NCBI RefSeq assembly: GCF_004785645.1
Contig: NZ_SRPE01000001.1
Coordinates: forward strand, 62,001-126,000
Length of the DNA stretch: 64,000 nucleotides
Direction: 5' to 3'
Source of the DNA: Empedobacter tilapiae
GTDB taxonomy: Bacteria; Bacteroidota; Bacteroidia; Flavobacteriales; Weeksellaceae
Shown here: one piece after another, positions 1 through 64,000 of the stretch
Layout of the letters: the number at the start of each line of letters is the position of its first letter
Numbering within the stretch: position 1 is the first letter of the stretch
Made by a program: the position numbers and the translations under genes
Notes under the pieces: generated by a model
Seen by the model: only the letters and a program-made list of their open reading frames with translations
Database searches by the model: none
Told to the model about the DNA's origin: nothing

Positions 1-2
1 AT

Positions 3-272
3 TTATTTTTGATTGGATATAACATCAATCAATTAGCTCGTCCGTATCTTAAATTTTCGATTATATTTATGTTAATCAGTTATATTATTTCGATTCCGTT
101 AGTTTATTTTGTTTTAGATATCATCAAAGAAAAAGTCGGAAAATTTATGGCAACAGAAAGTTCTCACGTTTGGGAAGTGATCGGTTTTGGATTAATCATC
201 GTGATCATTTTATTCATCATTAATAAAATAATTTTGACACAATCGATCAAAAAAATTGCGTTGAAAGATTAA
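3..272 (+). CDS. C-terminal fragment of a membrane protein, possibly FtsX-like ABC permease
   Basis: The reading frame is open to the left edge, so only the last ~89 residues are visible. They contain two strongly hydrophobic helices, one near the middle of the first half and one in the second half, joined by a charged loop (IKEKVGKFM). The protein ends in a short basic tail (KKIALKD). This layout resembles the last two helices of FtsX/MacB-type ABC permeases, but I see no diagnostic residue, so the family is a guess. A TTG at 9 is not a credible start because the frame continues upstream. A strong hairpin follows the stop. Confidence 0.45.
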   Translation, partial: LFLIGYNINQLARPYLKFSIIFMLISYIISIPLVYFVLDIIKEKVGKFMATESSHVWEVIGFGLIIVIILFIINKIILTQSIKKIALKD

Positions 273-294
273 TACTAAATTTTATAAAAGCATA

Positions 295-327
295 AAAAAG
301 GATTCTGAGTTTTTCAGAATCCTTTTT
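295..327. terminator. Bidirectional intrinsic terminator
   Basis: A perfect 14-bp stem (295-308 with 314-327) has an A-run on one side and a T-run on the other. It lies between two convergent genes and can end transcription from both. Confidence 0.85.
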
Positions 328-349
328 ATTTATACTCAAATATTCTCGA

Positions 350-1012
350 CTAGAACGAATACCCTACTCCGAAAGAAAACGAATGATTTTTCACATCTGG
401 TCCTAATTGAGTTCCGTTATTTGTGTTTTCAGAAATCTTAGTCAATCCCATATAATATCTTGCTCCAACATTGATATTATCAGTTACATTATATCCTAAA
501 CCAAAGTTAACACCAAAATCAAAATTCTTTACGTTATCTTTCTCATCAAATTTTTCTTCTGTTGTGTAAACTGTATTATTAGCATATGTACTTATTTGTT
601 TTTTATTACTTGCGTACATATTAAATCCAAATTGTGGACCTGCTTCTACATTAAAACGAGAACCTGCTGGATAATACTGAAACATTACAGGAACTTGAAT
701 ATAGTCTAAAGTTGTTTTGTTTTTACTTTTTACTGTTGTATTTCCTATTTCCGTTACTTCATCTTTGTGTTTTCCTCCCATTCTGGTAAAATTAACCTCT
801 GGTTGAACTGCAAAGCGATCTGTAAGAGGAAAATGTCCATAAACACCTGCACTAAAACCTACTTTATAATCATTATCTTTCACATCTTTTCCGTTAAAAG
901 AAGACATATTAACACTTGATTTGATACCAAATTGTGATGATGTCGTTTTTTCTTGTGCGCTCAAACTTACAACACCTAACATTGCAGCAGCAATAAAAAA
1001 TAATTTTTTCAT
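350..1012 (-). CDS. Outer-membrane beta-barrel protein, PorT-like family
   Basis: A 220-residue protein with a clear signal peptide (MKKLFFIAAAMLGVVSLSAQ, cleavage expected near residue 19-20). Alternating hydrophobic strands follow, and it ends in an aromatic residue (VGYSF), as outer-membrane barrels do. The spacing of phrases such as FAVQPEVNFTRMGG, YIQVPVMFQYYP and VEAGPQFGF is typical of the small Bacteroidota barrels grouped as porin family/OMP_b-brl_2. Related proteins occur at 19330, 30651 and 33581. The substrate is unknown. The ATG at 1012 is directly followed by the signal peptide and is the only sensible start. Confidence 0.85.
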   Translation of the reverse strand: MKKLFFIAAAMLGVVSLSAQEKTTSSQFGIKSSVNMSSFNGKDVKDNDYKVGFSAGVYGHFPLTDRFAVQPEVNFTRMGGKHKDEVTEIGNTTVKSKNKTTLDYIQVPVMFQYYPAGSRFNVEAGPQFGFNMYASNKKQISTYANNTVYTTEEKFDEKDNVKNFDFGVNFGLGYNVTDNINVGARYYMGLTKISENTNNGTQLGPDVKNHSFSFGVGYSF

Positions 1013-1167
1013 CTTTTTAAAATTTTATAGTTCTAATTATGATGCATACATAATTTCAAGTGCTGTGCCAAATAATGTTAAAACCATACTTTAAAAACCT
1101 TAAAACAATGACTAACAATAGTTTAAATTCAAACATTTAACATTTAAAGAATTGAATTTAAATGAAA

Positions 1168-1191
1168 AAGCTACATCGAGAGATGTAGCTT
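1168..1191 (-). terminator. Intrinsic terminator of the 173-residue barrel gene
   Basis: A 10-bp perfect stem (1168-1177 with 1182-1191) with a 4-nt loop, followed on the minus strand by a T-run. It lies just downstream of the stop at 1217. Confidence 0.8.
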
Positions 1192-1216
1192 GTATCAATT
1201 ATAAGTTGTTCTTTAA

Positions 1217-1738
1217 TTAGAATTTGTAAGCAAACCCTACAGATATTGCATCAGCATTGAATTTTTTGCCATCCAAATATTTACTATCTGTAGCTATTCC
1301 TTTATATCCTGCATAAACATCAAAGTTAGCAGCAGAATATCCTAATTTAGGCTGCCAAAATAAACCTCCGTCCATTTCACTTTTTGTAGCAAAAGCATAA
1401 CCTAAATCAGCACCGATAAATATGTTATTACTAAATTCATATTTTGCAGTAGCTGCTAATGGAACAAATCCGAAATCTTCTACTGTATAAACTGTTTGAT
1501 TATTAATTTTTAAGTCTTTACCAATAAAATGATCATATCCAACTTTTGCTCCTAATTTGAAATTACTTGCAATTGGGTGTAAATATGCAACATCAGCTCC
1601 TAAGTTGAAAGACGAAATATCTGATGCACTTCCGACTGGAATACCAATATGAACACCTCCTTCTATACCTGTTGTTTGAGCTGACACTCCTACCATACCT
1701 GCTACTGCGAAAGCAGCTGTTAATAATACTTTTTTCAT
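1217..1738 (-). CDS. Small outer-membrane beta-barrel protein
   Basis: A 173-residue protein with a signal peptide (MKKVLLTAAFAVAGMVGVSAQ) and about eight short amphipathic strands. The end (SVGFAYKF) has the terminal aromatic residue recognised by the barrel assembly machinery. It resembles the small outer-membrane proteins of flavobacteria rather than the longer PorT-like proteins nearby. No ligand or enzyme motif is visible. It has its own terminator downstream, and about 200 nt separate it from each neighbour, so it is probably transcribed alone. Confidence 0.8.
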   Translation of the reverse strand: MKKVLLTAAFAVAGMVGVSAQTTGIEGGVHIGIPVGSASDISSFNLGADVAYLHPIASNFKLGAKVGYDHFIGKDLKINNQTVYTVEDFGFVPLAATAKYEFSNNIFIGADLGYAFATKSEMDGGLFWQPKLGYSAANFDVYAGYKGIATDSKYLDGKKFNADAISVGFAYKF

Positions 1739-1879
1739 TTTTATAATGTTTTAAAATATTTACAATTTTGTTAAACTTATTTGTATAATTTCAATTTGTA
1801 TGCCAAACTTAAAATTTCAGAACTGATAAATTTCGTGAAAATTTACAATTACTTAATATTCAAAACTTTATTTCACAAA

Positions 1880-1908
1880 AAAAGCTCCAAAATTATTTAG
1901 GAGCTTTT
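1880..1908 (-). terminator. Intrinsic terminator of the DUF2723 gene
   Basis: A 9-bp stem (1880-1888 with 1900-1908) with an 11-nt loop, followed on the minus strand by a T-run, 20 nt downstream of the DUF2723 stop codon. Confidence 0.75.
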
Positions 1909-1927
1909 CTGTTTTTATTGATTTGAC

Positions 1928-4900
1928 TTATTGTCCGACCATTTTGTATAAAATATTCTGTTGTTGTTTCGCATAATTGGTATCAATTTCTGCTGCTACA
2001 CCAATCATTTCGTCTAAATAATTAAACTGATTCATGATTTTTGCTTGATCTGCTGCATCAACTTTTCCATCTGCAATTACTTCTTTATATAAAGTTTCAA
2101 ATTTTTTTAAAACTGGATTATAAGCTGATTCAAAAACTTTTAATGCTTTGTCTTTATCACCTCTTTCTCCTAATGCAGAAGCTTCGTTGTAAATTGACAT
2201 CATCAAATCATTTTTAGCTGCTGCTAAATCTGAACCAATTGAATATCCTTTTCCTGAAGGTAACGACTCGAAAAAAGCAATTTTTGCATTAGCTTCTTTA
2301 CGAACATGCGCAAACAACTCTTGTGCTTTTTTATCTTCTCCAGCTTTCAAATAAATTCCAGCAATTCTACTTACGCCATAACCAATATCATATTTTGCCA
2401 AAGCTGGAATTTCTAACATCACTTTATCTAGAACCTGAATTGCCTCTTTTTTACGTCCTGCTTTCAACAAATCGTCTGCTAAACGAACTGCAGTATTTCT
2501 ATAAGTAGATGCATAATTACGTTCAGTTAAACTAAAAGATGCATCAGGATTATTATACCCAGACCACTTATATGAATTAAATGTTCTTAGTAACATATCA
2601 TTATCAGAAGCTCCAATAATTCCTCCTTTACCAAAAGGTGTATAAATTGGAACTAACTTATAACTCATTCCAGCATTTAATAAATAATCATTCATATAGA
2701 ACGTATTTTCTGGATCAGAAATTCCTCCTCCACTAAAATAAATTGGGCGATCCCAATTATATTTCGCCATCATTGATAACAATAATAAATTGTTTTTAAA
2801 CAAACTTGATGCTTTAATATTAATTGTAATAGAATCTACCATTTTATCCGCATCTTTTGCACTTACAATTCCATACTTCAAAGCATTTGCTTTATTTACT
2901 GGAACTATAATTTTAGAAACAGGTAAATAGTTTGCTTGTCCAATTGAATAACCAAAGTAATCTGCTAAAGCTTGCTTCTCTGGAGATTTATTATTTAAAA
3001 TAAAATCCATCGCTTCTTTAGCGGTCATACTATCTGTTGTTATATATTTTTGTAATGGTTTCAAGTTTTTATAAACTGTCATCACTTGATTAGGATCAAT
3101 TTCTGGATCAGCTAAATATTGAGCAACTTGTTCAATTGGCATTTGACTTAATGTTTCCAAAGTTTGATTAGATTCTGGTTTGATGAAACTATTCAATTGA
3201 TCAAAAATATTTTTGATAGAACCTCCTACCACAAAAATTTGATCGTTTGTTCCAGATTGATAATCTTTCGGTTTCAAATCACTTGGAAGTGGCGCTGCAT
3301 TATACGTTTTACGTAACAATTGTTCTAAATTCCATGGAGAAGCAGCTAATGTTAAATTCGCTATTTTTATATCATCACGGAAATTCTCCGTTTCTTGCAA
3401 TCCCCAAAGCGGATACGTATCATTATCACCATATACAAAAAGAATAGCGTTTTTATCTAATGGATTTAAATAATTATAAGCTAACGAATAGGCTACTGAA
3501 CGCTCTGAACGATCGTGATCATCCCAGTTTTGAGCTCCCATTAAAATTGGAATTCCAGCTAAAATTATAGTTGTTCCTATTGCTAAAGAAGGTTTTAATT
3601 CTTTCTTCATTAATTTCTGAATCAACAAATATACTCCTTGCACACCTAATCCAACCCAAATAGAAAAAGCATAAAAACAGCTTACCAAAGCATAATCACG
3701 TTCGCGAGGCTCGAAAGGTTTTACAGATGTATAGAAAATAATTCCGACACTAGTTAAAATAAATAATGATAATAATGCCCACCAATTTACAAAGTTTCTA
3801 TTTAATTGTGTAAATAAACCAATTAAACCTAAAATTAATGGTAACATAAAGTATACATTTGTTCCATCATTTTTATACTCATCTGGTAATTTTGATTGAT
3901 CTCCTAAACGAGGATTATCAATAAATGGAATTCCAGAAATCCAATTACCTTTTGTTATTTCGAAATTACCTTCTAAATCATTTTGTCGACCAGAGAAATT
4001 CCACATAAAGTAACGGATAAACATATAGTTTATCTGATAATCGATAAAATAATTAAATTGTTCTCCAAACGTTGGTGGTTCGATATCTAAAATCTCACCA
4101 TATTTCTTAAGTTCAGCAACTTTTAATTGTCTATTTTGACGTTTTTCAACCAATTCAGCATACATTTTCTGCGCTTCTTGATCTCCAGCATATTGTGCAT
4201 TTAAAGAAAATTTTGGAAAAGCATAAACTGCAGCATAATTTTCCATAATACTAGGATCTGGACTGAACATTTTTGGAAAAAACTTGACATATTTATCATC
4301 ATATGTATAATCTAAACGATCCGAAACTTTCAAGTATTTTCCTGTGCGTTTATCTTTAATATATTCAGAGCTACGAACTGTACTTTCTGGCGCTCCGTTT
4401 GCATCACGCTTAATCCCGTCATTTGCAATATGTGCTGTAAAAACAGGTCCGTACATAACTGGCCATGATCCATATTGTTCACGATTAAAATAATCTAAAA
4501 CTCCTAAAGCTGTATCTGGATCATTTAAATTCATGTGAGGATTCGCATTGGCACGAATCGGAATTACTAACCAACAAGAAAAACCTATCAACATAAAAAT
4601 CACACACCACGAAATTGTATTCAATAATGCTGAACCATATTTCTGCGTTAATTTAATTGCAAAATAGAAAATTGCAATTAAAATAATAGTAGCGATAATT
4701 GTTCCTGAATTGAAAGGCATTCCCAAATTATTGACAACATAAATCTCTGTTCTACCAAAGAATGTCATTACAACTGGGAAAATTATTTTGAATACAAAAG
4801 CTAAAATAACTAATGTAATTACATTCGCAATTAAGAAACTTTTGATTGTAAATCTATATTTACGAGCATAGTAAACAAAACAAACAGCAGGTATTGCCAG

Positions 4901-5512
4901 CATTGCCATTAAGTGGACACCAATTGATAAACCAATCACCAAAGAAATAATAACTAACCATTTGTTTCCTCGCGGTGTATCAGCAACTTGATCCCATCTT
5001 GTTATCAACCAAAACAATAATGCTGTAAAGAAAGATGCCATTGCATATACTTCTCCTTCAACTGCTGAAAACCAAAAAGTATCACTAAACATAAAAACTG
5101 CTGCTCCAACTAATCCACTTCCTAATGCTATTATTTTTTGAGAAGTATTCATCTCAATTGCATCTACATTAATTGGATCTTGAGTTTTTGCAAACATTTT
5201 TCGAACAAAATACGTAATTGTCCAAAACAATAGCATAATCGTTCCTGCACTGTATAAAGCAGATGTACTATTAATTAAAATTGCATATTTGCTACCATCT
5301 CCAAATGCTAGACCTGACCAAACTGCTCCTACAATTTGAAATAAAGCTGCACCTGGCGCATGTGTAATCCCTAATTTTGCTGATGATACAATATATTCAC
5401 CACAATCCCATAAACTTAGGTAGCGTTCCATTGTTGCTAAGTATAAAACCGAGGCTATCAGGAACATAGCTAAACCTAAGGTGTTATTCCATTTTTTGAA
5501 ATTTATCTCCAT
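1928..5512 (-). CDS. DUF2723 family multi-pass membrane protein (putative GT-C glycosyltransferase)
   Basis: About 1194 residues, the usual size for Bacteroidota DUF2723 proteins. The first ~650 residues hold a dozen or more membrane helices. The first periplasmic loop has the acidic motif SLWDCGE followed by HAPGAALF, matching the DCGE...HPPG signature of the family, which is related to the eukaryotic O-mannosyltransferase TMEM260. A large soluble part follows, and residues ~1040-1150 look like TPR repeats (LLKAGRKKEAIQVLDKV, YLKAGEDKKAQELFAHV). A role in protein or glycan glycosylation in the inner membrane is inferred. The longest frame starts at a TTG (5521); the ATG at 5512 is preferred. 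It is a single-gene unit with its own terminator. Confidence 0.85.
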   Translation of the reverse strand: MEINFKKWNNTLGLAMFLIASVLYLATMERYLSLWDCGEYIVSSAKLGITHAPGAALFQIVGAVWSGLAFGDGSKYAILINSTSALYSAGTIMLLFWTITYFVRKMFAKTQDPINVDAIEMNTSQKIIALGSGLVGAAVFMFSDTFWFSAVEGEVYAMASFFTALLFWLITRWDQVADTPRGNKWLVIISLVIGLSIGVHLMAMLAIPAVCFVYYARKYRFTIKSFLIANVITLVILAFVFKIIFPVVMTFFGRTEIYVVNNLGMPFNSGTIIATIILIAIFYFAIKLTQKYGSALLNTISWCVIFMLIGFSCWLVIPIRANANPHMNLNDPDTALGVLDYFNREQYGSWPVMYGPVFTAHIANDGIKRDANGAPESTVRSSEYIKDKRTGKYLKVSDRLDYTYDDKYVKFFPKMFSPDPSIMENYAAVYAFPKFSLNAQYAGDQEAQKMYAELVEKRQNRQLKVAELKKYGEILDIEPPTFGEQFNYFIDYQINYMFIRYFMWNFSGRQNDLEGNFEITKGNWISGIPFIDNPRLGDQSKLPDEYKNDGTNVYFMLPLILGLIGLFTQLNRNFVNWWALLSLFILTSVGIIFYTSVKPFEPRERDYALVSCFYAFSIWVGLGVQGVYLLIQKLMKKELKPSLAIGTTIILAGIPILMGAQNWDDHDRSERSVAYSLAYNYLNPLDKNAILFVYGDNDTYPLWGLQETENFRDDIKIANLTLAASPWNLEQLLRKTYNAAPLPSDLKPKDYQSGTNDQIFVVGGSIKNIFDQLNSFIKPESNQTLETLSQMPIEQVAQYLADPEIDPNQVMTVYKNLKPLQKYITTDSMTAKEAMDFILNNKSPEKQALADYFGYSIGQANYLPVSKIIVPVNKANALKYGIVSAKDADKMVDSITINIKASSLFKNNLLLLSMMAKYNWDRPIYFSGGGISDPENTFYMNDYLLNAGMSYKLVPIYTPFGKGGIIGASDNDMLLRTFNSYKWSGYNNPDASFSLTERNYASTYRNTAVRLADDLLKAGRKKEAIQVLDKVMLEIPALAKYDIGYGVSRIAGIYLKAGEDKKAQELFAHVRKEANAKIAFFESLPSGKGYSIGSDLAAAKNDLMMSIYNEASALGERGDKDKALKVFESAYNPVLKKFETLYKEVIADGKVDAADQAKIMNQFNYLDEMIGVAAEIDTNYAKQQQNILYKMVGQ

Positions 5513-5716
5513 CTTATTCAATAAACTATCTTGCGAAAATAAGATAAAAATTTGATATACCTCAGGATTAAAAAGATTAAATTATGATTAGAATCTCTTT
5601 AATACAATAATGATTTTACGATTATTTAAAACTTATTTTTCTTATTTGTAATCACTTAATAATCATATTAACAAAACATCAAATACTTCAAAACTTGATT
5701 ATATTTTCTCAAATAG

Positions 5717-5748
5717 TTTTGATTCTAAACTTTTTTCATCTAAATTTG
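5717..5748 (+). promoter_or_regulatory. guaB promoter (-33 TTTTG, -7 TAAATTTG)
   Basis: TTTTG at 5717-5721 and TAAATTTG at 5741-5748 are separated by 19 nt, which is the Bacteroidota sigma-A promoter pattern. Expected transcription start is about 5752, which overlaps the first ATG of the open frame and favours the second ATG at 5763. Confidence 0.75.
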
Positions 5749-5762
5749 CAATGCAAAAAGCA

Positions 5763-7223
5763 ATGCCTTTAACAGACAAAATTCTACAAACGGGCTTCAC
5801 TTTTGACGATATGTTATTAGTGCCTGCCTACTCAGAGATATTACCGAACCAAGTATCTCTACAAACAAGATTCACAGACAATATCACCCTTAACATTCCG
5901 ATAGTTTCTGCTGCAATGGATACTGTATCCGAGGCAAGATTAGCGATTGCATTAGCTCGTGAAGGAGGTTTATCTTTTGTTCACAAAAATATGTCAATTG
6001 AAGAACAAGCGAATGAAATTGATATGGTAAAACGTTCGGAAAACGGAATGATTTCTGATCCAATTACTTTATCTCGTCATCACAAGTTACAAGACGCTGT
6101 AAACCTAATGGAGAAATACAAAATCTCTGGTTTACCAGTTGTTGAGGAAGATAGAACATTGGTTGGAATTATTACAAATCGTGATATTCGCTACCAAGAG
6201 AACTTTGATCAATTAGTAGAAGATGTGATGACAAAAGAAAATATCGTAACTTCTGATATTGATACTGACCTTAAGAAAGCAAAAGAAATTCTTTCTCGTT
6301 ACCGTATTGAAAAATTACCAATCGTTGATGAAAACAATAAATTAATTGGATTAATCACAATTAAGGATATCGATAATTTAACTGAATTCCCTAACGCATG
6401 TAAAGATACAAAAGGTCGTTTACGTGTTGGTGCAGGTGTAGGAGTTGGTGCAGATACATTAGAGCGTGTTCAAGCTTTAGTAAATAAAGGTGTTGACATC
6501 GTTGCGTTAGATTCAGCTCACGGACATTCAGCGGGAGTTATCAGTAAAGTAGCCGAAGTTAGAAATGCTTTCCCTGAATTAGATATCGTTGGTGGAAATA
6601 TTGTAACTGCAGAAGCTGCAAAAGCTTTGATTGATGCTGGAGCAAATGCTTTAAAAGTTGGTGTTGGACCAGGATCTATCTGTACAACTCGTGTTGTAGC
6701 TGGTGTTGGTGTACCTCAGCTTTCTGCTATTCATGATGTTCATTCTTATGCAAAAACAAGAAACGTTTCAATTATTGGAGATGGTGGGATCAAATTATCA
6801 GGTGATATTGTAAAAGCAGTTGCTGCTGGTGCAAACTTGGTGATGTTAGGAAGTTTATTCGCTGGAACGGATGAAGCGCCAGGAGAAGAAATTATTTTCC
6901 AAGGTCGTAAATTCAAAGCATATCAAGGAATGGGTTCTTTAGCTGCAATGAAACGTGGTTCTAAAGATCGTTATTTCCAAGCTGATGCGAAGAAATTAGT
7001 TCCAGAAGGAATTGAAGGTCGTGTTCCCCACAAAGGTTCTATTGCAGAAGTTGTTTACCAATTATGCGGTGGATTACGTGCTGGAATGGGATACTGCGGA
7101 ACTCCAACTATTCAAGATTTAATTGAAAACGGAAAATTTGTACGTATCACAGGTGCTGGTCTACACGAATCTCACCCACATGATGTTGTGATCACAAAAG
7201 AAGCTCCTAATTATTCGAATTAA
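5763..7223 (+). CDS. guaB: Inosine-5'-monophosphate dehydrogenase
   Basis: Catalyses the NAD-dependent oxidation of IMP to XMP, the first committed step of GMP synthesis, in the cytoplasm. The sequence shows a TIM barrel split by two CBS domains (about residues 95-210 of the 490-residue frame). The catalytic Cys loop GPGSICTTR lies near 305, followed by [10 protein letters not shown] and the flap region with MGYCGTPTI. Full length for the family. The frame has ATG at 5751 and 5763; the -7 box ends at 5748, so the transcript probably begins at or after 5751. I therefore place the start at 5763, which leaves a leader of about 10 nt. It is transcribed alone, diverging from the DUF2723 gene. Confidence 0.95.
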
Positions 7224-7285
7224 GAAAAGAGTATTATAAAAAAGAAGGCAGACTAATTTATTTAGTCTGTTCTAATTTAGACACA

Positions 7286-7317
7286 AAAAAAACCACCTCG
7301 TGCGAGGTGGTTTTTTT
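7286..7317. terminator. Bidirectional terminator between guaB and susD
   Basis: A 15-bp perfect stem (7286-7300 with 7303-7317) with a 2-nt centre, GC-rich at its core (CCACCTCG) and flanked by A- and T-runs. It serves the convergent guaB and SusD genes. Confidence 0.9.
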
Positions 7318-7341
7318 ATATATAACTACATGATTACTATA

Positions 7342-8985
7342 TTATTTAGCAAAAAATAATTTAGAATCAATTTCGTCTTTGTTTGAAAGCTTCTCTTTAG
7401 CTACCTCCCAGTTCTTTCCATTTAATGTTTGTTGAAGAGCTGGATATCTTAAACGAGCTGGAATGTCTTTTGCAACAACATTTCCAGATCTTTGAGGAGT
7501 AAATGTATAAGTTGTAACCCCATCCATTAACGTCCCTTGAGCTCCTGGCATTAATAAAATACTACTATTTGGATAACCAGTTCTACGGTATTCATTCCAA
7601 GCCTCATCAGCTTGCATAAATAAAGCAATATATTTTTGTACCAATACATTTTCTTGATTAGCAGTAGGTAAACCAGCTAAATAAGTTGTAATATCAGATT
7701 TAGCTACACCCCATTTATCCATTGACAACTCAATTCCTTTCACATATTCTGCTTGACTCCAACCATTAACTTCTGATAAAATAAAGTTAACTTCTGATGC
7801 TTCAATAAATATCTCAGGTCTTGTTGCATTCAAAACGTCAGGAGAAAATAAATTGAATTTAAAATAATCTTCTACTTGTGCTTTTAATGAATTCGGAATA
7901 CCATATGGTAAACCTACATAGTCTGATAAATTATTTTTAGTCATCCCTAACCCTCTCTTTCTATCATTATCAATATCAGGTGAATACCAAAAATTTTCAC
8001 CTTTATTATACTCTGCCCAGTTCATTCCTTTTGGAGCAGCAAACTTAAATAAACGAGGATCTACTTTCTTAAATGTACCTTTTTCTCCTTTTAACAAAGT
8101 AACAAAAGTTCTATTTGGAAAGAAATCTATACGAGCTGTACCTGTATAATACATTTTCCAGAATGGATTACCATTAGCAGAAGAATTTTCAAATGCCATC
8201 TGAGCATTTTCTGCATTTTGAGTAATTACTCCTTTTGCTATCGCATCTTTAATATGATCATTCGCTTCTGGTAATTTAGCTTTCACACGATTTGCAATTC
8301 TCAAACGTAAAGAATTAGCAAACTTTTTCCAAGCAGCAATATCTCCATCATAAATTAAATCTCCTTGAATTCCTTCTTTAGATGCTGATAATTGAGCTTC
8401 TGCTTCTTTAAGTTCTTTCAATAAATCTTTGTAGATTTTTTCTTGACTTGCATAAACAGGAGTTTTAAATTTGTCAATATCTAAAGCTTGAAAATCTGGA
8501 TCTTGATTTCCATAAGACCAATATGGAACATCACCAAAGTGAGTAATCAAATTATCAAATGTATAAGCCAACATAATACGTGCTGAAGCGATTGTATTTT
8601 CACCATCAGCATAATTATACCTTTTTAAATAATCAGGATCCTGAGCATACTTAATAATTTGTTTATAATTTGAAGCAGCTCTAAAAGATTCTAACCATCC
8701 AGCTTGAGCTTGACCAGCATCACGATAAGCATAACGATCCTCATCTAGATATATATTTTGAGCTGAATATTGCATCCAAGGTAATGAAATACGTGCAGAC
8801 CACCATCCATTTCTTGTTTGTTCTATCAAATACCTATTAGTACCATTAAACAATGTGCTCATAGGCACTTCTTCTGGGTTATTAGGATTTCCATTAATTT
8901 CTTCAAAATTAGTATCACAACTCGTTAATCCTAGAGAAGTAAACCCTAACGATAATGCAACTAATAATATTTTAACTTTTTTCAT
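7342..8985 (-). CDS. SusD/RagB-family nutrient-binding outer-membrane lipoprotein
   Basis: A 547-residue lipoprotein with a lipobox ending at Cys23 (SLGLTSC), so it is exported and anchored by lipid on the outer membrane. Features of the SusD-like family are visible: an N-terminal region with NPNNPEEVP, TPR-like helices (ARIMLAYTFDNLITHFGDVPYW), and late motifs ATRPEIFIEASEVNFILSEV and ADEAWNEYRRTGYPN. It resembles the SusD-like_2 subgroup. SusD proteins cap the SusC barrel and capture glycans or peptides. It lies 12 nt downstream of the SusC gene on the same strand, so they form one operon. No glycosidase or peptidase gene is next to it, so the substrate cannot be guessed. Confidence 0.93.
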   Translation of the reverse strand: MKKVKILLVALSLGFTSLGLTSCDTNFEEINGNPNNPEEVPMSTLFNGTNRYLIEQTRNGWWSARISLPWMQYSAQNIYLDEDRYAYRDAGQAQAGWLESFRAASNYKQIIKYAQDPDYLKRYNYADGENTIASARIMLAYTFDNLITHFGDVPYWSYGNQDPDFQALDIDKFKTPVYASQEKIYKDLLKELKEAEAQLSASKEGIQGDLIYDGDIAAWKKFANSLRLRIANRVKAKLPEANDHIKDAIAKGVITQNAENAQMAFENSSANGNPFWKMYYTGTARIDFFPNRTFVTLLKGEKGTFKKVDPRLFKFAAPKGMNWAEYNKGENFWYSPDIDNDRKRGLGMTKNNLSDYVGLPYGIPNSLKAQVEDYFKFNLFSPDVLNATRPEIFIEASEVNFILSEVNGWSQAEYVKGIELSMDKWGVAKSDITTYLAGLPTANQENVLVQKYIALFMQADEAWNEYRRTGYPNSSILLMPGAQGTLMDGVTTYTFTPQRSGNVVAKDIPARLRYPALQQTLNGKNWEVAKEKLSNKDEIDSKLFFAK

Positions 8986-8997
8986 TTTTCTTTTAGT

Positions 8998-11220
8998 TTA
9001 GAATTGCAATTTTAAATTCATACCAAATGATCTTGTCGAAGGTAAAGAACCTCCTTCAAAACCTTGAATGTTACCACTACCTGCTGTAGTCATCTCTGGA
9101 TCAAAATTTTTATTATCTAATCCCCACGTAGCTAAGTTTCTACCAAAAGCAGTTACAACGACATTAGCAAAAGGACCTCTAAATCTTTCTGGAAATGTAT
9201 ATGAAAGTGTAACCTCACGTAACTTCACATAGCTAGCATCAAATACATTTTGAGCAGCAGGGCCAGAATAATAATGAGGGAAATATTCCATCGCCTCAAC
9301 TACTTTTGTATTTTCAACATATGCCCCCTGATTACCATTTGCTGTTGCATCCCAAACAACTCCTTTAGATACAATACCATTCTCACGCACCCCATTAGCA
9401 GCTGTCTCTTCTAACATACCTGAGTTCATTCCAAAAATATTAGATGTAGAGAAATATTTTCCTCCTTTTTGAATATCTAATAAAGCACTTAAACTAAATC
9501 CTTTATAAGAAAATGAATTTCTAATACCTAAGTTATAATCTGGTAAAATTGACCCTAAATTTTTAATATCACTTGATAGATATAATCCATCAGCACCTAC
9601 AACTTTATTACCTTTATCATCATAAACAAAATCAGTACCTCTAATTTGTCCATACTTCTCGCCTACAGCAGCAACTAATTGCGCATTAAAAGGAGCATTT
9701 GTCAGAACTAAATTTTCAATATCTTCTGTTAAAGACAATAATTTATTTTCATTTTTCGCGAAGTTAAATGACATTCCCCATTCAAATTCTTCTGTTCGAA
9801 TCGGAACAATATTTACCATTGCTTCAATCCCTTTATTTTCCATTTCTCCAGCATTTAAATACTGTCTATTGTATCCTGTATCAGGTCCAACTTGAACTGG
9901 AAAAATTAGGTCAGATGTTTTTTGGTTATAGTATGTTACATCAAAAGATAATCTACTTTTGAACATTGCCATTTCTAAACCAATCTCCCAAGATTTTTTT
10001 GTTTCAGGTCTTAAATTAGGGTTATTTTTATCTAAACTCATCATGAAATAAGGATCACCTCCAAATGAAACTGAATTATATATACTATTCAAATATATAT
10101 CATTCAATTTATAAGGATCTGTATCATTTCCAGACTTAGACCATCCTCCACGAATTTTACCAAATGTTAACCAATTCTGTTTAATTACTTCAGAGAATAC
10201 AAAACTTAATGTAGCTGAAGGATAGAAAAAAGAATTATTCGATGAAGGTAATGTAGATGACCAGTCATTTCTAACTCCTAAATCTAAATATAACATATCA
10301 GCAAAACCTAAAGAAGCTCCACCAAATACAGAATTAATTCTCTTATGATACTCTCCATTTGTTACTGTAGCTGGCTCGTATCCATTAGAAAGATTGTATA
10401 GATTTTTAATAATTAATCCTCCATTTGTTGTAGCATCTATTAATGAATTTTTAAAATCTCGTCCTTTCTTACCACGTTTAGTTGTAATTAAAATAACTCC
10501 ATTACCAGCACGAGACCCATAAAGTGCTGTTGCGGGACCTCCTTTTAAAACACTCATCGATTCAATATCATCTGGATTGATATCAAAAGAAGCATCTCCA
10601 TAATCACGCCCTCCAGCTCCTCTCTGAGTGTTTGTTGAATTATAATTTGAGTTATCTAATGGAACCCCATCAATAACTATTAAAGGTCTATTTTCACCAG
10701 TAATAGAACTAATACCACGTAAAGTAATACGAGCAGATCCACCGATATTACCACTAGGAGTAGATATCTGTGCTCCAGCAACATTACCAGACAACGCTGC
10801 TAAAGGATTTGAAGATCTAGAATTTGTTAATAAATCTCCTTTTACTTCTTGTGAAGCATATCCAAGAGATTTCTTATCACGTGTAATTCCTAATGCTGTT
10901 ACAACAGCCCCTTCTAACTCTACAATCTCAGAAGGTTTAAGAGTCACTTTATAATCTGTTCCTGCTCCAACTGCAAATGTTTGTGTTGGTAATCCCACAG
11001 CTTCTACTGTCACTAAATCTCCTTGCTTAGCTTCTATACTAAACACTCCATTTTCATCAGTATAAACTTCTTTTCCTGACGTTGTTTTTACAACAGCATC
11101 AGCAACTGGAAAACCTTCTGGATCAGTCACAGTACCTGTAACTGTCTTTTCTTGTGCGTATAAAGAAGTTCCCAAAAGAATTCCTCCTAATACAAACAAG
11201 TTTTTTAAATTTCTCCTCAT
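8998..11220 (-). CDS. SusC/RagA TonB-dependent receptor, apparently internally deleted
   Basis: A 740-residue receptor with a signal peptide (residues 1-22), a carboxypeptidase-regulatory-like domain (about 24-93) and a plug domain (about 100-248, with TALYGSRAGNGVILITTKRG). Barrel strands follow up to the terminal phenylalanine. Family members are usually near 1000 residues. Right after the plug (GKKGRDF, residue ~256) the sequence jumps to TNGGLIIKNLYNLSN, a motif normally found in mid-barrel. Some 250 residues of early barrel therefore appear to be missing, without a frameshift. The rest looks intact, including RNDWSSTLPSSNNSFFYPS and the C-terminal strand. It is first in an operon with the SusD gene. 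Uptake function is doubtful if the deletion is real. Confidence 0.9.
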   Translation of the reverse strand: MRRNLKNLFVLGGILLGTSLYAQEKTVTGTVTDPEGFPVADAVVKTTSGKEVYTDENGVFSIEAKQGDLVTVEAVGLPTQTFAVGAGTDYKVTLKPSEIVELEGAVVTALGITRDKKSLGYASQEVKGDLLTNSRSSNPLAALSGNVAGAQISTPSGNIGGSARITLRGISSITGENRPLIVIDGVPLDNSNYNSTNTQRGAGGRDYGDASFDINPDDIESMSVLKGGPATALYGSRAGNGVILITTKRGKKGRDFKNSLIDATTNGGLIIKNLYNLSNGYEPATVTNGEYHKRINSVFGGASLGFADMLYLDLGVRNDWSSTLPSSNNSFFYPSATLSFVFSEVIKQNWLTFGKIRGGWSKSGNDTDPYKLNDIYLNSIYNSVSFGGDPYFMMSLDKNNPNLRPETKKSWEIGLEMAMFKSRLSFDVTYYNQKTSDLIFPVQVGPDTGYNRQYLNAGEMENKGIEAMVNIVPIRTEEFEWGMSFNFAKNENKLLSLTEDIENLVLTNAPFNAQLVAAVGEKYGQIRGTDFVYDDKGNKVVGADGLYLSSDIKNLGSILPDYNLGIRNSFSYKGFSLSALLDIQKGGKYFSTSNIFGMNSGMLEETAANGVRENGIVSKGVVWDATANGNQGAYVENTKVVEAMEYFPHYYSGPAAQNVFDASYVKLREVTLSYTFPERFRGPFANVVVTAFGRNLATWGLDNKNFDPEMTTAGSGNIQGFEGGSLPSTRSFGMNLKLQF

Positions 11221-11461
11221 TTGTTAAAATATTTTTAAAACTGTTATAAACTTAAGATTTCTCTAACATTTACAAAACTTTTTTTTATTAAAGTTTAATA
11301 TTTTTATCAGAATTTCAAAAAAAAATATAATCTTTTATCAAATTAAGAAATATATTAAGCTTTATTTTAATATGATTTTAGTCAGAGAATAAAAATCATT
11401 GGTTTCTTATTTAAAAAATATTAATTTTTTTCATAATCATAATCCTTATTATTAATGTTTA
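11221..11461. other. AT-rich intergenic region between susC and rnhB
   Basis: This divergent spacer holds long A and T tracts. I see no open frame, RNA or repeat in it. The susC promoter should lie here, but no exact TAnnTTTG box is visible on the minus strand. Confidence 0.5.
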
Positions 11462-11469
11462 TACTTTTG
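11462..11469 (+). promoter_or_regulatory. rnhB -7 box TACTTTTG
   Basis: An exact TAnnTTTG match placed to start transcription near 11473, about 12 nt before the TTG start of rnhB. No good -33 element is visible. Confidence 0.55.
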
Positions 11470-11484
11470 TAATAAAATTATATT

Positions 11485-12081
11485 TTGGAAAAAGTATTAA
11501 CAAACTTCGAATATGAAATTGGTTGTGATGAAGCTGGAAGAGGTTGTTTAAGTGGTCCTGTTGTTGCTGCTGCCGTTATTCTTGGAAAGGAGTTTGAAAA
11601 TGATATCATTAATGATTCAAAACAATTATCAGAAAATAAAAGAAATTCTTTAAGAATTTTCATTGAAGAAAATGCTCTTTTTTGGGCTGTTGGAATTGTT
11701 TCTCCAGAAGAAATAGACGAAATAAATATTCTTAATGCTAGTTTTCTAGCAATGCATAGAGCAATAGATCAATTAAATTGTCCTAAAGATATGATTATTG
11801 TTGATGGTAATCGTTTTAATAAATACAATGATGTTCCGCATAAATGTATTATTAAAGGAGATTCTAAATATATGAATATAGCTGCAGCTTCTATCTTAGC
11901 AAAAACTTATCGTGATGAGTACATGGAAAAAATTCATAATGAATTTCCTATGTATGATTGGAAAAAAAATAAAGGATATCCAACAAAAGCTCATCGTTTA
12001 GCTATAAAAGAATATGGAGCTTCTCCTTATCATCGAATGAGTTTTAAACTTTTACCTGATCAATTAAGTTTAGATTTATAA
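11485..12081 (+). CDS. rnhB: Ribonuclease HII
   Basis: Cuts the RNA strand of RNA-DNA hybrids and single ribonucleotides in DNA. The signature DEAGRG (residues 15-20) carries the first catalytic acids. A second acid lies in the IIVDGNRF segment and a third in the region with [12 protein letters not shown]; the conserved end YHRMSFKLL is present. The 198-residue length is normal. The start codon is a TTG; no ATG exists between it and DEAGRG. The -7 box 16 nt upstream supports this start. It is transcribed alone. Confidence 0.93.
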
Positions 12082-12118
12082 AATAAAAAAGGATACAAAA
12101 TGTATCCTTTTTTATTTT
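12080..12118. terminator. Bidirectional terminator between rnhB and the protease gene
   Basis: An 18-bp perfect stem (12080-12097 with 12101-12118) with an AAA loop, A-run and T-run on either side, between convergent genes. Confidence 0.9.
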
Positions 12119-12128
12119 ATAAATCTAA

Positions 12129-14327
12129 TTATTTTTTAGTTACTTTCTGTGTATAAGTTCTTTTATCTGTTTTTATACTTAATACATAGATACCTTTTGG
12201 ATAATTTGAAAAATCAATTTTAGCTTCTTTTTTATCTAATTTATTTAATTTAGATAATAATTTACCTCCCATATCATAAACCTGATAGCTAACAATACTT
12301 TCTTTACTTGTTAGTGTTACAAAATCCGTAGTAGGATTTGGATAAATTGAAAATTCTAGTTTATTGATATCTTCTAACCCTAAAGAATTACAATTAATTT
12401 GAGCTTCCCATCCTTTTAATTCTAATCCTCCATCAGATCTAAATCTAATTGTAATAGCTCCTGAATCGTCAGTAGAAATAAATGGTCCTGGAATCTTATT
12501 TCCATTTAATTCTTTTCCATTTTCAAATAATTTTGAAGCATTACTAGATGTTCCATTATAAACATTCATATAATCATAAACTCCATTTTCATCAGCAGGT
12601 TCTACATCAAATTCTGTAAAAGTGATTGACACTTTTTCGCCCGCAACAAGAGGTTTAAATACTTTTATAAAATTTTCGTTAGGAGAATAATTCCCATTTG
12701 CTCCTCCAGAATCATAATACAAATCTCCATTACAATAATCTCCTGGAATTTCGATAATTGCCGTTACTGAAGATGAATTAGATGTTTCAGAACATTTATT
12801 TGCTACTTCAATTCTATAATAAGCATTTTTATCTAAATTATCAAACTTTAATGTTTTTGTTTTTGTTTCTTTCCATTGAGCTTCTACATCTCCTATTTTT
12901 TGAAATTTATAAATCCAAACTGTTCCTATATCATCATTCAACGTATAAGAAATACTCTGCCCATTAAGAGTACCTGAAACTGATTTTATTGTTTGTTGAC
13001 AAGTCATACTACAATCTGTACTTAAACAAATTTTACCATCAACAGTAGCACGAATTAAATTCCCTGGTTGTTCTCCAAAACCATTAGAAAAGTTAATACC
13101 TACTCCACCAACTAAATGACAATAACTCATAATTGTACCTTTATCAGCATAAGGTATTGGTCCTGTAGGACAAGTTCCTTCTGCTAAACTAGGATCATAA
13201 GTTGGAGCACAACCATCTATCGCAGTATTATCTCCATTCCAAGAACATGCATGTGTATGAGGAGATCCAAGTGCATGCCCCATTTCATGCGTCATCGCCA
13301 TAATTGTCCAAGAATAAACTGGTACATCTCCATATGTCATATTAATCCCAGAATAAGCATAATGATATTCATTATTACACATCGAATTTAGGTAAGCAAC
13401 AGAAGTAGTAGATGGATAATTTACTAAATGTGCAAAATCTCCATCAAAATCCGTTCTCGTTGTTCTGAATTTGTTCAATTGAGCACTGTAATTTCCTGTA
13501 TAAGGATCTTGTTCTTTCCAAATCATCACCTTAGATAAAGATGTTCTAATGTAATCATTTGTATAAAGTGTAGCTATATTATTATGAATAGCAGTTAACC
13601 AATTCAAGGTTTTTGTTTCATCTAAACCATTCTGCTTATAAGGGGCATAAGCAATCTCATAATAAACACGAACACATTTTTCTGTCATTTCATTCGTAGT
13701 CTTCTTTAAGATTTTTGGATCATAATTAGGTTTGTAGTTTTTATTTTCTTCTAATTGATCTACAGCACACTTTACATTATTTTTAGCTTCTACATTATAA
13801 GAAGAATACGTAACATACTCCTCTGAATTTTGTAGTTTACCTATCACAACATCTCCTAAAGCTGTAGAAGAAGCTACACCAATTACTTGATCTTCAAAAA
13901 TAGAAATCGCTACGACAGAAGTTCTATCTCCTTTAATAATTCCTTGATAATACAAACCAGGTTTATAGTTAATTAATTGATTATTCTGATCAACCGCTCT
14001 AAAATTATCTGTAAATAAAGCTTCATTTTTAATCAATTCTAAACTAATTTCGCGATTTTCGAATGGAACTTCTAATGTTAACGAAACTGGTTTTGATTGA
14101 TACAATTTAGATAACTCAACTTTTTCTAGCTTAAAAACAGAAACACCTTTTGCAAAATCAGCAAATTGATTTCCTTTTTGTTGAATAGCATTACCAAATA
14201 CATTGTAAGATTTAAAACTGCGACTCGTTAATTTAGCTTGTTCCACTTTTTTAGCAATTGGTCTTTCTTGACCAAATGTTAGCGTGCTAAATACGAATGC
14301 AATTAATAGTAAAATTAATTTCTTCAT
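12129..14327 (-). CDS. Secreted metzincin zinc protease with CUB and T9SS sorting domains
   Basis: About 732 residues. In order: signal peptide (MKKLILLLIAFVFSTLTFGQ), a propeptide-like region to ~210, a reprolysin-like catalytic domain, a fibronectin-III-like stretch, a CUB-like domain (~530-645) and a T9SS type A sorting domain (last ~75 residues, starting FSIYPNPTTDF and ending in a basic tail). The zinc site HEMGHALGSPH lies near residue 350 and fits HExxHxxGxxH. The Met-turn IMSYCH follows, so all catalytic elements are present. It should be exported by Sec, carried across the outer membrane by the type IX system, and act on extracellular proteins. The frame also has an ATG at 14336; the ATG at 14327 directly before the signal peptide is preferred. 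It is a single-gene unit. Confidence 0.92.
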   Translation of the reverse strand: MKKLILLLIAFVFSTLTFGQERPIAKKVEQAKLTSRSFKSYNVFGNAIQQKGNQFADFAKGVSVFKLEKVELSKLYQSKPVSLTLEVPFENREISLELIKNEALFTDNFRAVDQNNQLINYKPGLYYQGIIKGDRTSVVAISIFEDQVIGVASSTALGDVVIGKLQNSEEYVTYSSYNVEAKNNVKCAVDQLEENKNYKPNYDPKILKKTTNEMTEKCVRVYYEIAYAPYKQNGLDETKTLNWLTAIHNNIATLYTNDYIRTSLSKVMIWKEQDPYTGNYSAQLNKFRTTRTDFDGDFAHLVNYPSTTSVAYLNSMCNNEYHYAYSGINMTYGDVPVYSWTIMAMTHEMGHALGSPHTHACSWNGDNTAIDGCAPTYDPSLAEGTCPTGPIPYADKGTIMSYCHLVGGVGINFSNGFGEQPGNLIRATVDGKICLSTDCSMTCQQTIKSVSGTLNGQSISYTLNDDIGTVWIYKFQKIGDVEAQWKETKTKTLKFDNLDKNAYYRIEVANKCSETSNSSSVTAIIEIPGDYCNGDLYYDSGGANGNYSPNENFIKVFKPLVAGEKVSITFTEFDVEPADENGVYDYMNVYNGTSSNASKLFENGKELNGNKIPGPFISTDDSGAITIRFRSDGGLELKGWEAQINCNSLGLEDINKLEFSIYPNPTTDFVTLTSKESIVSYQVYDMGGKLLSKLNKLDKKEAKIDFSNYPKGIYVLSIKTDKRTYTQKVTKK

Positions 14328-14388
14328 ATCATTCATTTTGTGTTAATTGTTGTAAATATATTGCTTTTCAATTTTTATAACACAAAAA

Positions 14389-14413
14389 AAGAGCAGATAA
14401 ATTATCTACTCTT
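14389..14413 (-). terminator. Probable intrinsic terminator of ddl-coaD
   Basis: An imperfect hairpin (AAGAG and AGAT arms with one mismatch) followed on the minus strand by a T-run, 27 nt beyond the coaD stop. Confidence 0.6.
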
Positions 14414-14439
14414 AAAATATTTTATAGAAAAATTTCTTC

Positions 14440-14904
14440 CTAAATCCTCACAACATCGGGAACAAGAATTTCATATTTACCTCCATTTCGCATTACATCT
14501 CGAACAATACTAGAACTAATGTATGCTTTTCCAGAAGACGTCAATAAAAAGATTGTTTCTATATTATGATTCGTGATTGCTCGGTTTGTATGAGCAATTG
14601 CCTTCTCAAACTCAAAATCGGCTGGATTACGAAGTCCACGTAAAATAAATTGTGCATTTACTTCATCACAAAAGTCAACTGTCAAACCTTCATAAGCCAT
14701 TACTTCTACATTTTCGAATCTCGCAACAGAATCTTCAATAAACTTGATTCGTTGTTCCAAGGAAAACATATAATTTTTCGATGAGTTTGTTCCAATTGCA
14801 ACAATTATCTTATCAAATAACGGAACTGCACGTTCTATTATATCTAAATGTCCCAAAGTAATTGGATCAAAAGACCCAGGGAAAACTGCTATTCTTCTAT
14901 CCAT
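14440..14904 (-). CDS. coaD: Phosphopantetheine adenylyltransferase
   Basis: Transfers AMP from ATP to 4'-phosphopantetheine, the penultimate step of coenzyme A synthesis. The 154-residue protein has the nucleotidyltransferase motif TLGH (residues 16-19, within GSFDPITLGH), RGLRNPADFEFE in the middle and the second ATP motif ISSSIVRDV near the C-terminus. Length is typical. Its start overlaps the end of ddl by 16 nt, so the two are co-transcribed and probably translationally coupled. Confidence 0.96.
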   Translation of the reverse strand: MDRRIAVFPGSFDPITLGHLDIIERAVPLFDKIIVAIGTNSSKNYMFSLEQRIKFIEDSVARFENVEVMAYEGLTVDFCDEVNAQFILRGLRNPADFEFEKAIAHTNRAITNHNIETIFLLTSSGKAYISSSIVRDVMRNGGKYEILVPDVVRI

Positions 14905-15881
14905 GGTGAAGATCTATTTAAGGCAAATTCTATTTCACTATCCATCAAATCTTCCAAAGCAATTCCTGCGTAAGCAGCTTGCTGAGGAAAAATACTTGCA
15001 GGAGAAAAACCTGGTAACGTATTCATTTCAATAAAATGCGGTTCTCCATTTACAATAATATATTCAGAACGAGAAAATCCAGACATATTAATACATTTAT
15101 ATGCTTTTGCAGCAACATCACGCACACGTTGTTCAACTTCTGGCGTTAAACGAGCTGGAGTAATTTCATCAGACAATCCATTATATTTTGCATCATAATC
15201 GAAAAATTCAGTGTGCGAAACGATTTCTGTAATCCCCAAAACCATTGTCTCTCCTTTGTAATTTAAAACTCCGACCGAAACCTCAGTTCCATCTAAGAAA
15301 GATTCGATCAAAACTTCTTTATCTTCAAGAAAAGCTTTTTGCATTGCAGCTTCAAATTCATCTTCTTTATGAACTTTAGAAATTCCTAAACTTGATCCTG
15401 AACGATTTGGTTTTACGAAACAAGGTAAACCAACTTCATCAATAATTTCTTTTGAAGTATAATTGTCTCCTTTATTAATATATATTGATTTTGCATGTGG
15501 TATTCCATATTTGCTCAATACTGCAATACAATCTTTTTTATTAAATGTTAAGGCAGATTGATAAAAAGGACATCCATTGTATGGTAAATCAATCATTTCA
15601 AAATACGCTTGCAAATAACCATCTTCTCCTGGCGTACCATGAATTGTATTAAAAACGACATCAAACGTAATTTTTTCTCCATTTTTTTCAAATGAGAAAT
15701 CACCTTTATTAATTGGATATTTTTCGCCTTCAATTTCGGCAAACCAACCTTCTTTTAAGATTCGAACCCTTGTTCTGTCGTACTTTTCTGGATTTAGACT
15801 TGAGTAAATTAACTCGCAACTTTTTAACGAAATCACACTTTCATCCGTATATCCACCTGCTACAACTGCTACTCTTAACAT
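14889..15881 (-). CDS. ddl: D-alanine--D-alanine ligase
   Basis: Makes the D-Ala-D-Ala dipeptide for peptidoglycan, using ATP. The 330-residue sequence has the N-terminal substrate loop (VAGGYTDESVISLKS), the ATP-grasp lid region FVKPNRSGSSLGISKV near 150, and the C-terminal metal-binding segment EPHFIEMNTLPGFSPASIFP. Length fits the family. First gene of an operon with coaD. A minus-strand -7 box at 15901-15908 lies 20 nt upstream of the ATG. The divergent neighbour is a PASTA protein, so two envelope-related genes share this promoter region. Confidence 0.96.
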   Translation of the reverse strand: MLRVAVVAGGYTDESVISLKSCELIYSSLNPEKYDRTRVRILKEGWFAEIEGEKYPINKGDFSFEKNGEKITFDVVFNTIHGTPGEDGYLQAYFEMIDLPYNGCPFYQSALTFNKKDCIAVLSKYGIPHAKSIYINKGDNYTSKEIIDEVGLPCFVKPNRSGSSLGISKVHKEDEFEAAMQKAFLEDKEVLIESFLDGTEVSVGVLNYKGETMVLGITEIVSHTEFFDYDAKYNGLSDEITPARLTPEVEQRVRDVAAKAYKCINMSGFSRSEYIIVNGEPHFIEMNTLPGFSPASIFPQQAAYAGIALEDLMDSEIEFALNRSSPWIEE

Positions 15882-15900
15882 GTTTAATTTAAAATTTATT

Positions 15901-15908
15901 CAAATATA
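15901..15908 (-). promoter_or_regulatory. ddl -7 box TATATTTG (minus strand)
   Basis: Exact TAnnTTTG on the minus strand, predicting a transcript start near 15897 and a leader of about 16 nt for ddl. Confidence 0.55.
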
Positions 15909-15944
15909 GAACTTTGACATCAATCATAAATATTATTTTTAAAC

Positions 15945-15952
15945 TATATTTG
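15945..15952 (+). promoter_or_regulatory. -7 box TATATTTG of the PASTA gene
   Basis: Exact TAnnTTTG match, predicting a transcript start near 15956. It covers the GTG at 15952 and so argues that translation starts at the ATG at 15973. Confidence 0.55.
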
Positions 15953-15972
15953 TGCGACAATTTATCATTTCA

Positions 15973-16938
15973 ATGAAAGGAGTAAAATCAATCATTCAAG
16001 TTTTGCTGAATGTAGCTATTGTAATAGCACTATCATTTGGGCTTTACCATTTTATTTTTAACGTTTGGTTAGATTCGTATACAAATCACAATGAATTTGT
16101 TGAAGTTCCGGATTTATCTAAAATGAATATTACTGATGCTACAGCCAAGTTAGAAGAACTTGGGTTGACATACGAAGTAGATAGTTCTCGTTTTGATCCA
16201 AATACGAAACCTTTTGCAATTATGGATTTTTATCCAGCAGCAGAATCACGTGTAAAAGAAGGTCGTCGTATCTTTATTAAATCAAATCCGAAAACATATC
16301 GTCCAGTTGAATTACCAGATTTAATTGGAAAATCAAAACGTTTAGCTTTTACACAATTAGAAATTTCTGGACTTAAAATCGGAAAAATTATTTATGAACC
16401 AGATTTAGCAAAAGATGCCGTTCTTAAAATATTATACAACGGAAAAATTGTAAAAGCAGGTGAACAATTACCTCGTTTTGCAACAGTTGATTTGGTGTTA
16501 GGACGCGGAATGTTATCTGGAGTTAGAATGCCTAATTTGGTTAATTTAACACTTACAGATGCTAAAAAATCAATTAAAGACAATTTCTTCGAGATTGGTC
16601 AAATCAAATTTATTGGAACTTCTCATGATACAATCAATGCAAGAGTTGTTTATCAATTTCCTTTTGCAACAGATACATATGATCAAGGTCAGCCAATTGA
16701 TATTTGGTTATCTACAGAACCTCGAGAAAAAATTAGAACACAGCTAAGAGAACTAGATATTCAGTACAAAAATTTTGGCGAAGATACTATTAGCGGTACT
16801 CAATACAGAGATATTATAACACAAAAAGCTGAACAGCAAATCAAAGATATGCAACAGCAACAACAAAATAATCCAACAACAGAGCTACCAAAGCCTACAG
16901 AAACGCCTAAAGCTCCAGAAGAGATTATTATAGAATAG
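15973..16938 (+). CDS. PASTA domain membrane protein
   Basis: A 321-residue protein with a short cytoplasmic head and one membrane helix (VLLNVAIVIALSFGLYHFIF). Three PASTA domains follow (beginning around EVPDLSKM, ELPDLIGK and RMPNLVNL), each with the alternating phrase pattern of these ~65-residue modules. A Gln- and Pro-rich tail ends the protein. PASTA domains bind peptidoglycan or muropeptides; here there is no attached kinase or penicillin-binding domain. The longest frame starts at a GTG (15952) that lies inside the -7 box, so the ATG at 15973 is chosen. The next gene follows after 11 nt. Confidence 0.88.
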   Translation: MKGVKSIIQVLLNVAIVIALSFGLYHFIFNVWLDSYTNHNEFVEVPDLSKMNITDATAKLEELGLTYEVDSSRFDPNTKPFAIMDFYPAAESRVKEGRRIFIKSNPKTYRPVELPDLIGKSKRLAFTQLEISGLKIGKIIYEPDLAKDAVLKILYNGKIVKAGEQLPRFATVDLVLGRGMLSGVRMPNLVNLTLTDAKKSIKDNFFEIGQIKFIGTSHDTINARVVYQFPFATDTYDQGQPIDIWLSTEPREKIRTQLRELDIQYKNFGEDTISGTQYRDIITQKAEQQIKDMQQQQQNNPTTELPKPTETPKAPEEIIIE

Positions 16939-16949
16939 AAAGAGAATAA

Positions 16950-18041
16950 ATGACAGAAGATTTAGAAGATTTCTTACAAGAGGAAAACGACAATAAATTA
17001 TACGAGCATTTTTCAATAACGGTTGACAAAGGTCAATCGTTATTGCGTATAGATAAGTTCTTAATGGTTAGAATTGAGAACGCAACAAGAAATAAAATTC
17101 AACAAGCAGCTGATAACGGAAACATTTTAGTTAACAATGAATCTGTAAAATCGAATTATAAAGTAAAGCCTGGAGATTTTATTCAGATTATGTTAGAAAC
17201 TCCTCCTCGCGAGAATGAAGTTATAGCAGAAGATATTCCAATCAAAATTATTTACGAAGACGATCAAGTTGTCGTAATTGATAAAGAACCTGGAATGGTT
17301 GTACATCCTGGACATGGAAATTACACAGGAACTTTGGTAAATGCCTTAAAGTTTCATTTTGATAATTTACCATCAATGTCAGATCAAATGGAGCGTCCTG
17401 GTTTGGTACATCGTATCGACAAAGACACAAGTGGACTTTTAGTTATTGCAAAAACGGAAGTTGCGATGACAAGTTTAGCAGAGCAATTTGCGGCTCACAC
17501 AACAGACCGTTTGTACAATGCATTGGTTTGGGGAGTTTTGGCAGAACAAGAAGGAACAATCACAGGACATATTGGTCGACACTTAAAAGATCGTATGCAA
17601 ATGGCAGTTTTTCCTGACGGAGATCAAGGTAAACATGCTGTGACACATTATAAAGTAATGGAGAATTTTTCTTACGTTACATTGGTCGAATGTAAATTAG
17701 AGACAGGTCGTACACATCAAATTCGTGCGCATTTCAAACATTTGGGACATCCATTATTCAATGATGCTCGTTATGGCGGAGATCGCATTTTGAAAGGAAC
17801 AACATTCAACAAATACAAACAGTTTGTTGACAATTGTTTCGCAGCTTGTCCTCGCCAAGCTTTACATGCACGCACATTAGGGTTTGATCATCCTACAACA
17901 GGAGAACGTATGTATTTCGAATCTCCGATGCCTGCAGATATGATAGATATTTTAGAACGTTGGAGAAATTATTCAGCAAACTCTGTTCATGCAACAGAAC
18001 CTGATGAAAAAATTGATCGCAACGCAAAAGAAATGGAATAG
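16950..18041 (+). CDS. RluA-family 23S rRNA pseudouridine synthase (RluD-like)
   Basis: Converts specific uridines in 23S rRNA to pseudouridine. The 363-residue protein has an S4 RNA-binding domain (about residues 30-85, RIDKFLMVRI) and a catalytic domain. The catalytic domain holds the active-site motif HRIDKDTSG, catalytic Asp157, and the later GRTHQIRAHFKHLGHPLFND. The architecture matches RluD, but RluC and RluA relatives cannot be separated by eye. It lies 11 nt behind the PASTA gene, a common Bacteroidota arrangement, so both share a transcript. Confidence 0.92.
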   Translation: MTEDLEDFLQEENDNKLYEHFSITVDKGQSLLRIDKFLMVRIENATRNKIQQAADNGNILVNNESVKSNYKVKPGDFIQIMLETPPRENEVIAEDIPIKIIYEDDQVVVIDKEPGMVVHPGHGNYTGTLVNALKFHFDNLPSMSDQMERPGLVHRIDKDTSGLLVIAKTEVAMTSLAEQFAAHTTDRLYNALVWGVLAEQEGTITGHIGRHLKDRMQMAVFPDGDQGKHAVTHYKVMENFSYVTLVECKLETGRTHQIRAHFKHLGHPLFNDARYGGDRILKGTTFNKYKQFVDNCFAACPRQALHARTLGFDHPTTGERMYFESPMPADMIDILERWRNYSANSVHATEPDEKIDRNAKEME

Positions 18042-18058
18042 ATTTATTTTTAATTATA

Positions 18059-18080
18059 AAGCACTTCTACGGAAGTGCTT
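18059..18080 (+). terminator. Hairpin after the pseudouridine synthase gene
   Basis: A 9-bp perfect stem (18059-18067 with 18072-18080) with a 4-nt loop and a T-rich but interrupted tail. Probably a terminator. Confidence 0.6.
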
Positions 18081-18115
18081 ATCTATTTCTATATAAACTT
18101 ACACGATTTTAATCA

Positions 18116-19351
18116 ATGAATTTTTCAGAATTAAATATAATTGAACCAATTTTAAAAGCAATTGAAGAGGCTGGATATACAGAACCAACCGAAATTCAAG
18201 AGCAATCTATTCCTTTAGTTTTAGAAGGAAATGACATTATTGGTTGCGCACAAACAGGAACAGGGAAAACGGCATCTTTTGCAATTCCTATTCTACAAAA
18301 TTTAACAAATTCTCCGAGCAAAGGAAGAAAAGTTAGAACATTAATTTTAACGCCAACGCGTGAATTAGCCATTCAAATCAACGAAAGTTTTAAATTATAT
18401 GGTAAAAACTTACCGTTAAAACATTTAGCTATTTTTGGAGGTGTTAATCAAAATCCACAAATCGGTGCTATCAAAAATGGTGTTGATATTTTAATTGCAA
18501 CACCTGGTCGTTTGTTAGATTTGATTGGACAAGGACATTTAAAAATTAATCAAATCGAGATTTTTGTTTTAGATGAAGCCGATCGTATGTTGGATATGGG
18601 ATTTGTTCATGAAATCAAAAAGATTTTAGAAATCATTCCAAAAGAAAGACAATCACTTTTCTTTTCTGCAACAATGCCAAAAAACATTCGAAAATTCTCT
18701 CATTCAGTTCTTCGTCGTCCAAAAGAAGTTAGCGTAACACCTGTTTCTTCAACTGCCGAAACGGTTGAGCAATTTGTTTATCATGTAGACAAGGATATGA
18801 AAGTGAAACTTTTAGTCAGCATTTTAAATGAACATCCAGAAGATCGTACTTTGATTTTTACACGTACAAAACATGGCGCAAATCGTTTGGTAAGACACTT
18901 GGAAAAGGCTGGAATTCCAGCTGCTGCGATTCATGGTGATAAATCTCAAAATGCAAGACAGCGTGCTTTAAATGATTTCAAAGAAGAAAAGTTGAAAGTT
19001 TTAATTGCGACTGATATTGCTGCTCGTGGAATTGATATTGATCAATTACCTTATGTGATCAATTATGAATTACCGAATGTTCCTGAAACGTATGTACACC
19101 GAATTGGACGTACTGGTCGTGCGGGACGCGAAGGAAAAGCAATTTCTTTATGTGCTGCTGACGAAAGAGGTGATTTGGCAAATATTGAGAAATTAATTGG
19201 TAATTATGTGACAGTTATTAAAACGCCAAAAGAGTTTTATAAATTACCTGACGCGAATAGCAACAATAATAATTTCAAGAAAAATAATACAGGTTTTAAA
19301 CCCAAAAAAGATACAAAACCAAAGAATCCTCATCGAGGAAAAAGAAAATAA
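18116..19351 (+). CDS. DEAD-box ATP-dependent RNA helicase (RhlE-like)
   Basis: A 411-residue RNA helicase with every family motif: Q motif (EPTEIQEQSIP), Walker A AQTGTGKT (45-52), PTRELAIQ, TPGRLLD, DEAD near 153, SAT, and the C-terminal helicase motifs ATDIAARGID and HRIGRTGRAGREG. The tail is short, low-complexity and basic (Asn- and Lys-rich), suited to binding RNA. Such helicases act in ribosome assembly, RNA decay or cold adaptation. The last 22 nt overlap the convergent barrel gene on the opposite strand, with no terminator between them. Confidence 0.95.
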   Translation: MNFSELNIIEPILKAIEEAGYTEPTEIQEQSIPLVLEGNDIIGCAQTGTGKTASFAIPILQNLTNSPSKGRKVRTLILTPTRELAIQINESFKLYGKNLPLKHLAIFGGVNQNPQIGAIKNGVDILIATPGRLLDLIGQGHLKINQIEIFVLDEADRMLDMGFVHEIKKILEIIPKERQSLFFSATMPKNIRKFSHSVLRRPKEVSVTPVSSTAETVEQFVYHVDKDMKVKLLVSILNEHPEDRTLIFTRTKHGANRLVRHLEKAGIPAAAIHGDKSQNARQRALNDFKEEKLKVLIATDIAARGIDIDQLPYVINYELPNVPETYVHRIGRTGRAGREGKAISLCAADERGDLANIEKLIGNYVTVIKTPKEFYKLPDANSNNNNFKKNNTGFKPKKDTKPKNPHRGKRK

Positions 19352-19956
19352 ATTCCAATCCCTACATTAAAATTTTTAATATAAGAATATTCACTAAACT
19401 TTGTCAATCCCCAAGATAAGCGCAAGCCAGCTTCTAATCTATCATTTATCTTATACCCTCCACCAACAGCTATAGCAGCTTGAAAATGTTTTATATTTTC
19501 CAATTTACCGTCCTCAGAAGGAATTTCATTTAACTTATCAGTATATTTCCCATGTACTGATAGTAAATAGGCTAACTCTGGACCCGCTTCAACATAAATT
19601 TTATTTGGTTGATACTTTAGTAACAAAGGTAATTTAATAAGATGTGTTTTATATTTAAAATCAAAACGTGGTTCGGTTGTATTATCATTTTGTCCAATTT
19701 GAAAATATTCAGTGTAAGAAACATTTACATTATTAAAAGATTGATAAGAATACATCAATTCTGGTTGAAAACTAAAATTATCTTTCAACTGAATTGTATA
19801 AAATCCTCCAACGTAAAAACCATATTGATTTTGATTATCTCCCATTTCTGCTTTTGTAATCCCTGTTGTTTGTCCACCAACTTTTATCCCATAAGATTGC
19901 TGTGCTAAACTCGGAACAGAAAACAAAATAGCTCCAATTAAAAATAGTTTATTCAT
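19330..19956 (-). CDS. Outer-membrane beta-barrel protein, PorT-like family
   Basis: About 208 residues with a signal peptide (MNKLFLIGAILFSVPSLAQ). The same strand pattern as its relatives at 350, 30651 and 33581 is visible: YGIKVGGQTTGI, SFQPELMYSYQSF, LIKLPLLLKYQP, VEAGPELAYLL. The longest frame starts 21 nt earlier (19977), but that would put charged residues before the signal peptide; the ATG at 19956 is preferred. Its 3' end overlaps the end of the DEAD-box helicase gene tail to tail. Ligand unknown. Confidence 0.85.
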   Translation of the reverse strand: MNKLFLIGAILFSVPSLAQQSYGIKVGGQTTGITKAEMGDNQNQYGFYVGGFYTIQLKDNFSFQPELMYSYQSFNNVNVSYTEYFQIGQNDNTTEPRFDFKYKTHLIKLPLLLKYQPNKIYVEAGPELAYLLSVHGKYTDKLNEIPSEDGKLENIKHFQAAIAVGGGYKINDRLEAGLRLSWGLTKFSEYSYIKNFNVGIGIYFLFPR

Positions 19957-20011
19957 AAATTTTGTCAAATAATTCATTAATATATCTATTAACGTTTATT
20001 TTAAAAAAATA

Positions 20012-21178
20012 TTATGCTTTTGGATTTTCTGTATATTTATCCACAATCATACTCAATGCACCATCAGTTGTAATGTTACATGCTGTTCCAAAACTATCCT
20101 GCAATGCGAAAATAGTCAAGATTAAAGCGACTCCAGCTTCATCAAATCCTAAAACATTTGATATTAATCCTAACGAAGCGACAACTGTTCCACCCGGAAC
20201 TCCTGGTGCTCCAACTGCAAAAATTCCTAAAAGTAAAACAAAAGTTACCATTGTTCCTAGATCAGGAATATGACCATACAAGACTTGAGAAACCGTCATC
20301 ACAAAGAAAACTTCAGTCAATACTGAGCCACATAAATGTGTATTCGAGAAAAATGGAATCGTAAAATTAGAAATCGTAGGTTTGATTACTTTACTATCAT
20401 TCACCGCTTTTACCGCAACTCCCAAAGAAGCCGCCGAAGACATTGTTCCAACTGCCGTTAAGTAAACAGGTGGATAATATTTTAAGAGTTTGAATGGATT
20501 AGTTTTATGATAAAACCCAGCAATTGTATACATTAATGTCATCCAAATAAAATGACCAACAATGACTATCAAAATTACTTTTAAGAAAACAGGTAATTGC
20601 TTTTCAATAGACCCTTCGTAACTTAAAACAGCAAAATTTGCTGCAATGAAAAAAGGTAAAATTGGAATCAAAACTTTATTCACCAAAAGAATCACTATAT
20701 CTTTAAATTGATCAAAAATCTTTTCTAATTCCTTTGCTTTTGTAATCAAAATTCCCATTCCCAACATCAATGAAATAACCAAAGCTGTCATCACCGAAAA
20801 AATTGGCGGAACATCTAATTGAAATAAAATTTTTGGAACTTCACGCAACGAATCGACTGAAGTTGGAATTGATAAATTTGGAATAATTTGATAACCTGCA
20901 ATCATCGAAAATAACCCCGCTCCTATAGAAGATAAATAGGCAATTAATAATGAAAAACCTACTATTTTAGCTGAGCCTTCGCTTAATTTCGTAATTGAAG
21001 AAACAATAAAACCGATTACAATTAACGGAACCAAAAAGAAGATTAATTGTCCTGTAAAATATTTTAAGGATAATACAACTTGAATTGTATTTTCGTTCAG
21101 ATAATTTCCTAAAACCAAACCGGCAATCACACCCAAAAGCAATCGAAATAATGTATTGCTCGCAATCTTTTTTAACAT
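20012..21178 (-). CDS. Dicarboxylate/amino acid:cation symporter (DAACS family)
   Basis: A 388-residue inner-membrane transporter of the glutamate/dicarboxylate type. Hydrophobic helices run throughout. The family's Ser-rich hairpin is seen as GTMSSAASLGVAV, and later conserved segments as FSNTHLCGSVLTEV, GAPGVPGGTVVASL and DSFGTACNITTDGAL. Substrates of the family are C4-dicarboxylates, glutamate/aspartate or serine, moved with Na+ or H+; I cannot tell which. The longest frame begins with a TTG at 21199, inside an exact minus-strand -7 box. The ATG at 21178, giving MLKKIASNTLFR, is therefore the likely start. Confidence 0.9.
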   Translation of the reverse strand: MLKKIASNTLFRLLLGVIAGLVLGNYLNENTIQVVLSLKYFTGQLIFFLVPLIVIGFIVSSITKLSEGSAKIVGFSLLIAYLSSIGAGLFSMIAGYQIIPNLSIPTSVDSLREVPKILFQLDVPPIFSVMTALVISLMLGMGILITKAKELEKIFDQFKDIVILLVNKVLIPILPFFIAANFAVLSYEGSIEKQLPVFLKVILIVIVGHFIWMTLMYTIAGFYHKTNPFKLLKYYPPVYLTAVGTMSSAASLGVAVKAVNDSKVIKPTISNFTIPFFSNTHLCGSVLTEVFFVMTVSQVLYGHIPDLGTMVTFVLLLGIFAVGAPGVPGGTVVASLGLISNVLGFDEAGVALILTIFALQDSFGTACNITTDGALSMIVDKYTENPKA

Positions 21179-21196
21179 TTGACACAAAATTTGCGA

Positions 21197-21204
21197 CAAA
21201 TATA
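21197..21204 (-). promoter_or_regulatory. -7 box TATATTTG of the symporter gene (minus strand)
   Basis: Exact TAnnTTTG on the minus strand; predicted transcript start near 21193, giving a leader of about 15 nt before the ATG at 21178. Confidence 0.55.
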
Positions 21205-21303
21205 AACTCTATTAATTTAATAGACTAAATATGTTTTAGGAAATATTTAAATCTTTTTACTAAATTATATGACATTAAAAAAGTACAAAATAAAAAGTAC
21301 ACT

Positions 21304-21326
21304 GTCACTCTGAGCCTGTCGAAGAA
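21304..21326 (-). repeat. Inverted repeat, left copy, bounding the GIY-YIG gene
   Basis: A 23-nt segment with core CTCTGAGCCTGTCGAAGAA. It matches the reverse complement of 21629-21651 at 21 of 23 positions. It contains the stop codon (21305-21307) and the last codons of the GIY-YIG gene (DSSTGSE). The core resembles a repeat that I recall as frequent in Bacteroidota genomes (CATTCTGAGC..GTCGAAGAA). Confidence 0.8.
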
Positions 21327-21616
21327 TCTTTTCTATTTTTTGATAATAAAGGTAAATCTTCAAATCTATTATTAATTAAAGCTTCTTTTTTAGCTCTACT
21401 CCAACCTTTCAGTTTCTTCTCAAAAATTATTGCATCGTTTACGTCTAAAAATTCTTCATTAAAAACTAATTTAATTGGTCTTCTCGAAAAAGTATGACTC
21501 ATAGGATTTATTCCGTCGTTATGCTCATTAATTCTTTTTTGGAGATTATTTGTCACTCCTACATAATACGAATTGTCTGAACATTTTATAATATAGACAT
21601 AATATATTTTTCTCAT
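21305..21616 (-). CDS. GIY-YIG domain nuclease, single-domain, bounded by inverted repeats
   Basis: A 103-residue protein made almost entirely of a GIY-YIG nuclease domain (UPF0213/YhbQ type). YVYIIKCSDNSYYVGVTN supplies the YVYI...YVG signature, followed by NLQKRINEHNDG with the catalytic-type Arg, and the conserved FNEEFLDVNDAIIFEKKLKGWSR with the catalytic Glu in FEKKLK. The family cuts DNA; cellular roles of the short members are poorly known. The gene sits between two inverted copies of a 23-nt repeat, and the left copy encodes its C-terminal tail and stop. This looks like a small mobile or repeat-associated unit. Confidence 0.9.
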   Translation of the reverse strand: MRKIYYVYIIKCSDNSYYVGVTNNLQKRINEHNDGINPMSHTFSRRPIKLVFNEEFLDVNDAIIFEKKLKGWSRAKKEALINNRFEDLPLLSKNRKDSSTGSE

Positions 21617-21628
21617 AACAAAGCTTTA

Positions 21629-21651
21629 TTCTTCGACAAGCTCAGAATGAC
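21629..21651 (+). repeat. Inverted repeat, right copy, bounding the GIY-YIG gene
   Basis: A 23-nt segment with core TTCGACAAGCTCAGAATGAC, the inverted partner of 21304-21326 with two mismatches. It begins 13 nt upstream of the GIY-YIG start codon. No clear target-site duplication is seen outside the two copies. Confidence 0.8.
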
Positions 21652-21706
21652 CGCTGTATTATTTATAATCTTTTCATATCACTTTGAGTGTCCAAGAGTT
21701 ATTATT

Positions 21707-22966
21707 TTAACACTCCTCTCTCACAAACTGAATTGCCAAATTAAGTGCATTATTGGAAACAATTTTGGTGAAATCTTCTCGGTCCAAATAGGGATAAAAA
21801 TATTTTTTATTCAATGTTATATTACCATTTGTGATCGAAATCCAAACCGTTCCAACCTCTTTTCCGTCTTCACCTTTATTTGGACCAGCAACACCAGTTG
21901 TAGAAATACTAATATCAGTTTTTAATTGATTTCGAACACCTTTTGCCATTTGTTTAGCAACTTGTTCCGAAACAACTGTAAATTCATCAATGTCAGATTG
22001 ACTCACGTTTAGCAAATTTACTTTTACCGAAGTGTCGTACGAAACAATTGTTCCGAAATAATAAGCAGAACTTCCCGAAACAGACGTGATCAAACTTGCT
22101 ATATTTCCTCCTGTACAACTTTCGGCAGTCGAAATTGTCAATCTTTTTTCTCGTAAAATATCACCCAAAACTTGTTGCGCACTTCCAGAATTTTCGGAAA
22201 TTAGAAATTCTCCAGCAATTAATTTGAATTTATTAATCTGATATTGAATTTCATTTTGTAAAAATTCTTTATTCGTTCCAAAAGCTGAAAATCGTAAATC
22301 AATAGAAGTTCTGTTGGGTAAATAAGCCAAGTGAATAAATTCGGGCAAATTATTTTCCCACTCTTCAACTAAAAGAGCCAAATCACTTTCAGGAATTCCA
22401 CTCACCAAAATATCACGATGAACAATAGTTTCTGATTGAAATTGGTTTTGTAATCTTGGAATAATTTCATCGCGTATCAAACCTTTCATTTCAAAAGGAA
22501 CACCTGGCAAATTGATGATAATTTTATCATTAACAGTAGTCCAAAGACAAGGCGCAGTTCCATATTTATTTTGAATAAAAGTAGATTTCTCTGGAATTAA
22601 TCCTTGATCTTGATTCAAACTATTTAACTCTTTTGCGTAACCTCTTGTTTGAAATAATTGAATAATATTCTCTAAAACCTTAGGTTCTTGAACTAATTCA
22701 CAATTCAAAAATTGACACAAAGCTGCTTTGGTTTTATCATCTTTTGTTGGTCCTAAACCACCTGTTACAATTACAATATTTGATTTAGAAATTCCTCGTT
22801 GAAAAGCTTCGACAATATGATTCATTTCGTCTTGAACAGAAATAATTTCTTCCACCTCAATCCCAATCGTATTCAATTGTTTGGCAATAAATGCAGAATT
22901 TGTATCCACAATTTGTCCGATAAGAATTTCATCACCAATTGTAAGTAATGTCGCTTTAATTTTCAT
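21707..22966 (-). CDS. cinA: CinA-like protein (competence/damage-inducible, NMN deamidase domain)
   Basis: About 419 residues in two parts. The N-terminal molybdopterin-binding-like domain carries GDEILIGQIVDTNSAFIA and VTGGLGPTKDD; in CinA it has ADP-ribose pyrophosphatase activity. The C-terminal CinA/PncC domain (about 255-415, TAESCTGGNIASLIT, STTGVAGP) deamidates nicotinamide mononucleotide in the pyridine-nucleotide salvage cycle. The open frame reaches 23008, but MKIKATLLTIGDE at 22966 is the family start. The extra upstream codons are the terminator hairpin of the preceding gene. The start lies only a few bases after that hairpin's T-run. Confidence 0.92.
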   Translation of the reverse strand: MKIKATLLTIGDEILIGQIVDTNSAFIAKQLNTIGIEVEEIISVQDEMNHIVEAFQRGISKSNIVIVTGGLGPTKDDKTKAALCQFLNCELVQEPKVLENIIQLFQTRGYAKELNSLNQDQGLIPEKSTFIQNKYGTAPCLWTTVNDKIIINLPGVPFEMKGLIRDEIIPRLQNQFQSETIVHRDILVSGIPESDLALLVEEWENNLPEFIHLAYLPNRTSIDLRFSAFGTNKEFLQNEIQYQINKFKLIAGEFLISENSGSAQQVLGDILREKRLTISTAESCTGGNIASLITSVSGSSAYYFGTIVSYDTSVKVNLLNVSQSDIDEFTVVSEQVAKQMAKGVRNQLKTDISISTTGVAGPNKGEDGKEVGTVWISITNGNITLNKKYFYPYLDREDFTKIVSNNALNLAIQFVREEC

Positions 22967-22973
22967 ACACAAA

Positions 22974-23003
22974 AAAACTTGCTTAAAGTTAAGCAAGTTT
23001 AAT
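22974..23003 (-). terminator. Terminator of the GLPGLI gene, abutting the cinA start
   Basis: A 10-bp stem (AAACTTGCTT / AAGCAAGTTT) followed on the minus strand by seven T residues. It begins right after the GLPGLI stop codon and ends within a few bases of the cinA ATG. Confidence 0.8.
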
Positions 23004-23011
23004 GTCATTAT

Positions 23012-23767
23012 CTATTTTTTATCAATACCTTCATTGTTAACTTCATTTCTTCTTTTATCAAGATCGTCCCATATTTTCTCTAATTCATCATTCGAAATTT
23101 TGTTTCCTTTTGTAGGAATAACAATCTTATATTTTGATTTTTCTTTTACTGAATTTGCTTTATAAAAACCAAAATATTCTCCCATTTCATCTTCATAACT
23201 AATCTCAAGATCAAGAACCAAACCTCCAGGACTCATGAAATTAATTAGCATTAAATCTGTTTTAATTTCTGGAACAAACCAAGCAACAAAGATTCTGTCA
23301 TTAAAATTTGCAGTTGCTTTTTGTGCTTTATATCCGAGAATTTCTTTTGTTTCATTTGATAATTTCCAATCAAGATTATTTATTTTATCATAAACAATAT
23401 ATTTTTTTCCATAAACATCTTGTTGCATCAACACTTCTTGTTTTTCAGTATTGAAATAAGTTGTTCCAAAATACATATATGGTGCACTTTTCTTAATAAA
23501 AACAATTTGTCCTTGTACATTCTCAACTTTTGGTAATTCAATTGTGTTTGCTTCGTCTTTATGCAGAATAAATTTAAACTCTAAAGCAGCTGGATTTTCA
23601 TTTTGATCAATATTTTGTTTTCTTAACTCAAAATCAGTAATATCTTTATAAAAGTCTAAACCTTTTTGATTATATTTTACTTTAATCTGTGTTTCATATT
23701 CTACCTCATAAAATTGTGCATTCACATAGCTAGAAACTAAAACTATTAGTACGATTAGTTTTTTCAT
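23012..23767 (-). CDS. GLPGLI family protein
   Basis: A 251-residue exported protein with signal peptide (MKKLIVLIVLVSSYVNAQ). The family core is visible as LDWKLSNETKEILGYKAQKATA, then FNDRIFVAWFVPEI and the name-giving motif, here varied as NFMSPGGLVLDLEI instead of GLPGLI. The family is restricted to Bacteroidota, lies in the periplasm or on the surface, and has no established function. It has its own terminator directly behind the stop codon and sits between lipA and cinA without obvious functional link. Confidence 0.88.
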   Translation of the reverse strand: MKKLIVLIVLVSSYVNAQFYEVEYETQIKVKYNQKGLDFYKDITDFELRKQNIDQNENPAALEFKFILHKDEANTIELPKVENVQGQIVFIKKSAPYMYFGTTYFNTEKQEVLMQQDVYGKKYIVYDKINNLDWKLSNETKEILGYKAQKATANFNDRIFVAWFVPEIKTDLMLINFMSPGGLVLDLEISYEDEMGEYFGFYKANSVKEKSKYKIVIPTKGNKISNDELEKIWDDLDKRRNEVNNEGIDKK

Positions 23768-23849
23768 ATTAGATATTATTAATATCTAAATATAACAAAA
23801 AAGAGACACAACTAATTGTGTATCTTTAAAATATAATAAAAAAATTTAA

Positions 23850-24719
23850 TTATAAAATATGTTTCTCAGCATGATAAGAAGAACGAACCAATGGCCCAGA
23901 TTCTACATGACGGAATCCTAATCCGCGTGCAAAATCTTCGTATTTCTTGAATTGTTCTGGCGTGATAAATTCTTTCAAAGGCAAATGTTTTTTTGTTGGT
24001 TGCAAATATTGACCAATTGTAATAACATCTACTTTTGCATTAGCAACTTCCTGAATTGTTTCAAAAACCTCATCTTCAAACTCACCCAAACCAAGCATAA
24101 TTCCAGTCTTTGTACGACGTTGACCTGCTTCTTTTGCGTAACGTAAAACTTCTAACGATCGATCATATTTTGCTTGTATACGAACTTCTCTTGTTAAACG
24201 ACGAACAGTTTCCATGTTATGAGATAATACTTCTGGTGAAGCCTCAACTAAACGATCAATGTGTTTTTCAATTCCTTGAAAATCTGGAATCAAAGTTTCC
24301 ATTGTTGTTCCTGGACTAATTCTACGAACAGCATGTATAGTTTCTGCCCAAATAATAGATCCCATATCTTTCAAATCATCACGATCTACAGACGTTAAAA
24401 CTGCATGCTTTATTTGCATTAATTTGATAGAACGAGCTACTTTTTCTGGCTCTGCCCAATCCACCTGTTCTGGACGACCAGTTTTTACACCACAAAAACC
24501 ACACGAACGTGTACATACATTTCCCAAAATCATAAATGTTGCAGTACCTTCTCCCCAACATTCACCCATATTTGGGCAACTACCACTTTGACAAATGGTA
24601 TTCAATTTATATTTATCAACTAAACCTCTTAATTCTCGATGTTTTTTTCCTGTTGGTAATTTAACACGTAACCATTCAGGTTTTTTTACTCTTCCATCTG
24701 GTAATAGCTCAACACTCAT
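23850..24719 (-). CDS. lipA: Lipoyl synthase
   Basis: A radical SAM enzyme that inserts two sulfur atoms into octanoyl chains to form the lipoyl cofactor of pyruvate and 2-oxoglutarate dehydrogenases and the glycine cleavage system. Both iron-sulfur clusters are supported: the auxiliary cluster cysteines Cys43, Cys48, Cys54 (CQSGSCPNMGEC) and the radical SAM triad Cys69, Cys73, Cys76 (CTRSCGFC). The C-terminal serine region RSSYHAEKH is present. The 289-residue length is normal. Transcribed alone. Confidence 0.97.
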   Translation of the reverse strand: MSVELLPDGRVKKPEWLRVKLPTGKKHRELRGLVDKYKLNTICQSGSCPNMGECWGEGTATFMILGNVCTRSCGFCGVKTGRPEQVDWAEPEKVARSIKLMQIKHAVLTSVDRDDLKDMGSIIWAETIHAVRRISPGTTMETLIPDFQGIEKHIDRLVEASPEVLSHNMETVRRLTREVRIQAKYDRSLEVLRYAKEAGQRRTKTGIMLGLGEFEDEVFETIQEVANAKVDVITIGQYLQPTKKHLPLKEFITPEQFKKYEDFARGLGFRHVESGPLVRSSYHAEKHIL

Positions 24720-24892
24720 ACATTACTTTTCTGATTGGCTAATTTACAAAGATTTTTTGGAAGATTTTACATTCTAAACATTGGATTAAATTTTGAATAA
24801 AAACAAAAAAAATACAATTTTTAACATTATTTGGAATATTATTTGGGATTAATTTCATATAAAATATTGTGTAAATTAAATATCAAAACTCA

Positions 24893-25375
24893 ATGAAAAA
24901 ATTAATAATGGCTATTTCTTTCACTAGTTTAATAATCTTTAGCTGTGAAACTAAAAAACATGAAAACATAAACAAGACAGAAGATGTAACATTGGATTCA
25001 TCTACCACTAACCTTCCTAAAGATAGTTTAACTACAGGTCATGTTGATGAACATAATTCTAAAACATCTATTGATTGGGTTGGTACTTATGAAGGAGTTT
25101 TACCTTGTGCTGATTGTGAAGGAATAAAAACAACTTTAACTATTAATAAGGATGAAACTTTTACTTTATCTCAAGAGTATTTAAACAAAAATTTCAAATT
25201 AGAAGACAAAGGTAAATTAGAATGGTCTAAAGATGGTGGATCTATCAAAATTACAACTAAAGAGAATGGTAATTTTAATTATAAAGTCGGTGAAAATAAA
25301 TTATTTTCATTAGATCAAGAAGGAAAAGAGATTACAGGTTCTCTTGCTGATAAATATGTTTTAATAAAACAATAA
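24893..25375 (+). CDS. NlpE-like lipoprotein (copy 1)
   Basis: A 160-residue lipoprotein with lipobox ending in Cys18 (SLIIFSC), a ~40-residue Ser/Thr-rich linker and an NlpE N-terminal domain. The domain is shown by DWVGTYEGVLPCADCEGI with the CxxC pair Cys72 and Cys75, then regular beta strands. In E. coli NlpE senses surface contact and copper or misfolded lipoproteins; the C-terminal domain of that protein is absent here. A close paralogue lies at 26006, about 500 nt downstream, on the other side of an alkyltransferase gene of opposite strand. Confidence 0.88.
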   Translation: MKKLIMAISFTSLIIFSCETKKHENINKTEDVTLDSSTTNLPKDSLTTGHVDEHNSKTSIDWVGTYEGVLPCADCEGIKTTLTINKDETFTLSQEYLNKNFKLEDKGKLEWSKDGGSIKITTKENGNFNYKVGENKLFSLDQEGKEITGSLADKYVLIKQ

Positions 25376-25385
25376 TTTGATAAAG

Positions 25386-25409
25386 AAATCCCGATACTTT
25401 TCGGGATTT
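25386..25409. terminator. Bidirectional terminator between NlpE copy 1 and the alkyltransferase
   Basis: A 9-bp perfect GC-containing stem (25386-25394 with 25401-25409) followed by a T-run, between convergent genes. Confidence 0.8.
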
Positions 25410-25413
25410 TATT

Positions 25414-25920
25414 TTAAAATAATTTTAATTGTTTAGATTCTAGTTCTAATAGATATTGTTTACGTTTTTTTCCTCCAGCATAACCTGTTAAAGATCCATC
25501 AGAACCAATAACTCTGTGACAAGGCACTACTATTGCAATTTTATTTTTCCCATTAGCATTTGCTACAGCTCTTATCGCTAATAAATCTCCAACAGCTATC
25601 GATTGATCTTTGTACGATCTTGTTTCTCCAAACGGAATTTTAATTAATTCGTTCCAAACTTTTTTCTGGAAATCAGTTCCAATCAAATCAAGTGGAATTG
25701 TAAATTCTTTTAGATTTCCTTCAAAATAATCATTCAATTCATTTTCTAAACGATTCAAAACTTCATCATCCTTTTCCAAAATTTCACCCAAGTTTTCTAT
25801 TTCTTTGAGTTGTTTTTCGGTCGATTTTCCATCAAAAAACTCTAACATACAAAGTCCTTTTTCCGACTTTATTGCAAGCATTTCTCCAAGAGGTGTTTGT
25901 ATTTTTTTTGAGCGAAACAT
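25414..25920 (-). CDS. ogt: Methylated-DNA--protein-cysteine methyltransferase
   Basis: Repairs O6-alkylguanine (and O4-alkylthymine) by transferring the alkyl group to its own cysteine. The 168-residue protein has the active-site motif PCHRVIGSDGSLTGYAGG with acceptor Cys134. The DNA-binding helix-turn-helix region FGETRSYKDQS and ARAVANANG-like segment (AIRAVANANGKN) are present. There is an N-terminal ribonuclease-like domain of usual size and no Ada transcription-factor domain, so it is of the Ogt type. It is flanked by two NlpE-like genes on the opposite strand. Confidence 0.94.
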   Translation of the reverse strand: MFRSKKIQTPLGEMLAIKSEKGLCMLEFFDGKSTEKQLKEIENLGEILEKDDEVLNRLENELNDYFEGNLKEFTIPLDLIGTDFQKKVWNELIKIPFGETRSYKDQSIAVGDLLAIRAVANANGKNKIAIVVPCHRVIGSDGSLTGYAGGKKRKQYLLELESKQLKLF

Positions 25921-26005
25921 TTTATAAAATTTTAGTTGAAAGTTAGAAAAATATAGTCGTAATTTGGTATCAAATTTGTTGTTAAAAATATCATAAAATT
26001 AATTT

Positions 26006-26458
26006 ATGAAAAAATCTATTTTTGCGAGTGTTTTCGCATCATTCATTATATTCTCTTGTCAATCAAAAGGTGTTCAACAAGAACAAAAAAATACAGATTC
26101 CTCTACAGAAATTACAGAAGCTGTAAAAAAAGAACACAATTCTATGAATTCGTTGGATTGGGCTGGAAAATATGAAGGAACTTTACCTTGTGCCGATTGC
26201 GAAGGAATAAAATATATTGTTGAATTGAAAAAAGATGGTAACTTTTTTATTGAGCAAGAATATCTAGGAAAAGAAACAGTTTATCAAGACGAAGGATTTT
26301 ATAAATGGGATGCTTCTGGAAATGTTTTACATTTAAATTCGAATGTAAGTCCGTTAGTATTGAAAGTTGAAGAAAATAGATTGAAAGTTTTGGATCAACA
26401 AGGAAAAGAAATTACAGGAAATTTGAAAGATAAATATATCTTGAAAAAGACTAAATAA
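26006..26458 (+). CDS. NlpE-like lipoprotein (copy 2)
   Basis: A 150-residue lipoprotein, paralogue of the protein at 24893. Lipobox Cys18 (SFIIFSC), a polar linker, then DWAGKYEGTLPCADCEGI with Cys62 and Cys65, and the shared ending KEITGNLKDKYILKK. The two copies agree well over the NlpE domain and differ mostly in the linker, pointing to an old local duplication. Its own terminator follows. Confidence 0.88.
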   Translation: MKKSIFASVFASFIIFSCQSKGVQQEQKNTDSSTEITEAVKKEHNSMNSLDWAGKYEGTLPCADCEGIKYIVELKKDGNFFIEQEYLGKETVYQDEGFYKWDASGNVLHLNSNVSPLVLKVEENRLKVLDQQGKEITGNLKDKYILKKTK

Positions 26459-26466
26459 TAAAAAGC

Positions 26467-26497
26467 AAAAGGCAATTTCGATTACGGATTGCCTTTT
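26467..26497. terminator. Terminator between NlpE copy 2 and the Nudix gene
   Basis: A 10-bp perfect stem (26467-26476 with 26488-26497), T-rich on the plus side and A-rich on the other, between convergent genes. Confidence 0.8.
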
Positions 26498-26513
26498 ATT
26501 TTTGAAATTATAT

Positions 26514-26918
26514 TTAGTTCAATAAATGATCTTTTGTCAATTTGTCAAAAACTTTGATTACACCTATTACTTGAATTTCTTCTTGTAAATATTCTTCAAA
26601 AGTAAAATAGTTGTAAGCTTCAATTTCGTTTGTTGGTATTATTTCTTCATTCAAATCGTACAAAAAACAATCTTGTTCCATCAAAAGATTCAGTTCTCCA
26701 TATGCTTCAGCTGTAATATGACAATAAAAATTGAGATCTTCTTTTACCAAATCTAAACTCAATTCTTCTTTTATCTCTCTTATCAAAGCTGATTTAGAAT
26801 TTTCACCTTCATCAATTTTCCCTCCAGGTAAATACCACGCCTTTTTATTTTTGCTAAATGTCAAAAGCAGTTTATTGTTTTTAATTACTAATAATCCTGC
26901 TGTTGGTAATTGAATCAT
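26514..26918 (-). CDS. Nudix hydrolase
   Basis: A 134-residue Nudix enzyme. The Nudix box is complete: GGKIDEGENSKSALIREI followed by KEELSL, which fits Gx5Ex7REUxEExGU except that the final glycine position is Ser. Family members hydrolyse nucleoside diphosphates linked to another group; the substrate here cannot be read from sequence. The open frame runs back to 26951 inside galE, but MIQLPTAGLLVI at 26918, two bases after the galE stop, is the natural start. Co-transcribed with galE. Confidence 0.88.
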   Translation of the reverse strand: MIQLPTAGLLVIKNNKLLLTFSKNKKAWYLPGGKIDEGENSKSALIREIKEELSLDLVKEDLNFYCHITAEAYGELNLLMEQDCFLYDLNEEIIPTNEIEAYNYFTFEEYLQEEIQVIGVIKVFDKLTKDHLLN

Positions 26919-26920
26919 TT

Positions 26921-27934
26921 TTATTTTTTTAAACTTTTCTGCCATTCCCAAGCTGTACGCATACTTTCTGCAAGTTTAGTTTCTGGCTTCCATCCTAATT
27001 CTTTTTCTACAAGTGAGTTATCCGCATAAGCTTCGATAATATCTCCTGCACGACGTTCTTTTATTTGATAATTTAGTTTCAAATCATTTGCTTCTTCAAA
27101 CGCATGAACAACTTCTAAAACAGTCGATCCAGTTCCTGTTCCAAGGTTAAAGAATTCTAGCTTCGCTTTATTTTTATTTTCGATCAAACGAGTTACAGCT
27201 TTTACATGCGCATCAGCCAAATCATTTACATCTATATAATCACGAATCGCCGTACCATCACGTGTTGGATAATCGTCTCCCCAAACCGATAACTCTTCTC
27301 TAATTCCAGCTGCAGTTTGTGTTACATAAGGAATCAAATTATTTGGAATTCCTTTTGGTAATTCTCCAATTTTAGCTGTTGGATGCGCACCTACTGGATT
27401 GAAATAACGTAAACAAATCACATTTTTGTCAAATGCAGTAGAGAAATCTTCTAAAATTTCCTCTCCCATTTGTTTCGTTTTTCCATAAGGAGATTCAGGT
27501 TTCTTTAAAGGAGTTTGTTCATCTATAGGCATCTTATCTGCTTGCCCATAAACCGTACAAGATGAACTAAAAATAATATTATCAGCGTCAAAATCTTTCA
27601 TTGCGTCTAAAAGATTAATTAATCCTAAAAGATTGTTACGATAATACATCAACGGTTTTTCAACAGATTCTCCAACCGCTTTATGCGCTGCGAAGTTAAT
27701 AATTCCATCTATTTTATTTGTTTTGAAAAATTCGTTTACTTTTTCTTGATTCTTTAAATCTATTTCAAAAAAGGCTGGTCTTACATTTGTAATTGATGTA
27801 ATTCTATCCAAAAAATCAATATCTGTATTTGATAAATCGTCAATTATTACTACTTCATAACCTGCATATTGTAAAGCAACAACAGTATGAGATCCTATAT
27901 AACCTAAGCCTCCAGTTACTAATATTTTACTCAT
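26921..27934 (-). CDS. galE: UDP-glucose 4-epimerase
   Basis: Interconverts UDP-glucose and UDP-galactose, supplying galactose for surface polysaccharide. The 337-residue short-chain dehydrogenase-like enzyme has the NAD-binding loop GGLGYIGS (8-15), the catalytic SSSCTVYG serine region (123-125) and YxxxK as Tyr150-Lys154. The GalE-specific RYFNPVGAHPTAKIGE follows. Length is typical. A Nudix gene follows after two bases. The nearby sugar aminotransferase and waaA suggest a lipopolysaccharide or capsule setting. Confidence 0.95.
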   Translation of the reverse strand: MSKILVTGGLGYIGSHTVVALQYAGYEVVIIDDLSNTDIDFLDRITSITNVRPAFFEIDLKNQEKVNEFFKTNKIDGIINFAAHKAVGESVEKPLMYYRNNLLGLINLLDAMKDFDADNIIFSSSCTVYGQADKMPIDEQTPLKKPESPYGKTKQMGEEILEDFSTAFDKNVICLRYFNPVGAHPTAKIGELPKGIPNNLIPYVTQTAAGIREELSVWGDDYPTRDGTAIRDYIDVNDLADAHVKAVTRLIENKNKAKLEFFNLGTGTGSTVLEVVHAFEEANDLKLNYQIKERRAGDIIEAYADNSLVEKELGWKPETKLAESMRTAWEWQKSLKK

Positions 27935-27980
27935 TTCGTATTTTAAAGTTTCTTTAGTTATTCAAATTTAGGAAAATAAA

Positions 27981-28010
27981 AAAAGCTTCTGAAACAAATC
28001 AGAAGCTTTT
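27981..28010 (-). terminator. Terminator of the sugar aminotransferase gene
   Basis: A 12-bp perfect stem (27981-27992 with 27999-28010) followed by a T-run on the minus strand, 18 nt after the aminotransferase stop codon. It separates that gene from galE. Confidence 0.85.
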
Positions 28011-28027
28011 AATTTTATCTTAATAAA

Positions 28028-29143
28028 TTATTTTGCAAAAAATTCTCGAACAGCAGATGTGATATAAGCTAATTGCTCTTCATCCAACTCTGTGTGCATT
28101 GGTAAAGAAATTACTTCTTCTACCAATTTATTTGTATTTGGAAAATCTGCATCATTATAATGTCCATTATCATATGCCTTTTGCTTACGCAATGGAACTG
28201 GATAATAAATCATAGCTGGAATTTCTTTTTCAGTCAAGAAAGCTTGTAATTCATTACGTTTTCCATTTGTTACACGTAATGTATATTGATGGAATACGTG
28301 AGTTGTATCTTCCTCTTTTACTGGCGTTAATAATGCGTCAATATCTTTAAAAGCTTCTGTATAATAAGTCGCTGCTTTATTACGAGCCGCATTATAATCA
28401 TTCAATAAAGGTAATTTACGACGTAAAACTGCTGCTTGAACAGAATCTAAACGAGAGTTCACACCTACTTCATCATGGTAATAACGTTTGTACATTCCAT
28501 GATTTACAATTCCACGTAAACGATGCGCCAAATCATCATCATTAGTAAAGATTGCTCCACCATCACCATAACAACCTAAATTTTTAGATGGAAAGAAAGA
28601 TGTACAACCAATATGACCAATTGTTCCAGCTTTTTGCCCTTTGTAATCGGCTCCAATTGCTTGTGCAGTATCTTCTACAACATACAAATTGTGTTCTTTT
28701 GCAATTGACATAATCTCGTCCATATTTGCACATTGACCAAATAAATGAACTGGAATAATCGCTTTAGTTTTTGGTGTAATTGCCGCTTTCAATTTCTCTG
28801 TATCAATTGTAAAAGTATCATAATCAACATCAACTAAAATTGAATTTAATTTCAATAAATCAATAACTTCTACTGTTGCAGCAAATGTAAAATCAGCCGT
28901 AATAACCTCGTCACCTGGCTCTAAACCTAATGCCATCAAAGCAATTTGCAACGCATCAGTTCCGTTTCCGCAAGGAATTACGTGTTTTACATTTAAATAA
29001 TATTGCAATTCAGTTTCGAACTGTTTTACTTCTGGTCCATTAATAAAAGCAGCCGAATCTAAAACATTCATAATTGCTGCATCAACGTCTCCTTTTATTT
29101 TTTGATATTGACTTTGTAAGTCAACCATTTGTATTTTTTTCAT
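28028..29143 (-). CDS. DegT/DnrJ/EryC1/StrS-family sugar aminotransferase
   Basis: A 371-residue PLP-dependent enzyme that aminates a keto-sugar nucleotide for surface glycan synthesis. The phosphate-binding CGNGTDALQIAL, VVEDTAQAIGADYKG and the PLP-lysine motif SFFPSKNLGCYGDGGA with Lys187 are all present. The SFFPSKNLGCYGDGGA form is close to WbpE-type enzymes that make 2,3-diamino sugars, but the exact substrate is inference. Transcribed alone, diverging from waaA with -7 boxes only 24 bp apart. Confidence 0.92.
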   Translation of the reverse strand: MKKIQMVDLQSQYQKIKGDVDAAIMNVLDSAAFINGPEVKQFETELQYYLNVKHVIPCGNGTDALQIALMALGLEPGDEVITADFTFAATVEVIDLLKLNSILVDVDYDTFTIDTEKLKAAITPKTKAIIPVHLFGQCANMDEIMSIAKEHNLYVVEDTAQAIGADYKGQKAGTIGHIGCTSFFPSKNLGCYGDGGAIFTNDDDLAHRLRGIVNHGMYKRYYHDEVGVNSRLDSVQAAVLRRKLPLLNDYNAARNKAATYYTEAFKDIDALLTPVKEEDTTHVFHQYTLRVTNGKRNELQAFLTEKEIPAMIYYPVPLRKQKAYDNGHYNDADFPNTNKLVEEVISLPMHTELDEEQLAYITSAVREFFAK

Positions 29144-29196
29144 AACTTAATGAATCTTTCAAAATCTACAACTTTAAAAAGTCGTTATTATTACAA

Positions 29197-29204
29197 CAAA
29201 TGTA
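29197..29204 (-). promoter_or_regulatory. -7 box TACATTTG of the aminotransferase gene (minus strand)
   Basis: Exact TAnnTTTG on the minus strand, predicting a start near 29193 and a ~50-nt leader. Confidence 0.5.
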
Positions 29205-29228
29205 CAAAAAAAGCTCATTCTAAATTTT

Positions 29229-29236
29229 TAACTTTG
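29229..29236 (+). promoter_or_regulatory. waaA -7 box TAACTTTG
   Basis: Exact TAnnTTTG seven bases upstream of the GTG start at 29244, predicting a leader of only about 4 nt. Confidence 0.5.
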
Positions 29237-29243
29237 CAACATT

Positions 29244-30494
29244 GTGCAAGGATTTTATAACACATCAATTAAGGCGTACGGAATGGCGTTAAAATTGGCT
29301 TCGAATTTCAACGAAAAAGCAAAACTTTGGGTAGATGGCAGGAAAAATTGGGAAGAAAAAATAGCTTCTAAAATTTCTGAAACAGATAAAGTTTTGTGGA
29401 TACATTGTTCATCTTTAGGCGAATTCGAGCAAGGTCGACCTGTCATTGAAGCGTTAAAAGAAAAATATCCAACACATAAAATTGCTGTTTCGTTTTTTTC
29501 ACCTTCTGGTTATGAAATCAGAAAGAATTATCAAGGTGCAGATGTTATTTTTTATTTGCCTTTGGATACAAAATCGAATGCAGAAAAGTTGATAAAAGTG
29601 CTTCATCCAGAGATTTTGGTTTTGGTAAAATACGAATATTGGTTCAATTTGATTACAGAATTACATCAACAAAAGATTCCAATAATTGTAGTTTCATCTA
29701 TTTTTAGAGAAAGTCAAAACTTTTTTAAGAAAAATGGAAATAATTGGTTTGCAAAAAAATTGAGTTTAATTAATCACTTTTTTATTCAAAACCAAAAATC
29801 TAAAAATTTATTAGATTCGATTCAAATTACTCAAAATACAATTGCTGGTGACACGCGTTTTGACCGTGTAAAACAAATTGTTCATCAAGATAATCAGTTG
29901 GATTTTATGAATAGTTTTAAACAAAATTCAAAATTAATTGTGGTTGGAAGTTCTTGGCCAAAAGATGAAGAATTATTTATTAATTTAATCAACCAAAAAT
30001 TAACTGATGATTGGAAAATTGTTTTTGCACCACATAATTTGAATGATGCTGAAATCAGTTCTTTTCTGAGTAAAATCAATCAAAAAGCAGTTAAATTTTC
30101 TGATTTAGAAAAAACATCACAACAAGATTTAATTGATTCGAAAATTTTTATTCTGAATACAATTGGTATTTTATCAAAAGTCTATTCTTATGCAGATATT
30201 ACGTATATTGGAGGAGGTTTTGGTGCTGGAATTCATAATACGTTAGAAGCCGTAACATTTGGAACCCCTGTTATTTTTGGTCCTAAATACAAGAAATTTC
30301 AGGAAGCAGTTGATTTAATTGAAATTGGCGGAGGATTTTCTATCACTAATCAAAATGAATTTGATACAATTATGAATCGTTTGATGAATGATGAAAATTA
30401 TCGAAAAGAAAGTGGAAAAAAAGCAGGAGATTTCGTTCAAAATTCGCCAAATGCAACTAAAATTATTTTACAATATTTAGAGAATATGTTGTAA
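29244..30494 (+). CDS. waaA: 3-deoxy-D-manno-octulosonic acid (Kdo) transferase
   Basis: Transfers Kdo from CMP-Kdo to lipid A precursor at the inner membrane, starting the lipopolysaccharide core. The 416-residue GT-B enzyme shows WIHCSSLGEFEQGRPVIEAL with the family's conserved glutamate, KYEYWFNLITEL, AGDTRFDRV, VVGSSWPKDEE and the donor-binding GGGFGAGIHNTLEA. The start is a GTG: upstream in frame lies a stop (TAA at 29229), and no earlier ATG exists. Length fits the family. Transcribed alone. Confidence 0.95.
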   Translation: MQGFYNTSIKAYGMALKLASNFNEKAKLWVDGRKNWEEKIASKISETDKVLWIHCSSLGEFEQGRPVIEALKEKYPTHKIAVSFFSPSGYEIRKNYQGADVIFYLPLDTKSNAEKLIKVLHPEILVLVKYEYWFNLITELHQQKIPIIVVSSIFRESQNFFKKNGNNWFAKKLSLINHFFIQNQKSKNLLDSIQITQNTIAGDTRFDRVKQIVHQDNQLDFMNSFKQNSKLIVVGSSWPKDEELFINLINQKLTDDWKIVFAPHNLNDAEISSFLSKINQKAVKFSDLEKTSQQDLIDSKIFILNTIGILSKVYSYADITYIGGGFGAGIHNTLEAVTFGTPVIFGPKYKKFQEAVDLIEIGGGFSITNQNEFDTIMNRLMNDENYRKESGKKAGDFVQNSPNATKIILQYLENML

Positions 30495-30603
30495 ATCTTT
30501 AAATTTTATCACTTTTCAACAAAAAAGGCATAGATATTGTGAGTCAAAAAAGCATTATTGATTTTTTTGATAATGAATCAATTATAATATATGAATAAAA
30601 CTT

Positions 30604-30611
30604 TACTTTTG
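30604..30611 (+). promoter_or_regulatory. -7 box TACTTTTG upstream of the barrel gene at 30651
   Basis: Exact TAnnTTTG match; predicted start near 30615, giving a ~36-nt leader. Confidence 0.5.
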
Positions 30612-30650
30612 AATTTTATATAAATAACTCAAACTTAAGTAATAAAAAAA

Positions 30651-31268
30651 ATGAAAAAACTAATCTTAGGGATAGCACTTTTCGGTGGATTAAGTGCAGC
30701 AAACGCGCAAATTGATTTAGGAATAAAAGGAGGTCTTAACTTCCCTACTTTATCAGGAGACTCAAGACAATTGTATGAGAATCAAACAAAATTTAGAACA
30801 GATTTCTATGTTGGTGGTTATGCAAACTACAAAATAACGGATCAAATTAGTTTTCAACCAGAACTTTTGTATTCTAAACAAGGTGCTGGATTAAAAACAA
30901 ATGATAATTCAAAAGCTAAATTAATTACGCATAATATTAATATTCCTTTAATGGGACGTTACGAAATTATGGACGGTTTAAATGTTGAATTTGGTCCACA
31001 ATTAGGTTTCTTAGTTTCTGCTAAAGAAAAATATGAATTAGGTAAAGAAAATACGAAGATAAAAGCTACTGACAATTTCAAAACATTTGACTTCGGCTTA
31101 AATTTTGGTGCAGCATATAAAATCACTGATGAATTAGAAATTAATGCTCGTTTTACAAAAGGATTATCAAATATTAATGATTATTATCCGCAAGCAATAA
31201 ATGATAATTACAAAATTACTAACACATATTTTAGTGTTGGTGTCGCATATAAATTAACAGAAATGTAA
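30651..31268 (+). CDS. Outer-membrane beta-barrel protein, PorT-like family
   Basis: A 205-residue barrel with signal peptide (MKKLILGIALFGGLSAANAQ) and the family pattern: LGIKGGLNFPTLSGD, YVGGYANYKITDQISFQPEL, NINIPLMGRYEI, VEFGPQLGFLVSAKE. It is closely related to the protein at 33581; both contain SFQPELLYSKQGA-like strings. It lies just upstream of the BlaI/M56 regulatory pair, and a terminator separates them. Function unknown; barrels of this family are often abundant surface proteins. Confidence 0.87.
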   Translation: MKKLILGIALFGGLSAANAQIDLGIKGGLNFPTLSGDSRQLYENQTKFRTDFYVGGYANYKITDQISFQPELLYSKQGAGLKTNDNSKAKLITHNINIPLMGRYEIMDGLNVEFGPQLGFLVSAKEKYELGKENTKIKATDNFKTFDFGLNFGAAYKITDELEINARFTKGLSNINDYYPQAINDNYKITNTYFSVGVAYKLTEM

Positions 31269-31290
31269 TTTATTTCAAATAAAAATATAC

Positions 31291-31311
31291 AAAGGAGCTA
31301 AAAGCTCCTTT
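31291..31311 (+). terminator. Terminator of the barrel gene at 30651
   Basis: A 9-bp perfect stem (31291-31299 with 31303-31311) with an AAA loop and a long T-run. Confidence 0.85.
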
Positions 31312-31335
31312 TTTTTGTGGTTAATTGTAAAACAA

Positions 31336-31366
31336 TTTTGTCTTGTCAAATTAAATTCTATATTTG
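31336..31366 (+). promoter_or_regulatory. Promoter of the BlaI/M56 operon (TTTTG ... TATATTTG)
   Basis: TTTTG at 31336-31340 and TATATTTG at 31359-31366 are separated by 18 nt, a good Bacteroidota promoter. Transcription should begin near 31370, so the operator at 31379-31388 lies just inside the transcribed region. Confidence 0.7.
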
Positions 31367-31378
31367 TAGTAATTAAAT

Positions 31379-31388
31379 TACAATTGTA
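31379..31388 (+). promoter_or_regulatory. BlaI/MecI-type operator palindrome
   Basis: TACAATTGTA is a perfect 10-bp palindrome fitting the TACAnnTGTA consensus of BlaI/MecI/CopY repressors. It lies three bases before the repressor's ATG. A further TTGTA at 31364-31368 forms a second, wider dyad (TTGTA-N10-TACAA) with its left half. This fits autorepression. Confidence 0.65.
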
Positions 31389-31391
31389 GAT

Positions 31392-31769
31392 ATGAAAGTT
31401 AAATTATCAAGAAGAGAAGAAGAGGTTATGGAAGTTATTTGGAGCGGAAAACAAGTTTTTGCGAAAGATATTATTGATTCTTATGACGATCCGAAACCTG
31501 CAAATACTACAATTTCCACCTTATTAAAAAGGATGCATGACAAAGGATATATTGATTACGAGCAAATGGGAAACTCGCGTCGATACTATGCTTTAGTAAA
31601 AAAGGATGATTATTTTTCGAAAGAAGTAAAAGGAATTATTTCAAACTTCTTTAATAATTCGGCAACACAATTTGCTTCATTTTTTGCAAAATCGAACAAT
31701 ATGTCAGTCGAAGAATTAGAAAAATTACGTGATATAATTGACAACGAAATAGATCGCAAAAAGAAATAG
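31392..31769 (+). CDS. BlaI/MecI/CopY-family transcriptional repressor
   Basis: A 125-residue winged-helix repressor. The N-terminal half (LSRREEEVMEVIWSG...TTISTLLKRMHDKGYIDYEQMGNSRRYYAL) is the DNA-binding domain; the C-terminal half dimerises. The family is released from DNA by proteolytic cleavage triggered by the partner M56 sensor. Here that partner follows after only three bases, and a matching operator lies at the start codon. No beta-lactamase gene is nearby, so the pair probably regulates something else, as is usual in Bacteroidota. Confidence 0.94.
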   Translation: MKVKLSRREEEVMEVIWSGKQVFAKDIIDSYDDPKPANTTISTLLKRMHDKGYIDYEQMGNSRRYYALVKKDDYFSKEVKGIISNFFNNSATQFASFFAKSNNMSVEELEKLRDIIDNEIDRKKK

Positions 31770-31772
31770 CCT

Positions 31773-33521
31773 ATGGTTGCTTTTTTTATAAAATTTATTC
31801 TTTGTTCCGGATTTTTATATTCGTTTTATAAACTTTTTTTGGAACGCGAAAGCATGTATAAAATCAATCGTTTTTATCTGTTGTTTTCGTTGATATTTTC
31901 GTTGATGGCACCTTTGTACAAAATCGATTTGCCTATAACAGCGACTGAAGCGAATATTTCACCTGAACTCTTAGCTTTTTTAATGCAAAATCCTGAATTA
32001 TTGCAACAAGAAAAAGGAGTTAATTTTGGTGATATTTTGAATGTTATTTACATTTTGGTTGGTGTAATTTTTCTTGTAAGATTTATCTACAATTTGTACG
32101 AATTGATGTTCAAAATAAAGACAGAAGAAAAAATAAAAGATCAAAATATTACTTATATTCTTGATTTAGATTCGAATCAACCGTATAGTTTTTGGAAATA
32201 TATTTTTATTCCTGAAAAACAACTTAAAAATTTACATCAAAATTTAATTGACCACGAAAAAGCACATTGTATTCAGAAACATAGTTTGGATATTTTGTTA
32301 ATTGAAATTTTTCAAATTCTTTTTTGGTTCAATCCGTTTGTTTATTTCTATAAAAAATCAATCAAACTAAATCATGAGTTTTTGGCTGATGAGTATGTAT
32401 TGAAAAAGAACTCAGATTTAAAAACTTACCAATATCAAATTTTAGATTGTATTGCAACGCAAAATCCATCAATGATGGCAAGTAATTTCAATTTTATTCT
32501 AACTAAAAAACGCCTACTTATGATGACGAAAAATACATCAAAACGAAAAGTAAAAATTCTTTCTTTTGCTTCATTGCCTTTTATATTGAGTGCTTTTGTT
32601 CTTTTTAGTCAAAAATCGTTTGCGCAAGAAGTAGAGAAAAAAGCTCAAAAAGTAGAACAAGCCTTGGAAAAACCTGTTCAATCTCAAGCTGAAACTCTTC
32701 TAAACCATGCTAATAAATTAAGTGATTCTCTTCTTAAAACAGCAAAAATTGAAGATGTAAAAAAAGCTGATCAATTAGAAAAAATTTTGACAAAAGATGA
32801 ATTAAAAAATATTCTAAAAAGTAATCCGCAAAACAAAATTATCTTAAATGATGCTGGAGACATTATCCTAAATGATTCAATCAAAATAAAAGATATTGTC
32901 TTGAGAAAAGACTTAGTTCCTACAATTCTATATGGAACAGATAGAAAAGTTTTGCAAAAAATTGATCCAAAAGAGATTGACAAAATGTTTGTTAAAAAGA
33001 ATGAAGGTTTAATTGAAATTATCAAAAAAGATTCAAGTGTCATTAAAATTTTTAATTTAGAAAAGAATATTCCTAATATTGATAAAAAAAATATAGGAAA
33101 AACAACTCCTACAAAAATGCTAATGATAACGAATAACATAACATTTAAAGATGGTTTGTCTATTTATACAGATAAAAATGAAGTTGAGCATAAAATCCAA
33201 AATTCTGAAATTGATAAAATTTATATCACAAAAAATAAAAATGGAATAACCGAAAGTAAAGAGTTCGATATGTCTAAATTTCCAAAAACAATTACGAGTC
33301 TAAAGATAAATAAGAAAAATGATAACGATGATGACGTAAATATCACTGTTCTTCCTAAAAATGGATATTCTTATAATTATACCTTTACAAAATCTAATCA
33401 GCCTTTATCAAAACAATTAGATCTACGAATGAAAGAATTAAAATTACAAGAAGAAAATACAAAAAAACAAATAAAGGAAATCGAGAGATTACAAAAAGAA
33501 GAACGTAAAAATAATAAATAG
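31773..33521 (+). CDS. BlaR1-like M56 family metallopeptidase sensor
   Basis: A 582-residue membrane protein with about four helices (near 1-20, 30-50, 85-110 and 262-282) and a cytoplasmic M56 zinc-protease loop: HEKAH at 161-165 and HEFLADEYV at 201-209. The last ~300 residues lie outside the cell membrane, are Lys/Asn/Ile-rich and repetitive in style (IVLRKDLVP, NNITFKDGL). They end in a charged coiled-coil-like tail (RMKELKLQEENTKKQIKEIE). There is no penicillin-binding sensor domain as in BlaR1, so the signal is unknown. It should cleave the BlaI-type repressor encoded just upstream. Confidence 0.92.
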   Translation: MVAFFIKFILCSGFLYSFYKLFLERESMYKINRFYLLFSLIFSLMAPLYKIDLPITATEANISPELLAFLMQNPELLQQEKGVNFGDILNVIYILVGVIFLVRFIYNLYELMFKIKTEEKIKDQNITYILDLDSNQPYSFWKYIFIPEKQLKNLHQNLIDHEKAHCIQKHSLDILLIEIFQILFWFNPFVYFYKKSIKLNHEFLADEYVLKKNSDLKTYQYQILDCIATQNPSMMASNFNFILTKKRLLMMTKNTSKRKVKILSFASLPFILSAFVLFSQKSFAQEVEKKAQKVEQALEKPVQSQAETLLNHANKLSDSLLKTAKIEDVKKADQLEKILTKDELKNILKSNPQNKIILNDAGDIILNDSIKIKDIVLRKDLVPTILYGTDRKVLQKIDPKEIDKMFVKKNEGLIEIIKKDSSVIKIFNLEKNIPNIDKKNIGKTTPTKMLMITNNITFKDGLSIYTDKNEVEHKIQNSEIDKIYITKNKNGITESKEFDMSKFPKTITSLKINKKNDNDDDVNITVLPKNGYSYNYTFTKSNQPLSKQLDLRMKELKLQEENTKKQIKEIERLQKEERKNNK

Positions 33522-33580
33522 AATTAGTATCTTTTTTATGTTATTGTTATATTTTTACAGAACTTTAAAATTTTACTTAT

Positions 33581-34195
33581 ATGAAAAAATATTTATGTTT
33601 TATTCCATTATTAGCATTAGCTATTAATTCAAACGCTCAAACTAAATTTGGAGCTAAAGCAGGTCTTAATATTTCAAATTTATCTGGAAACAGTCAAAAT
33701 GCTGATGCAAAGGTTGGTTTTCACGTTGGAGGTTATGCTAATATCAAATTTGCAGATAAGTTTGCTTTTCAACCAGAATTATTATATTCTACACAAGGAG
33801 CTAAAGAATCTGGGGAAATTTATGTTAATGAACAAATTGGTGATGTAAATGCTGATGTAAAGTATAAACTAGATTATATTAACGTTCCTTTAATGTTTAA
33901 ATTTTATCCTACACAAGGTTTCAATATTGAAGCTGGTCCACAAGTAGGCTTTTTAGTAAGTTCTAAATTAAATGTAAAAACTACTGCTCTAGGACAAAAA
34001 ATTGATCAAGATGTAGATATGAAAGATTACTTAAAATCTATAGATTTCGGATTAAACATTGGATTAGGATATGAGTTTTCAAATGGTCTTAATGCAGGAG
34101 CTCGTTACAATTTTGGGCTTTCAAATATCTCAGATGAAAATGGAGGTAAAATTAAAAACTCAGTATTTTCAATTGGTTTAGGATATTCTTTCTAA
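33581..34195 (+). CDS. Outer-membrane beta-barrel protein, PorT-like family
   Basis: A 204-residue barrel with signal peptide (MKKYLCFIPLLALAINSNAQ), a paralogue of the protein at 30651. Family strings include FGAKAGLNISNLSGNS, HVGGYANIKFADKFAFQPEL, YINVPLMFKFYP, IEAGPQVGFLVSSK and the terminal FSIGLGYSF. It follows the M56 gene by 59 nt on the same strand with no hairpin between, so read-through from the regulatory operon is possible. A strong terminator follows. Confidence 0.87.
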   Translation: MKKYLCFIPLLALAINSNAQTKFGAKAGLNISNLSGNSQNADAKVGFHVGGYANIKFADKFAFQPELLYSTQGAKESGEIYVNEQIGDVNADVKYKLDYINVPLMFKFYPTQGFNIEAGPQVGFLVSSKLNVKTTALGQKIDQDVDMKDYLKSIDFGLNIGLGYEFSNGLNAGARYNFGLSNISDENGGKIKNSVFSIGLGYSF

Positions 34196-34215
34196 TTAAT
34201 ATCATAAAAATATAT

Positions 34216-34248
34216 AAAAAAGGAAACTTACATGAAGTTTCCTTTTTT
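34216..34248 (+). terminator. Terminator of the barrel gene at 33581
   Basis: A 14-bp perfect stem (34216-34229 with 34235-34248) with a 5-nt loop and a T-run. Confidence 0.88.
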
Positions 34249-34487
34249 TAAATACAATAAAAAAATGTATTAATAAAATAATTATATCTAATTAAAATCA
34301 TAAACAAATTGAAAATATAAAATTTTAATTGACTTTAAATTACGATATTTTTAAAAAAATCACTTTTTTCACATTTTTTAAAAATATTAATGTTAATATA
34401 ATATTGATAATTTGAAACTTATCTGTTTTATAAACGAATATATATAACTATCTGATTTTAATCATTTTACAAACGATTCATTCGCTA
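34249..34487. other. AT-rich intergenic region without a recognisable feature
   Basis: This is the longest non-coding stretch of the window together with the flanking terminator and promoter (34196-34519). It is very AT-rich with A and T tracts. I see no open frame, RNA structure or repeat here beyond these tracts. Confidence 0.5.
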
Positions 34488-34495
34488 TACATTTG
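34488..34495 (+). promoter_or_regulatory. -7 box TACATTTG of the barrel gene at 34520
   Basis: Exact TAnnTTTG; predicted start near 34499. It covers the TTG codons of the longest frame and supports the ATG at 34520 as translation start. Confidence 0.55.
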
Positions 34496-34519
34496 TTGAA
34501 CAATTTAAATCATATAAAT

Positions 34520-35110
34520 ATGAAAAAAATATTTTTACTAGTTGCAACTGTTTTTGCTTTTTCTAATGCTAATGCCCAAGAAAACGAAGGTTTTAAAGGG
34601 AAATGGTTCTTAATGGGACAAGCTGGTTATGGAACTTCTAATGATGGTGATACTCAAAATTATAGTATTTTACCAGCTGTTGGTAATTTTATTTCACCAA
34701 CTGTCGCTGTTGGAGGAGCTGTTGGATATGTAGGAGGCAAAAATGAAACAGGTGTGTCTACAATTAAAACAAATCAGTTTATTGTTCAACCTTTAGTAAG
34801 AAAATACTGGGGAATAAATGATAAATTATTTATTTTCGGACAAGCTGCTGTTCCTCTTGTTTTTGGAAAAGACACTTATGAACCTCTAACTGGAGGAAAA
34901 GACGAGTCTAAATACACTGCATATGGAATTGAGATTGCACCAGGTTTAGATTATTTCTTATCTTCTCATTGGTCTATTGAAACAACTTTTGGTCTTGCTT
35001 CTTGGAGCTCTGTAAAACCTAAAGATGGAGATGCTTCAAATGACTTTAACTTCGGATTAAATTCAGGTTTATTAAGTGGTGTAAAAATTGGAGTAAAATA
35101 TATATTCTAA
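34520..35110 (+). CDS. Outer-membrane beta-barrel protein (OmpW/OprF-like small barrel)
   Basis: A 196-residue protein with signal peptide (MKKIFLLVATVFAFSNANAQ) and a barrel of about eight strands ending in GVKIGVKYIF. The phrases KWFLMGQAGYGTSNDGD, VGGAVGYVGGKNE and FGIAPGLDYFLSSHWSIETTFG-like text (EIAPGLDYFLSSHWSIE) fit small outer-membrane proteins of Bacteroidota that differ from the PorT-like ones nearby. The frame begins 27 nt earlier with TTG codons, but these overlap the -7 box. Function unknown. Confidence 0.82.
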   Translation: MKKIFLLVATVFAFSNANAQENEGFKGKWFLMGQAGYGTSNDGDTQNYSILPAVGNFISPTVAVGGAVGYVGGKNETGVSTIKTNQFIVQPLVRKYWGINDKLFIFGQAAVPLVFGKDTYEPLTGGKDESKYTAYGIEIAPGLDYFLSSHWSIETTFGLASWSSVKPKDGDASNDFNFGLNSGLLSGVKIGVKYIF

Positions 35111-35151
35111 ATAATTTAGAATATAAACTTTTTTCATTATAACATTTCTAT

Positions 35152-35171
35152 GGAAGCTCAATTGAGCTTCC
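35152..35171 (+). terminator. Terminator formed by a loop-less 20-bp palindrome
   Basis: Positions 35152-35171 form a perfect palindrome (GGAAGCTCAA and its complement) followed by a T-run. As RNA it would fold as a hairpin with a minimal loop. Confidence 0.78.
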
Positions 35172-35249
35172 TTTTTTATTACGTCATGTTTTGTCTTTCT
35201 GATTTCTTATTTTTGAGAAGATTGTTTAACTTTCCTAAAAATTCAGAAT

Positions 35250-38200
35250 TTGTTACAAGCAGGCGATTTCAAAATTTACAATGCTTCCGCTGGAGCAGGT
35301 AAAACTTACACCTTGGTAAAGGAATTTCTTTCGTTGTTATTAACCAATGAAAGCGATTATCATTTCGAGCATATTTTAGCCATTACGTTTACCAACAAAG
35401 CGGCTGGCGAAATGAAGGAACGTATCATCGAAACCTTAGAAGAAATTGCTAAAAATCCTAACCCAAAAGAAGATCAATATATTCTCGAATTAGCTTCTGA
35501 ACTGAATTTGAAGCCTGAAATTATCAAGACAAAAGCGTACAATATTCTGATTGCAATTCTTCATAATTATTCTAAATTTTCTATTTCTACGATTGATAAA
35601 TTTAATCTACGATTGATGAAATCTTTCGCACAAGATTTAGGTTTATCAATGAATTTTGATGTCGAAATGAATACGAATGAGATCATTAACGAATCGGTTG
35701 ATTTGTTGTATTCAAAAATTGGAGAAGACGAAAAATTAACGCAAACAATGATCAAAATTGCGTTGGATAATATGGACGAAAATAAATCGTGGGATATTCG
35801 AAAAACGCTTTCTTCAGACACTTCGGACATTTCTAATGATCGACATTTACAAGATTTAGAAAAATTAAAAAACATTTCGTTAGACGAATTTATTCGTTAC
35901 CGAAAAGTTATTTTTGATGATATAAAAACTTTGAAAGATGGTTTGATTACAATTGGAAATGAGTTTTTCGAGTTGCTTGCAAACAATGGAATTTCGGTAA
36001 ATGAATTACCAGGAAAAAGTCGAGGAATTGCTGCTTTTTTCCAGAAATTAAAAAACTTTGATGGTTTTGGTTTGATTTTACCAACCGATGCGAATACAAA
36101 AGATATTTTGGAAGAAGGATATCTTTCGAAAGTGAAAGATGCAATTGCTGAATCTATTTTTCCTCAAGTGAAAGATTTGTTCGAAAAAGCTGCGAACATC
36201 AACGATCACTTACTTTTATTAACTTCAATTCAGAAAAATATTTCATCAATTTCGTTGATTAATGAGGTTGAAAAATCATTGGATTCGATCAAAAAAGATT
36301 CGAATGTTTTGTTGATTAATGAATTTAACACCATTATCAGTAAAAATCTGCAACAACAACCTGCCAATTTTATTTATGAGAGAATCGGTTCGCGCTATAA
36401 TCATTATTTTATTGATGAATTTCAGGATACATCGACGTTACAATGGAATAATCTGAATCCGTTGGTCGAAAATGCACGCGCCCAATCTGACACGATTATG
36501 CTAGTAGGTGATGCAAAACAGTCTATTTATCGTTGGCGTGGTGGGAATCCAGCGCAAATGATTGATTTAATTGACAGAAAAGAGGAAGAAAATATAAAAG
36601 TTGAAGAATTAGAAAAAAATTGGCGAAGTCACGAAAATATTATTCAATTTAACAATGAATTGTATTCTTTTATCGCGCCACAACTCAATTTACCGAGTTT
36701 TCAATATTTGTACGAAATCGGAAATAAACAATTAACTAATCATCAAAAAAATGGTTTTGTCAAAATAAATTTCATTGAGCAAGAAGGTCGCTCGAAAGAT
36801 TTATTTAAAGAACAAAATTTAGAATTGGTTCTAAAAACAATTGAAGATTGTCGAGCAAATGGTTTCTCATTAAATGATATTGCGATTTTGGTTCGTAGCA
36901 ATGCGCAAGGAATTTTATTAGCGAAATATTTGACCGAAAATAATTTAATTGTCATTTCTAATGAAGCCTTGTTGTTAAAAAATTCTTTCGAGATTCAATT
37001 AATTGAATATTTGTTCAAAATCACATCAAATCCACAAGACGAACAATCAAAAATTCGTTTTTTGATGGTTGCTTACGAATTAGAATTATTCAAAACAGAG
37101 GATTTAACAATCACAGTTGAAAAAGCATTAAAAGGTGATTTGTCAAAGTTTTTAAAATTAACCAAATTACTTGGAATTGATTTAGATTTTATTCAAGATC
37201 AAAACCTTTCGTTATATGATTTTACAGAAAAAGCTATTCGAACGTTACATTTACAAGAACGTTCACCCGCTTATATTTTAAGTTTTTTGGATATTATTTT
37301 AGAATATTCATCGAAGAATGAATCTGATCTGAATTCATTTCTTGAGTTTTGGTCAACTATCAAAGATAAAGCGAGTATCAAAACACCAAAAGGTGTCGAT
37401 GCAATCCAGATTATGACGATTCATAAATCAAAAGGTTTGGAATTTCCAATTGTAATTTTACCATTTTTGGATTGGCAAAGTAAGAATTCTAAAATTTGGA
37501 TTCCATTACAAAAAGATGAAGAAAATCCCTTCGAAACATTTTATGTTGGAATTAATAATGAATTGAAATCAATCAAAAATAAGGCGATAAAATCGAAGAT
37601 TGATGAAGAAGAAAATTTGGTTCAATTGGATGAAATTAATACGCTTTATGTTGCAACAACGCGTGCAAAAGAGCAATTGTATATGATTGCGCTAAAACCA
37701 AAAGAGTCTTCAAAATCAAAAAACATTGCAAATTATTTACACGAGTTTGTTTTCAGTAAAGGTTTTTCTGAGGATGAAGTTATTTTGAAAGGTTCTCCTG
37801 AACGAATTTCAACTCCAAAAATTATAGAAAACTCTTCGGCTGAGTTAAAAATTTATTCTTCGGATTGGAATACGCGTTTAGTAATTAATACCAATTCGGA
37901 AAAAGCGCAAGAAAAGTTGAAATTCACCGAATTTGGAAATACAATTCATAACATTTTATCACAAATTGTTATACAAAATGATTTGCCAAAAATCATTGAA
38001 AGTGAAAAACAACGTGGTACAATTTCTGCCGAAAATGTTGAACATCTACAAAAAACCTTGCAAAATTTATTACAAGACGCTAAATTAGTTCCATATTTTG
38101 CTGAAAGTTTAACGGTTTTGAATGAACGCGATTTTATTGATGAAAATGGACAGATTTTCAGAGCCGATCGTGTGGTAATTGATGTAGAAAATAATTGTTC

Positions 38201-38360
38201 GATTATCGATTATAAAACTGGTCAACCCGATTTAGATCATCATTTTCAAGTGAATAGATATGCTGATTTTTTTAGAAATTTAGGTTATAATATTCAGACC
38301 AAAATCTTGATTTATATTGATGATGAACAGCAAAAAATAAATGTTGTAGAGGTATTTTGA
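35250..38360 (+). CDS. UvrD/RecB-like helicase-nuclease (AddA-type)
   Basis: A 1036-residue superfamily 1A helicase with C-terminal PD-(D/E)XK nuclease. Walker A is ASAGAGKT (12-19). ITFTNKAAGEMKERI follows, then Walker B with IDEFQDTS near 387, DAKQSIYRWRGG, and the late motif VATTRAKEQLYM. The nuclease signature IIDYKTG and QVNRYADF lies near 987-1005. Such proteins process double-strand DNA ends for RecA, normally with an AddB/RecC-like partner, which is not seen in this window. The start is a TTG at 35250 (no ATG nearby). The uvrC start overlaps its stop, so the two repair genes form an operon. Confidence 0.9.
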   Translation: MLQAGDFKIYNASAGAGKTYTLVKEFLSLLLTNESDYHFEHILAITFTNKAAGEMKERIIETLEEIAKNPNPKEDQYILELASELNLKPEIIKTKAYNILIAILHNYSKFSISTIDKFNLRLMKSFAQDLGLSMNFDVEMNTNEIINESVDLLYSKIGEDEKLTQTMIKIALDNMDENKSWDIRKTLSSDTSDISNDRHLQDLEKLKNISLDEFIRYRKVIFDDIKTLKDGLITIGNEFFELLANNGISVNELPGKSRGIAAFFQKLKNFDGFGLILPTDANTKDILEEGYLSKVKDAIAESIFPQVKDLFEKAANINDHLLLLTSIQKNISSISLINEVEKSLDSIKKDSNVLLINEFNTIISKNLQQQPANFIYERIGSRYNHYFIDEFQDTSTLQWNNLNPLVENARAQSDTIMLVGDAKQSIYRWRGGNPAQMIDLIDRKEEENIKVEELEKNWRSHENIIQFNNELYSFIAPQLNLPSFQYLYEIGNKQLTNHQKNGFVKINFIEQEGRSKDLFKEQNLELVLKTIEDCRANGFSLNDIAILVRSNAQGILLAKYLTENNLIVISNEALLLKNSFEIQLIEYLFKITSNPQDEQSKIRFLMVAYELELFKTEDLTITVEKALKGDLSKFLKLTKLLGIDLDFIQDQNLSLYDFTEKAIRTLHLQERSPAYILSFLDIILEYSSKNESDLNSFLEFWSTIKDKASIKTPKGVDAIQIMTIHKSKGLEFPIVILPFLDWQSKNSKIWIPLQKDEENPFETFYVGINNELKSIKNKAIKSKIDEEENLVQLDEINTLYVATTRAKEQLYMIALKPKESSKSKNIANYLHEFVFSKGFSEDEVILKGSPERISTPKIIENSSAELKIYSSDWNTRLVINTNSEKAQEKLKFTEFGNTIHNILSQIVIQNDLPKIIESEKQRGTISAENVEHLQKTLQNLLQDAKLVPYFAESLTVLNERDFIDENGQIFRADRVVIDVENNCSIIDYKTGQPDLDHHFQVNRYADFFRNLGYNIQTKILIYIDDEQQKINVVEVF

Positions 38361-40168
38361 TGAATGAAAATGTAAAATTAAAATTAGCGAGTTTACCCGA
38401 AACGCCCGGTGTTTATCAGTATTATAACAAAAAAGGGGATTTGTTATACATTGGCAAAGCGAAAAACTTGAAGCGTCGCGTGAATTCGTATTTCAATAAA
38501 CAACACGATTCGAAACGTTTGCGTGTTTTGGTGAGTAATATTGATAACATCGAAACCATCAACGTAAATTCTGAATATGACGCATTGTTGTTGGAAAATA
38601 ATTTGATTAAAGAACATCAGCCGCGATACAATATTTTATTAAGAGATGATAAAACCTATCCTTGGATTTGCATTAAAAATGAACGATTTCCACGTATTTT
38701 TTCGACTCGAAATGTTATCAAAGATGGTTCGGAATATTTTGGACCATATTCTAACGGAAAAGCGATGAAAGTTTTGTTAGGTTTGATCAAAGAATTGTAT
38801 CAACTAAGAACGTGTTCGTATGATTTGAGCGAGAAAAATATCGAAAATCATAAGTTCAAAGTTTGCTTGGAATATCATATTGGCAATTGTCTTGGACCTT
38901 GTGAAGCTTATCAAATAGAAGAAGAATATAACGAACAAATTTCGGCAATTCGTAATATTATCAAAGGAGAATTTAACGAAGCAAAGCAATATTTGGTTAA
39001 CCAAATGACGAAATATGCTGCTGAATTGAAGTTTGAAAAAGCGCAAATGATTAAAGAAAAAATCGAAGCGTTGCAGAATTATCAATCTCGTTCTACAATT
39101 GTTTCGCCTACCATTACCAATGTTGATGTTTTTTCGATTACGTCGGACGAAGAATATGCCTATGTCAATTTTATGAAAATTTATCATGGCGCAATTATAC
39201 AGTCGCATACGGAGGAATGGAAAAAGAAATTGGACGAAACGGATGAAGATTTATTGGAGCGTGCAATTATTGATTTTTCGGAACGATTTAATTTAACTTC
39301 TAAAGAAATTTATATTCCATTTGAATTGAGTTTAGAAATTCCGTTCAGAAAAATTACAGTTCCAAAAATTGGAGATAAAAAACATATTGTCGATTTATCG
39401 TTAAAAAATACCCGAATTTATCGTTTAGAACAGCTTAAACAAACCAAAATCGTCGATCCTGATCGTCATACAAATCGTATCATGAATCAGATGAAAGTTG
39501 ATTTACGTTTGCCTGCAGAACCTCGACATATCGAAGGTTTTGATAACTCTAATATTCAAGGAACGAATCCTGTTTCGGCTTGTGTGGTGTTCAAAAATGG
39601 AAAACCAAGTAAGAAAGATTATCGCATTTTCAATGTTAAAACCGTAGAAGGACCGAACGATTTTGCTACGATGGAAGAGGTGATTGAAAGACGATATTCG
39701 AGAGTTTTGGCAGAAGGCGAATCTTTGCCTCAATTAATTTTGATTGATGGTGGAAAAGGGCAATTAAGTTCGGCTCTAAAATCGATTGATCGTTTAGGAT
39801 TACGCGGAAAAGTTTCGGTGATTGGAATTGCGAAACGTTTAGAAGAAATTTATTATCCAGATGATCCTTATCCGTTATATTTGGACAAAAATTCTGAAAC
39901 CTTGAAAGTGCTTCAACATGTGCGAGATGAATCGCATCGATTTGGAATTACACGTCACCGAAATCGACGTAGTAAAAACGCTTATAATTCGGTTTTGGAA
40001 GATATAGAAGGTATCGGTCCGCAAACAATTAAAGAATTATTAACAAAATTTAAATCGGTCGAACGAATAAAAAATGCATCTTTGTTAGAATTAACCGATT
40101 GTATAGGAAAATCTAAAGCAAAAAAAATAAAAGATTATTTTTCGAATGATGAAAAATCTACTAATTGA
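38360..40168 (+). CDS. uvrC: Excinuclease ABC subunit C
   Basis: The nuclease subunit of nucleotide excision repair; it cuts on both sides of a UvrB-marked lesion. About 602 residues: N-terminal GIY-YIG nuclease (PGVYQYYNKKGDLLYIGKAKNLKRRV), Cys-containing middle (CSYD...CLEYHIGNCLGPC), UVR domain (YAAELKFEKAQMIKEKIEAL), RNase H-like second nuclease (EGFDNSNIQGTNPVSACVVF, LILIDGGKGQLSSAL) and two helix-hairpin-helix motifs (LEDIEGIGPQTIKELL). Complete. The ATG at 38360 overlaps the helicase stop by one base (TGATG); the TTG at 38357 is not needed. Confidence 0.97.
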   Translation: MNENVKLKLASLPETPGVYQYYNKKGDLLYIGKAKNLKRRVNSYFNKQHDSKRLRVLVSNIDNIETINVNSEYDALLLENNLIKEHQPRYNILLRDDKTYPWICIKNERFPRIFSTRNVIKDGSEYFGPYSNGKAMKVLLGLIKELYQLRTCSYDLSEKNIENHKFKVCLEYHIGNCLGPCEAYQIEEEYNEQISAIRNIIKGEFNEAKQYLVNQMTKYAAELKFEKAQMIKEKIEALQNYQSRSTIVSPTITNVDVFSITSDEEYAYVNFMKIYHGAIIQSHTEEWKKKLDETDEDLLERAIIDFSERFNLTSKEIYIPFELSLEIPFRKITVPKIGDKKHIVDLSLKNTRIYRLEQLKQTKIVDPDRHTNRIMNQMKVDLRLPAEPRHIEGFDNSNIQGTNPVSACVVFKNGKPSKKDYRIFNVKTVEGPNDFATMEEVIERRYSRVLAEGESLPQLILIDGGKGQLSSALKSIDRLGLRGKVSVIGIAKRLEEIYYPDDPYPLYLDKNSETLKVLQHVRDESHRFGITRHRNRRSKNAYNSVLEDIEGIGPQTIKELLTKFKSVERIKNASLLELTDCIGKSKAKKIKDYFSNDEKSTN

Positions 40169-40589
40169 CAGAGATTTAACGTCTCTTTTGAACAATCCAA
40201 AGCTACAAGCCACTTTGGCAATTGTTCCTATCACTTTATTTGTACTTGGCTTGTTAAGTTATTTTGGAATTTTTTATTCTATGTTTAGCACGCTCGATGC
40301 GCAGCTAGGACATTTAGGAAGTTCTAAATCGTTATTGAGTGCGTTATTAGGAAATCTTATCATTTTTATCTTTTTGGTATTAATGAGTTTTTTCACTGGC
40401 GTAATCTCTTTTGTGTACTTTATTGTGCATGCTTTAAAGAATCCAAATTTGATAAAAAGTGACGATCGTTTAGTTTGGATTACAGTTATTATTTTTGGGA
40501 ACGGAATCGGAATTTTTGTTTATTGGCTTTCGCAAATTAAACGAAAATCACCTAGACCAATTATTGATTTATACACAGATGATATTTAA
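40146..40589 (+). CDS. Small membrane protein of unknown function
   Basis: A 147-residue protein with about three hydrophobic helices (LAIVPITLFVLGLLSYFGIFYSMF, SLLSALLGNLIIFIFLVLMSF, VWITVIIFGNGIGIFVYWLSQI) and a short charged tail. The final helix with FGNGIGIFVYWL and IKRK resembles the end of the phospholipase D-nuclease N-terminal (PLDc_N) family, but the match is weak. It overlaps the end of uvrC by 23 nt, so it is co-translated with the repair genes. ATGs at 40146 and 40149 are equally possible starts. A good terminator follows. Confidence 0.72.
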   Translation: MMKNLLIDRDLTSLLNNPKLQATLAIVPITLFVLGLLSYFGIFYSMFSTLDAQLGHLGSSKSLLSALLGNLIIFIFLVLMSFFTGVISFVYFIVHALKNPNLIKSDDRLVWITVIIFGNGIGIFVYWLSQIKRKSPRPIIDLYTDDI

Positions 40590-40595
40590 AACTAT

Positions 40596-40625
40596 AAACT
40601 GCTTTACAATTTAGTAAAGCAGTTT
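40596..40625 (+). terminator. Terminator of the helicase-uvrC operon
   Basis: A 12-bp perfect stem (40596-40607 with 40614-40625) followed by a T-run. Confidence 0.87.
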
Positions 40626-40646
40626 TTTTATGAATTATTTCAAAAA

Positions 40647-40667
40647 TTTGTACCTTTTAACTACAAA
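40647..40667 (+). promoter_or_regulatory. Inverted repeat TTTGTA-N9-TACAAA in the dinB promoter region
   Basis: Two 6-bp arms (40647-40652, 40662-40667) lie 9 nt before the DinB start codon and enclose a near -7 box (TACCTTTT). They could be a regulator site or chance in AT-rich DNA. Confidence 0.35.
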
Positions 40668-40676
40668 TCAAAAATT

Positions 40677-41174
40677 ATGAAAATAGTAGAATTATTAGCA
40701 AAAGAACTGCAAAATGAATATCAAATTACAAAAGAATTCATTGCTAAATTTCCTGAAAAGAAAACGGATTATAAACCACACGAAAAAAGTATGGATATTA
40801 CAACCTTGACGAATCACATTGTCGAAATATTTTCGTGGCCAGCTTTGATCTTGACAACTGATAAATTAGATTTTACTGCGGGAGATTACAAACCTACAAG
40901 TTTTACTTCTGTGCAAGATTTACAAAAAAAATTAGACGAAGATTACCAATCTGGTGAAAAAGCATTAAAAAACGCAACAGATGAAGAACTGAATAATAAC
41001 TGGAAAATAGTAGCTGGAGATACAGTCTATGCAGATTATTCAAAATATGAAGCAATTCGTCATGCCTTAAATCAAATTACACATCATCGTGCTCAATTGG
41101 GAGTTTATTATCGTCTTTTAGAAATTTCCCTTCCATCGAGCTATGGGCCTAGTGCTGATTCTCAAAAATTTTAA
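40677..41174 (+). CDS. DinB family protein (YfiT-like putative metal-dependent hydrolase/transferase)
   Basis: A 165-residue four-helix-bundle protein. The conserved histidines of the DinB superfamily are visible: His in LTNHIVEIFSW, and HALNQITHHRAQLGVYYRLL near the C-terminus, which would bind a metal ion. The superfamily includes thiol-dependent transferases such as bacillithiol transferases and many proteins without assigned reaction. Despite the name it is unrelated to DNA polymerase IV. Transcribed alone and followed by a terminator. Confidence 0.87.
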   Translation: MKIVELLAKELQNEYQITKEFIAKFPEKKTDYKPHEKSMDITTLTNHIVEIFSWPALILTTDKLDFTAGDYKPTSFTSVQDLQKKLDEDYQSGEKALKNATDEELNNNWKIVAGDTVYADYSKYEAIRHALNQITHHRAQLGVYYRLLEISLPSSYGPSADSQKF

Positions 41175-41182
41175 AAATAAAA

Positions 41183-41203
41183 AAGACCTCTAATAGAGGT
41201 CTT
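41183..41203 (+). terminator. Terminator of the DinB-family gene
   Basis: A 9-bp stem (AAGACCTCT / AGAGGTCTT) with a 3-nt loop, right behind the stop codon. The following T-run is short. Confidence 0.7.
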
Positions 41204-41406
41204 AAAATCATAATTAGTGTTAATTCATATCACTGATAGTAATATTATTTTCTCAAAAATATAATATTTATCATCTTTAAACAAACCAAATTAAGTTTAT
41301 TTTTAATAATTATTAACATTTTTATTAGATTCTCACTTTTAAATCAGTATTTTTTATTTTATCTAAATAAGACATCAAAAAAAATATCAAATAATATGAA
41401 TTCATA

Positions 41407-41439
41407 AAAAAAGCTTTCGAAATCCTCGAAAGCTTTTTT
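41407..41439 (-). terminator. Terminator of gcvT
   Basis: A 14-bp perfect stem (41407-41420 with 41426-41439), A-rich on one side and T-rich on the other, 22 nt beyond the gcvT stop codon. Confidence 0.87.
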
Positions 41440-41460
41440 ATATTTTGACTTTATATTGTT

Positions 41461-42537
41461 TTAAACAAAAGGAGTTTTTACAACTTCTGCTAATACATTT
41501 TTATCACGAATTTGAATTCTAATTGTTGTTCCAACTTTTGCAAAATCTGTATGAACATATGCTAAACCAATTCCTTGTTTCAAGATTGGAGATTGCGTTC
41601 CTGAAGTCACAATACCTATTGTATTTTCGTTATCGTCTACAACTTTATAATCGTGGCGAGGAATTCCTCTTTCGATCATTTTGAAACCAATCAATTTCTT
41701 CTCAACTCCAGCCTCTTTTTGAGCTTTCAAAATATCAGAAGAAATAAAATTTGTATCCAATTTCGTTACCCAAGCAAGACCAGCTTCTAATGGAGTTGTA
41801 TCATCGTTGATATCATTTCCATATAAACAGTAACCTTTCTCTAAACGCAATGTGTCACGAGAAGCTAAACCACAAGGCTCGATATCAAAAGACTTTCCAG
41901 CTTCCATTACTTTGTCCCACATTTCGTTTGCTTGCTCATTCGCAAAATAAATCTCGAAACCTCCAGAACCAGTGTAACCAGTTGCAGAAATAATTACATT
42001 TTCCATACCTGCAAACGTACCAATTGCGAAATGATAGAACGGAATTTCAGCTAAATTAACATCTGTCAACGATTGCATCGCTTCGATTGCTTTTGGACCT
42101 TGAATTGCTAACAAAGACATCTCATCAGATTTGTTTGTTAATTCTGCACCAAACTTATTGTGTTTGTTCATCCATTCCCAATCTTTATCAATATTAGATG
42201 CATTTACAACCGCCATCCACTCATCATCAGAGATTTTATAAATGATTAAATCATCTACAATTCCTCCTTTTTCGTTTGGCATTGCATTATATTGAGCTTG
42301 ACCAATGGCAACTTTCGTTACATCATTCGTCAATAAGTGTTGTAATAAATCTGTTGCTTTCTCTCCTTTTACAAAAAATTGTCCCATGTGAGAAACGTCA
42401 AAAACACCAACTTTTTCGCGAACAGCAAAGTGTTCTTGGTTAACACCTGCGTATTGCACTGGCATTTCATATCCAGCAAAAGGAACCATTTTCGCACCTA
42501 AATCTTTGTGCTTTTGGTTTAATGCAGTTACTTTCAT
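41461..42537 (-). CDS. gcvT: Aminomethyltransferase (glycine cleavage T protein)
   Basis: Transfers the aminomethyl group from the lipoylated H protein to tetrahydrofolate, releasing ammonia. The 358-residue protein has the family's opening ([15 protein letters not shown]), [14 protein letters not shown], the folate-site acid in the TNDV segment, [12 protein letters not shown], and the C-terminal GIGLAYV. Length is normal. The other glycine cleavage genes are not adjacent, and no glycine riboswitch is visible upstream. A minus-strand -7 box lies at 42571-42578. Confidence 0.96.
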
Positions 42538-42570
42538 TGTTTGTTTGCTTTGATAAGTTTATAATTCACC

Positions 42571-42578
42571 CAAAAATA
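42571..42578 (-). promoter_or_regulatory. gcvT -7 box TATTTTTG (minus strand)
   Basis: Exact TAnnTTTG; predicted start near 42567 and a ~30-nt leader. Confidence 0.5.
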
Positions 42579-42615
42579 AGGAATTAATCGTTAGGAAAAT
42601 TTCTTAAATAGAAGA

Positions 42616-42978
42616 TTATCTAATTTTGTGAATAATTTTTAAATTTCCTTCCGTGGCTTTATACGGTTCAAAGCGCATGACTGATTTCCCTTTACCAAAT
42701 TTGTTCATAAACTTTTCGTTTATTTTTCCAGCTAATTTCAATGGTTGACAACCTTCGCAAGGAATAATTAAAATAGTATCGTTTGTTTTGCCTTTTACTT
42801 TTACAATTTCATACGAATAATCTGTATCCAAACGAGAATTAATAACATTTTCAATTGGTTTATCAAAGCTCTCAATAAAGAAAACGCGTCGATCTTTGTT
42901 GCTTCCAATAATAATTGCAACACCAACTAAAATCAATAAAACGACAATTGATATGGTCAAAATTTTTTTAAAATCCAT
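42616..42978 (-). CDS. Single-pass membrane protein of unknown function
   Basis: A 120-residue protein with one N-terminal helix (ILTISIVVLLILVGVAIIIG) and an extracytoplasmic domain of about 90 residues. The domain contains a CEGC motif (LIIPCEGCQPLKL) that could bind metal or form a disulfide. I do not recognise the family. It lies upstream of gcvT on the same strand, with the gcvT -7 box in the gap, so it is probably separate. It diverges from the YiiX-like gene with only 43 nt between starts. Confidence 0.7.
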   Translation of the reverse strand: MDFKKILTISIVVLLILVGVAIIIGSNKDRRVFFIESFDKPIENVINSRLDTDYSYEIVKVKGKTNDTILIIPCEGCQPLKLAGKINEKFMNKFGKGKSVMRFEPYKATEGNLKIIHKIR

Positions 42979-43021
42979 CTTTTTGGTTAATTCGTAGTTT
43001 AAAAGTAATAATTCATTCCGA

Positions 43022-43696
43022 ATGAAAAAAATATTCGTTTTATTTCCTATCTTTTTACTCCTATTTACATTGACAATGAATAGCTGTACAAAAGCAAAAA
43101 TATTAAAAGAAAAACATACAATTTCATTACAAAATATCCAAAATGGAGATTTGATTTTTGTTGGTGCGCAAACAGAAGAACTTTCAGGCGCGATAAATAG
43201 GGTGACAAAAATAAATGATGAAACAAATTTTGATCATGTTGGATTGATTGAAAAAACTGATGATTCTATTTTTGTTTTACACGCCGCTCCAATGGGCGGA
43301 TCACAACGAGAAGAAATTCATCATTTTTATACTTCTCAAACCGAAAAAAACAATAAAATTGTCATTTATCGTCTCAAAAATGAATATCAATCAACGATTC
43401 CTCATGCAATTAAAAAAGCTAAAACAATGCTCGGAAAACCTTATAATTGGTTATATATTTTGAATGATGACGAATTATATTGCTCCGATTTTATAGAAAG
43501 AGCCTTTCGTGATGATAAAGTTTTTGAACTAATTCCGATGAATTTCAAAAACAAAGAAACCGGAATTATTGATGATTTTTGGATAGATTTTTATCGTAAA
43601 AAAGGAAAAAAAGTTCCGCAAGATGAACCTGGAACAAATCCAAATCAATTGGCAACTTCTAAGAAATTAATTAAGGTTGGGGAGGTGATTTTATGA
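43022..43696 (+). CDS. YiiX/YebB-like NlpC/P60 superfamily lipoprotein
   Basis: A 224-residue lipoprotein (lipobox ending MNSC, Cys22) of the permuted papain-like NlpC/P60 class. Visible family marks are IQNGDLIFVGAQ, DHVGLIEK with the catalytic-type His72, and LYCSDFIERAF with Cys154 as the likely nucleophile. Relatives hydrolyse amide bonds in peptidoglycan or lipids, but the YiiX group has no settled substrate. It is the first of two overlapping genes; the stop overlaps the next start by 4 nt. Confidence 0.85.
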   Translation: MKKIFVLFPIFLLLFTLTMNSCTKAKILKEKHTISLQNIQNGDLIFVGAQTEELSGAINRVTKINDETNFDHVGLIEKTDDSIFVLHAAPMGGSQREEIHHFYTSQTEKNNKIVIYRLKNEYQSTIPHAIKKAKTMLGKPYNWLYILNDDELYCSDFIERAFRDDKVFELIPMNFKNKETGIIDDFWIDFYRKKGKKVPQDEPGTNPNQLATSKKLIKVGEVIL

Positions 43697-43932
43697 AAAA
43701 GAAAAAAATAATAGGAGTTATATTTCTAATTATATGCTGCACATCTCTCTATTTTAATTCTAATTATTATATAAATAATCAGAATTGGAAATATAGAAAT
43801 GGGTATTATATTGGAGACATTTTAGATAAATCTAAAGATGTTTCTAACAATGAAACTCAGTATTGTTTTGGATATATTTTAATTATAAAAAATAATCAAA
43901 CCAATGAAAAAGGGTATTATATTAGAAAGTAA
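43693..43932 (+). CDS. Small membrane-anchored protein of unknown function
   Basis: A 79-residue protein with one N-terminal helix (IIGVIFLIICCTSLYF) and a ~50-residue polar tail rich in Asn and Tyr. It overlaps the YiiX-like gene by 4 nt (ATGA), so it is translated from the same message. No family recognised. The gene may be truncated, since the tail ends abruptly after GYYIRK and a ~125-nt non-coding stretch follows. Confidence 0.6.
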   Translation: MKKKKIIGVIFLIICCTSLYFNSNYYINNQNWKYRNGYYIGDILDKSKDVSNNETQYCFGYILIIKNNQTNEKGYYIRK

Positions 43933-44058
43933 TATGACGCAATAACAAATATCTAGTTTCTAACCTTTACTTTTCATTAACCGCAAAAGAAACAAGTTTC
44001 GAAGTTCTAATTAGAGAGTTGAAGTTTTAAGACAACCCTAAACATCATAAATTATTAA

Positions 44059-44379
44059 ATGAGAAATTGTAAAAAACTACTAAACAAATCTATCTGCCTA
44101 ATCCTAGAAAATTCAAATAAAGAAGATGACATAAAAATATATTATGGTAAAGTTTTAAAAGACAAAAATGAATCATATTATTTTACTGATAATTCATCAA
44201 CAATACATTTAACTTTAGATGAAGAAGATTTAGATAATGCGAAAGTAATAACCCAAGAAAAACAGAAAGAAAATGAAATATTTAGAAATTGTGATTATTC
44301 TATTTGGATAACAGTAAATATAATAGAAATTGATGAACCAACAGACGATATGAAAAAAACTAATATGAAATGGGATTAA
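44059..44379 (+). CDS. Cytoplasmic protein of unknown function
   Basis: A 106-residue, very acidic and Asn-rich protein without signal peptide or membrane segment. Beta-rich start (SICLILENSNKEDDIKIYYGKVL) and a middle run LTLDEEDLDNAKVI. I do not recognise it. The AT-rich code and weak context make it possible that this is a fast-evolving accessory gene. It lies between two small membrane-protein genes on the same strand. Confidence 0.55.
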   Translation: MRNCKKLLNKSICLILENSNKEDDIKIYYGKVLKDKNESYYFTDNSSTIHLTLDEEDLDNAKVITQEKQKENEIFRNCDYSIWITVNIIEIDEPTDDMKKTNMKWD

Positions 44380-44395
44380 TCCCTACTTTTACAAT

Positions 44396-44578
44396 ATGAA
44401 ACAAAATATAATTTATAGTATCATTTTCTTTTTCGTGTTATTTGGACTAAAATATTTGTTCGATAAAAGCGATGTACAAACAATGTTGGTTTATTCGGCA
44501 ATTGGAACAGTTATCTTTTTTATTTATCGCGTTGTTGTAAGAAAAATGTTATACAAACAAAAAGACCAAGAAAACTAA
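44396..44578 (+). CDS. 60-residue two-helix membrane protein
   Basis: A very small protein with two helices (IIYSIIFFFVLFGLKYLF and MLVYSAIGTVIFFIYRVV) separated by KSDVQT, with a basic tail. Small proteins of this layout are common in Bacteroidota and have no assigned role. It ends tail to tail with bcp, sharing 4 nt, and the terminator stem lies over both gene ends. Confidence 0.6.
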   Translation: MKQNIIYSIIFFFVLFGLKYLFDKSDVQTMLVYSAIGTVIFFIYRVVVRKMLYKQKDQEN

Positions 44579-44598
44579 TTTCCTTGATCTTTTTTTAT
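44559..44598. terminator. Terminator over the ends of two convergent genes
   Basis: An A-rich/T-rich stem with two G-U pairs in the minus-strand RNA, formed by the last codons of the 60-residue gene and the last codons of bcp, followed by a T-run on each strand. Confidence 0.6.
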
Positions 44599-45027
44599 TG
44601 CTTTCATTGCTTCCTCGATGTGTGTTTCTGCTACATTTGAAACAATGTGTTTGATTAATTGTCCTTGTTTATTGAATACAAAAGTTTCTCGCGGGGTGAT
44701 TAAACCAAATTTCTTTTTAATTCCCAACAATTTCGACAACTTTGCTCCTTTATCAGAAAGCAACGGAAAGTTTAGTTGATGTTTTGTATAAAACTTTTCG
44801 TGAGAAGATGTTGATTGTCCATTTATTCCAACAATCACAGCATCTAAACCATTAAAATCTGCATTTACATCACGAAACTGGCATACTTCTTTTGTACACA
44901 TTGGCGTAAAATCCATCGGATAAAAGAATAAAACAAAATATTTTTTGTACAAAAATTCGTCCGAATTAAACCAATTTCCTTTGTTATCCTCCAACGAAAA
45001 AGTTGGAATATGATCGCCTAATTTCAT
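44575..45027 (-). CDS. bcp: Peroxiredoxin of the BCP/PrxQ type
   Basis: Reduces hydrogen and organic peroxides in the cytoplasm using a reactive cysteine. The 150-residue protein has FYPMDFTPMCTKEVCQFRD, with the peroxidatic Cys44 and a resolving Cys49 five residues later, the usual spacing for atypical two-Cys BCP enzymes. Length is standard. It overlaps queD by 4 nt, so the two genes are coupled. Confidence 0.93.
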   Translation of the reverse strand: MKLGDHIPTFSLEDNKGNWFNSDEFLYKKYFVLFFYPMDFTPMCTKEVCQFRDVNADFNGLDAVIVGINGQSTSSHEKFYTKHQLNFPLLSDKGAKLSKLLGIKKKFGLITPRETFVFNKQGQLIKHIVSNVAETHIEEAMKAIKKDQGN

Positions 45028-45434
45028 TCGCCTGCGTATTCTACAAAATTACGTGGAGTTTCGTATAAGGTTACTTTCAATTCTAAATCAGTCGCTAATT
45101 TTGCTCTAATTTTATTCCAAATCAAAATCACAATATTTTCGGCAGTTGGATTGATAGTTTTAAATTCTTCAATATCAACATTCAAATTTTTATGATCCAA
45201 ATAATCTTCAACTTCAACCGCGATAATTTTTCGTAATTCGTCCAAATTCATCACAAAACCTGTTTCTGGATCAACTTCACCTTTCACCGCCACAATAATT
45301 TCATAATTGTGTCCGTGATAATTTGGGTAAGAACATTTTCCGAAAACTTCAAAATTCTGTTCATCGCTCCAATTCTTGTTAAACAATCGGTGCGCAGCGT
45401 TAAAATGTGCTTTTCTGTTGACAGTAACCTTCAT
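45024..45434 (-). CDS. queD: 6-carboxytetrahydropterin synthase
   Basis: Converts dihydroneopterin triphosphate to 6-carboxytetrahydropterin, the second step of queuosine synthesis. The 136-residue protein shows the three zinc-binding histidines (FNAAH at His15, NYHGHNYEI at His40 and His42), the catalytic cysteine (FGKCSYPN, Cys34) and the C-terminal TLYETPRNFVEY. No other queuosine gene is adjacent. Part of a run birA-idi-queD-bcp on the minus strand; idi ends 12 nt upstream. Confidence 0.93.
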   Translation of the reverse strand: MKVTVNRKAHFNAAHRLFNKNWSDEQNFEVFGKCSYPNYHGHNYEIIVAVKGEVDPETGFVMNLDELRKIIAVEVEDYLDHKNLNVDIEEFKTINPTAENIVILIWNKIRAKLATDLELKVTLYETPRNFVEYAGE

Positions 45435-45446
45435 CTGTATAAATTT

Positions 45447-45962
45447 TTATTCTTCGATATACGAAACGTAATGTTCAAAAATTATTTTGAACCAAGCTGT
45501 ATAATTCTGAGGATTTTTTTCCATATCTTTTTTCAAATCATCTAATTCTACCCAACGATAAGCCATCACTTCATCAGGATTTAGCTTTGGTTCGTCATCA
45601 AATGTTCCGATAAAAACATGGTCTAATTCATGCTCAATCAAATCATTTTCTAAATGTGCTTTGTAGATGAAATTAAATTTATATTCTAATTCGCAATCAA
45701 ATCCCATTTCTTCTTCCAAACGTCTGTGCGCCGCTTGTTCGTATGTTTCGTTATCGCGCGGGTGACTACAACATGTATTCGTCCACAACGTTGGCGAATG
45801 GTATTTGCTCGCAGCTCGTTGCTGAATCATCAATTCTCCTTTGGAATTAAATACAAAAACAGAAAATGCACGATGCAACAAACCAGCTACATGAGCCTGT
45901 TGCTTCTCCATCAATCCTAATTTTTGATCGTCCTGATCAACTAAAACTACAAATTCTTCCAT
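45447..45962 (-). CDS. idi: Isopentenyl-diphosphate delta-isomerase, type 1
   Basis: Interconverts isopentenyl and dimethylallyl diphosphate, the starting units of isoprenoids such as quinones and undecaprenyl phosphate. The 171-residue Nudix-fold enzyme has the catalytic Cys in TNTCCSHP (Cys64/65), the Nudix-like RRLEEEMGFDCELEYKF and the later HELDHVFIG with the catalytic Glu. An exact minus-strand -7 box (45967-45974) ends four bases before the ATG; if used, the message would be almost leaderless. birA ends 27 nt upstream, so read-through is also possible. Confidence 0.94.
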   Translation of the reverse strand: MEEFVVLVDQDDQKLGLMEKQQAHVAGLLHRAFSVFVFNSKGELMIQQRAASKYHSPTLWTNTCCSHPRDNETYEQAAHRRLEEEMGFDCELEYKFNFIYKAHLENDLIEHELDHVFIGTFDDEPKLNPDEVMAYRWVELDDLKKDMEKNPQNYTAWFKIIFEHYVSYIEE

Positions 45963-45966
45963 AAAA

Positions 45967-45974
45967 CAAAAATA
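45967..45974 (-). promoter_or_regulatory. Possible idi -7 box TATTTTTG (minus strand)
   Basis: Exact TAnnTTTG so close to the idi ATG that the transcript would start at or one base before it. It may instead be a chance match in AT-rich DNA. Confidence 0.35.
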
Positions 45975-45989
45975 ACCTTTTCTATATGA

Positions 45990-46703
45990 TTAAAAAAGAA
46001 GTTCGATTTCTTTGTGCTTAAATTCTTGCAATTCTTGATTGATTTCGATCAGTAAATTTCCCGCTTCATTTACATCTCTAATAATTCCGTCTACTCCTAC
46101 TCCATCCAATCTAAAATGTGAGATTTCATCTTTTCTAAATAGATTATCTAAATATGTTTGATGAATTTGTTCGAAATTTTTCTGTTCTAAAATTGAATAT
46201 TCTTTTTCGAAATAATGCATTAAATCTGCCAAAATTTCCTCGATGTCATATTCTTTGTCAGTTACTTTTCGAATAGATGTTGCTTTTGGTAAGTGATTAA
46301 AATCAGCTTCATTGACATTAATTCCTATTCCAATCACAGAATTCATTATTCCATTGGAACGATGATTTTCGATTAAAATTCCGCAAACCTTTTTATCATT
46401 TAAAATGATATCATTTGGCCATTTTACGTTAGTTTTTGGATGAAATTGTTTTAAAAATAGGCAAATAACATTAGAAATCCATTCATTAAAATAAATTAAT
46501 TCTTGAAAACTATAATCCGTTTTCAGTAAAAAACTAAAGGTTAAATTTTCTCCTGCAACAACTTTCCATTCATTTCCTGCATAACCTTTTCCTTTTGTTT
46601 GATTTTTAGCATGTATGACAGTCCAACTATTGGCATCTTTTTTGGACAAATCCATTAAGAACTCATTCGTATTAGGCAAAGAATCAAAACTAATTAAGTA
46701 CAT
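45990..46703 (-). CDS. birA: Biotin--protein ligase (BirA, monofunctional)
   Basis: Attaches biotin to carboxyl carrier proteins such as the acetyl-CoA carboxylase subunit. The 237-residue protein consists of the catalytic domain and the short C-terminal beta domain; the DNA-binding helix-turn-helix of E. coli BirA is absent, so it should not act as a repressor. The biotin loop is KNQTKGKGYAGNEW, a variant of GRGRxGxxW. KWPNDIILNDKKVCGILIE and VIGIGINVN are typical. Diverges from rsfS. Confidence 0.93.
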   Translation of the reverse strand: MYLISFDSLPNTNEFLMDLSKKDANSWTVIHAKNQTKGKGYAGNEWKVVAGENLTFSFLLKTDYSFQELIYFNEWISNVICLFLKQFHPKTNVKWPNDIILNDKKVCGILIENHRSNGIMNSVIGIGINVNEADFNHLPKATSIRKVTDKEYDIEEILADLMHYFEKEYSILEQKNFEQIHQTYLDNLFRKDEISHFRLDGVGVDGIIRDVNEAGNLLIEINQELQEFKHKEIELLF

Positions 46704-46771
46704 TTTATTTTACTATTTTTATAGAGTGGTTAAAGTTATTTTAAAAAGTTTAAACTTTAACAAGGATTCAT

Positions 46772-46779
46772 TAAATTTG
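46772..46779 (+). promoter_or_regulatory. -7 box TAAATTTG of the rsfS-ftsH operon
   Basis: Exact TAnnTTTG; predicted start near 46783 and a ~15-nt leader before the rsfS ATG at 46798. Confidence 0.6.
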
Positions 46780-46797
46780 CGAATTACAAAATAAAAG

Positions 46798-47166
46798 ATG
46801 ATAGATACTCAATATACAAAAGACTTGCTAGATAGCATTGTTGACGGAATTACAAATGTTAAAGGAGAAGAAATTACAATTTTAGACTTACGTGAAATTG
46901 AAAATGCATTTTGTCAATATTTCGTTATTTGTACCGGAAATTCGAATACACAAGTTAGTGCTTTAGCAGGTTCGATTGAAAGAACAGTAAAAACAGAAAT
47001 GTCTGAAAGACCTTTTCATGTAGAAGGAACACAAAATAATCAATGGGTTTTGTTGGACTACACAAATGTTATTGTCCATATTTTCCAAAAAGAATACAGA
47101 GAATATTACGATATCGAAAGTCTTTGGGGTGATGCTGTAGAGACACGTATCGAAATGGAATATTAA
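46798..47166 (+). CDS. rsfS: Ribosomal silencing factor RsfS
   Basis: Binds ribosomal protein L14 on free 50S subunits and blocks subunit joining, saving energy in starvation. The 122-residue protein carries the family core: ILDLREIENAFCQYFVICTGNSNTQ and WVLLDYTNVIVHIFQKEYREYYDIESLWGDA. Length is typical. First gene of a run with ftsH (22-nt gap), as in many Bacteroidota. Confidence 0.96.
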   Translation: MIDTQYTKDLLDSIVDGITNVKGEEITILDLREIENAFCQYFVICTGNSNTQVSALAGSIERTVKTEMSERPFHVEGTQNNQWVLLDYTNVIVHIFQKEYREYYDIESLWGDAVETRIEMEY

Positions 47167-47188
47167 TCATAACTGAAACCAAAAAAAA

Positions 47189-49204
47189 TTGAAAAAAAAT
47201 AATTTAAAACCTTCGGGGTTTAATCCTACATGGATATATGCTATAATAGGATTATTGCTTATTGCAATGCTACTTTTTTCTGATAGTTTTGGAGCTATAG
47301 GAGGAACATCAAAAGATATTGACCGTACAACTTTTCTTTCTTATGTTGAAAAAGGTTATATAAAACAAGCTAATTTAGAAAAAGAAACAGGACGAGTTAG
47401 TGCATATCTAACAGATGCAGCATTAAATTCAGAAGAATTTAAAAAGTATAAACGATCAAATGATAATTTTAAAAATCCTTTTACTGCCGACACTCCAAAT
47501 TTGACTTTAAATGTAGCTGATGCTGGTAACTTTGAAAAAGATTTTTATGCTAACGTAGAAAAGAGTCCTAATAAAACTGCTGTTCTTAACACACAAGTAT
47601 CAAGTGGTTTTGGTGGATTATTCATGAATCTTTTCATTTCACTTATTTTCTTCGGATTAATTTATTTCTTATTATTCAGAAGAATGGGAGCTGGAGGTTC
47701 TGCTGGAGGTGGTGGCGGAATTTTTTCTGTAGGAAAATCTAAAGCAAAACTATTTGAAGGTGATGATCATATAAAAACTACTTTTAAAGATGTTGCTGGT
47801 TTAGAAGGTGCAAAAGAAGAAATTGAGGAAATCGTTGAATTCTTAAAACACCCTGAAAAATTCACAAAATTAGGTGGACGTATTCCAAAAGGGGCATTAT
47901 TAGTAGGACCTCCAGGTACAGGTAAAACATTGTTAGCAAAAGCTGTTGCTGGAGAAGCAAAAGTTCCTTTCTTCTCTTTATCTGGTTCTGATTTTGTTGA
48001 AATGTTTGTAGGTGTTGGTGCTTCTCGAGTACGTGATCTATTTAAAAATGCAAAAGAAAAATCTCCTTCAATTATATTTATTGATGAGGTTGATGCTATT
48101 GGACGAGCTCGTGGAAAATCAAACTTTACTGGTTCTAATGACGAACGAGAGAATACATTGAACCAATTATTAACAGAAATGGATGGTTTTGGAACAGAAT
48201 CTAACGTTATCGTTCTTGCTGCTACAAACCGTGCTGATGTATTAGATAAAGCTTTAATGCGTCCAGGTCGATTCGATCGTATTATTCATGTTGATTTACC
48301 TGAATTAAACGAACGTAAAGAAATCTTCGCGGTTCATTTACGTCCATTAAAATTAGGTGAAGATGTAGAAATCGAGTTTTTAGCAAAACAAACTCCTGGA
48401 TTTTCTGGAGCAGACATATTTAATGTTTGTAATGAAGCAGCTTTAGTTGCTGCTCGTAAAAATAAAGAAGTTGTAGAAAAACAAGACTTTTTAGATGCTG
48501 TTGATCGTATTATCGGTGGATTAGAAAAGAAAAGTAAAGTTATTAAACCTTCTGAGAAAAAACGTATTGCTTATCACGAAGCAGGACACGCAACAATCGG
48601 ATGGTTAACAGAACATGCTGCACCATTAGTAAAAGTAACAATCGTCCCTCGCGGAAGATCATTAGGAGCCGCATGGTATTTACCTGAAGAAAGACAAATT
48701 ACAACGACAGAACAATTGTTAGACGAAATGTGTATGACAATGGGAGGTCGAGCTGCTGAAGAAGTAGTTTTTAACAACATTTCAACAGGCGCTCTAAGCG
48801 ACTTAGAAAAGGTTACAAAACAAGCTTCTGCTATGGTTAGTATTTACGGTCTTAATAAAGAAGTTGGGAATGTTTCATATTATGACTCTTCTGGACAAAA
48901 TGAATATGGATTTAGTAAACCTTATTCAGAACAAACTGCTCAAGTAATTGATAAAGAAGTCAAAAAAATGATTGAAGCTCAATATGAAAGAGCAAAAGAT
49001 ATTTTACATGACCATCGTAATCAATTGGACATTTTAGCTCAAAAATTAATAGAGAAAGAAGTAATTTTTAGAGAAGATTTAGAAGAAATTTTCGGTCCAA
49101 GGAAATTTGAAAATGAATTAGATCTAATAGAAGAAAAACAAGAAGAAGCTATTGATGCTAGCCCAGAACAAGTTATTCAACCTGAGTCAGGCAATGACAT
49201 ATAA
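47189..49204 (+). CDS. ftsH: ATP-dependent zinc metalloprotease FtsH
   Basis: A membrane-anchored AAA+ protease that removes damaged or short-lived membrane and cytosolic proteins. 671 residues: first helix (WIYAIIGLLLIAMLLF), periplasmic domain, second helix (MNLFISLIFFGLIYFLLF), Gly-rich linker and the AAA+ domain. The AAA+ domain has Walker A GPPGTGKT (240-247), Walker B IIFIDEVDAIG and second region of homology NRADVLDKALMRPGRFDR. The protease domain has HEAGH near 465 and later DLEKVTKQASAMV. The start is a TTG at 47189; the next Met lies inside the first helix. Followed by a terminator before the LUD gene. Confidence 0.97.
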   Translation: MKKNNLKPSGFNPTWIYAIIGLLLIAMLLFSDSFGAIGGTSKDIDRTTFLSYVEKGYIKQANLEKETGRVSAYLTDAALNSEEFKKYKRSNDNFKNPFTADTPNLTLNVADAGNFEKDFYANVEKSPNKTAVLNTQVSSGFGGLFMNLFISLIFFGLIYFLLFRRMGAGGSAGGGGGIFSVGKSKAKLFEGDDHIKTTFKDVAGLEGAKEEIEEIVEFLKHPEKFTKLGGRIPKGALLVGPPGTGKTLLAKAVAGEAKVPFFSLSGSDFVEMFVGVGASRVRDLFKNAKEKSPSIIFIDEVDAIGRARGKSNFTGSNDERENTLNQLLTEMDGFGTESNVIVLAATNRADVLDKALMRPGRFDRIIHVDLPELNERKEIFAVHLRPLKLGEDVEIEFLAKQTPGFSGADIFNVCNEAALVAARKNKEVVEKQDFLDAVDRIIGGLEKKSKVIKPSEKKRIAYHEAGHATIGWLTEHAAPLVKVTIVPRGRSLGAAWYLPEERQITTTEQLLDEMCMTMGGRAAEEVVFNNISTGALSDLEKVTKQASAMVSIYGLNKEVGNVSYYDSSGQNEYGFSKPYSEQTAQVIDKEVKKMIEAQYERAKDILHDHRNQLDILAQKLIEKEVIFREDLEEIFGPRKFENELDLIEEKQEEAIDASPEQVIQPESGNDI

Positions 49205-49228
49205 AATATATTCAATATAAATTTTTTT

Positions 49229-49257
49229 AAAAAATCGTCTTAGTAAGACGATTTTTT
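49229..49257 (+). terminator. Terminator after ftsH
   Basis: A 13-bp perfect stem (49229-49241 with 49245-49257) with AGT loop and T-run. It splits the rsfS-ftsH part from the LUD-cdsA-psd part. Confidence 0.88.
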
Positions 49258-49337
49258 TTTTACATCACATTATATTGTTAAAAATTATTACCTTTAGACT
49301 GAAATTGTATAATCCAATACAAAAATCATAAATTTCC

Positions 49338-49943
49338 ATGTGGAAAGCAATTAAAAATCTACTTAAGAAAGCAATAGAAAAACCTAAGAATAAAGAGGAT
49401 GATAATCAAATTGATTTATTTCACCCTAATTATTTTGAGGACAATATTTCTATGGACGAAGTTTTTGCTACAAACTTCAATGCTGGTGGTGGGCATTTTC
49501 TATTCTGTGGTAACGATCAAGAAGCTTTTCAAAATTTAAAAGAAATTACTAACTATGAGAATGTAACGGAATTAATCTGTCTTGACCCTACACTTCAAAA
49601 AATATTAACAAGTATTGATATTCCTTATGTAGAGAACCCATGTGATTCACGTTACACTCTTAGCTTTCTTTGTTGTGAATTCCTAATTGCCTTCGATGGT
49701 AGTATTATGTTATCTGCACATCAAACTTGTGGTAGAAATATAGATGATTTTCCGTCAAATTTTATTATCTATGCACGTCCGTCACAATTAGTAGAAAATG
49801 TTGGTGCGGCATTACAAAAATTACGAACATTAAAAAAAGATAACCTTCCATCTAAAATAACTTCGATTCGTGGGAAAAATATGCACAAATTTCCAAACAT
49901 ACAGAATGCGAAGAATATTTATTTGTTATTGGTTGAAGAATAG
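49338..49943 (+). CDS. LUD domain protein (LutC-like)
   Basis: A 201-residue cytoplasmic protein of the LUD (lactate utilisation, formerly DUF162) family. Marks of the family are the central CCEFLIAFDGSIMLSAHQTCGR and the Rossmann-like order of strands. LutC helps oxidise lactate in Bacillus, but here no lutA or lutB gene is adjacent. Instead the gene sits two bases before cdsA, a placement I believe is common in flavobacteria, so a lactate role is doubtful. Confidence 0.8.
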   Translation: MWKAIKNLLKKAIEKPKNKEDDNQIDLFHPNYFEDNISMDEVFATNFNAGGGHFLFCGNDQEAFQNLKEITNYENVTELICLDPTLQKILTSIDIPYVENPCDSRYTLSFLCCEFLIAFDGSIMLSAHQTCGRNIDDFPSNFIIYARPSQLVENVGAALQKLRTLKKDNLPSKITSIRGKNMHKFPNIQNAKNIYLLLVEE

Positions 49944-49945
49944 TA

Positions 49946-50794
49946 ATGAAAAACTTAGCAATTAGAGCTTTCTCGGGACTTATTTATGCACTTATAATAT
50001 TTTTTGGCACAACGATACATCCAAAAGGTTTAATCGTTTTGATGATGATCTTTGGACTTTTTTGTTTGTACGAATTCTTCAAAATTACCAATCTTAAAAA
50101 TAAACTTTATCAATTAGGAGCTCTTTTAGCTGCTTTGGTTGTTTTTGGATATTATGGAAAGGAATTTCTAGAAGCTTTTGAAACTTCAAACCATTATTAT
50201 TTCTATCTAAGAAGTTTATATTTTATTATTCCTGTATTATTTATTTTTAGCATTTATGTTATTTTTAAATCAACAAACGAATTGTTAAATGATTTTGGAA
50301 AAGCTACTTTAGGCTTAACCTATGTTATTGCACCTTTTGCTATTGCTTTAACATTACCAAGTTTTGATTATAATCTTGGCGAAAAAGTAATGCATTACGA
50401 AGTTTTCTTCGTTTTCTTATTACTTTGGTGTAGTGATACATTTGCTTATTTGACAGGGAATTTAATTGGCAAACATAAATTAGCTCCAAAAATTTCGGGA
50501 GCAAAAACATGGGAAGGCTTTTTTGGTGGAATTATTTTTACTTTATTAGCTGGTTTTTTTATTCAAAAATATTTTGGAGAAAACTTACATGGAAACTGGA
50601 TGATTATTGGTTTAATTGTCGCTGCATTAGGACCTTTAGGAGATTTAACAGAATCTAAATTAAAACGATTTTTTGATGTAAAAGACAGCTCTAACCTTAT
50701 TCCCGGTCATGGTGGTTTTTTAGATCGATTAGATAGTTTTATATTTGTCGTACCATTTGTTTATTTATATTATTTATTAGTATATACTTTATGA
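49946..50794 (+). CDS. cdsA: Phosphatidate cytidylyltransferase
   Basis: Forms CDP-diacylglycerol from phosphatidic acid and CTP, the branch point of phospholipid synthesis, in the inner membrane. 282 residues with about eight helices. The C-terminal family signature is complete: GPLGDLTESKLKRFFDVKDSSNLIPGHGG, continuing to LDRLDS, with the catalytic acids. The upstream CSDTFAYLTGNLIGKHKLAPKISGAKTWEGF segment is also typical. Overlaps the psd start by 4 nt. Confidence 0.96.
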   Translation: MKNLAIRAFSGLIYALIIFFGTTIHPKGLIVLMMIFGLFCLYEFFKITNLKNKLYQLGALLAALVVFGYYGKEFLEAFETSNHYYFYLRSLYFIIPVLFIFSIYVIFKSTNELLNDFGKATLGLTYVIAPFAIALTLPSFDYNLGEKVMHYEVFFVFLLLWCSDTFAYLTGNLIGKHKLAPKISGAKTWEGFFGGIIFTLLAGFFIQKYFGENLHGNWMIIGLIVAALGPLGDLTESKLKRFFDVKDSSNLIPGHGGFLDRLDSFIFVVPFVYLYYLLVYTL

Positions 50795-51441
50795 AACTTC
50801 ACAGAGAAGGAACAGCAATTTTGATAGGTTGCTTAATTTTATTTGCAATCGCAACAGGAATATTACATTACTTTTTTCCTGTATATGGCTTTTATTTTGC
50901 CTTACCATTATGGATACTTTATGGATTTATCGTTTGGTTTTTCAGAAACCCAATTCGAGAATCACATTCATCTGAAAACTGCGTTATTGCACCTGTAGAT
51001 GGAAAAGTTGTTGTATTAGAAGAAGTATTTGAAAGCGAATTTTTGAATCAGAAATGTATTCAATTATCAATTTTCATGACACCACTTAATGTACATGTAA
51101 CGCGTTATCCTGTAAACGGAAAAGTTATTTATTCTAAATATCATCCAGGAAAATTTTTGGTTGCATTTCATCCAAAATCATCAGAATTGAATGAGAGAAC
51201 AACTGTTGTTGTAGAAAATGCAGATCACACAAAAATTCTTTTTAGACAAATAGCAGGAGCTGTTGCACGAAGAATTGTTTGTTACAGTAAAGAAAATGAC
51301 GACGCTGTAGCAGGTAAAGAATATGGTTTTATCAAATTTGGATCTCGTGTAGATATATTCTTACCACTTGATACTGAGATAAATGTAAAAGTTGGTGATA
51401 AAACAAAAGGTGGAATTCAGAAAATTGCACAATTGAAATAA
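50791..51441 (+). CDS. psd: Phosphatidylserine decarboxylase family protein
   Basis: A self-processing pyruvoyl enzyme that makes phosphatidylethanolamine. The 216-residue protein is of the short (archaeal-type) class: two N-terminal helices, then VIAPVDGKVVVLEE, FMTPLNVHVTRYPVNG, and the processing site GFIKFGSRVDIFLP, where cleavage before the Ser yields the pyruvoyl group. Translationally coupled with cdsA (4-nt overlap ATGA), placing two consecutive phospholipid steps in one operon; the phosphatidylserine synthase gene lies elsewhere. Confidence 0.92.
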   Translation: MKLHREGTAILIGCLILFAIATGILHYFFPVYGFYFALPLWILYGFIVWFFRNPIRESHSSENCVIAPVDGKVVVLEEVFESEFLNQKCIQLSIFMTPLNVHVTRYPVNGKVIYSKYHPGKFLVAFHPKSSELNERTTVVVENADHTKILFRQIAGAVARRIVCYSKENDDAVAGKEYGFIKFGSRVDIFLPLDTEINVKVGDKTKGGIQKIAQLK

Positions 51442-51509
51442 ATCAGTTAGTTGAACTCAATGTTTTTAACTAATTTTGTCAAAACAATTATAATAATATA
51501 CCCATACAA

Positions 51510-51517
51510 TAAATTTG
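51510..51517 (+). promoter_or_regulatory. -7 box TAAATTTG of the His-rich lipoprotein gene
   Basis: Exact TAnnTTTG six bases before the ATG at 51524, predicting a leader of only about 2-3 nt. Confidence 0.45.
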
Positions 51518-51523
51518 TAAGAC

Positions 51524-51787
51524 ATGAAAAAATTAATTCTTTTAGTAGCTGTTGCGGCATTTGCTACTTCTTGTAACTCTAAGCCAGGAGTAAATCACGG
51601 AGTTATTCCTGTAGTTCATGAACCTGCAACTGCAGAAGAAATGCACCACAAAGCTGAAGCTGCTCACGAAGGACACGGAAAACATGAGGAAGCTGTTGAA
51701 GAAAAACACGAAGAAGTGAAAGATTCTACAAAAACGGCAGAAACTCCGAAAGTTGAGAAAAAAGATACTGTAAAAGCTGGTCATTAA
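51524..51787 (+). CDS. Small His- and Glu-rich lipoprotein
   Basis: An 87-residue lipoprotein with lipobox ending at Cys17 (VAAFATSC). The mature part has no hydrophobic core; it is a run of His, Glu, Lys and Ala (EEMHHKAEAAHEGHGKHEE) with nine histidines in the whole protein, and ends in GH. It may bind metal ions at the membrane surface or simply be a disordered spacer; I recognise no family. Its stop overlaps the stop of the HAD gene on the other strand (shared TTAA), with no terminator hairpin visible. Confidence 0.75.
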   Translation: MKKLILLVAVAAFATSCNSKPGVNHGVIPVVHEPATAEEMHHKAEAAHEGHGKHEEAVEEKHEEVKDSTKTAETPKVEKKDTVKAGH

Positions 51788-52428
51788 GATTCAGCTTTTT
51801 TTTGTTTTATAGGAATTAACTTTTCTAGAAAAGTTTGTTCGTATTTATTTTTTGAAACCTCATCAGGAGAAATTAAATGAATTACTTTTGCTAATTCAGC
51901 TAAAGGAAAATCGTCATAAGAATCTGTAAACAAAATATCGAATTCTTCTTTTGGATTTAAAAAACCTTGCTTTATTAAGTTTTCTACTTTTCTTAATCCA
52001 AAATTATCATTTAAAACATTTTTTTCAATTGTTGTTCCTTCCACTAAAATTTGTTTGATTGGAATATATTTTTCTACAAATTCTTTCAAATAATTTTCAG
52101 GTGCAGCAGAAGAAATTGCAATCTTATAATCATTTTTAGCTAATTCAATTAGCTCATACAAAACATCTTTATTTATAAATTCAGCTAACTTTACAAGAAA
52201 CAACTCATTATAATCTTTTCTTATATCAAGTTCTACCAAAGCTTTTTTGAAATTTTGATGTGAAATAGTTTTGATTATTTTTCTCTTAAAAATTAAAATG
52301 GATACTTTATAAAACAATTTATAATCTCCATTTTTAAAAGATTTAGACAACAAAAAAGCAACCCATTTTGTAAAAGAGTTTACATAAATCAAAGTTTGAT
52401 CAAAATCAAAAACAACTTTTTTATCCAT
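51784..52428 (-). CDS. HAD-superfamily hydrolase (SerB-like subfamily IB)
   Basis: A 214-residue phosphatase-like protein. HAD motif I is DFDQTL near residue 8, motif II ISSAAPENY in the middle, and motif IV DILFTDSYDDFPL near the end, so the catalytic acids are present. The helical cap between motifs I and II fits subfamily IB. Substrate unknown. It overlaps the upstream phosphoribosyltransferase gene by 8 nt, which suggests a shared nucleotide or phospho-sugar pathway. Confidence 0.82.
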   Translation of the reverse strand: MDKKVVFDFDQTLIYVNSFTKWVAFLLSKSFKNGDYKLFYKVSILIFKRKIIKTISHQNFKKALVELDIRKDYNELFLVKLAEFINKDVLYELIELAKNDYKIAISSAAPENYLKEFVEKYIPIKQILVEGTTIEKNVLNDNFGLRKVENLIKQGFLNPKEEFDILFTDSYDDFPLAELAKVIHLISPDEVSKNKYEQTFLEKLIPIKQKKAES

Positions 52429-53002
52429 CTAAAGACCAAGGAAATCTAATTAATACATCTGAATATAAATAATAATCTGGAAGCATGACTGCTTTTGTAT
52501 TCGTAACAACTACAGATAATGAATAAATCTTTTTATTAGAATAAGACTCTTCTAATCTCGCAATCACATTTTTTAATGTATAGCCTGAATCCACTGCATC
52601 GTCTACTACTATTATTTTATCATATTCTCTTAGATTTAATTTAGAAGTAAAAACAATATTTCTATCCAAATTATTTTTCTGTCTCATCAATAAGTTATGT
52701 TCAATAATCCTAATTCCATTTAAAATAAGCCGAGGTGTTATTTTAAACACTTTCTTCAATATTTTTTTTATGAATTGATTATTTTTTTTTCGTTCTGTAG
52801 ATGGACGTTGACATTTTATAACTTCCAAATCAACTTTATCAAAAGTTGTTGTTTTTAAATATTTTACAACAAACTCTGCCAACGGAACACCTCCTTCTTT
52901 GATTCCTATGACCAAACATGAAGCATCTTCAACCAAAAATAAATTTAGCTTTTCCTTTAAAAAAGTCTCAAAAAGATTTTGATCAAAGTTGATTACTTTC
53001 AT
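52421..53002 (-). CDS. Phosphoribosyltransferase-fold protein
   Basis: A 193-residue protein with the PRPP-binding signature KIIVVDDAVDSGYTLKNV in its second half, the mark of type I phosphoribosyltransferases. The N-terminal part has VIGIKEGGVPLAEFVVKYL, a typical PRT flexible-loop neighbour. It does not look like hpt, apt or upp. A basic middle stretch (RPSTERKKNNQFIKKILKK) is unusual. Two bases behind recR and overlapping the HAD gene by 8 nt, so the three form an operon. Confidence 0.82.
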   Translation of the reverse strand: MKVINFDQNLFETFLKEKLNLFLVEDASCLVIGIKEGGVPLAEFVVKYLKTTTFDKVDLEVIKCQRPSTERKKNNQFIKKILKKVFKITPRLILNGIRIIEHNLLMRQKNNLDRNIVFTSKLNLREYDKIIVVDDAVDSGYTLKNVIARLEESYSNKKIYSLSVVVTNTKAVMLPDYYLYSDVLIRFPWSLDG

Positions 53003-53004
53003 AT

Positions 53005-53619
53005 TTAAAATTTATTTTCAGAATACGGAATTCGATGTTGTATAGAACGAACAAGCGTTGCTTCGTCTGCATATTCTAGCTCATCTCCTACTCCAAGACC
53101 TCTCGCAATCGTAGAAAAAACAATTGCAACATTCTTTAATTGTCGATACAAGTAAAAAACTGTTGTATCTCCTTCCATTGTAGAACTTAAAGCAAAAATT
53201 ATTTCTTTTACATTTTCATTCTGAACACGATCAACCAACGTTTGTATATTCAATTGCCCTGGTCCAACTCCTTCCATAGGGGAAATCTTACCTCCTAAAA
53301 CGTGATATTGCCCTTTAAATTGTCCTGTATTTTCTATTGCCATTACATCCCGCACATCTTCTACTACACATATTATAGTTTCATCTCTCAAAGGATTATT
53401 GCATATATCGCAAACATCATCATCTGAAATAGTATGACAGTGTTGACAATATTTAACATCATTCACTAAATGAGAAAGCGCTTCAGACAAAGCTGTTGTT
53501 TGGGACTTTGGACGATTCAACATATGTAAAACAAGTCGTAAAGCTGTTCTCTTTCCTATTCCCGGCAAATTTGACATCTCTTCTACTGCTCGCTCTAAAA
53601 CCTTGCTTGGGTAATTCAT
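53005..53619 (-). CDS. recR: Recombination protein RecR
   Basis: Works with RecF and RecO to load RecA on single-stranded gaps. The 204-residue protein has the helix-hairpin-helix start ([17 protein letters not shown]), a four-cysteine zinc finger ([18 protein letters not shown]) and the Toprim domain ([31 protein letters not shown]). Length and order are standard. A -7 box lies at 53643-53650 on the minus strand. Confidence 0.97.
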
Positions 53620-53642
53620 TCGTTTTAAAAAATTATAGACGA

Positions 53643-53650
53643 CAAATTTA
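53643..53650 (-). promoter_or_regulatory. recR -7 box TAAATTTG (minus strand)
   Basis: Exact TAnnTTTG; predicted start near 53639 and a ~20-nt leader. It diverges from the symporter promoter. Confidence 0.5.
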
Positions 53651-53698
53651 CAATTTTATCTTCTTTAAATTAATCTACCATCATTAAACCAAAAATAT

Positions 53699-53706
53699 TA
53701 AATTTG
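53699..53706 (+). promoter_or_regulatory. -7 box TAAATTTG of the sodium:solute symporter gene
   Basis: Exact TAnnTTTG; predicted start near 53710 and a leader of about 18 nt. Confidence 0.5.
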
Positions 53707-53727
53707 GGCTTATTTACTAAATAAATT

Positions 53728-55260
53728 ATGAACTCAACAATTTTACTACTTTGTGTTATCGTATACTTTGTAGGACTTTTAGTTATCTCTTACTTCACCA
53801 GTCGAAATTCGGACAATCAATCTTTTTTTAATGGAAACAAAAAAAGTAAATGGTGGTTAGTTGCATTCGGAATGATTGGTACAAGCCTTAGTGGAGTTAC
53901 CTTTATTTCAGTTCCAGGTACAGTAGGAAAGTTAACTGGTTCCGAATATATTTATGGTGGATTCGAATACTATATGATGGTAATCGGGTTTTTCCTTGGT
54001 TATTTTATCGTAGCTGGCGTATTGCTTCCACTTTATTACCGTATGAATCTGACCTCGATTTACACCTATTTAGGAAAACGTTTTAATGTTGAAGCACACA
54101 AAATAGGTTCGGTTTTCTTTATTATTTCACGTGGAATTGGTGCTACTGCTCGTTTATATTTAGTAGTAAATGTGTTACAAATCTTTTTGTTAGACAATTT
54201 AGGCGTACCATTTTGGGTAACAACATTCGTGTTATTATTGATGATATTATTATACACGTTTGAAGGTGGTGTAAAAACAATTGTAGTTACAGATACATTA
54301 CAAACTTCCTTTATGATTATTAGTTTGATTGCTTGTATATGGTTTATTCTTTCGCATCTTAACTTATCTGTGGGTGAAGCTTACGATATGATGCAAGCGA
54401 AAAACTACACACATTTCATTAACCTTGACCCAAACTCGAAAACATATTTCTTGAAAACTATTTTGGGTGGAATGTTTATCACAATTGCAATGACTGGTCT
54501 TGACCAAGAAATGATGCAAAAAAATATTTCGGTTGACAACCTACAAAACTCAAAAAAGAATATGTTAACATTCGCTGGAACGTTACTAATTGTCAATTTA
54601 GCCTTCTTATTTTTGGGCGGATTACTTTATTTATATGCGATGAGCGAAGGTGGTTTTTATACTGCCGACGGTTTCTTTATGGAACAAGGAGGTCAAAATA
54701 TTATGGGTGATGACATGTTTCCAGCTCTTTCTCTTTTAGGACATCATTTCCCAATGATTATTTCGATTATCTTTATTATCGGATTAATCTCTGCATTATT
54801 CCCTTCTGCCGACGGAGCATTAACAGCTGTTACAAGTTCTTATTGCGTCGATTTATTAAATATTAACGAGGATAAAGTAAAATCAGAAAAGGAAAAGAAG
54901 AAGATTCGTATTCGTGTTCATTTAGTATTCACTGTCGTTTTCTTTATTTTGATTATGGTTTTCAAAATGATTAATAACAAATCAATTGTATATTTGGTAA
55001 TGGAAGTTGCAGGTTATACATACGGACCTTTATTAGGTTTATTTGCTTTTGGTATTTTGACAAAGCGCAACATTTACAAAAAATATTCAATCATTACAGT
55101 CGCTTTATTAGCTCCTGTTTTAACTTATATCATCAATGAAATGGTTATTAATTTTAGCGACTATAGAATTGGTGTTGAGTTAATTATTTTAAATGGTTTA
55201 TTAACATTTATCGGTTTATGGCTTGTAAGTTCTAACCAACAAAAAGAAGTTTCACATTAA
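53728..55260 (+). CDS. Sodium:solute symporter (SSS/SLC5 family)
   Basis: A 510-residue inner-membrane transporter with about 13 helices. Family marks include the N-terminal FFNGNKKSKWWLVAFGMIGTSLSGVTFISVPG, the conserved RGIGATARLYL and FIIGLISALFPSADGALTAVTSS with the Ser residues near the second sodium site. The family carries sugars, amino acids, sialic acid or other solutes with Na+; nothing nearby identifies the substrate. It diverges from recR. proC follows after 34 nt, so co-transcription is possible. Confidence 0.93.
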   Translation: MNSTILLLCVIVYFVGLLVISYFTSRNSDNQSFFNGNKKSKWWLVAFGMIGTSLSGVTFISVPGTVGKLTGSEYIYGGFEYYMMVIGFFLGYFIVAGVLLPLYYRMNLTSIYTYLGKRFNVEAHKIGSVFFIISRGIGATARLYLVVNVLQIFLLDNLGVPFWVTTFVLLLMILLYTFEGGVKTIVVTDTLQTSFMIISLIACIWFILSHLNLSVGEAYDMMQAKNYTHFINLDPNSKTYFLKTILGGMFITIAMTGLDQEMMQKNISVDNLQNSKKNMLTFAGTLLIVNLAFLFLGGLLYLYAMSEGGFYTADGFFMEQGGQNIMGDDMFPALSLLGHHFPMIISIIFIIGLISALFPSADGALTAVTSSYCVDLLNINEDKVKSEKEKKKIRIRVHLVFTVVFFILIMVFKMINNKSIVYLVMEVAGYTYGPLLGLFAFGILTKRNIYKKYSIITVALLAPVLTYIINEMVINFSDYRIGVELIILNGLLTFIGLWLVSSNQQKEVSH

Positions 55261-55294
55261 ACTATACATCACTAATTCTAACACTATACTACTT

Positions 55295-56077
55295 ATGAAA
55301 AAGATTGCAATTATTGGAGCAGGAAATTTAGGCATCTCTATTATAGAAGGTCTTATAAAGAATAAAGCTTTTGATGGTAAACAAATCATTGCAACGCGAA
55401 ATAATTTAACTAAAATTGAGCATCTTAACAAACAAGGTGTCACAGTTACTAATGACAATCATTATGCAGTAAAAGAAGCTGATTACGTCTTGCTTTGTGT
55501 AAAACCATACAAAGTAGAAGAAGTTTTGACGCAATTAAAAGACGATTTTACCACCAACAAAATATTAATATCAGTTGCGACTGGTATTTCATTGCAAACG
55601 TATCAAAACATTTTACCGCAAGGAATGTCAATTTTTCGTGCAATGCCTAATACAGCTGCTTCTGTGGAAGAATCGATAACTTGTATTTGCGGAAATAAAA
55701 CAGATAGTACATTAGTCAACGAAATAAAAGCGATTTTCAATCCAATAGGTGAAACTGTTGTTATTAACGAAGAATTGATGAACGCAGCAACTGTTATTGG
55801 TGCATGTGGAATTGCTTATGTTTTACGTTTTATAAGAGCAATGATACAAGGCGGAATAGAAATTGGGTTTGATACACAAACTGCATCTAAAATTGTAACA
55901 CAGACAGTAAAAGGAGCCGCTGAACTTTTAATTGAAAATGGCTTACATCCTGAACAAGAAATTGATAAAGTGACAACACCAAAAGGTTGTACAATTGCAG
56001 GATTAAATGAAATGGAACACCAAGGATTTAGTTCTGCTCTAATAAAAGGAATTAAAACCTCATTTGAAAAAATTTAG
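55295..56077 (+). CDS. proC: Pyrroline-5-carboxylate reductase
   Basis: Reduces 1-pyrroline-5-carboxylate to proline with NAD(P)H. The 260-residue protein has the Rossmann motif GAGNLGISIIEGL, VLLCVKPYKVEEVL, FRAMPNTAASVEES, and the C-terminal signature KVTTPKGCTIAGLNEME with the family's conserved TTPGG-like stretch (here TTPKG). Length is typical. A conserved small gene starts one base after the stop. Confidence 0.95.
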   Translation: MKKIAIIGAGNLGISIIEGLIKNKAFDGKQIIATRNNLTKIEHLNKQGVTVTNDNHYAVKEADYVLLCVKPYKVEEVLTQLKDDFTTNKILISVATGISLQTYQNILPQGMSIFRAMPNTAASVEESITCICGNKTDSTLVNEIKAIFNPIGETVVINEELMNAATVIGACGIAYVLRFIRAMIQGGIEIGFDTQTASKIVTQTVKGAAELLIENGLHPEQEIDKVTTPKGCTIAGLNEMEHQGFSSALIKGIKTSFEKI

Positions 56078-56078
56078 A

Positions 56079-56321
56079 ATGGAAAAGAAATTAAAATTAA
56101 TCTGGGATTTCTATGGTCCCGATGCTATACCAACTGCTAAGCACCACGCAATTCACTTGAAGCAATATGCAGAGAAAGAAAAATTACAAAGTACATTTTC
56201 CGAATTTGTAGAAGTTGAACCCGAATATGCAGTTGCTTATCTGGTTGTCGTAGAATCTGAAATGATACAAGTTCGCGATGCTTTAATACCTCATCGTGGT
56301 GAGTGGCACGTAGACGAATAA
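56079..56321 (+). CDS. Small conserved protein of unknown function downstream of proC
   Basis: An 80-residue soluble protein beginning MEKKLKLIWDFYGPDAIPTA. The open frame runs back into proC, but the ATG at 56079, directly after the proC stop, fits the tight operon. The sequence has a charged helix (HAIHLKQYAEKEKL) and the end DALIPHRGEWHVDE. I believe short proteins of this kind recur in Bacteroidota, but I know of no function. A strong terminator follows. Confidence 0.75.
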   Translation: MEKKLKLIWDFYGPDAIPTAKHHAIHLKQYAEKEKLQSTFSEFVEVEPEYAVAYLVVVESEMIQVRDALIPHRGEWHVDE

Positions 56322-56326
56322 TCACT

Positions 56327-56354
56327 AACGGATGTAGTAATAACTACATCCGTT
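56327..56354 (+). terminator. Terminator of the proC operon
   Basis: A 12-bp perfect stem (56327-56338 with 56343-56354) with AATA loop and a T-rich tail. Confidence 0.88.
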
Positions 56355-56402
56355 TTGTTTATAAACAAGCCTTATGTACCCCTTATCAGTAGAGGCTTAC
56401 AA

Positions 56403-56512
56403 AAACCTAGTGAGGAATCAAGCAAAACCTAGTTAAGAGTTTAGTGAAACCTGCGCAGCTTTTGATCAAAACCTAACGAGGTTTGCCTTAAAAGCTGCGC
56501 AGGTTTTTCTTT
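56403..56512. repeat. 22-nt-phased AAACCT element with a 17-bp nested hairpin
   Basis: AAACCT occurs at 56403, 56425, 56447 and 56469, exactly 22 nt apart each time; a fifth, altered unit (AAAGCT) follows at 56491. The complement AGGTTT occurs at 56479 and 56501, again 22 nt apart. Positions 56447-56463 and 56490-56506 form a perfect 17-bp inverted repeat containing CTGCGCAG, with a smaller perfect hairpin (56469-56474 with 56479-56484) in its loop. A T-run follows. It may also terminate transcription, but the proC operon already has a terminator upstream. Confidence 0.85.
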
Positions 56513-56580
56513 ATCAAAAATTATCCTCCCCAATTGTAGTGATTTATCTACTATCATTTTTTTGCCCATTAAAAAAGAAT

Positions 56581-56588
56581 TATTTTTG
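56581..56588 (+). promoter_or_regulatory. -7 box TATTTTTG of the transketolase operon
   Basis: Exact TAnnTTTG, with a TTTG at 56561-56564 at slightly short spacing (16 nt). Predicted start near 56592, giving a ~19-nt leader before the ATG at 56611. Confidence 0.6.
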
Positions 56589-56610
56589 TTCAAATTTTTA
56601 TAAACAAACA

Positions 56611-57456
56611 ATGACACTTCAAGAACTTCAAACACAAGTACAACAAACAAGGAGAGATATTTTGAGAATGGTACATGCCGTAAATAGTGGACACCCAGGT
56701 GGATCATTAGGATGTGCAGAATTCTTTGCCGCATTATATGGTAAAGTAATGACGTATTCTAAAGATTTCTCTATGGACGGAAAAGGAGAAGATTTGTTCT
56801 TCTTATCAAATGGTCATATTTCACCAGTTTTCTATAGTACATTAGCTCGTTCAGGATTTTTCCCTGTAAGCGAATTAGCTACATTCAGAAAACTAGATTC
56901 TCGTTTACAAGGTCACCCTACAACACACGAAGGTTTACCAGGTATTCGTATTGCTTCTGGTTCTTTAGGACAAGGATTATCTGTTGCTTTAGGAGCTGCA
57001 CAAGCAAAAAAATTAAACAATGACGACAAATTGGTCTACACATTACATGGTGATGGTGAATTACAAGAAGGTCAAGTTTGGGAAGCTTTTATGTATGCTG
57101 CTGGTAAAAAAGTAGATAACGTAATTGCTACAATTGATTACAATGGTCGTCAAATTGACGGTGATACAGATGTAGTAATGCCTTTAGGAGATTTAAAAGC
57201 TAAGTTAGAAGCTTTTGGATGGATTGTTTTAGAGGAAGAAAATGGTAATGATTTAGAAAAAGTAATTGCTGTTTTAGAACAAGCTAAAACATTAACAGGA
57301 AACGGAAAACCAGTTTCTATCTTATTACATACAGAAATGGGTAATGGCGTTGACTTTATGATGGGAAGTCATTCTTGGCATGGTAAAGCTCCTAACGATG
57401 AGCAATTAACATCTGCATTAGAGCAAAACCCTGAAACTGAATTAACAGATTACTAA
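56611..57456 (+). CDS. tktA: Transketolase, N-terminal subunit
   Basis: Carries the thiamine diphosphate-binding half of transketolase, which moves two-carbon units between sugar phosphates in the pentose phosphate pathway. The 281-residue protein shows AVNSGHPGGSLGCAEF, SNGHISPVFYS, GSLGQGLSVALGAA and the cofactor motif HGDGELQEGQVWEAFMYA. This split form is common in Bacteroidota. The open frame starts at 56539, but MTLQELQTQVQQ at 56611 follows the promoter and fits the family. The partner subunit lies 2.2 kb downstream at 59671, beyond two unrelated genes. Confidence 0.94.
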   Translation: MTLQELQTQVQQTRRDILRMVHAVNSGHPGGSLGCAEFFAALYGKVMTYSKDFSMDGKGEDLFFLSNGHISPVFYSTLARSGFFPVSELATFRKLDSRLQGHPTTHEGLPGIRIASGSLGQGLSVALGAAQAKKLNNDDKLVYTLHGDGELQEGQVWEAFMYAAGKKVDNVIATIDYNGRQIDGDTDVVMPLGDLKAKLEAFGWIVLEEENGNDLEKVIAVLEQAKTLTGNGKPVSILLHTEMGNGVDFMMGSHSWHGKAPNDEQLTSALEQNPETELTDY

Positions 57457-57481
57457 AATTAACATTAACCCCAAAAATACT

Positions 57482-58951
57482 ATGAAAACGTTATTTTATT
57501 CTATACTTACGCTTTGTTCTTTGACAGCCTTTGGGCAAGAAAAAACATTTTCTTTTGACAAAAAAATCTCTTATAAGATTAGTATGCCTGATGAAATTCA
57601 AGGTTATTTAACAGGAGAAGAAGAAATGTTTTTTATTAATTATCTCTCAAAAGAAGCAATATTAGGAACCTTTGAAGGAAATAATTATATCTATCAAACT
57701 GATGTAACAAATAGTTTCAATCACGAATCTTTTTTAACATTGAATAATAGACTTTACAATGTCTTTGCAAACTCTTTAGAAAATGATTTAAAGATTAAAA
57801 TACCATATTATTATGAAGGTATTGACGAAAAGAACTTGTTACCTTATGATGATGAATTTTTTCCTGAAGTTCTTTCAATAAAAAGCATGAACTCTACACA
57901 AACTATTAATGGATATAAGTGTAATGATTATGAAATAGAATCGAAAGCTTTTGAAGAAGTAAAAAAGTCTACAATTTGTATTGATGAAAAAAATCAATTG
58001 GATAACATGAGTCATTTGTTTCCAAAAAGTAAATTGAAAGGTCTTTTAGTTCGTATTGATGCAGGAGATTTTGTTGGTTTTACAATCGATAAAGTATCCA
58101 ATGCTAACGTAAAAGTGAAGTTTGATGAAAAGAAAGAAATCGAAAACTTTACAAATGTAATAGCAAAAAAGAAGCAAGAATATGACAACCTAATGGCAAG
58201 TGTAGATACCACTTATGCTACTGAAGCTTACACACCAGACAATCGTTACGAAGATCCGATTATTAATTATTATACATATCAAACATCTGATAATAGTAAT
58301 GTCAACAATCTTTTTGGAACTATTGCTTCTCTCAACTATAGCTTAGTCTATACAGATAATGATTATGATGGAAATCCTGACATTGATCGTCCTAGAGCTT
58401 TATCAACAGCTGAAGCTTCTACAAGTCAGTTAGTAAAACAATTCAAAAAGAATAAATTAGCAAACAAAGGTGAAGTAAAAGAATTAAATAATCTTTTCAA
58501 AACATATTTTGATGATGCTAAAAAGTTTAAGTTAGCAGAAGTAACAACAGATTATGAAGCAGCAGCCGTTGCAGTAGATTCAGCTGTGGCTGATTATTCT
58601 ATGGCAGACTACTATGATCCATATTCTTCTGTTTACAAAACAACAGATATTAGCAAAATAGATTTAGCAATAGACAATCCTAATGTTCAAGACTTTATGA
58701 AAGTTGCTCCTGAACATTGTAAAGATTTAAAAACTAAAATTCCTACTTTTCTTGATAAAGAATTAGGAAACTTAGTTTACAATTATGCAGGACAAGTGTG
58801 CGATTTGTACATCTATCAAAGCGGAAGTGTTGGTTTATCTGAAACAATTGATGCAATGAGAAAAAGTGTTTTAGAAATTAACAATAAATACGATAAACTG
58901 AAAAAAGAAGACAAAGATAAATTAACAACTTTCTTGAATTCTTTGGATTAA
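57482..58951 (+). CDS. Secreted protein of unknown function inside the transketolase operon
   Basis: A 489-residue protein with signal peptide (MKTLFYSILTLCSLTAFGQ). Residues ~20-240 share layout with the next gene product (both have a FSFDKKISYKI-like start and a CIDEKNQ / CIDTNSN segment followed by LKGL). The second half is unlike it: an acidic, Tyr- and Asp-rich middle (NDYDGNPDIDRPR, EAAAVAVDSAVADYSMADYYDPY) and a helical end with a Cys pair (PEHCKDLKTK, GQVCDLYIY). No family recognised. It starts 25 nt behind tktA and cannot be an enzyme subunit of transketolase, which is cytoplasmic. Confidence 0.78.
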   Translation: MKTLFYSILTLCSLTAFGQEKTFSFDKKISYKISMPDEIQGYLTGEEEMFFINYLSKEAILGTFEGNNYIYQTDVTNSFNHESFLTLNNRLYNVFANSLENDLKIKIPYYYEGIDEKNLLPYDDEFFPEVLSIKSMNSTQTINGYKCNDYEIESKAFEEVKKSTICIDEKNQLDNMSHLFPKSKLKGLLVRIDAGDFVGFTIDKVSNANVKVKFDEKKEIENFTNVIAKKKQEYDNLMASVDTTYATEAYTPDNRYEDPIINYYTYQTSDNSNVNNLFGTIASLNYSLVYTDNDYDGNPDIDRPRALSTAEASTSQLVKQFKKNKLANKGEVKELNNLFKTYFDDAKKFKLAEVTTDYEAAAVAVDSAVADYSMADYYDPYSSVYKTTDISKIDLAIDNPNVQDFMKVAPEHCKDLKTKIPTFLDKELGNLVYNYAGQVCDLYIYQSGSVGLSETIDAMRKSVLEINNKYDKLKKEDKDKLTTFLNSLD

Positions 58952-58972
58952 TAATTATCAAATGTCTCGATA

Positions 58973-59674
58973 ATGAAAAAGTCTATCAGCTTCATTTTAA
59001 TAATTTTGACAAGTTTTACTTTTGCTCAAATGCAATCGTATAAATTTGAAAACGTTATACAATATCGTATCAAAAGTGATTTCTATTCAGATTTTCTGGA
59101 TATTTTATCGACAAAAGATTACAAAACACATTTGATGATAACAAGAACTCCTATGGGAAATTTTGCTTCATTAAAAGTAAACGACAATATGTATTCTGTT
59201 TACAGTGAAGAAAAAAATCCTAAGGTTTTTAAAATTGACTTTGAAGGAACAAAAGATTTATTAGGAAATACATTTTTAGTAACTGATAATCCTAGTTTAA
59301 CGAATTCAATTATAGGAAATAAGTATGTTGCAAACAGAACAGGTCAAAAAGAAACGATTCTAAATCAAAAGTGCGAAGTATTCAACATTTTTAGAAAAGA
59401 TAACAACAACGATGATGGAACAGAAATTTGTATCGACACAAATTCTAATATCAACACCGTTCCGTTTATCAATTCTGAACTAAATTTGAAAGGCTTGATT
59501 TATCGAGTTGGACATAATATTGTGTTAGAAAATGTTGAAACACTACAAAATTGGATAAAAAAGAGCGCTGGAGAGGAAGAAGTTAATATTTCACCAAATG
59601 ATTTCATTTATCAATTTGATGAAAAAACAGAATTAGAAGAATACAGAAACGAATACAAAAAACAAAAACAATGA
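58973..59674 (+). CDS. Secreted protein of unknown function, related to the preceding gene product
   Basis: A 233-residue exported protein (signal peptide MKKSISFILIILTSFTFAQ). It looks like a shorter relative of the protein at 57482: beta-rich, with a Cys pair in LNQKCEVFNIFRK and TEICIDTNSN, then LNLKGLIYRVG. The Cys-x(n)-CID plus LKGL pattern also recalls the DUF4412/GLPGLI type of periplasmic proteins, but the match is loose. Its stop overlaps the start of the C-terminal transketolase gene by 4 nt (ATGA), showing that it belongs to that operon. Confidence 0.78.
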   Translation: MKKSISFILIILTSFTFAQMQSYKFENVIQYRIKSDFYSDFLDILSTKDYKTHLMITRTPMGNFASLKVNDNMYSVYSEEKNPKVFKIDFEGTKDLLGNTFLVTDNPSLTNSIIGNKYVANRTGQKETILNQKCEVFNIFRKDNNNDDGTEICIDTNSNINTVPFINSELNLKGLIYRVGHNIVLENVETLQNWIKKSAGEEEVNISPNDFIYQFDEKTELEEYRNEYKKQKQ

Positions 59675-60615
59675 TAGACTTAACATACACAGAAAAAAAA
59701 GATACACGTAGTGGATTCGGAGACGGATTAACAGAATTGGGAAGAACAAACCCTAATGTTGTTGCATTATGTGCTGACTTGATTGGTTCATTAAAAATGG
59801 ATCAGTTCATTAAAGAAAACCCAGAGCGTTTTTTCCAAATTGGTATTGCAGAAGCAAATATGATGGGAATTGCTGCAGGTTTAACTATTGGAGGTAAAAT
59901 TCCTTTTACGGGAACTTTCGCTGAATTTTCTACAGCTCGTGTTTACGATCAAATTCGTCAATCTATCGCTTACTCTAACAAAAATGTAAAAATCGCTGCT
60001 TCTCACGCTGGTTTAACACTAGGAGAAGATGGTGCAACTCACCAAACATTAGAAGATATTGGTTTGATGAAAATGTTACCAGGAATGGTAGTTATCAATC
60101 CTTGTGATTATAATCAAACAAAAGCTGCCACTCTTGCTGCCGCTGAGTATGAAGGTCCTGTTTACTTACGTTTCGGACGTCCTGCTGTTCCAGTTTTCAC
60201 ACCAGCTGACCAAAAATTTGAAATTGGTAAAGGTATATTAATGAATGAGGGTTCTGATGTAACAATTGTTGCTACAGGTCACTTAGTTTGGGAATCTTTA
60301 GTTGCTGCTGCTGAGTTAGAAAAAGAAGGAATTTCTTGTGAGGTAATCAATATTCATACAATTAAACCATTGGATGAAGAAATTATTTTAAACTCTGTAA
60401 AGAAAACAGGAAAAATTGTAACAGCTGAAGAACATAATATCTTAGGAGGTTTAGGTGAATCTGTTGCAAGAGTTTTAGCACAAAAATTACCCACAAAACA
60501 AGCTTTCGTTGCTGTAAACGATCAATTTGGTGAATCTGGAACTCCTTCAGATTTAATGAAAAAATATGGTATTGATTCTACTGCTGTAATTGAAAAAGTG
60601 AAATCTTTACTTTAA
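59671..60615 (+). CDS. tktB: Transketolase, C-terminal subunit
   Basis: The pyrimidine-binding and C-terminal half of transketolase. 314 residues with FFQIGIAEANMMGIAAGLTIGG (the catalytic glutamate region), FAEFSTARVYDQIRQS, SHAGLTLGEDGATHQTLEDIGLM and the C-terminal domain (VTIVATGHLVWESLVAA, EEHNILGGLGESVA). It needs the product of the gene at 56611 to form the active enzyme. The start overlaps the stop of the secreted-protein gene by 4 nt, so translation is probably coupled to it. A terminator follows. Confidence 0.94.
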   Translation: MIDLTYTEKKDTRSGFGDGLTELGRTNPNVVALCADLIGSLKMDQFIKENPERFFQIGIAEANMMGIAAGLTIGGKIPFTGTFAEFSTARVYDQIRQSIAYSNKNVKIAASHAGLTLGEDGATHQTLEDIGLMKMLPGMVVINPCDYNQTKAATLAAAEYEGPVYLRFGRPAVPVFTPADQKFEIGKGILMNEGSDVTIVATGHLVWESLVAAAELEKEGISCEVINIHTIKPLDEEIILNSVKKTGKIVTAEEHNILGGLGESVARVLAQKLPTKQAFVAVNDQFGESGTPSDLMKKYGIDSTAVIEKVKSLL

Positions 60616-60633
60616 TCCATTTTATAAAATAAT

Positions 60634-60662
60634 AAAAAGGAGCTTATAATAAGCTCCTTTTT
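60634..60662 (+). terminator. Terminator of the transketolase operon
   Basis: A 13-bp perfect stem (60634-60646 with 60650-60662) with a 3-nt loop and T-run. Confidence 0.9.
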
Positions 60663-60698
60663 TAGTAAATTAGAAAAATGATATTTCAAATCATTTAG

Positions 60699-60756
60699 GT
60701 TGGTTGATAAGCAAAATGCTTTTCTATCCATAGGTATTTTGCAAATATAGACCAAC
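60699..60756. repeat. Nested imperfect inverted repeat upstream of the PAS-LuxR gene
   Basis: GTTGGT (60699-60704) pairs with ACCAAC (60751-60756), and GCAAAAT (60711-60717) pairs with ATTTTGC (60736-60742). No T-run follows, so it is not a simple terminator. It could be a regulator-binding region or a structured leader. Confidence 0.45.
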
Positions 60757-60808
60757 TTATCCGAATAAAAAATACTCATTAATTAGTATAAATTTTTGAT
60801 TTTAATTC

Positions 60809-61582
60809 ATGAAAAAATTAAGCCAAAAATCTTTCGAAGAACATGTTAATACTGTAAAAAAATTTTGGAGTAAGAACACTGAAAAAAGGATTAATTCAGA
60901 AGAGAATAATAATTTTAAAACAATTGATGATTTTCAGCGTATTTATGGTTGTCTTTCTATTGGTGAATATTTCATATACATAATTAATCCAAATAAAGGA
61001 ACTTTTGAATATGTTTCTCCTCAAGCAGAAGTTATTTTAGGTTATCCTGCTAACGAATATAGTGCAGAGCTATGTGTTCAGATGGTTCATCCAAAAGATT
61101 TAGAATATGTTATAGATATTCAACAGAAGATAGCAAATTTTAGCATGGAAATAATTCCAGAAGAGAGAGTTAATTATAAGTTTACTTACGATTTTCGTGT
61201 TCTTGATAATAATGATAATATTCATCAAATTCATCTTCAACATTTTTTTTATGAATTGGGTAAAAACCTATTACCAAACCGAGTAATTTGTTTAGCAACT
61301 GATATTACACAATTAAAGGTTGGAGGAATTCCAAAAATGCTTGTTTATGATATTAAGAATGGATTGAATAACCTTCTAAATCCTAAAGTAAACTCTACTC
61401 TTCATTTAACAAAAAAAGAAAATGAAATTATAGAATATCTAATAAAAGGTTATACGAGCCAGGATATAGCAAACGCTATAGGTTTAAGCAAACATACTGT
61501 TGATACGCATCGTAGAAATATTTTGAAAAAGAACAACTGTTCTAATACTTCAGAATTATTTAGTCTTTATTTTAAAAAATAA
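60809..61582 (+). CDS. PAS-domain LuxR-type transcriptional regulator
   Basis: A 257-residue cytoplasmic regulator. A PAS fold covers about residues 45-170 (IYIINPNKGTFEYVSPQAEVILGYPANEY, MVHPKDLEYVIDIQQKI), and a LuxR helix-turn-helix the last ~60 residues (LTKKENEIIEYLIKGYTS, then ANAIGLSKHTVDTHRRNIL). There is no receiver domain, so it is not a classical response regulator; a small molecule or redox signal sensed by PAS is inferred. It is transcribed alone; the inverted repeat ~50 nt upstream may be its control region. Confidence 0.88.
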   Translation: MKKLSQKSFEEHVNTVKKFWSKNTEKRINSEENNNFKTIDDFQRIYGCLSIGEYFIYIINPNKGTFEYVSPQAEVILGYPANEYSAELCVQMVHPKDLEYVIDIQQKIANFSMEIIPEERVNYKFTYDFRVLDNNDNIHQIHLQHFFYELGKNLLPNRVICLATDITQLKVGGIPKMLVYDIKNGLNNLLNPKVNSTLHLTKKENEIIEYLIKGYTSQDIANAIGLSKHTVDTHRRNILKKNNCSNTSELFSLYFKK

Positions 61583-61585
61583 AAA

Positions 61586-61891
61586 AGCAAGCCGATAAGC
61601 CGGGTTCTGTCATCTTAATGAATTAAAATGCTTTGTCATTTATCTAGTATTTTAGTTACCTAAAACATCAATCTGCCTACCCCCCAGCAACGAACGAGTA
61701 GCCCTTAACTGCTGGTATACATGGCATTGCTCCGCATAGAGTTTACCTGGTTTCACTACAGCCGAACTGTACATACTTTCTGTTGCACTTGTCCTCGCCT
61801 CTCGACGGACGGGCGTTACCCGCTATGCTTACTCTTTGGAGCCCGGACTTTCCTCTTCACATACATGAAGCGACAAAGTGGCTTGCTGAGC
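61586..61891 (-). ncRNA. rnpB: RNase P RNA, bacterial type A
   Basis: The catalytic RNA that trims tRNA 5' ends. On the minus strand the conserved blocks occur in order: GAGGAAAGTCCGGGCTCC (61838-61855), GTGCAACAGAAAG, AAACCAGGTAAACTC, GGTAGGCAGATTGAT, and ACAGAACCCGGCTTATCGGC (61591-61610). The P1 helix is a perfect 8-bp pairing of 61882-61889 with 61586-61593. The T-run following P1 on the minus strand can serve as terminator. An exact -7 box just upstream predicts a start near 61891, which agrees with the P1 position. The ends are good to a few bases. Confidence 0.96.
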
Positions 61892-61894
61892 GCA

Positions 61895-61902
61895 AATGTA
61901 CG
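61895..61902 (-). promoter_or_regulatory. rnpB -7 box TACATTTG (minus strand)
   Basis: Exact TAnnTTTG four bases upstream of the expected 5' end of RNase P RNA. Because that 5' end is fixed by helix P1, it also calibrates the box-to-start distance used for other genes here. Confidence 0.75.
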
Positions 61903-61917
61903 GTAAAAGTTACCGAA
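61903..61917 (-). promoter_or_regulatory. Palindrome CGGTAA-AAG-TTACCG in the rnpB promoter
   Basis: Two perfect 6-bp arms directly upstream of the -7 box, in the promoter spacer. It could be a binding site for a regulator of rnpB. Confidence 0.4.
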
Positions 61918-61923
61918 ATAAAA

Positions 61924-61955
61924 AAAGGCTCGAACAAAAATATTCAAGCCTTTCT
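61924..61955 (-). terminator. Terminator of clpC
   Basis: A GC-containing stem (AGGCT arms extended with TTGAA/TTCGA and one G-U pair) followed by a T-run on the minus strand, about 20 nt beyond the clpC stop codon. Confidence 0.75.
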
Positions 61956-61973
61956 ATTATAGAAACTTAGATG

Positions 61974-64000
61974 TTATTCTGATTTTTCTTCTTTTGTTTT
62001 TCCTTTTACAGAAATTTTAACGCCATCTTTTGCTTCATTTAAATCAAGGATTAATTCATCTCCTTCACTAATTACAGCATTGATGATTTCTTCTGCCATC
62101 GGATCTTCGATATATTTCTGAATAGCACGTTTCAACGGACGAGCACCATAATCTTTATCAAATCCTTTGTCAGCTATAAAATTCTTCGCTTCCTCAGTTA
62201 ATTCGATATGATAATTTAAAGCTGTTAAACGCTCTATTAAACTTGCCAATTCAATATCGATGATTTTCATGATATCTTCTTTTGTTAACGAATTAAAGAA
62301 GATAATATCATCAATACGATTTAAAAATTCTGGAGCAAAAGCACGTTTTAAAGCTGTTTCAATTGTTGATTTTGCGCGTTCATCAGCAGAATCTTTTTTA
62401 GATGAAGTTCCAAATCCAACACCATCTCCAAACTCTTTCAATTGTCTTGTACCAATGTTAGACGTTAAAATGATAATCGTATTACGGAAATCAACTTTAC
62501 GACCTAAACTATCAGTTACATGACCATCATCTAAAATTTGTAATAAAATATTGAATACATCTGGATGCGCTTTCTCAATCTCATCTAACAAAATTACCGC
62601 ATATGGTTTACGACGAACTGCTTCTGTCAATTGTCCACCTTCTTCGTAACCAACGTAACCCGGAGGTGCCCCAACTAAGCGAGAAACGGCAAATTTCTCC
62701 ATGTATTCTGACATATCGATACGAATTAATGAATCGTTAGAATCAAAGATTTCTTTTGCCAAAACTTTCGCTAATTGTGTTTTACCAACCCCCGTAGTTC
62801 CTAAGAAAATGAATGAACCAATTGGTTTGTTTGGATCTTTCAATCCTGCACGATTACGCTGAATTGCTTTCACAACTTTCGTTACCGCTTCATCTTGACC
62901 AATTACTTTTCCTTTCATTAACTCATTCATCTGAGCTAATTTTTTCAATTCTTTCTCAGCTACACGATGTACAGGAACTCCAGACATCAACGAAACAACT
63001 TCCGCTACATTTTCTTCTGTAACTGTTTCACGATTCTCTTTCGATTCTTGTACCCATTTTGCTTGCTCACGTTTCAAATCACTTTCTATCTGTTTCTCTG
63101 AATCACGTAAACGAGCAGCTTCTTCGTATTTTTGAGATTTTACAACTTTCGTTTTCTCTTCGCGAACTTCTTCTAATTTTGCTTCAAGATCTAAAATTTC
63201 TTGTGGAACTTTTATATTCTTGATATGTACACGAGAACCCGCTTCATCTAAAGCGTCAATCGCTTTATCTGGCAAGAAACGATCTGTAATATAACGTGTT
63301 GTCAAATTAACACAAGCTTGTAACGCTTCGTCTGTATAATTTACATTGTGATGCGCTTCATACTTATCTTTGATGTTATGTAAAATCTGTAATGTTTCTT
63401 CTGGAGTTGTTGGCTCAACCATCACATTTTGAAAACGACGAACTAATGCGCCATCTTTTTCAATATATTGACGATATTCATCTAACGTTGTGGCACCAAT
63501 ACATTGTAATTCACCTCTTGCTAATGCAGGTTTGAACATGTTAGAAGCATCTAAAGAACCTGTTGCTCCTCCTGCTCCAACAATTGTATGTAACTCATCA
63601 ATGAAAAGAATAATGTCATCATTTTTCTCTAATTCATTCATGATTGCTTTCATACGTTCTTCAAATTGTCCACGATATTTAGTGCCAGCAACTAATGACG
63701 CTAAATCTAATGTTACCACACGTTTGTTAAACAACACACGTGAAACCTTACGTTGTACAATTCTTAAAGCTAAACCTTCTGCAATTGCAGATTTACCAAC
63801 ACCTGGTTCTCCAATTAACAATGGATTATTCTTTTTACGACGAGAAAGAATTTGAGAAACTCGTTCTATTTCTTTTTCACGTCCAACTACAGGATCTAAT
63901 TTTCCTTCTTGCGCAATCGCTGTTAAATCTCGTCCAAAATTATCTAAAACTGGAGTTTTACTTTTCGAAGTAGATTTACTTGTTGACGCACGCTCAAAAT
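61974..64000 (-). CDS. clpC: ATP-dependent Clp protease ATP-binding subunit ClpC (5' end outside window)
   Basis: The frame is open to the right edge; about 675 C-terminal residues are seen. They include AAA+ domain 1 (Walker A GEPGVGKS, IILFIDELHTIVGAGGATG), a middle region with a UVR motif (KSQKYEEAARLRDSEKQIE), AAA+ domain 2 (GTTGVGKT, VILLDEIEKAHPDVFN, LTSNIGTRQL) and the C-terminal D2-small domain (DKGFDKDYGARPLKRAIQ). The UVR motif and short middle domain identify ClpC rather than the disaggregase ClpB. It unfolds substrates for ClpP and is a stress and protein-quality factor. A TTG at 63821 is internal, not the start. Confidence 0.95.
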   Translation of the reverse strand, partial: FERASTSKSTSKSKTPVLDNFGRDLTAIAQEGKLDPVVGREKEIERVSQILSRRKKNNPLLIGEPGVGKSAIAEGLALRIVQRKVSRVLFNKRVVTLDLASLVAGTKYRGQFEERMKAIMNELEKNDDIILFIDELHTIVGAGGATGSLDASNMFKPALARGELQCIGATTLDEYRQYIEKDGALVRRFQNVMVEPTTPEETLQILHNIKDKYEAHHNVNYTDEALQACVNLTTRYITDRFLPDKAIDALDEAGSRVHIKNIKVPQEILDLEAKLEEVREEKTKVVKSQKYEEAARLRDSEKQIESDLKREQAKWVQESKENRETVTEENVAEVVSLMSGVPVHRVAEKELKKLAQMNELMKGKVIGQDEAVTKVVKAIQRNRAGLKDPNKPIGSFIFLGTTGVGKTQLAKVLAKEIFDSNDSLIRIDMSEYMEKFAVSRLVGAPPGYVGYEEGGQLTEAVRRKPYAVILLDEIEKAHPDVFNILLQILDDGHVTDSLGRKVDFRNTIIILTSNIGTRQLKEFGDGVGFGTSSKKDSADERAKSTIETALKRAFAPEFLNRIDDIIFFNSLTKEDIMKIIDIELASLIERLTALNYHIELTEEAKNFIADKGFDKDYGARPLKRAIQKYIEDPMAEEIINAVISEGDELILDLNEAKDGVKISVKGKTKEEKSE

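Follow-up and report, generated by a model that had tools for sequence, protein, structure and literature searches.

A small GIY-YIG nuclease gene between inverted GTC-headed hairpin repeats: a candidate partner for the CGTC REPs

Most members of a large clade of small GIY-YIG nuclease genes lie between two GTC-headed hairpin repeats, and the type of repeat tracks the type of protein. The gene at the centre of this analysis belongs to Empedobacter tilapiae and lies in a stretch of 64,000 nucleotides (hereafter the window). Gene and repeats together probably constitute a REPtron-like unit, with a single-domain GIY-YIG nuclease substituting for the RAYT tyrosine transposase. Both enzyme and repeat are of kinds already known; their pairing did not come up in the open-access literature searched. 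A search by title and abstract start, with most subscription journals and bioRxiv outside it, returned no paper tying GIY-YIG to REPs, and no open-access text was found with both 'CGTC-tagged palindromic' and 'GIY-YIG'; in the available part of PMC9465073, RayT and a GIY-YIG gene stand on separate lines of one gene table.

The gene and its repeats in Empedobacter

The locus in the window consists of three features:

21305..21616, minus strand: gene for a 103-aa single-domain GIY-YIG nuclease (open reading frame and PF01541 match)
21304..21328, plus strand: left REP copy, GTC head outward, GTCACTCTGAGCCTGTCGAAGAATC, overlapping the stop and last seven codons of the GIY-YIG gene
21627..21651, minus strand: right REP copy, GTC head outward, GTCATTCTGAGCTTGTCGAAGAATA, its end 10 nt ahead of the start codon

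The initial annotation had described inverted copies at 21304-21326 and 21629-21651 around a GIY-YIG gene; these are real, with 21 of 23 positions matching in that frame, and self-comparison of the window gives arms of 24 nt (21304-21327 and 21628-21651) that are 92% complementary. Its further claim that the left copy supplies the last seven codons and the stop holds for the 25-nt unit (21304-21328), which encodes DSSTGSE* up to the stop of the 103-aa frame at 21305, but not for the 23-nt frame, by which the seventh codon is merely touched. The same REP-type gene ending is found at two loci of sister genomes (L026 and L038). One copy of the pair has the head TGTC and the other GGTC, and in the right copy ATTCT is paired, followed by tandem G-A mismatches plus G-C and a loop of 5 nt. 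The predicted DNA hairpin energy is only -1.0 kcal/mol for the right copy and 0.0 for the left, against -10.1 for the S. meliloti type. An RNA family was considered and rejected, the sole Rfam match being at chance level and far under the gathering score.

Within the whole 64 kb, the 19-nt core at up to three mismatches yields only the two gene-flanking matches (0.01 expected). The mobile unit first suggested for this locus presupposed that the repeat recurs elsewhere, and so it does: the 18-nt core at up to two mismatches is present in 18 copies in the E. tilapiae genome (0 for a reversed-pattern control), and copies are found in 13 of the 14 Empedobacter genomes, this one included. All but two of the 18 lie outside open reading frames of at least 100 aa, one of the exceptions being the copy that overlaps the window gene. 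The E. tilapiae copies mostly read tGTCATT at the head and finish ATC or ATA, the CCA tail being absent from them. Six PF01541 matches lie in the same genome, and four are small genes: the window gene (L001) and L004 have two-sided repeats, L003 has degraded repeats on both sides, and L002 belongs to a different clade with different palindromes.

The protein

The window protein matches the PF01541 profile with an E-value of 3.3e-19 and 69.4 bits (cut-off 22.6), and residues Y8, Y18, G20, R28, H32 and E66 are all present. Catalytic Y8, Y18, R28, H32 and E66 are invariant in 127 of 127 proteins that are repeat-linked on one or both sides. Judged by profile and residues, the gene product belongs to the GIY-YIG nuclease superfamily. 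No NCBIfam family was matched by either of the two proteins tried. The REP-encoded C-terminal tail has low confidence in the structure model. Fold comparison (VIA-align) places Slx1-type nucleases, I-TevI, UvrC and UPF0213 within one Z unit, with no single best relative, and the window protein has a fold family in common with nucleases that cut branched DNA or act in homing (Slx1, I-TevI, UvrC). Slx1 and I-TevI are longer, multi-domain enzymes, unlike the window protein, and we know of no tie of either to dispersed repeats. UPF0213 of Firmicutes (1zg2 and 1ywl) is like it in being a single GIY-YIG domain of about 95-107 aa, and these two structures are its best matches both by sequence and by Foldseek, a likeness at the level of the protein. 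A role as a defence gene was rejected (0 PADLOC families).

Association of gene and repeat across loci

The association was assessed with a motif-free score for repeats shared between the two 300-nt flanks of a gene, for which 116 small GIY-YIG genes had been found and 110 of 115 were scored (five with short flanks dropped); one locus set comprised the best 80 of 512 confirmed relatives. A score of at least 16 was reached by 93 of the 110 genes versus 9 of 250 control reading frames from the same loci, and by 55 of 68 further small GIY-YIG genes, scores which take in tRNA-linked genes whose flank repeats are pieces of tRNA.

Repeats of the main class are built alike. A GTC head is followed by a variable stem, in which G-A mismatches often occur in tandem (GAG...CGA), then by a loop and by the complementary stem; the loop has 5, 6 or many bases, and lengths of 6 nt or above 10 nt are common. 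A strict descriptor of the GA form, which was derived from some of the counted loci and is therefore partly fitted, unlike the motif-free score, finds a density of 2.4 units per kb in the 350 nt to each side of 176 genes and 0-0.51 per kb in the remaining bins. It yields 403 units versus 6.7 in shuffles of 50-nt blocks, two-gene loci being counted twice in the per-gene counts and in the shuffles likewise. The 296 near units have 62 different stems with pairing conserved, and per gene (n=176) the arrangement is two-sided in 74, one-sided in 19 and neither in 83. A wider descriptor (GA form or stems of 7-10 bp) was applied to 199 of 205 genes after de-duplication, the set also used for the tree and from which frames outside 70-140 aa were excluded; it classes 96 genes as two-sided, 36 as one-sided and 67 as neither, against 2, 38 and 301 of 341 random points. 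Both descriptors demand GTC, and their counts are thus no test of the head. Control reading frames have two-sided units in 2 of 181 cases.

The nearest unit points its head away from the gene in 76 of 108 cases upstream and 89 of 120 downstream. Upstream units lie at a median of 35 nt from the ATG, and among 115 downstream units 26 run into the end of the gene.

Phylogeny and co-diversification

In a tree of 199 proteins, a REP clade of 132 small GIY-YIG genes (branch support 99/89) comprises 95 with two-sided GTC-headed hairpin repeats, 28 with one-sided repeats and nine with neither, and these nine, unit-less by descriptor, include L003 with its degraded repeats. A mostly tRNA-linked clade of 38 (support 100/99) has no two-sided and five one-sided members, 23 of its genes having a tRNA gene within 250 nt. 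The difference in two-sided repeats between the two clades is highly significant (Fisher 2.8e-17); the alignment underlying the tree is short (103 columns), so that many forks are unresolved.

Protein distance and repeat distance are correlated (Mantel r 0.55; 0 of 999 permutations as high) in a set of 132 genes with any unit, five of them tRNA-labelled, and the correlation persists for pairs below 50% identity (r 0.42; again 0 of 999 as high). At protein distances of 0.3-0.4, 321 of 330 pairs have no flanking gene family in common, with the reservation that the flanks were 1.5 to 4 kb long, at many loci no more than 1.5 kb, so that shared neighbours are under-detected, and 68% of these pairs have repeats at a distance of at most 1. 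A common location is therefore an unlikely cause of the correlation, and repeat type tracks protein type.

These data bear on the possibility that REPs collect passively near short accessory genes between operons and have no functional tie to GIY-YIG. REPs are indeed mostly intergenic, both in the available part of PMC3733652 and in 16 of 18 E. tilapiae copies. Passive collection is nevertheless very improbable: only 1 of 50 short reading frames (80-150 aa) of the same loci has two-sided repeats, none of the 38 genes in the tRNA-linked GIY-YIG clade has them, and at 21 RAYT loci of other genomes the CTGAGC..GTCGAA form, the only one counted there, is two-sided in none and one-sided in two. Nor would hitch-hiking lead repeat type to follow protein type.

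Repeats without the enzyme

What speaks most strongly against a simple one-to-one relation of enzyme and repeat is genome G015, which has 206 strict repeat copies and neither a small GIY-YIG gene nor a RAYT; it is possible that the enzyme was once present there and then lost. Across 30 partly overlapping loci of this genome, 11 distinct head-outward dimers were found, ten of 71-72 nt and one of 76 nt, one of which folds at -29.5 kcal/mol as single-stranded DNA. Since their heads face outward like those of the gene-bearing unit, they resemble a gene-less version of it. The dimers of about 72 nt (L325-L350) have a self-complementary spacer, and several adjoin another repeated sequence, gcaatcttcccgcat.

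Genome G290 likewise has neither a small GIY-YIG gene nor a RAYT and holds 19 copies of the TGAGCNNNGTCGAAG loop form. This form, which covers the 6-nt-loop relatives only and is one loop base longer than the window repeat, occurs in 147 of 296 genomes and in 0 copies in E. tilapiae. By a rough hand tally, a PF01541 match at E <= 1e-12 is found in 40 of 44 genomes with at least five TGAGCNNNGTCGAAG copies versus 156 of 252 others, a figure given no weight since it mixes repeat-linked, tRNA-linked and UvrC matches (G292 has a frame of UvrC length only). G175 (41 copies) has just a weak 118-aa PF01541 match (E 4.7e-4) and G207 (24 copies) a 97-aa match at 4.2e-12; both have RAYTs.

RAYT was rejected as the partner of the repeats, PF01797 being absent from 4 of the 14 genomes searched (G000, G009, G290 and G015); E. 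tilapiae has no PF01797 match. As a separate observation, 9 of 21 RAYT loci score at least 16 in the flank-repeat test, and some RAYT genes of Bacteroidota (L290, L299, L304, L310 and L313) have long direct repeats of other palindromes, for instance GGGCTAAAGCCC in L290.

The number of PF01541 matches at E <= 1e-12 ranges from 0 to 17 per genome. Such a patchy, multicopy distribution, together with mostly unrelated neighbours and presence or absence between close relatives, fits a selfish unit better than a domesticated nuclease of REP processing or repair that resolves REP cruciforms for the host and sits beside REPs for regulation, with no spreading. This latter role is improbable, even if the tied best folds include structure-specific nucleases of the Slx1 type, REPs near gene start and end would allow autoregulation, and one small Caulobacter COG2827 gene carries an SOS box according to the available text of PMC1839093.

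Sites without the gene

The symporter gene at the window locus has a close relative in 11 of the 14 genus genomes. The GIY-YIG gene lies between symporter and cinA in E. tilapiae and G008; in G004, G001, G006, G007 and G013 cinA adjoins the symporter and the GIY-YIG gene is absent, in G002 and G009 cinA is about 1.1 kb from the symporter with no GIY-YIG match, and in G005 and G010 there is no cinA within 1.5 kb of it. Gene-less relatives of the locus, for which the initial annotation had suggested looking, thus exist, and the gene is not fixed here throughout the genus. A scar within the left REP is common to two gene-less genomes, G004 and G005, as a deletion could leave. Of the genomes compared, G005 is nearest to E. 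tilapiae (94.1% at the symporter gene), which makes loss as likely as gain; the patchy presence at this locus may accordingly reflect loss rather than insertion.

In Azospirillum lipoferum 4B (L249:1079-1588) sufB and sufC of the suf operon are separated by the unit, which has a REP dimer at either end. Three fetched Azospirillum relatives of about 95% identity lack the whole unit and have no REP there; another eight Azospirillum records align as two pieces (by sequence match only). For the Sphingobium locus, seven records cover 99-100% of the stretch, two of which were fetched. Three fetched Sphingobium relatives lack the gene; TYG64 and TYG74 hold a single double-headed palindrome at the site, while TYG72 has no REP there. 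For Sinorhizobium K101, the site without the gene likewise has one double-headed palindrome at the same place. Such a palindrome is the expected residue of a deletion between the stem repeats of both REPs and could also be a target. No target-site duplication was recognised at the filled and empty junctions compared, where the flanks have diverged.

The gene-less Sphingobium and Sinorhizobium sites would suit a free-standing homing endonuclease that cuts a palindromic REP site into which its gene is then copied, the REPs themselves being spread by something else. This reading also draws on the presence of I-TevI among the tied best folds, on the abundance of REPs without the gene in G015, and on the occurrence of GIY-YIG domains in homing enzymes (PMC1564403, in the part available). 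It is rather unlikely all the same. A filled site contains two complete inverted REPs and not two half-sites, the double-headed form is also produced by deletion, and the three Azospirillum sites and that of Sphingobium TYG72 are empty with no REP; homing alone, moreover, leaves the co-diversification of repeat and protein unexplained.

Other phyla and the CGTC REPs

A tblastn search of plasmid records with a relative of the window protein found 33 records, of which 14, mostly proteobacterial, were fetched. At ten of these the gene is clearly bracketed by CGTC- or TGTC-headed repeats (Planktothrix, Aeromonas, S. meliloti, Shinella, Novosphingobium, N. gonorrhoeae, Azospirillum, Sphingobium, Rhizobium CIAT894 and Neorhizobium), a Spirosoma locus is borderline, and the two-sided arrangement is absent at Photobacterium (L242) and R. 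tumorigenes (L246). Sinorhizobium K101 (L253) has one palindrome upstream; its frame overran the gene, which places it outside the tree with its downstream flank not properly covered.

CGTC REPs were defined by Di Nocera et al. in 2013 and reported from five phyla, alpha-proteobacteria foremost, as repeats that 'apparently lack a dedicated transposase' (PMC3733652, in its available portion, which also equates the CGTC-1 repeats of Neisseria with dRS3). The repeats described here share the C/TGTC head of this superfamily, which includes Neisseria dRS3 and Rickettsia RPE-4 and RPE-6, and come near to its stem of 8-9 positions starting with AT and its loop of 4-5 nt. The flavobacterial repeats differ in their tandem G-A stem mismatches, their often 6-nt or long loop and their want of the CCA tail, which is seen at several proteobacterial loci. 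The words UvrC and GIY-YIG are absent from the text of PMC3733652 as far as it is available, and its intragenic set, in the same portion, excludes REPs in hypothetical proteins of less than 120 aa. Among the species that this paper lists as CGTC-positive is Caulobacter crescentus, for which the available part of PMC1839093 gives three small COG2827 genes. Small GIY-YIG nucleases are the best candidate for the dedicated enzyme of the CGTC REPs. A conserved nuclease that co-diversifies with the CGTC REPs beside it turns the question of the missing enzyme into a direct biochemical test, and provides a hypothesis of function for small proteins annotated merely as 'GIY-YIG nuclease' or 'excinuclease ABC subunit C'.

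A possible mechanism

The arrangement resembles the GTAG REP/RAYT REPtron in that short hairpins with an unpaired head, found as intergenic singles and inverted dimers, flank the gene of one small DNA-processing enzyme; it differs in that the enzyme is GIY-YIG and not a Y1/HUH transposase, and in that the head is C/TGTC and not GTAG. The initial annotation had surmised that the nuclease acts on the repeats or spreads them, as transposase-like proteins do for REPs. This fits the strong and phylogenetically deep association, cutting of the REPs by the enzyme and movement of the unit being steps that we infer. What has been observed is that gene and repeat are associated, that this association is deep, that the two co-diversify, that the repeats are dispersed and that presence and absence vary; the REPtron-like reading adds recognition, nicking and spread as presumed activities. 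The nuclease would recognise the GTC head along with the REP hairpin in extruded or single-stranded form and would nick near the border of head and stem; repair of the break would then lead to spread, either by homing-like copying from a REP-flanked template or by excision and reinsertion. Head-outward REP dimers would spread as non-autonomous units, and the gene-bearing unit more rarely. The head-outward dimer can be proposed as the mobile unit only conditionally, since head-inward dimers are equally common around the genes (97 head-inward versus 85 head-outward at 125 loci).

A broader proposal, which we regard as possible though somewhat doubtful, is that these genes represent a type of mobile DNA present in several phyla, with a dedicated single-domain GIY-YIG mobiliser of roughly 100 aa acting on hairpin-tipped units. 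Such a mobiliser might be the missing enzyme of the CGTC REPs, might work by hydrolytic cutting of hairpins and host repair with no HUH, DDE or site-specific recombinase, and might have a related clade that targets tRNA genes in the same manner.

Related clades and unusual loci

The tRNA-side GIY-YIG clade of Bacteroidota encodes proteins of mostly 79-92 aa (L155, L159, L174, L181, L196, L203, L210, L212, L222 and L224). At the loci read, the flanking direct repeats contain pieces of a tRNA gene, often with a terminator, and tandem copies occur, three at 317-nt spacing in G145 and five at 450-nt spacing in G249; this clade is possibly a minimal mobile element targeting tRNA genes. A further clade of 18 has headless palindromes with no free GTC head at the members read (L002, L025, L027, L125, L149 and L150), of the form GGTGGCTGAGCG...GTCGAAGCCAC or CCTGAGG...TCGAAGGG. 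In Planktothrix agardhii (L241:884-1800) the unit lies between the gene of an MmeI-like type IIL restriction enzyme and DISARM drmA, among many TGTCATTCTGAG repeats.
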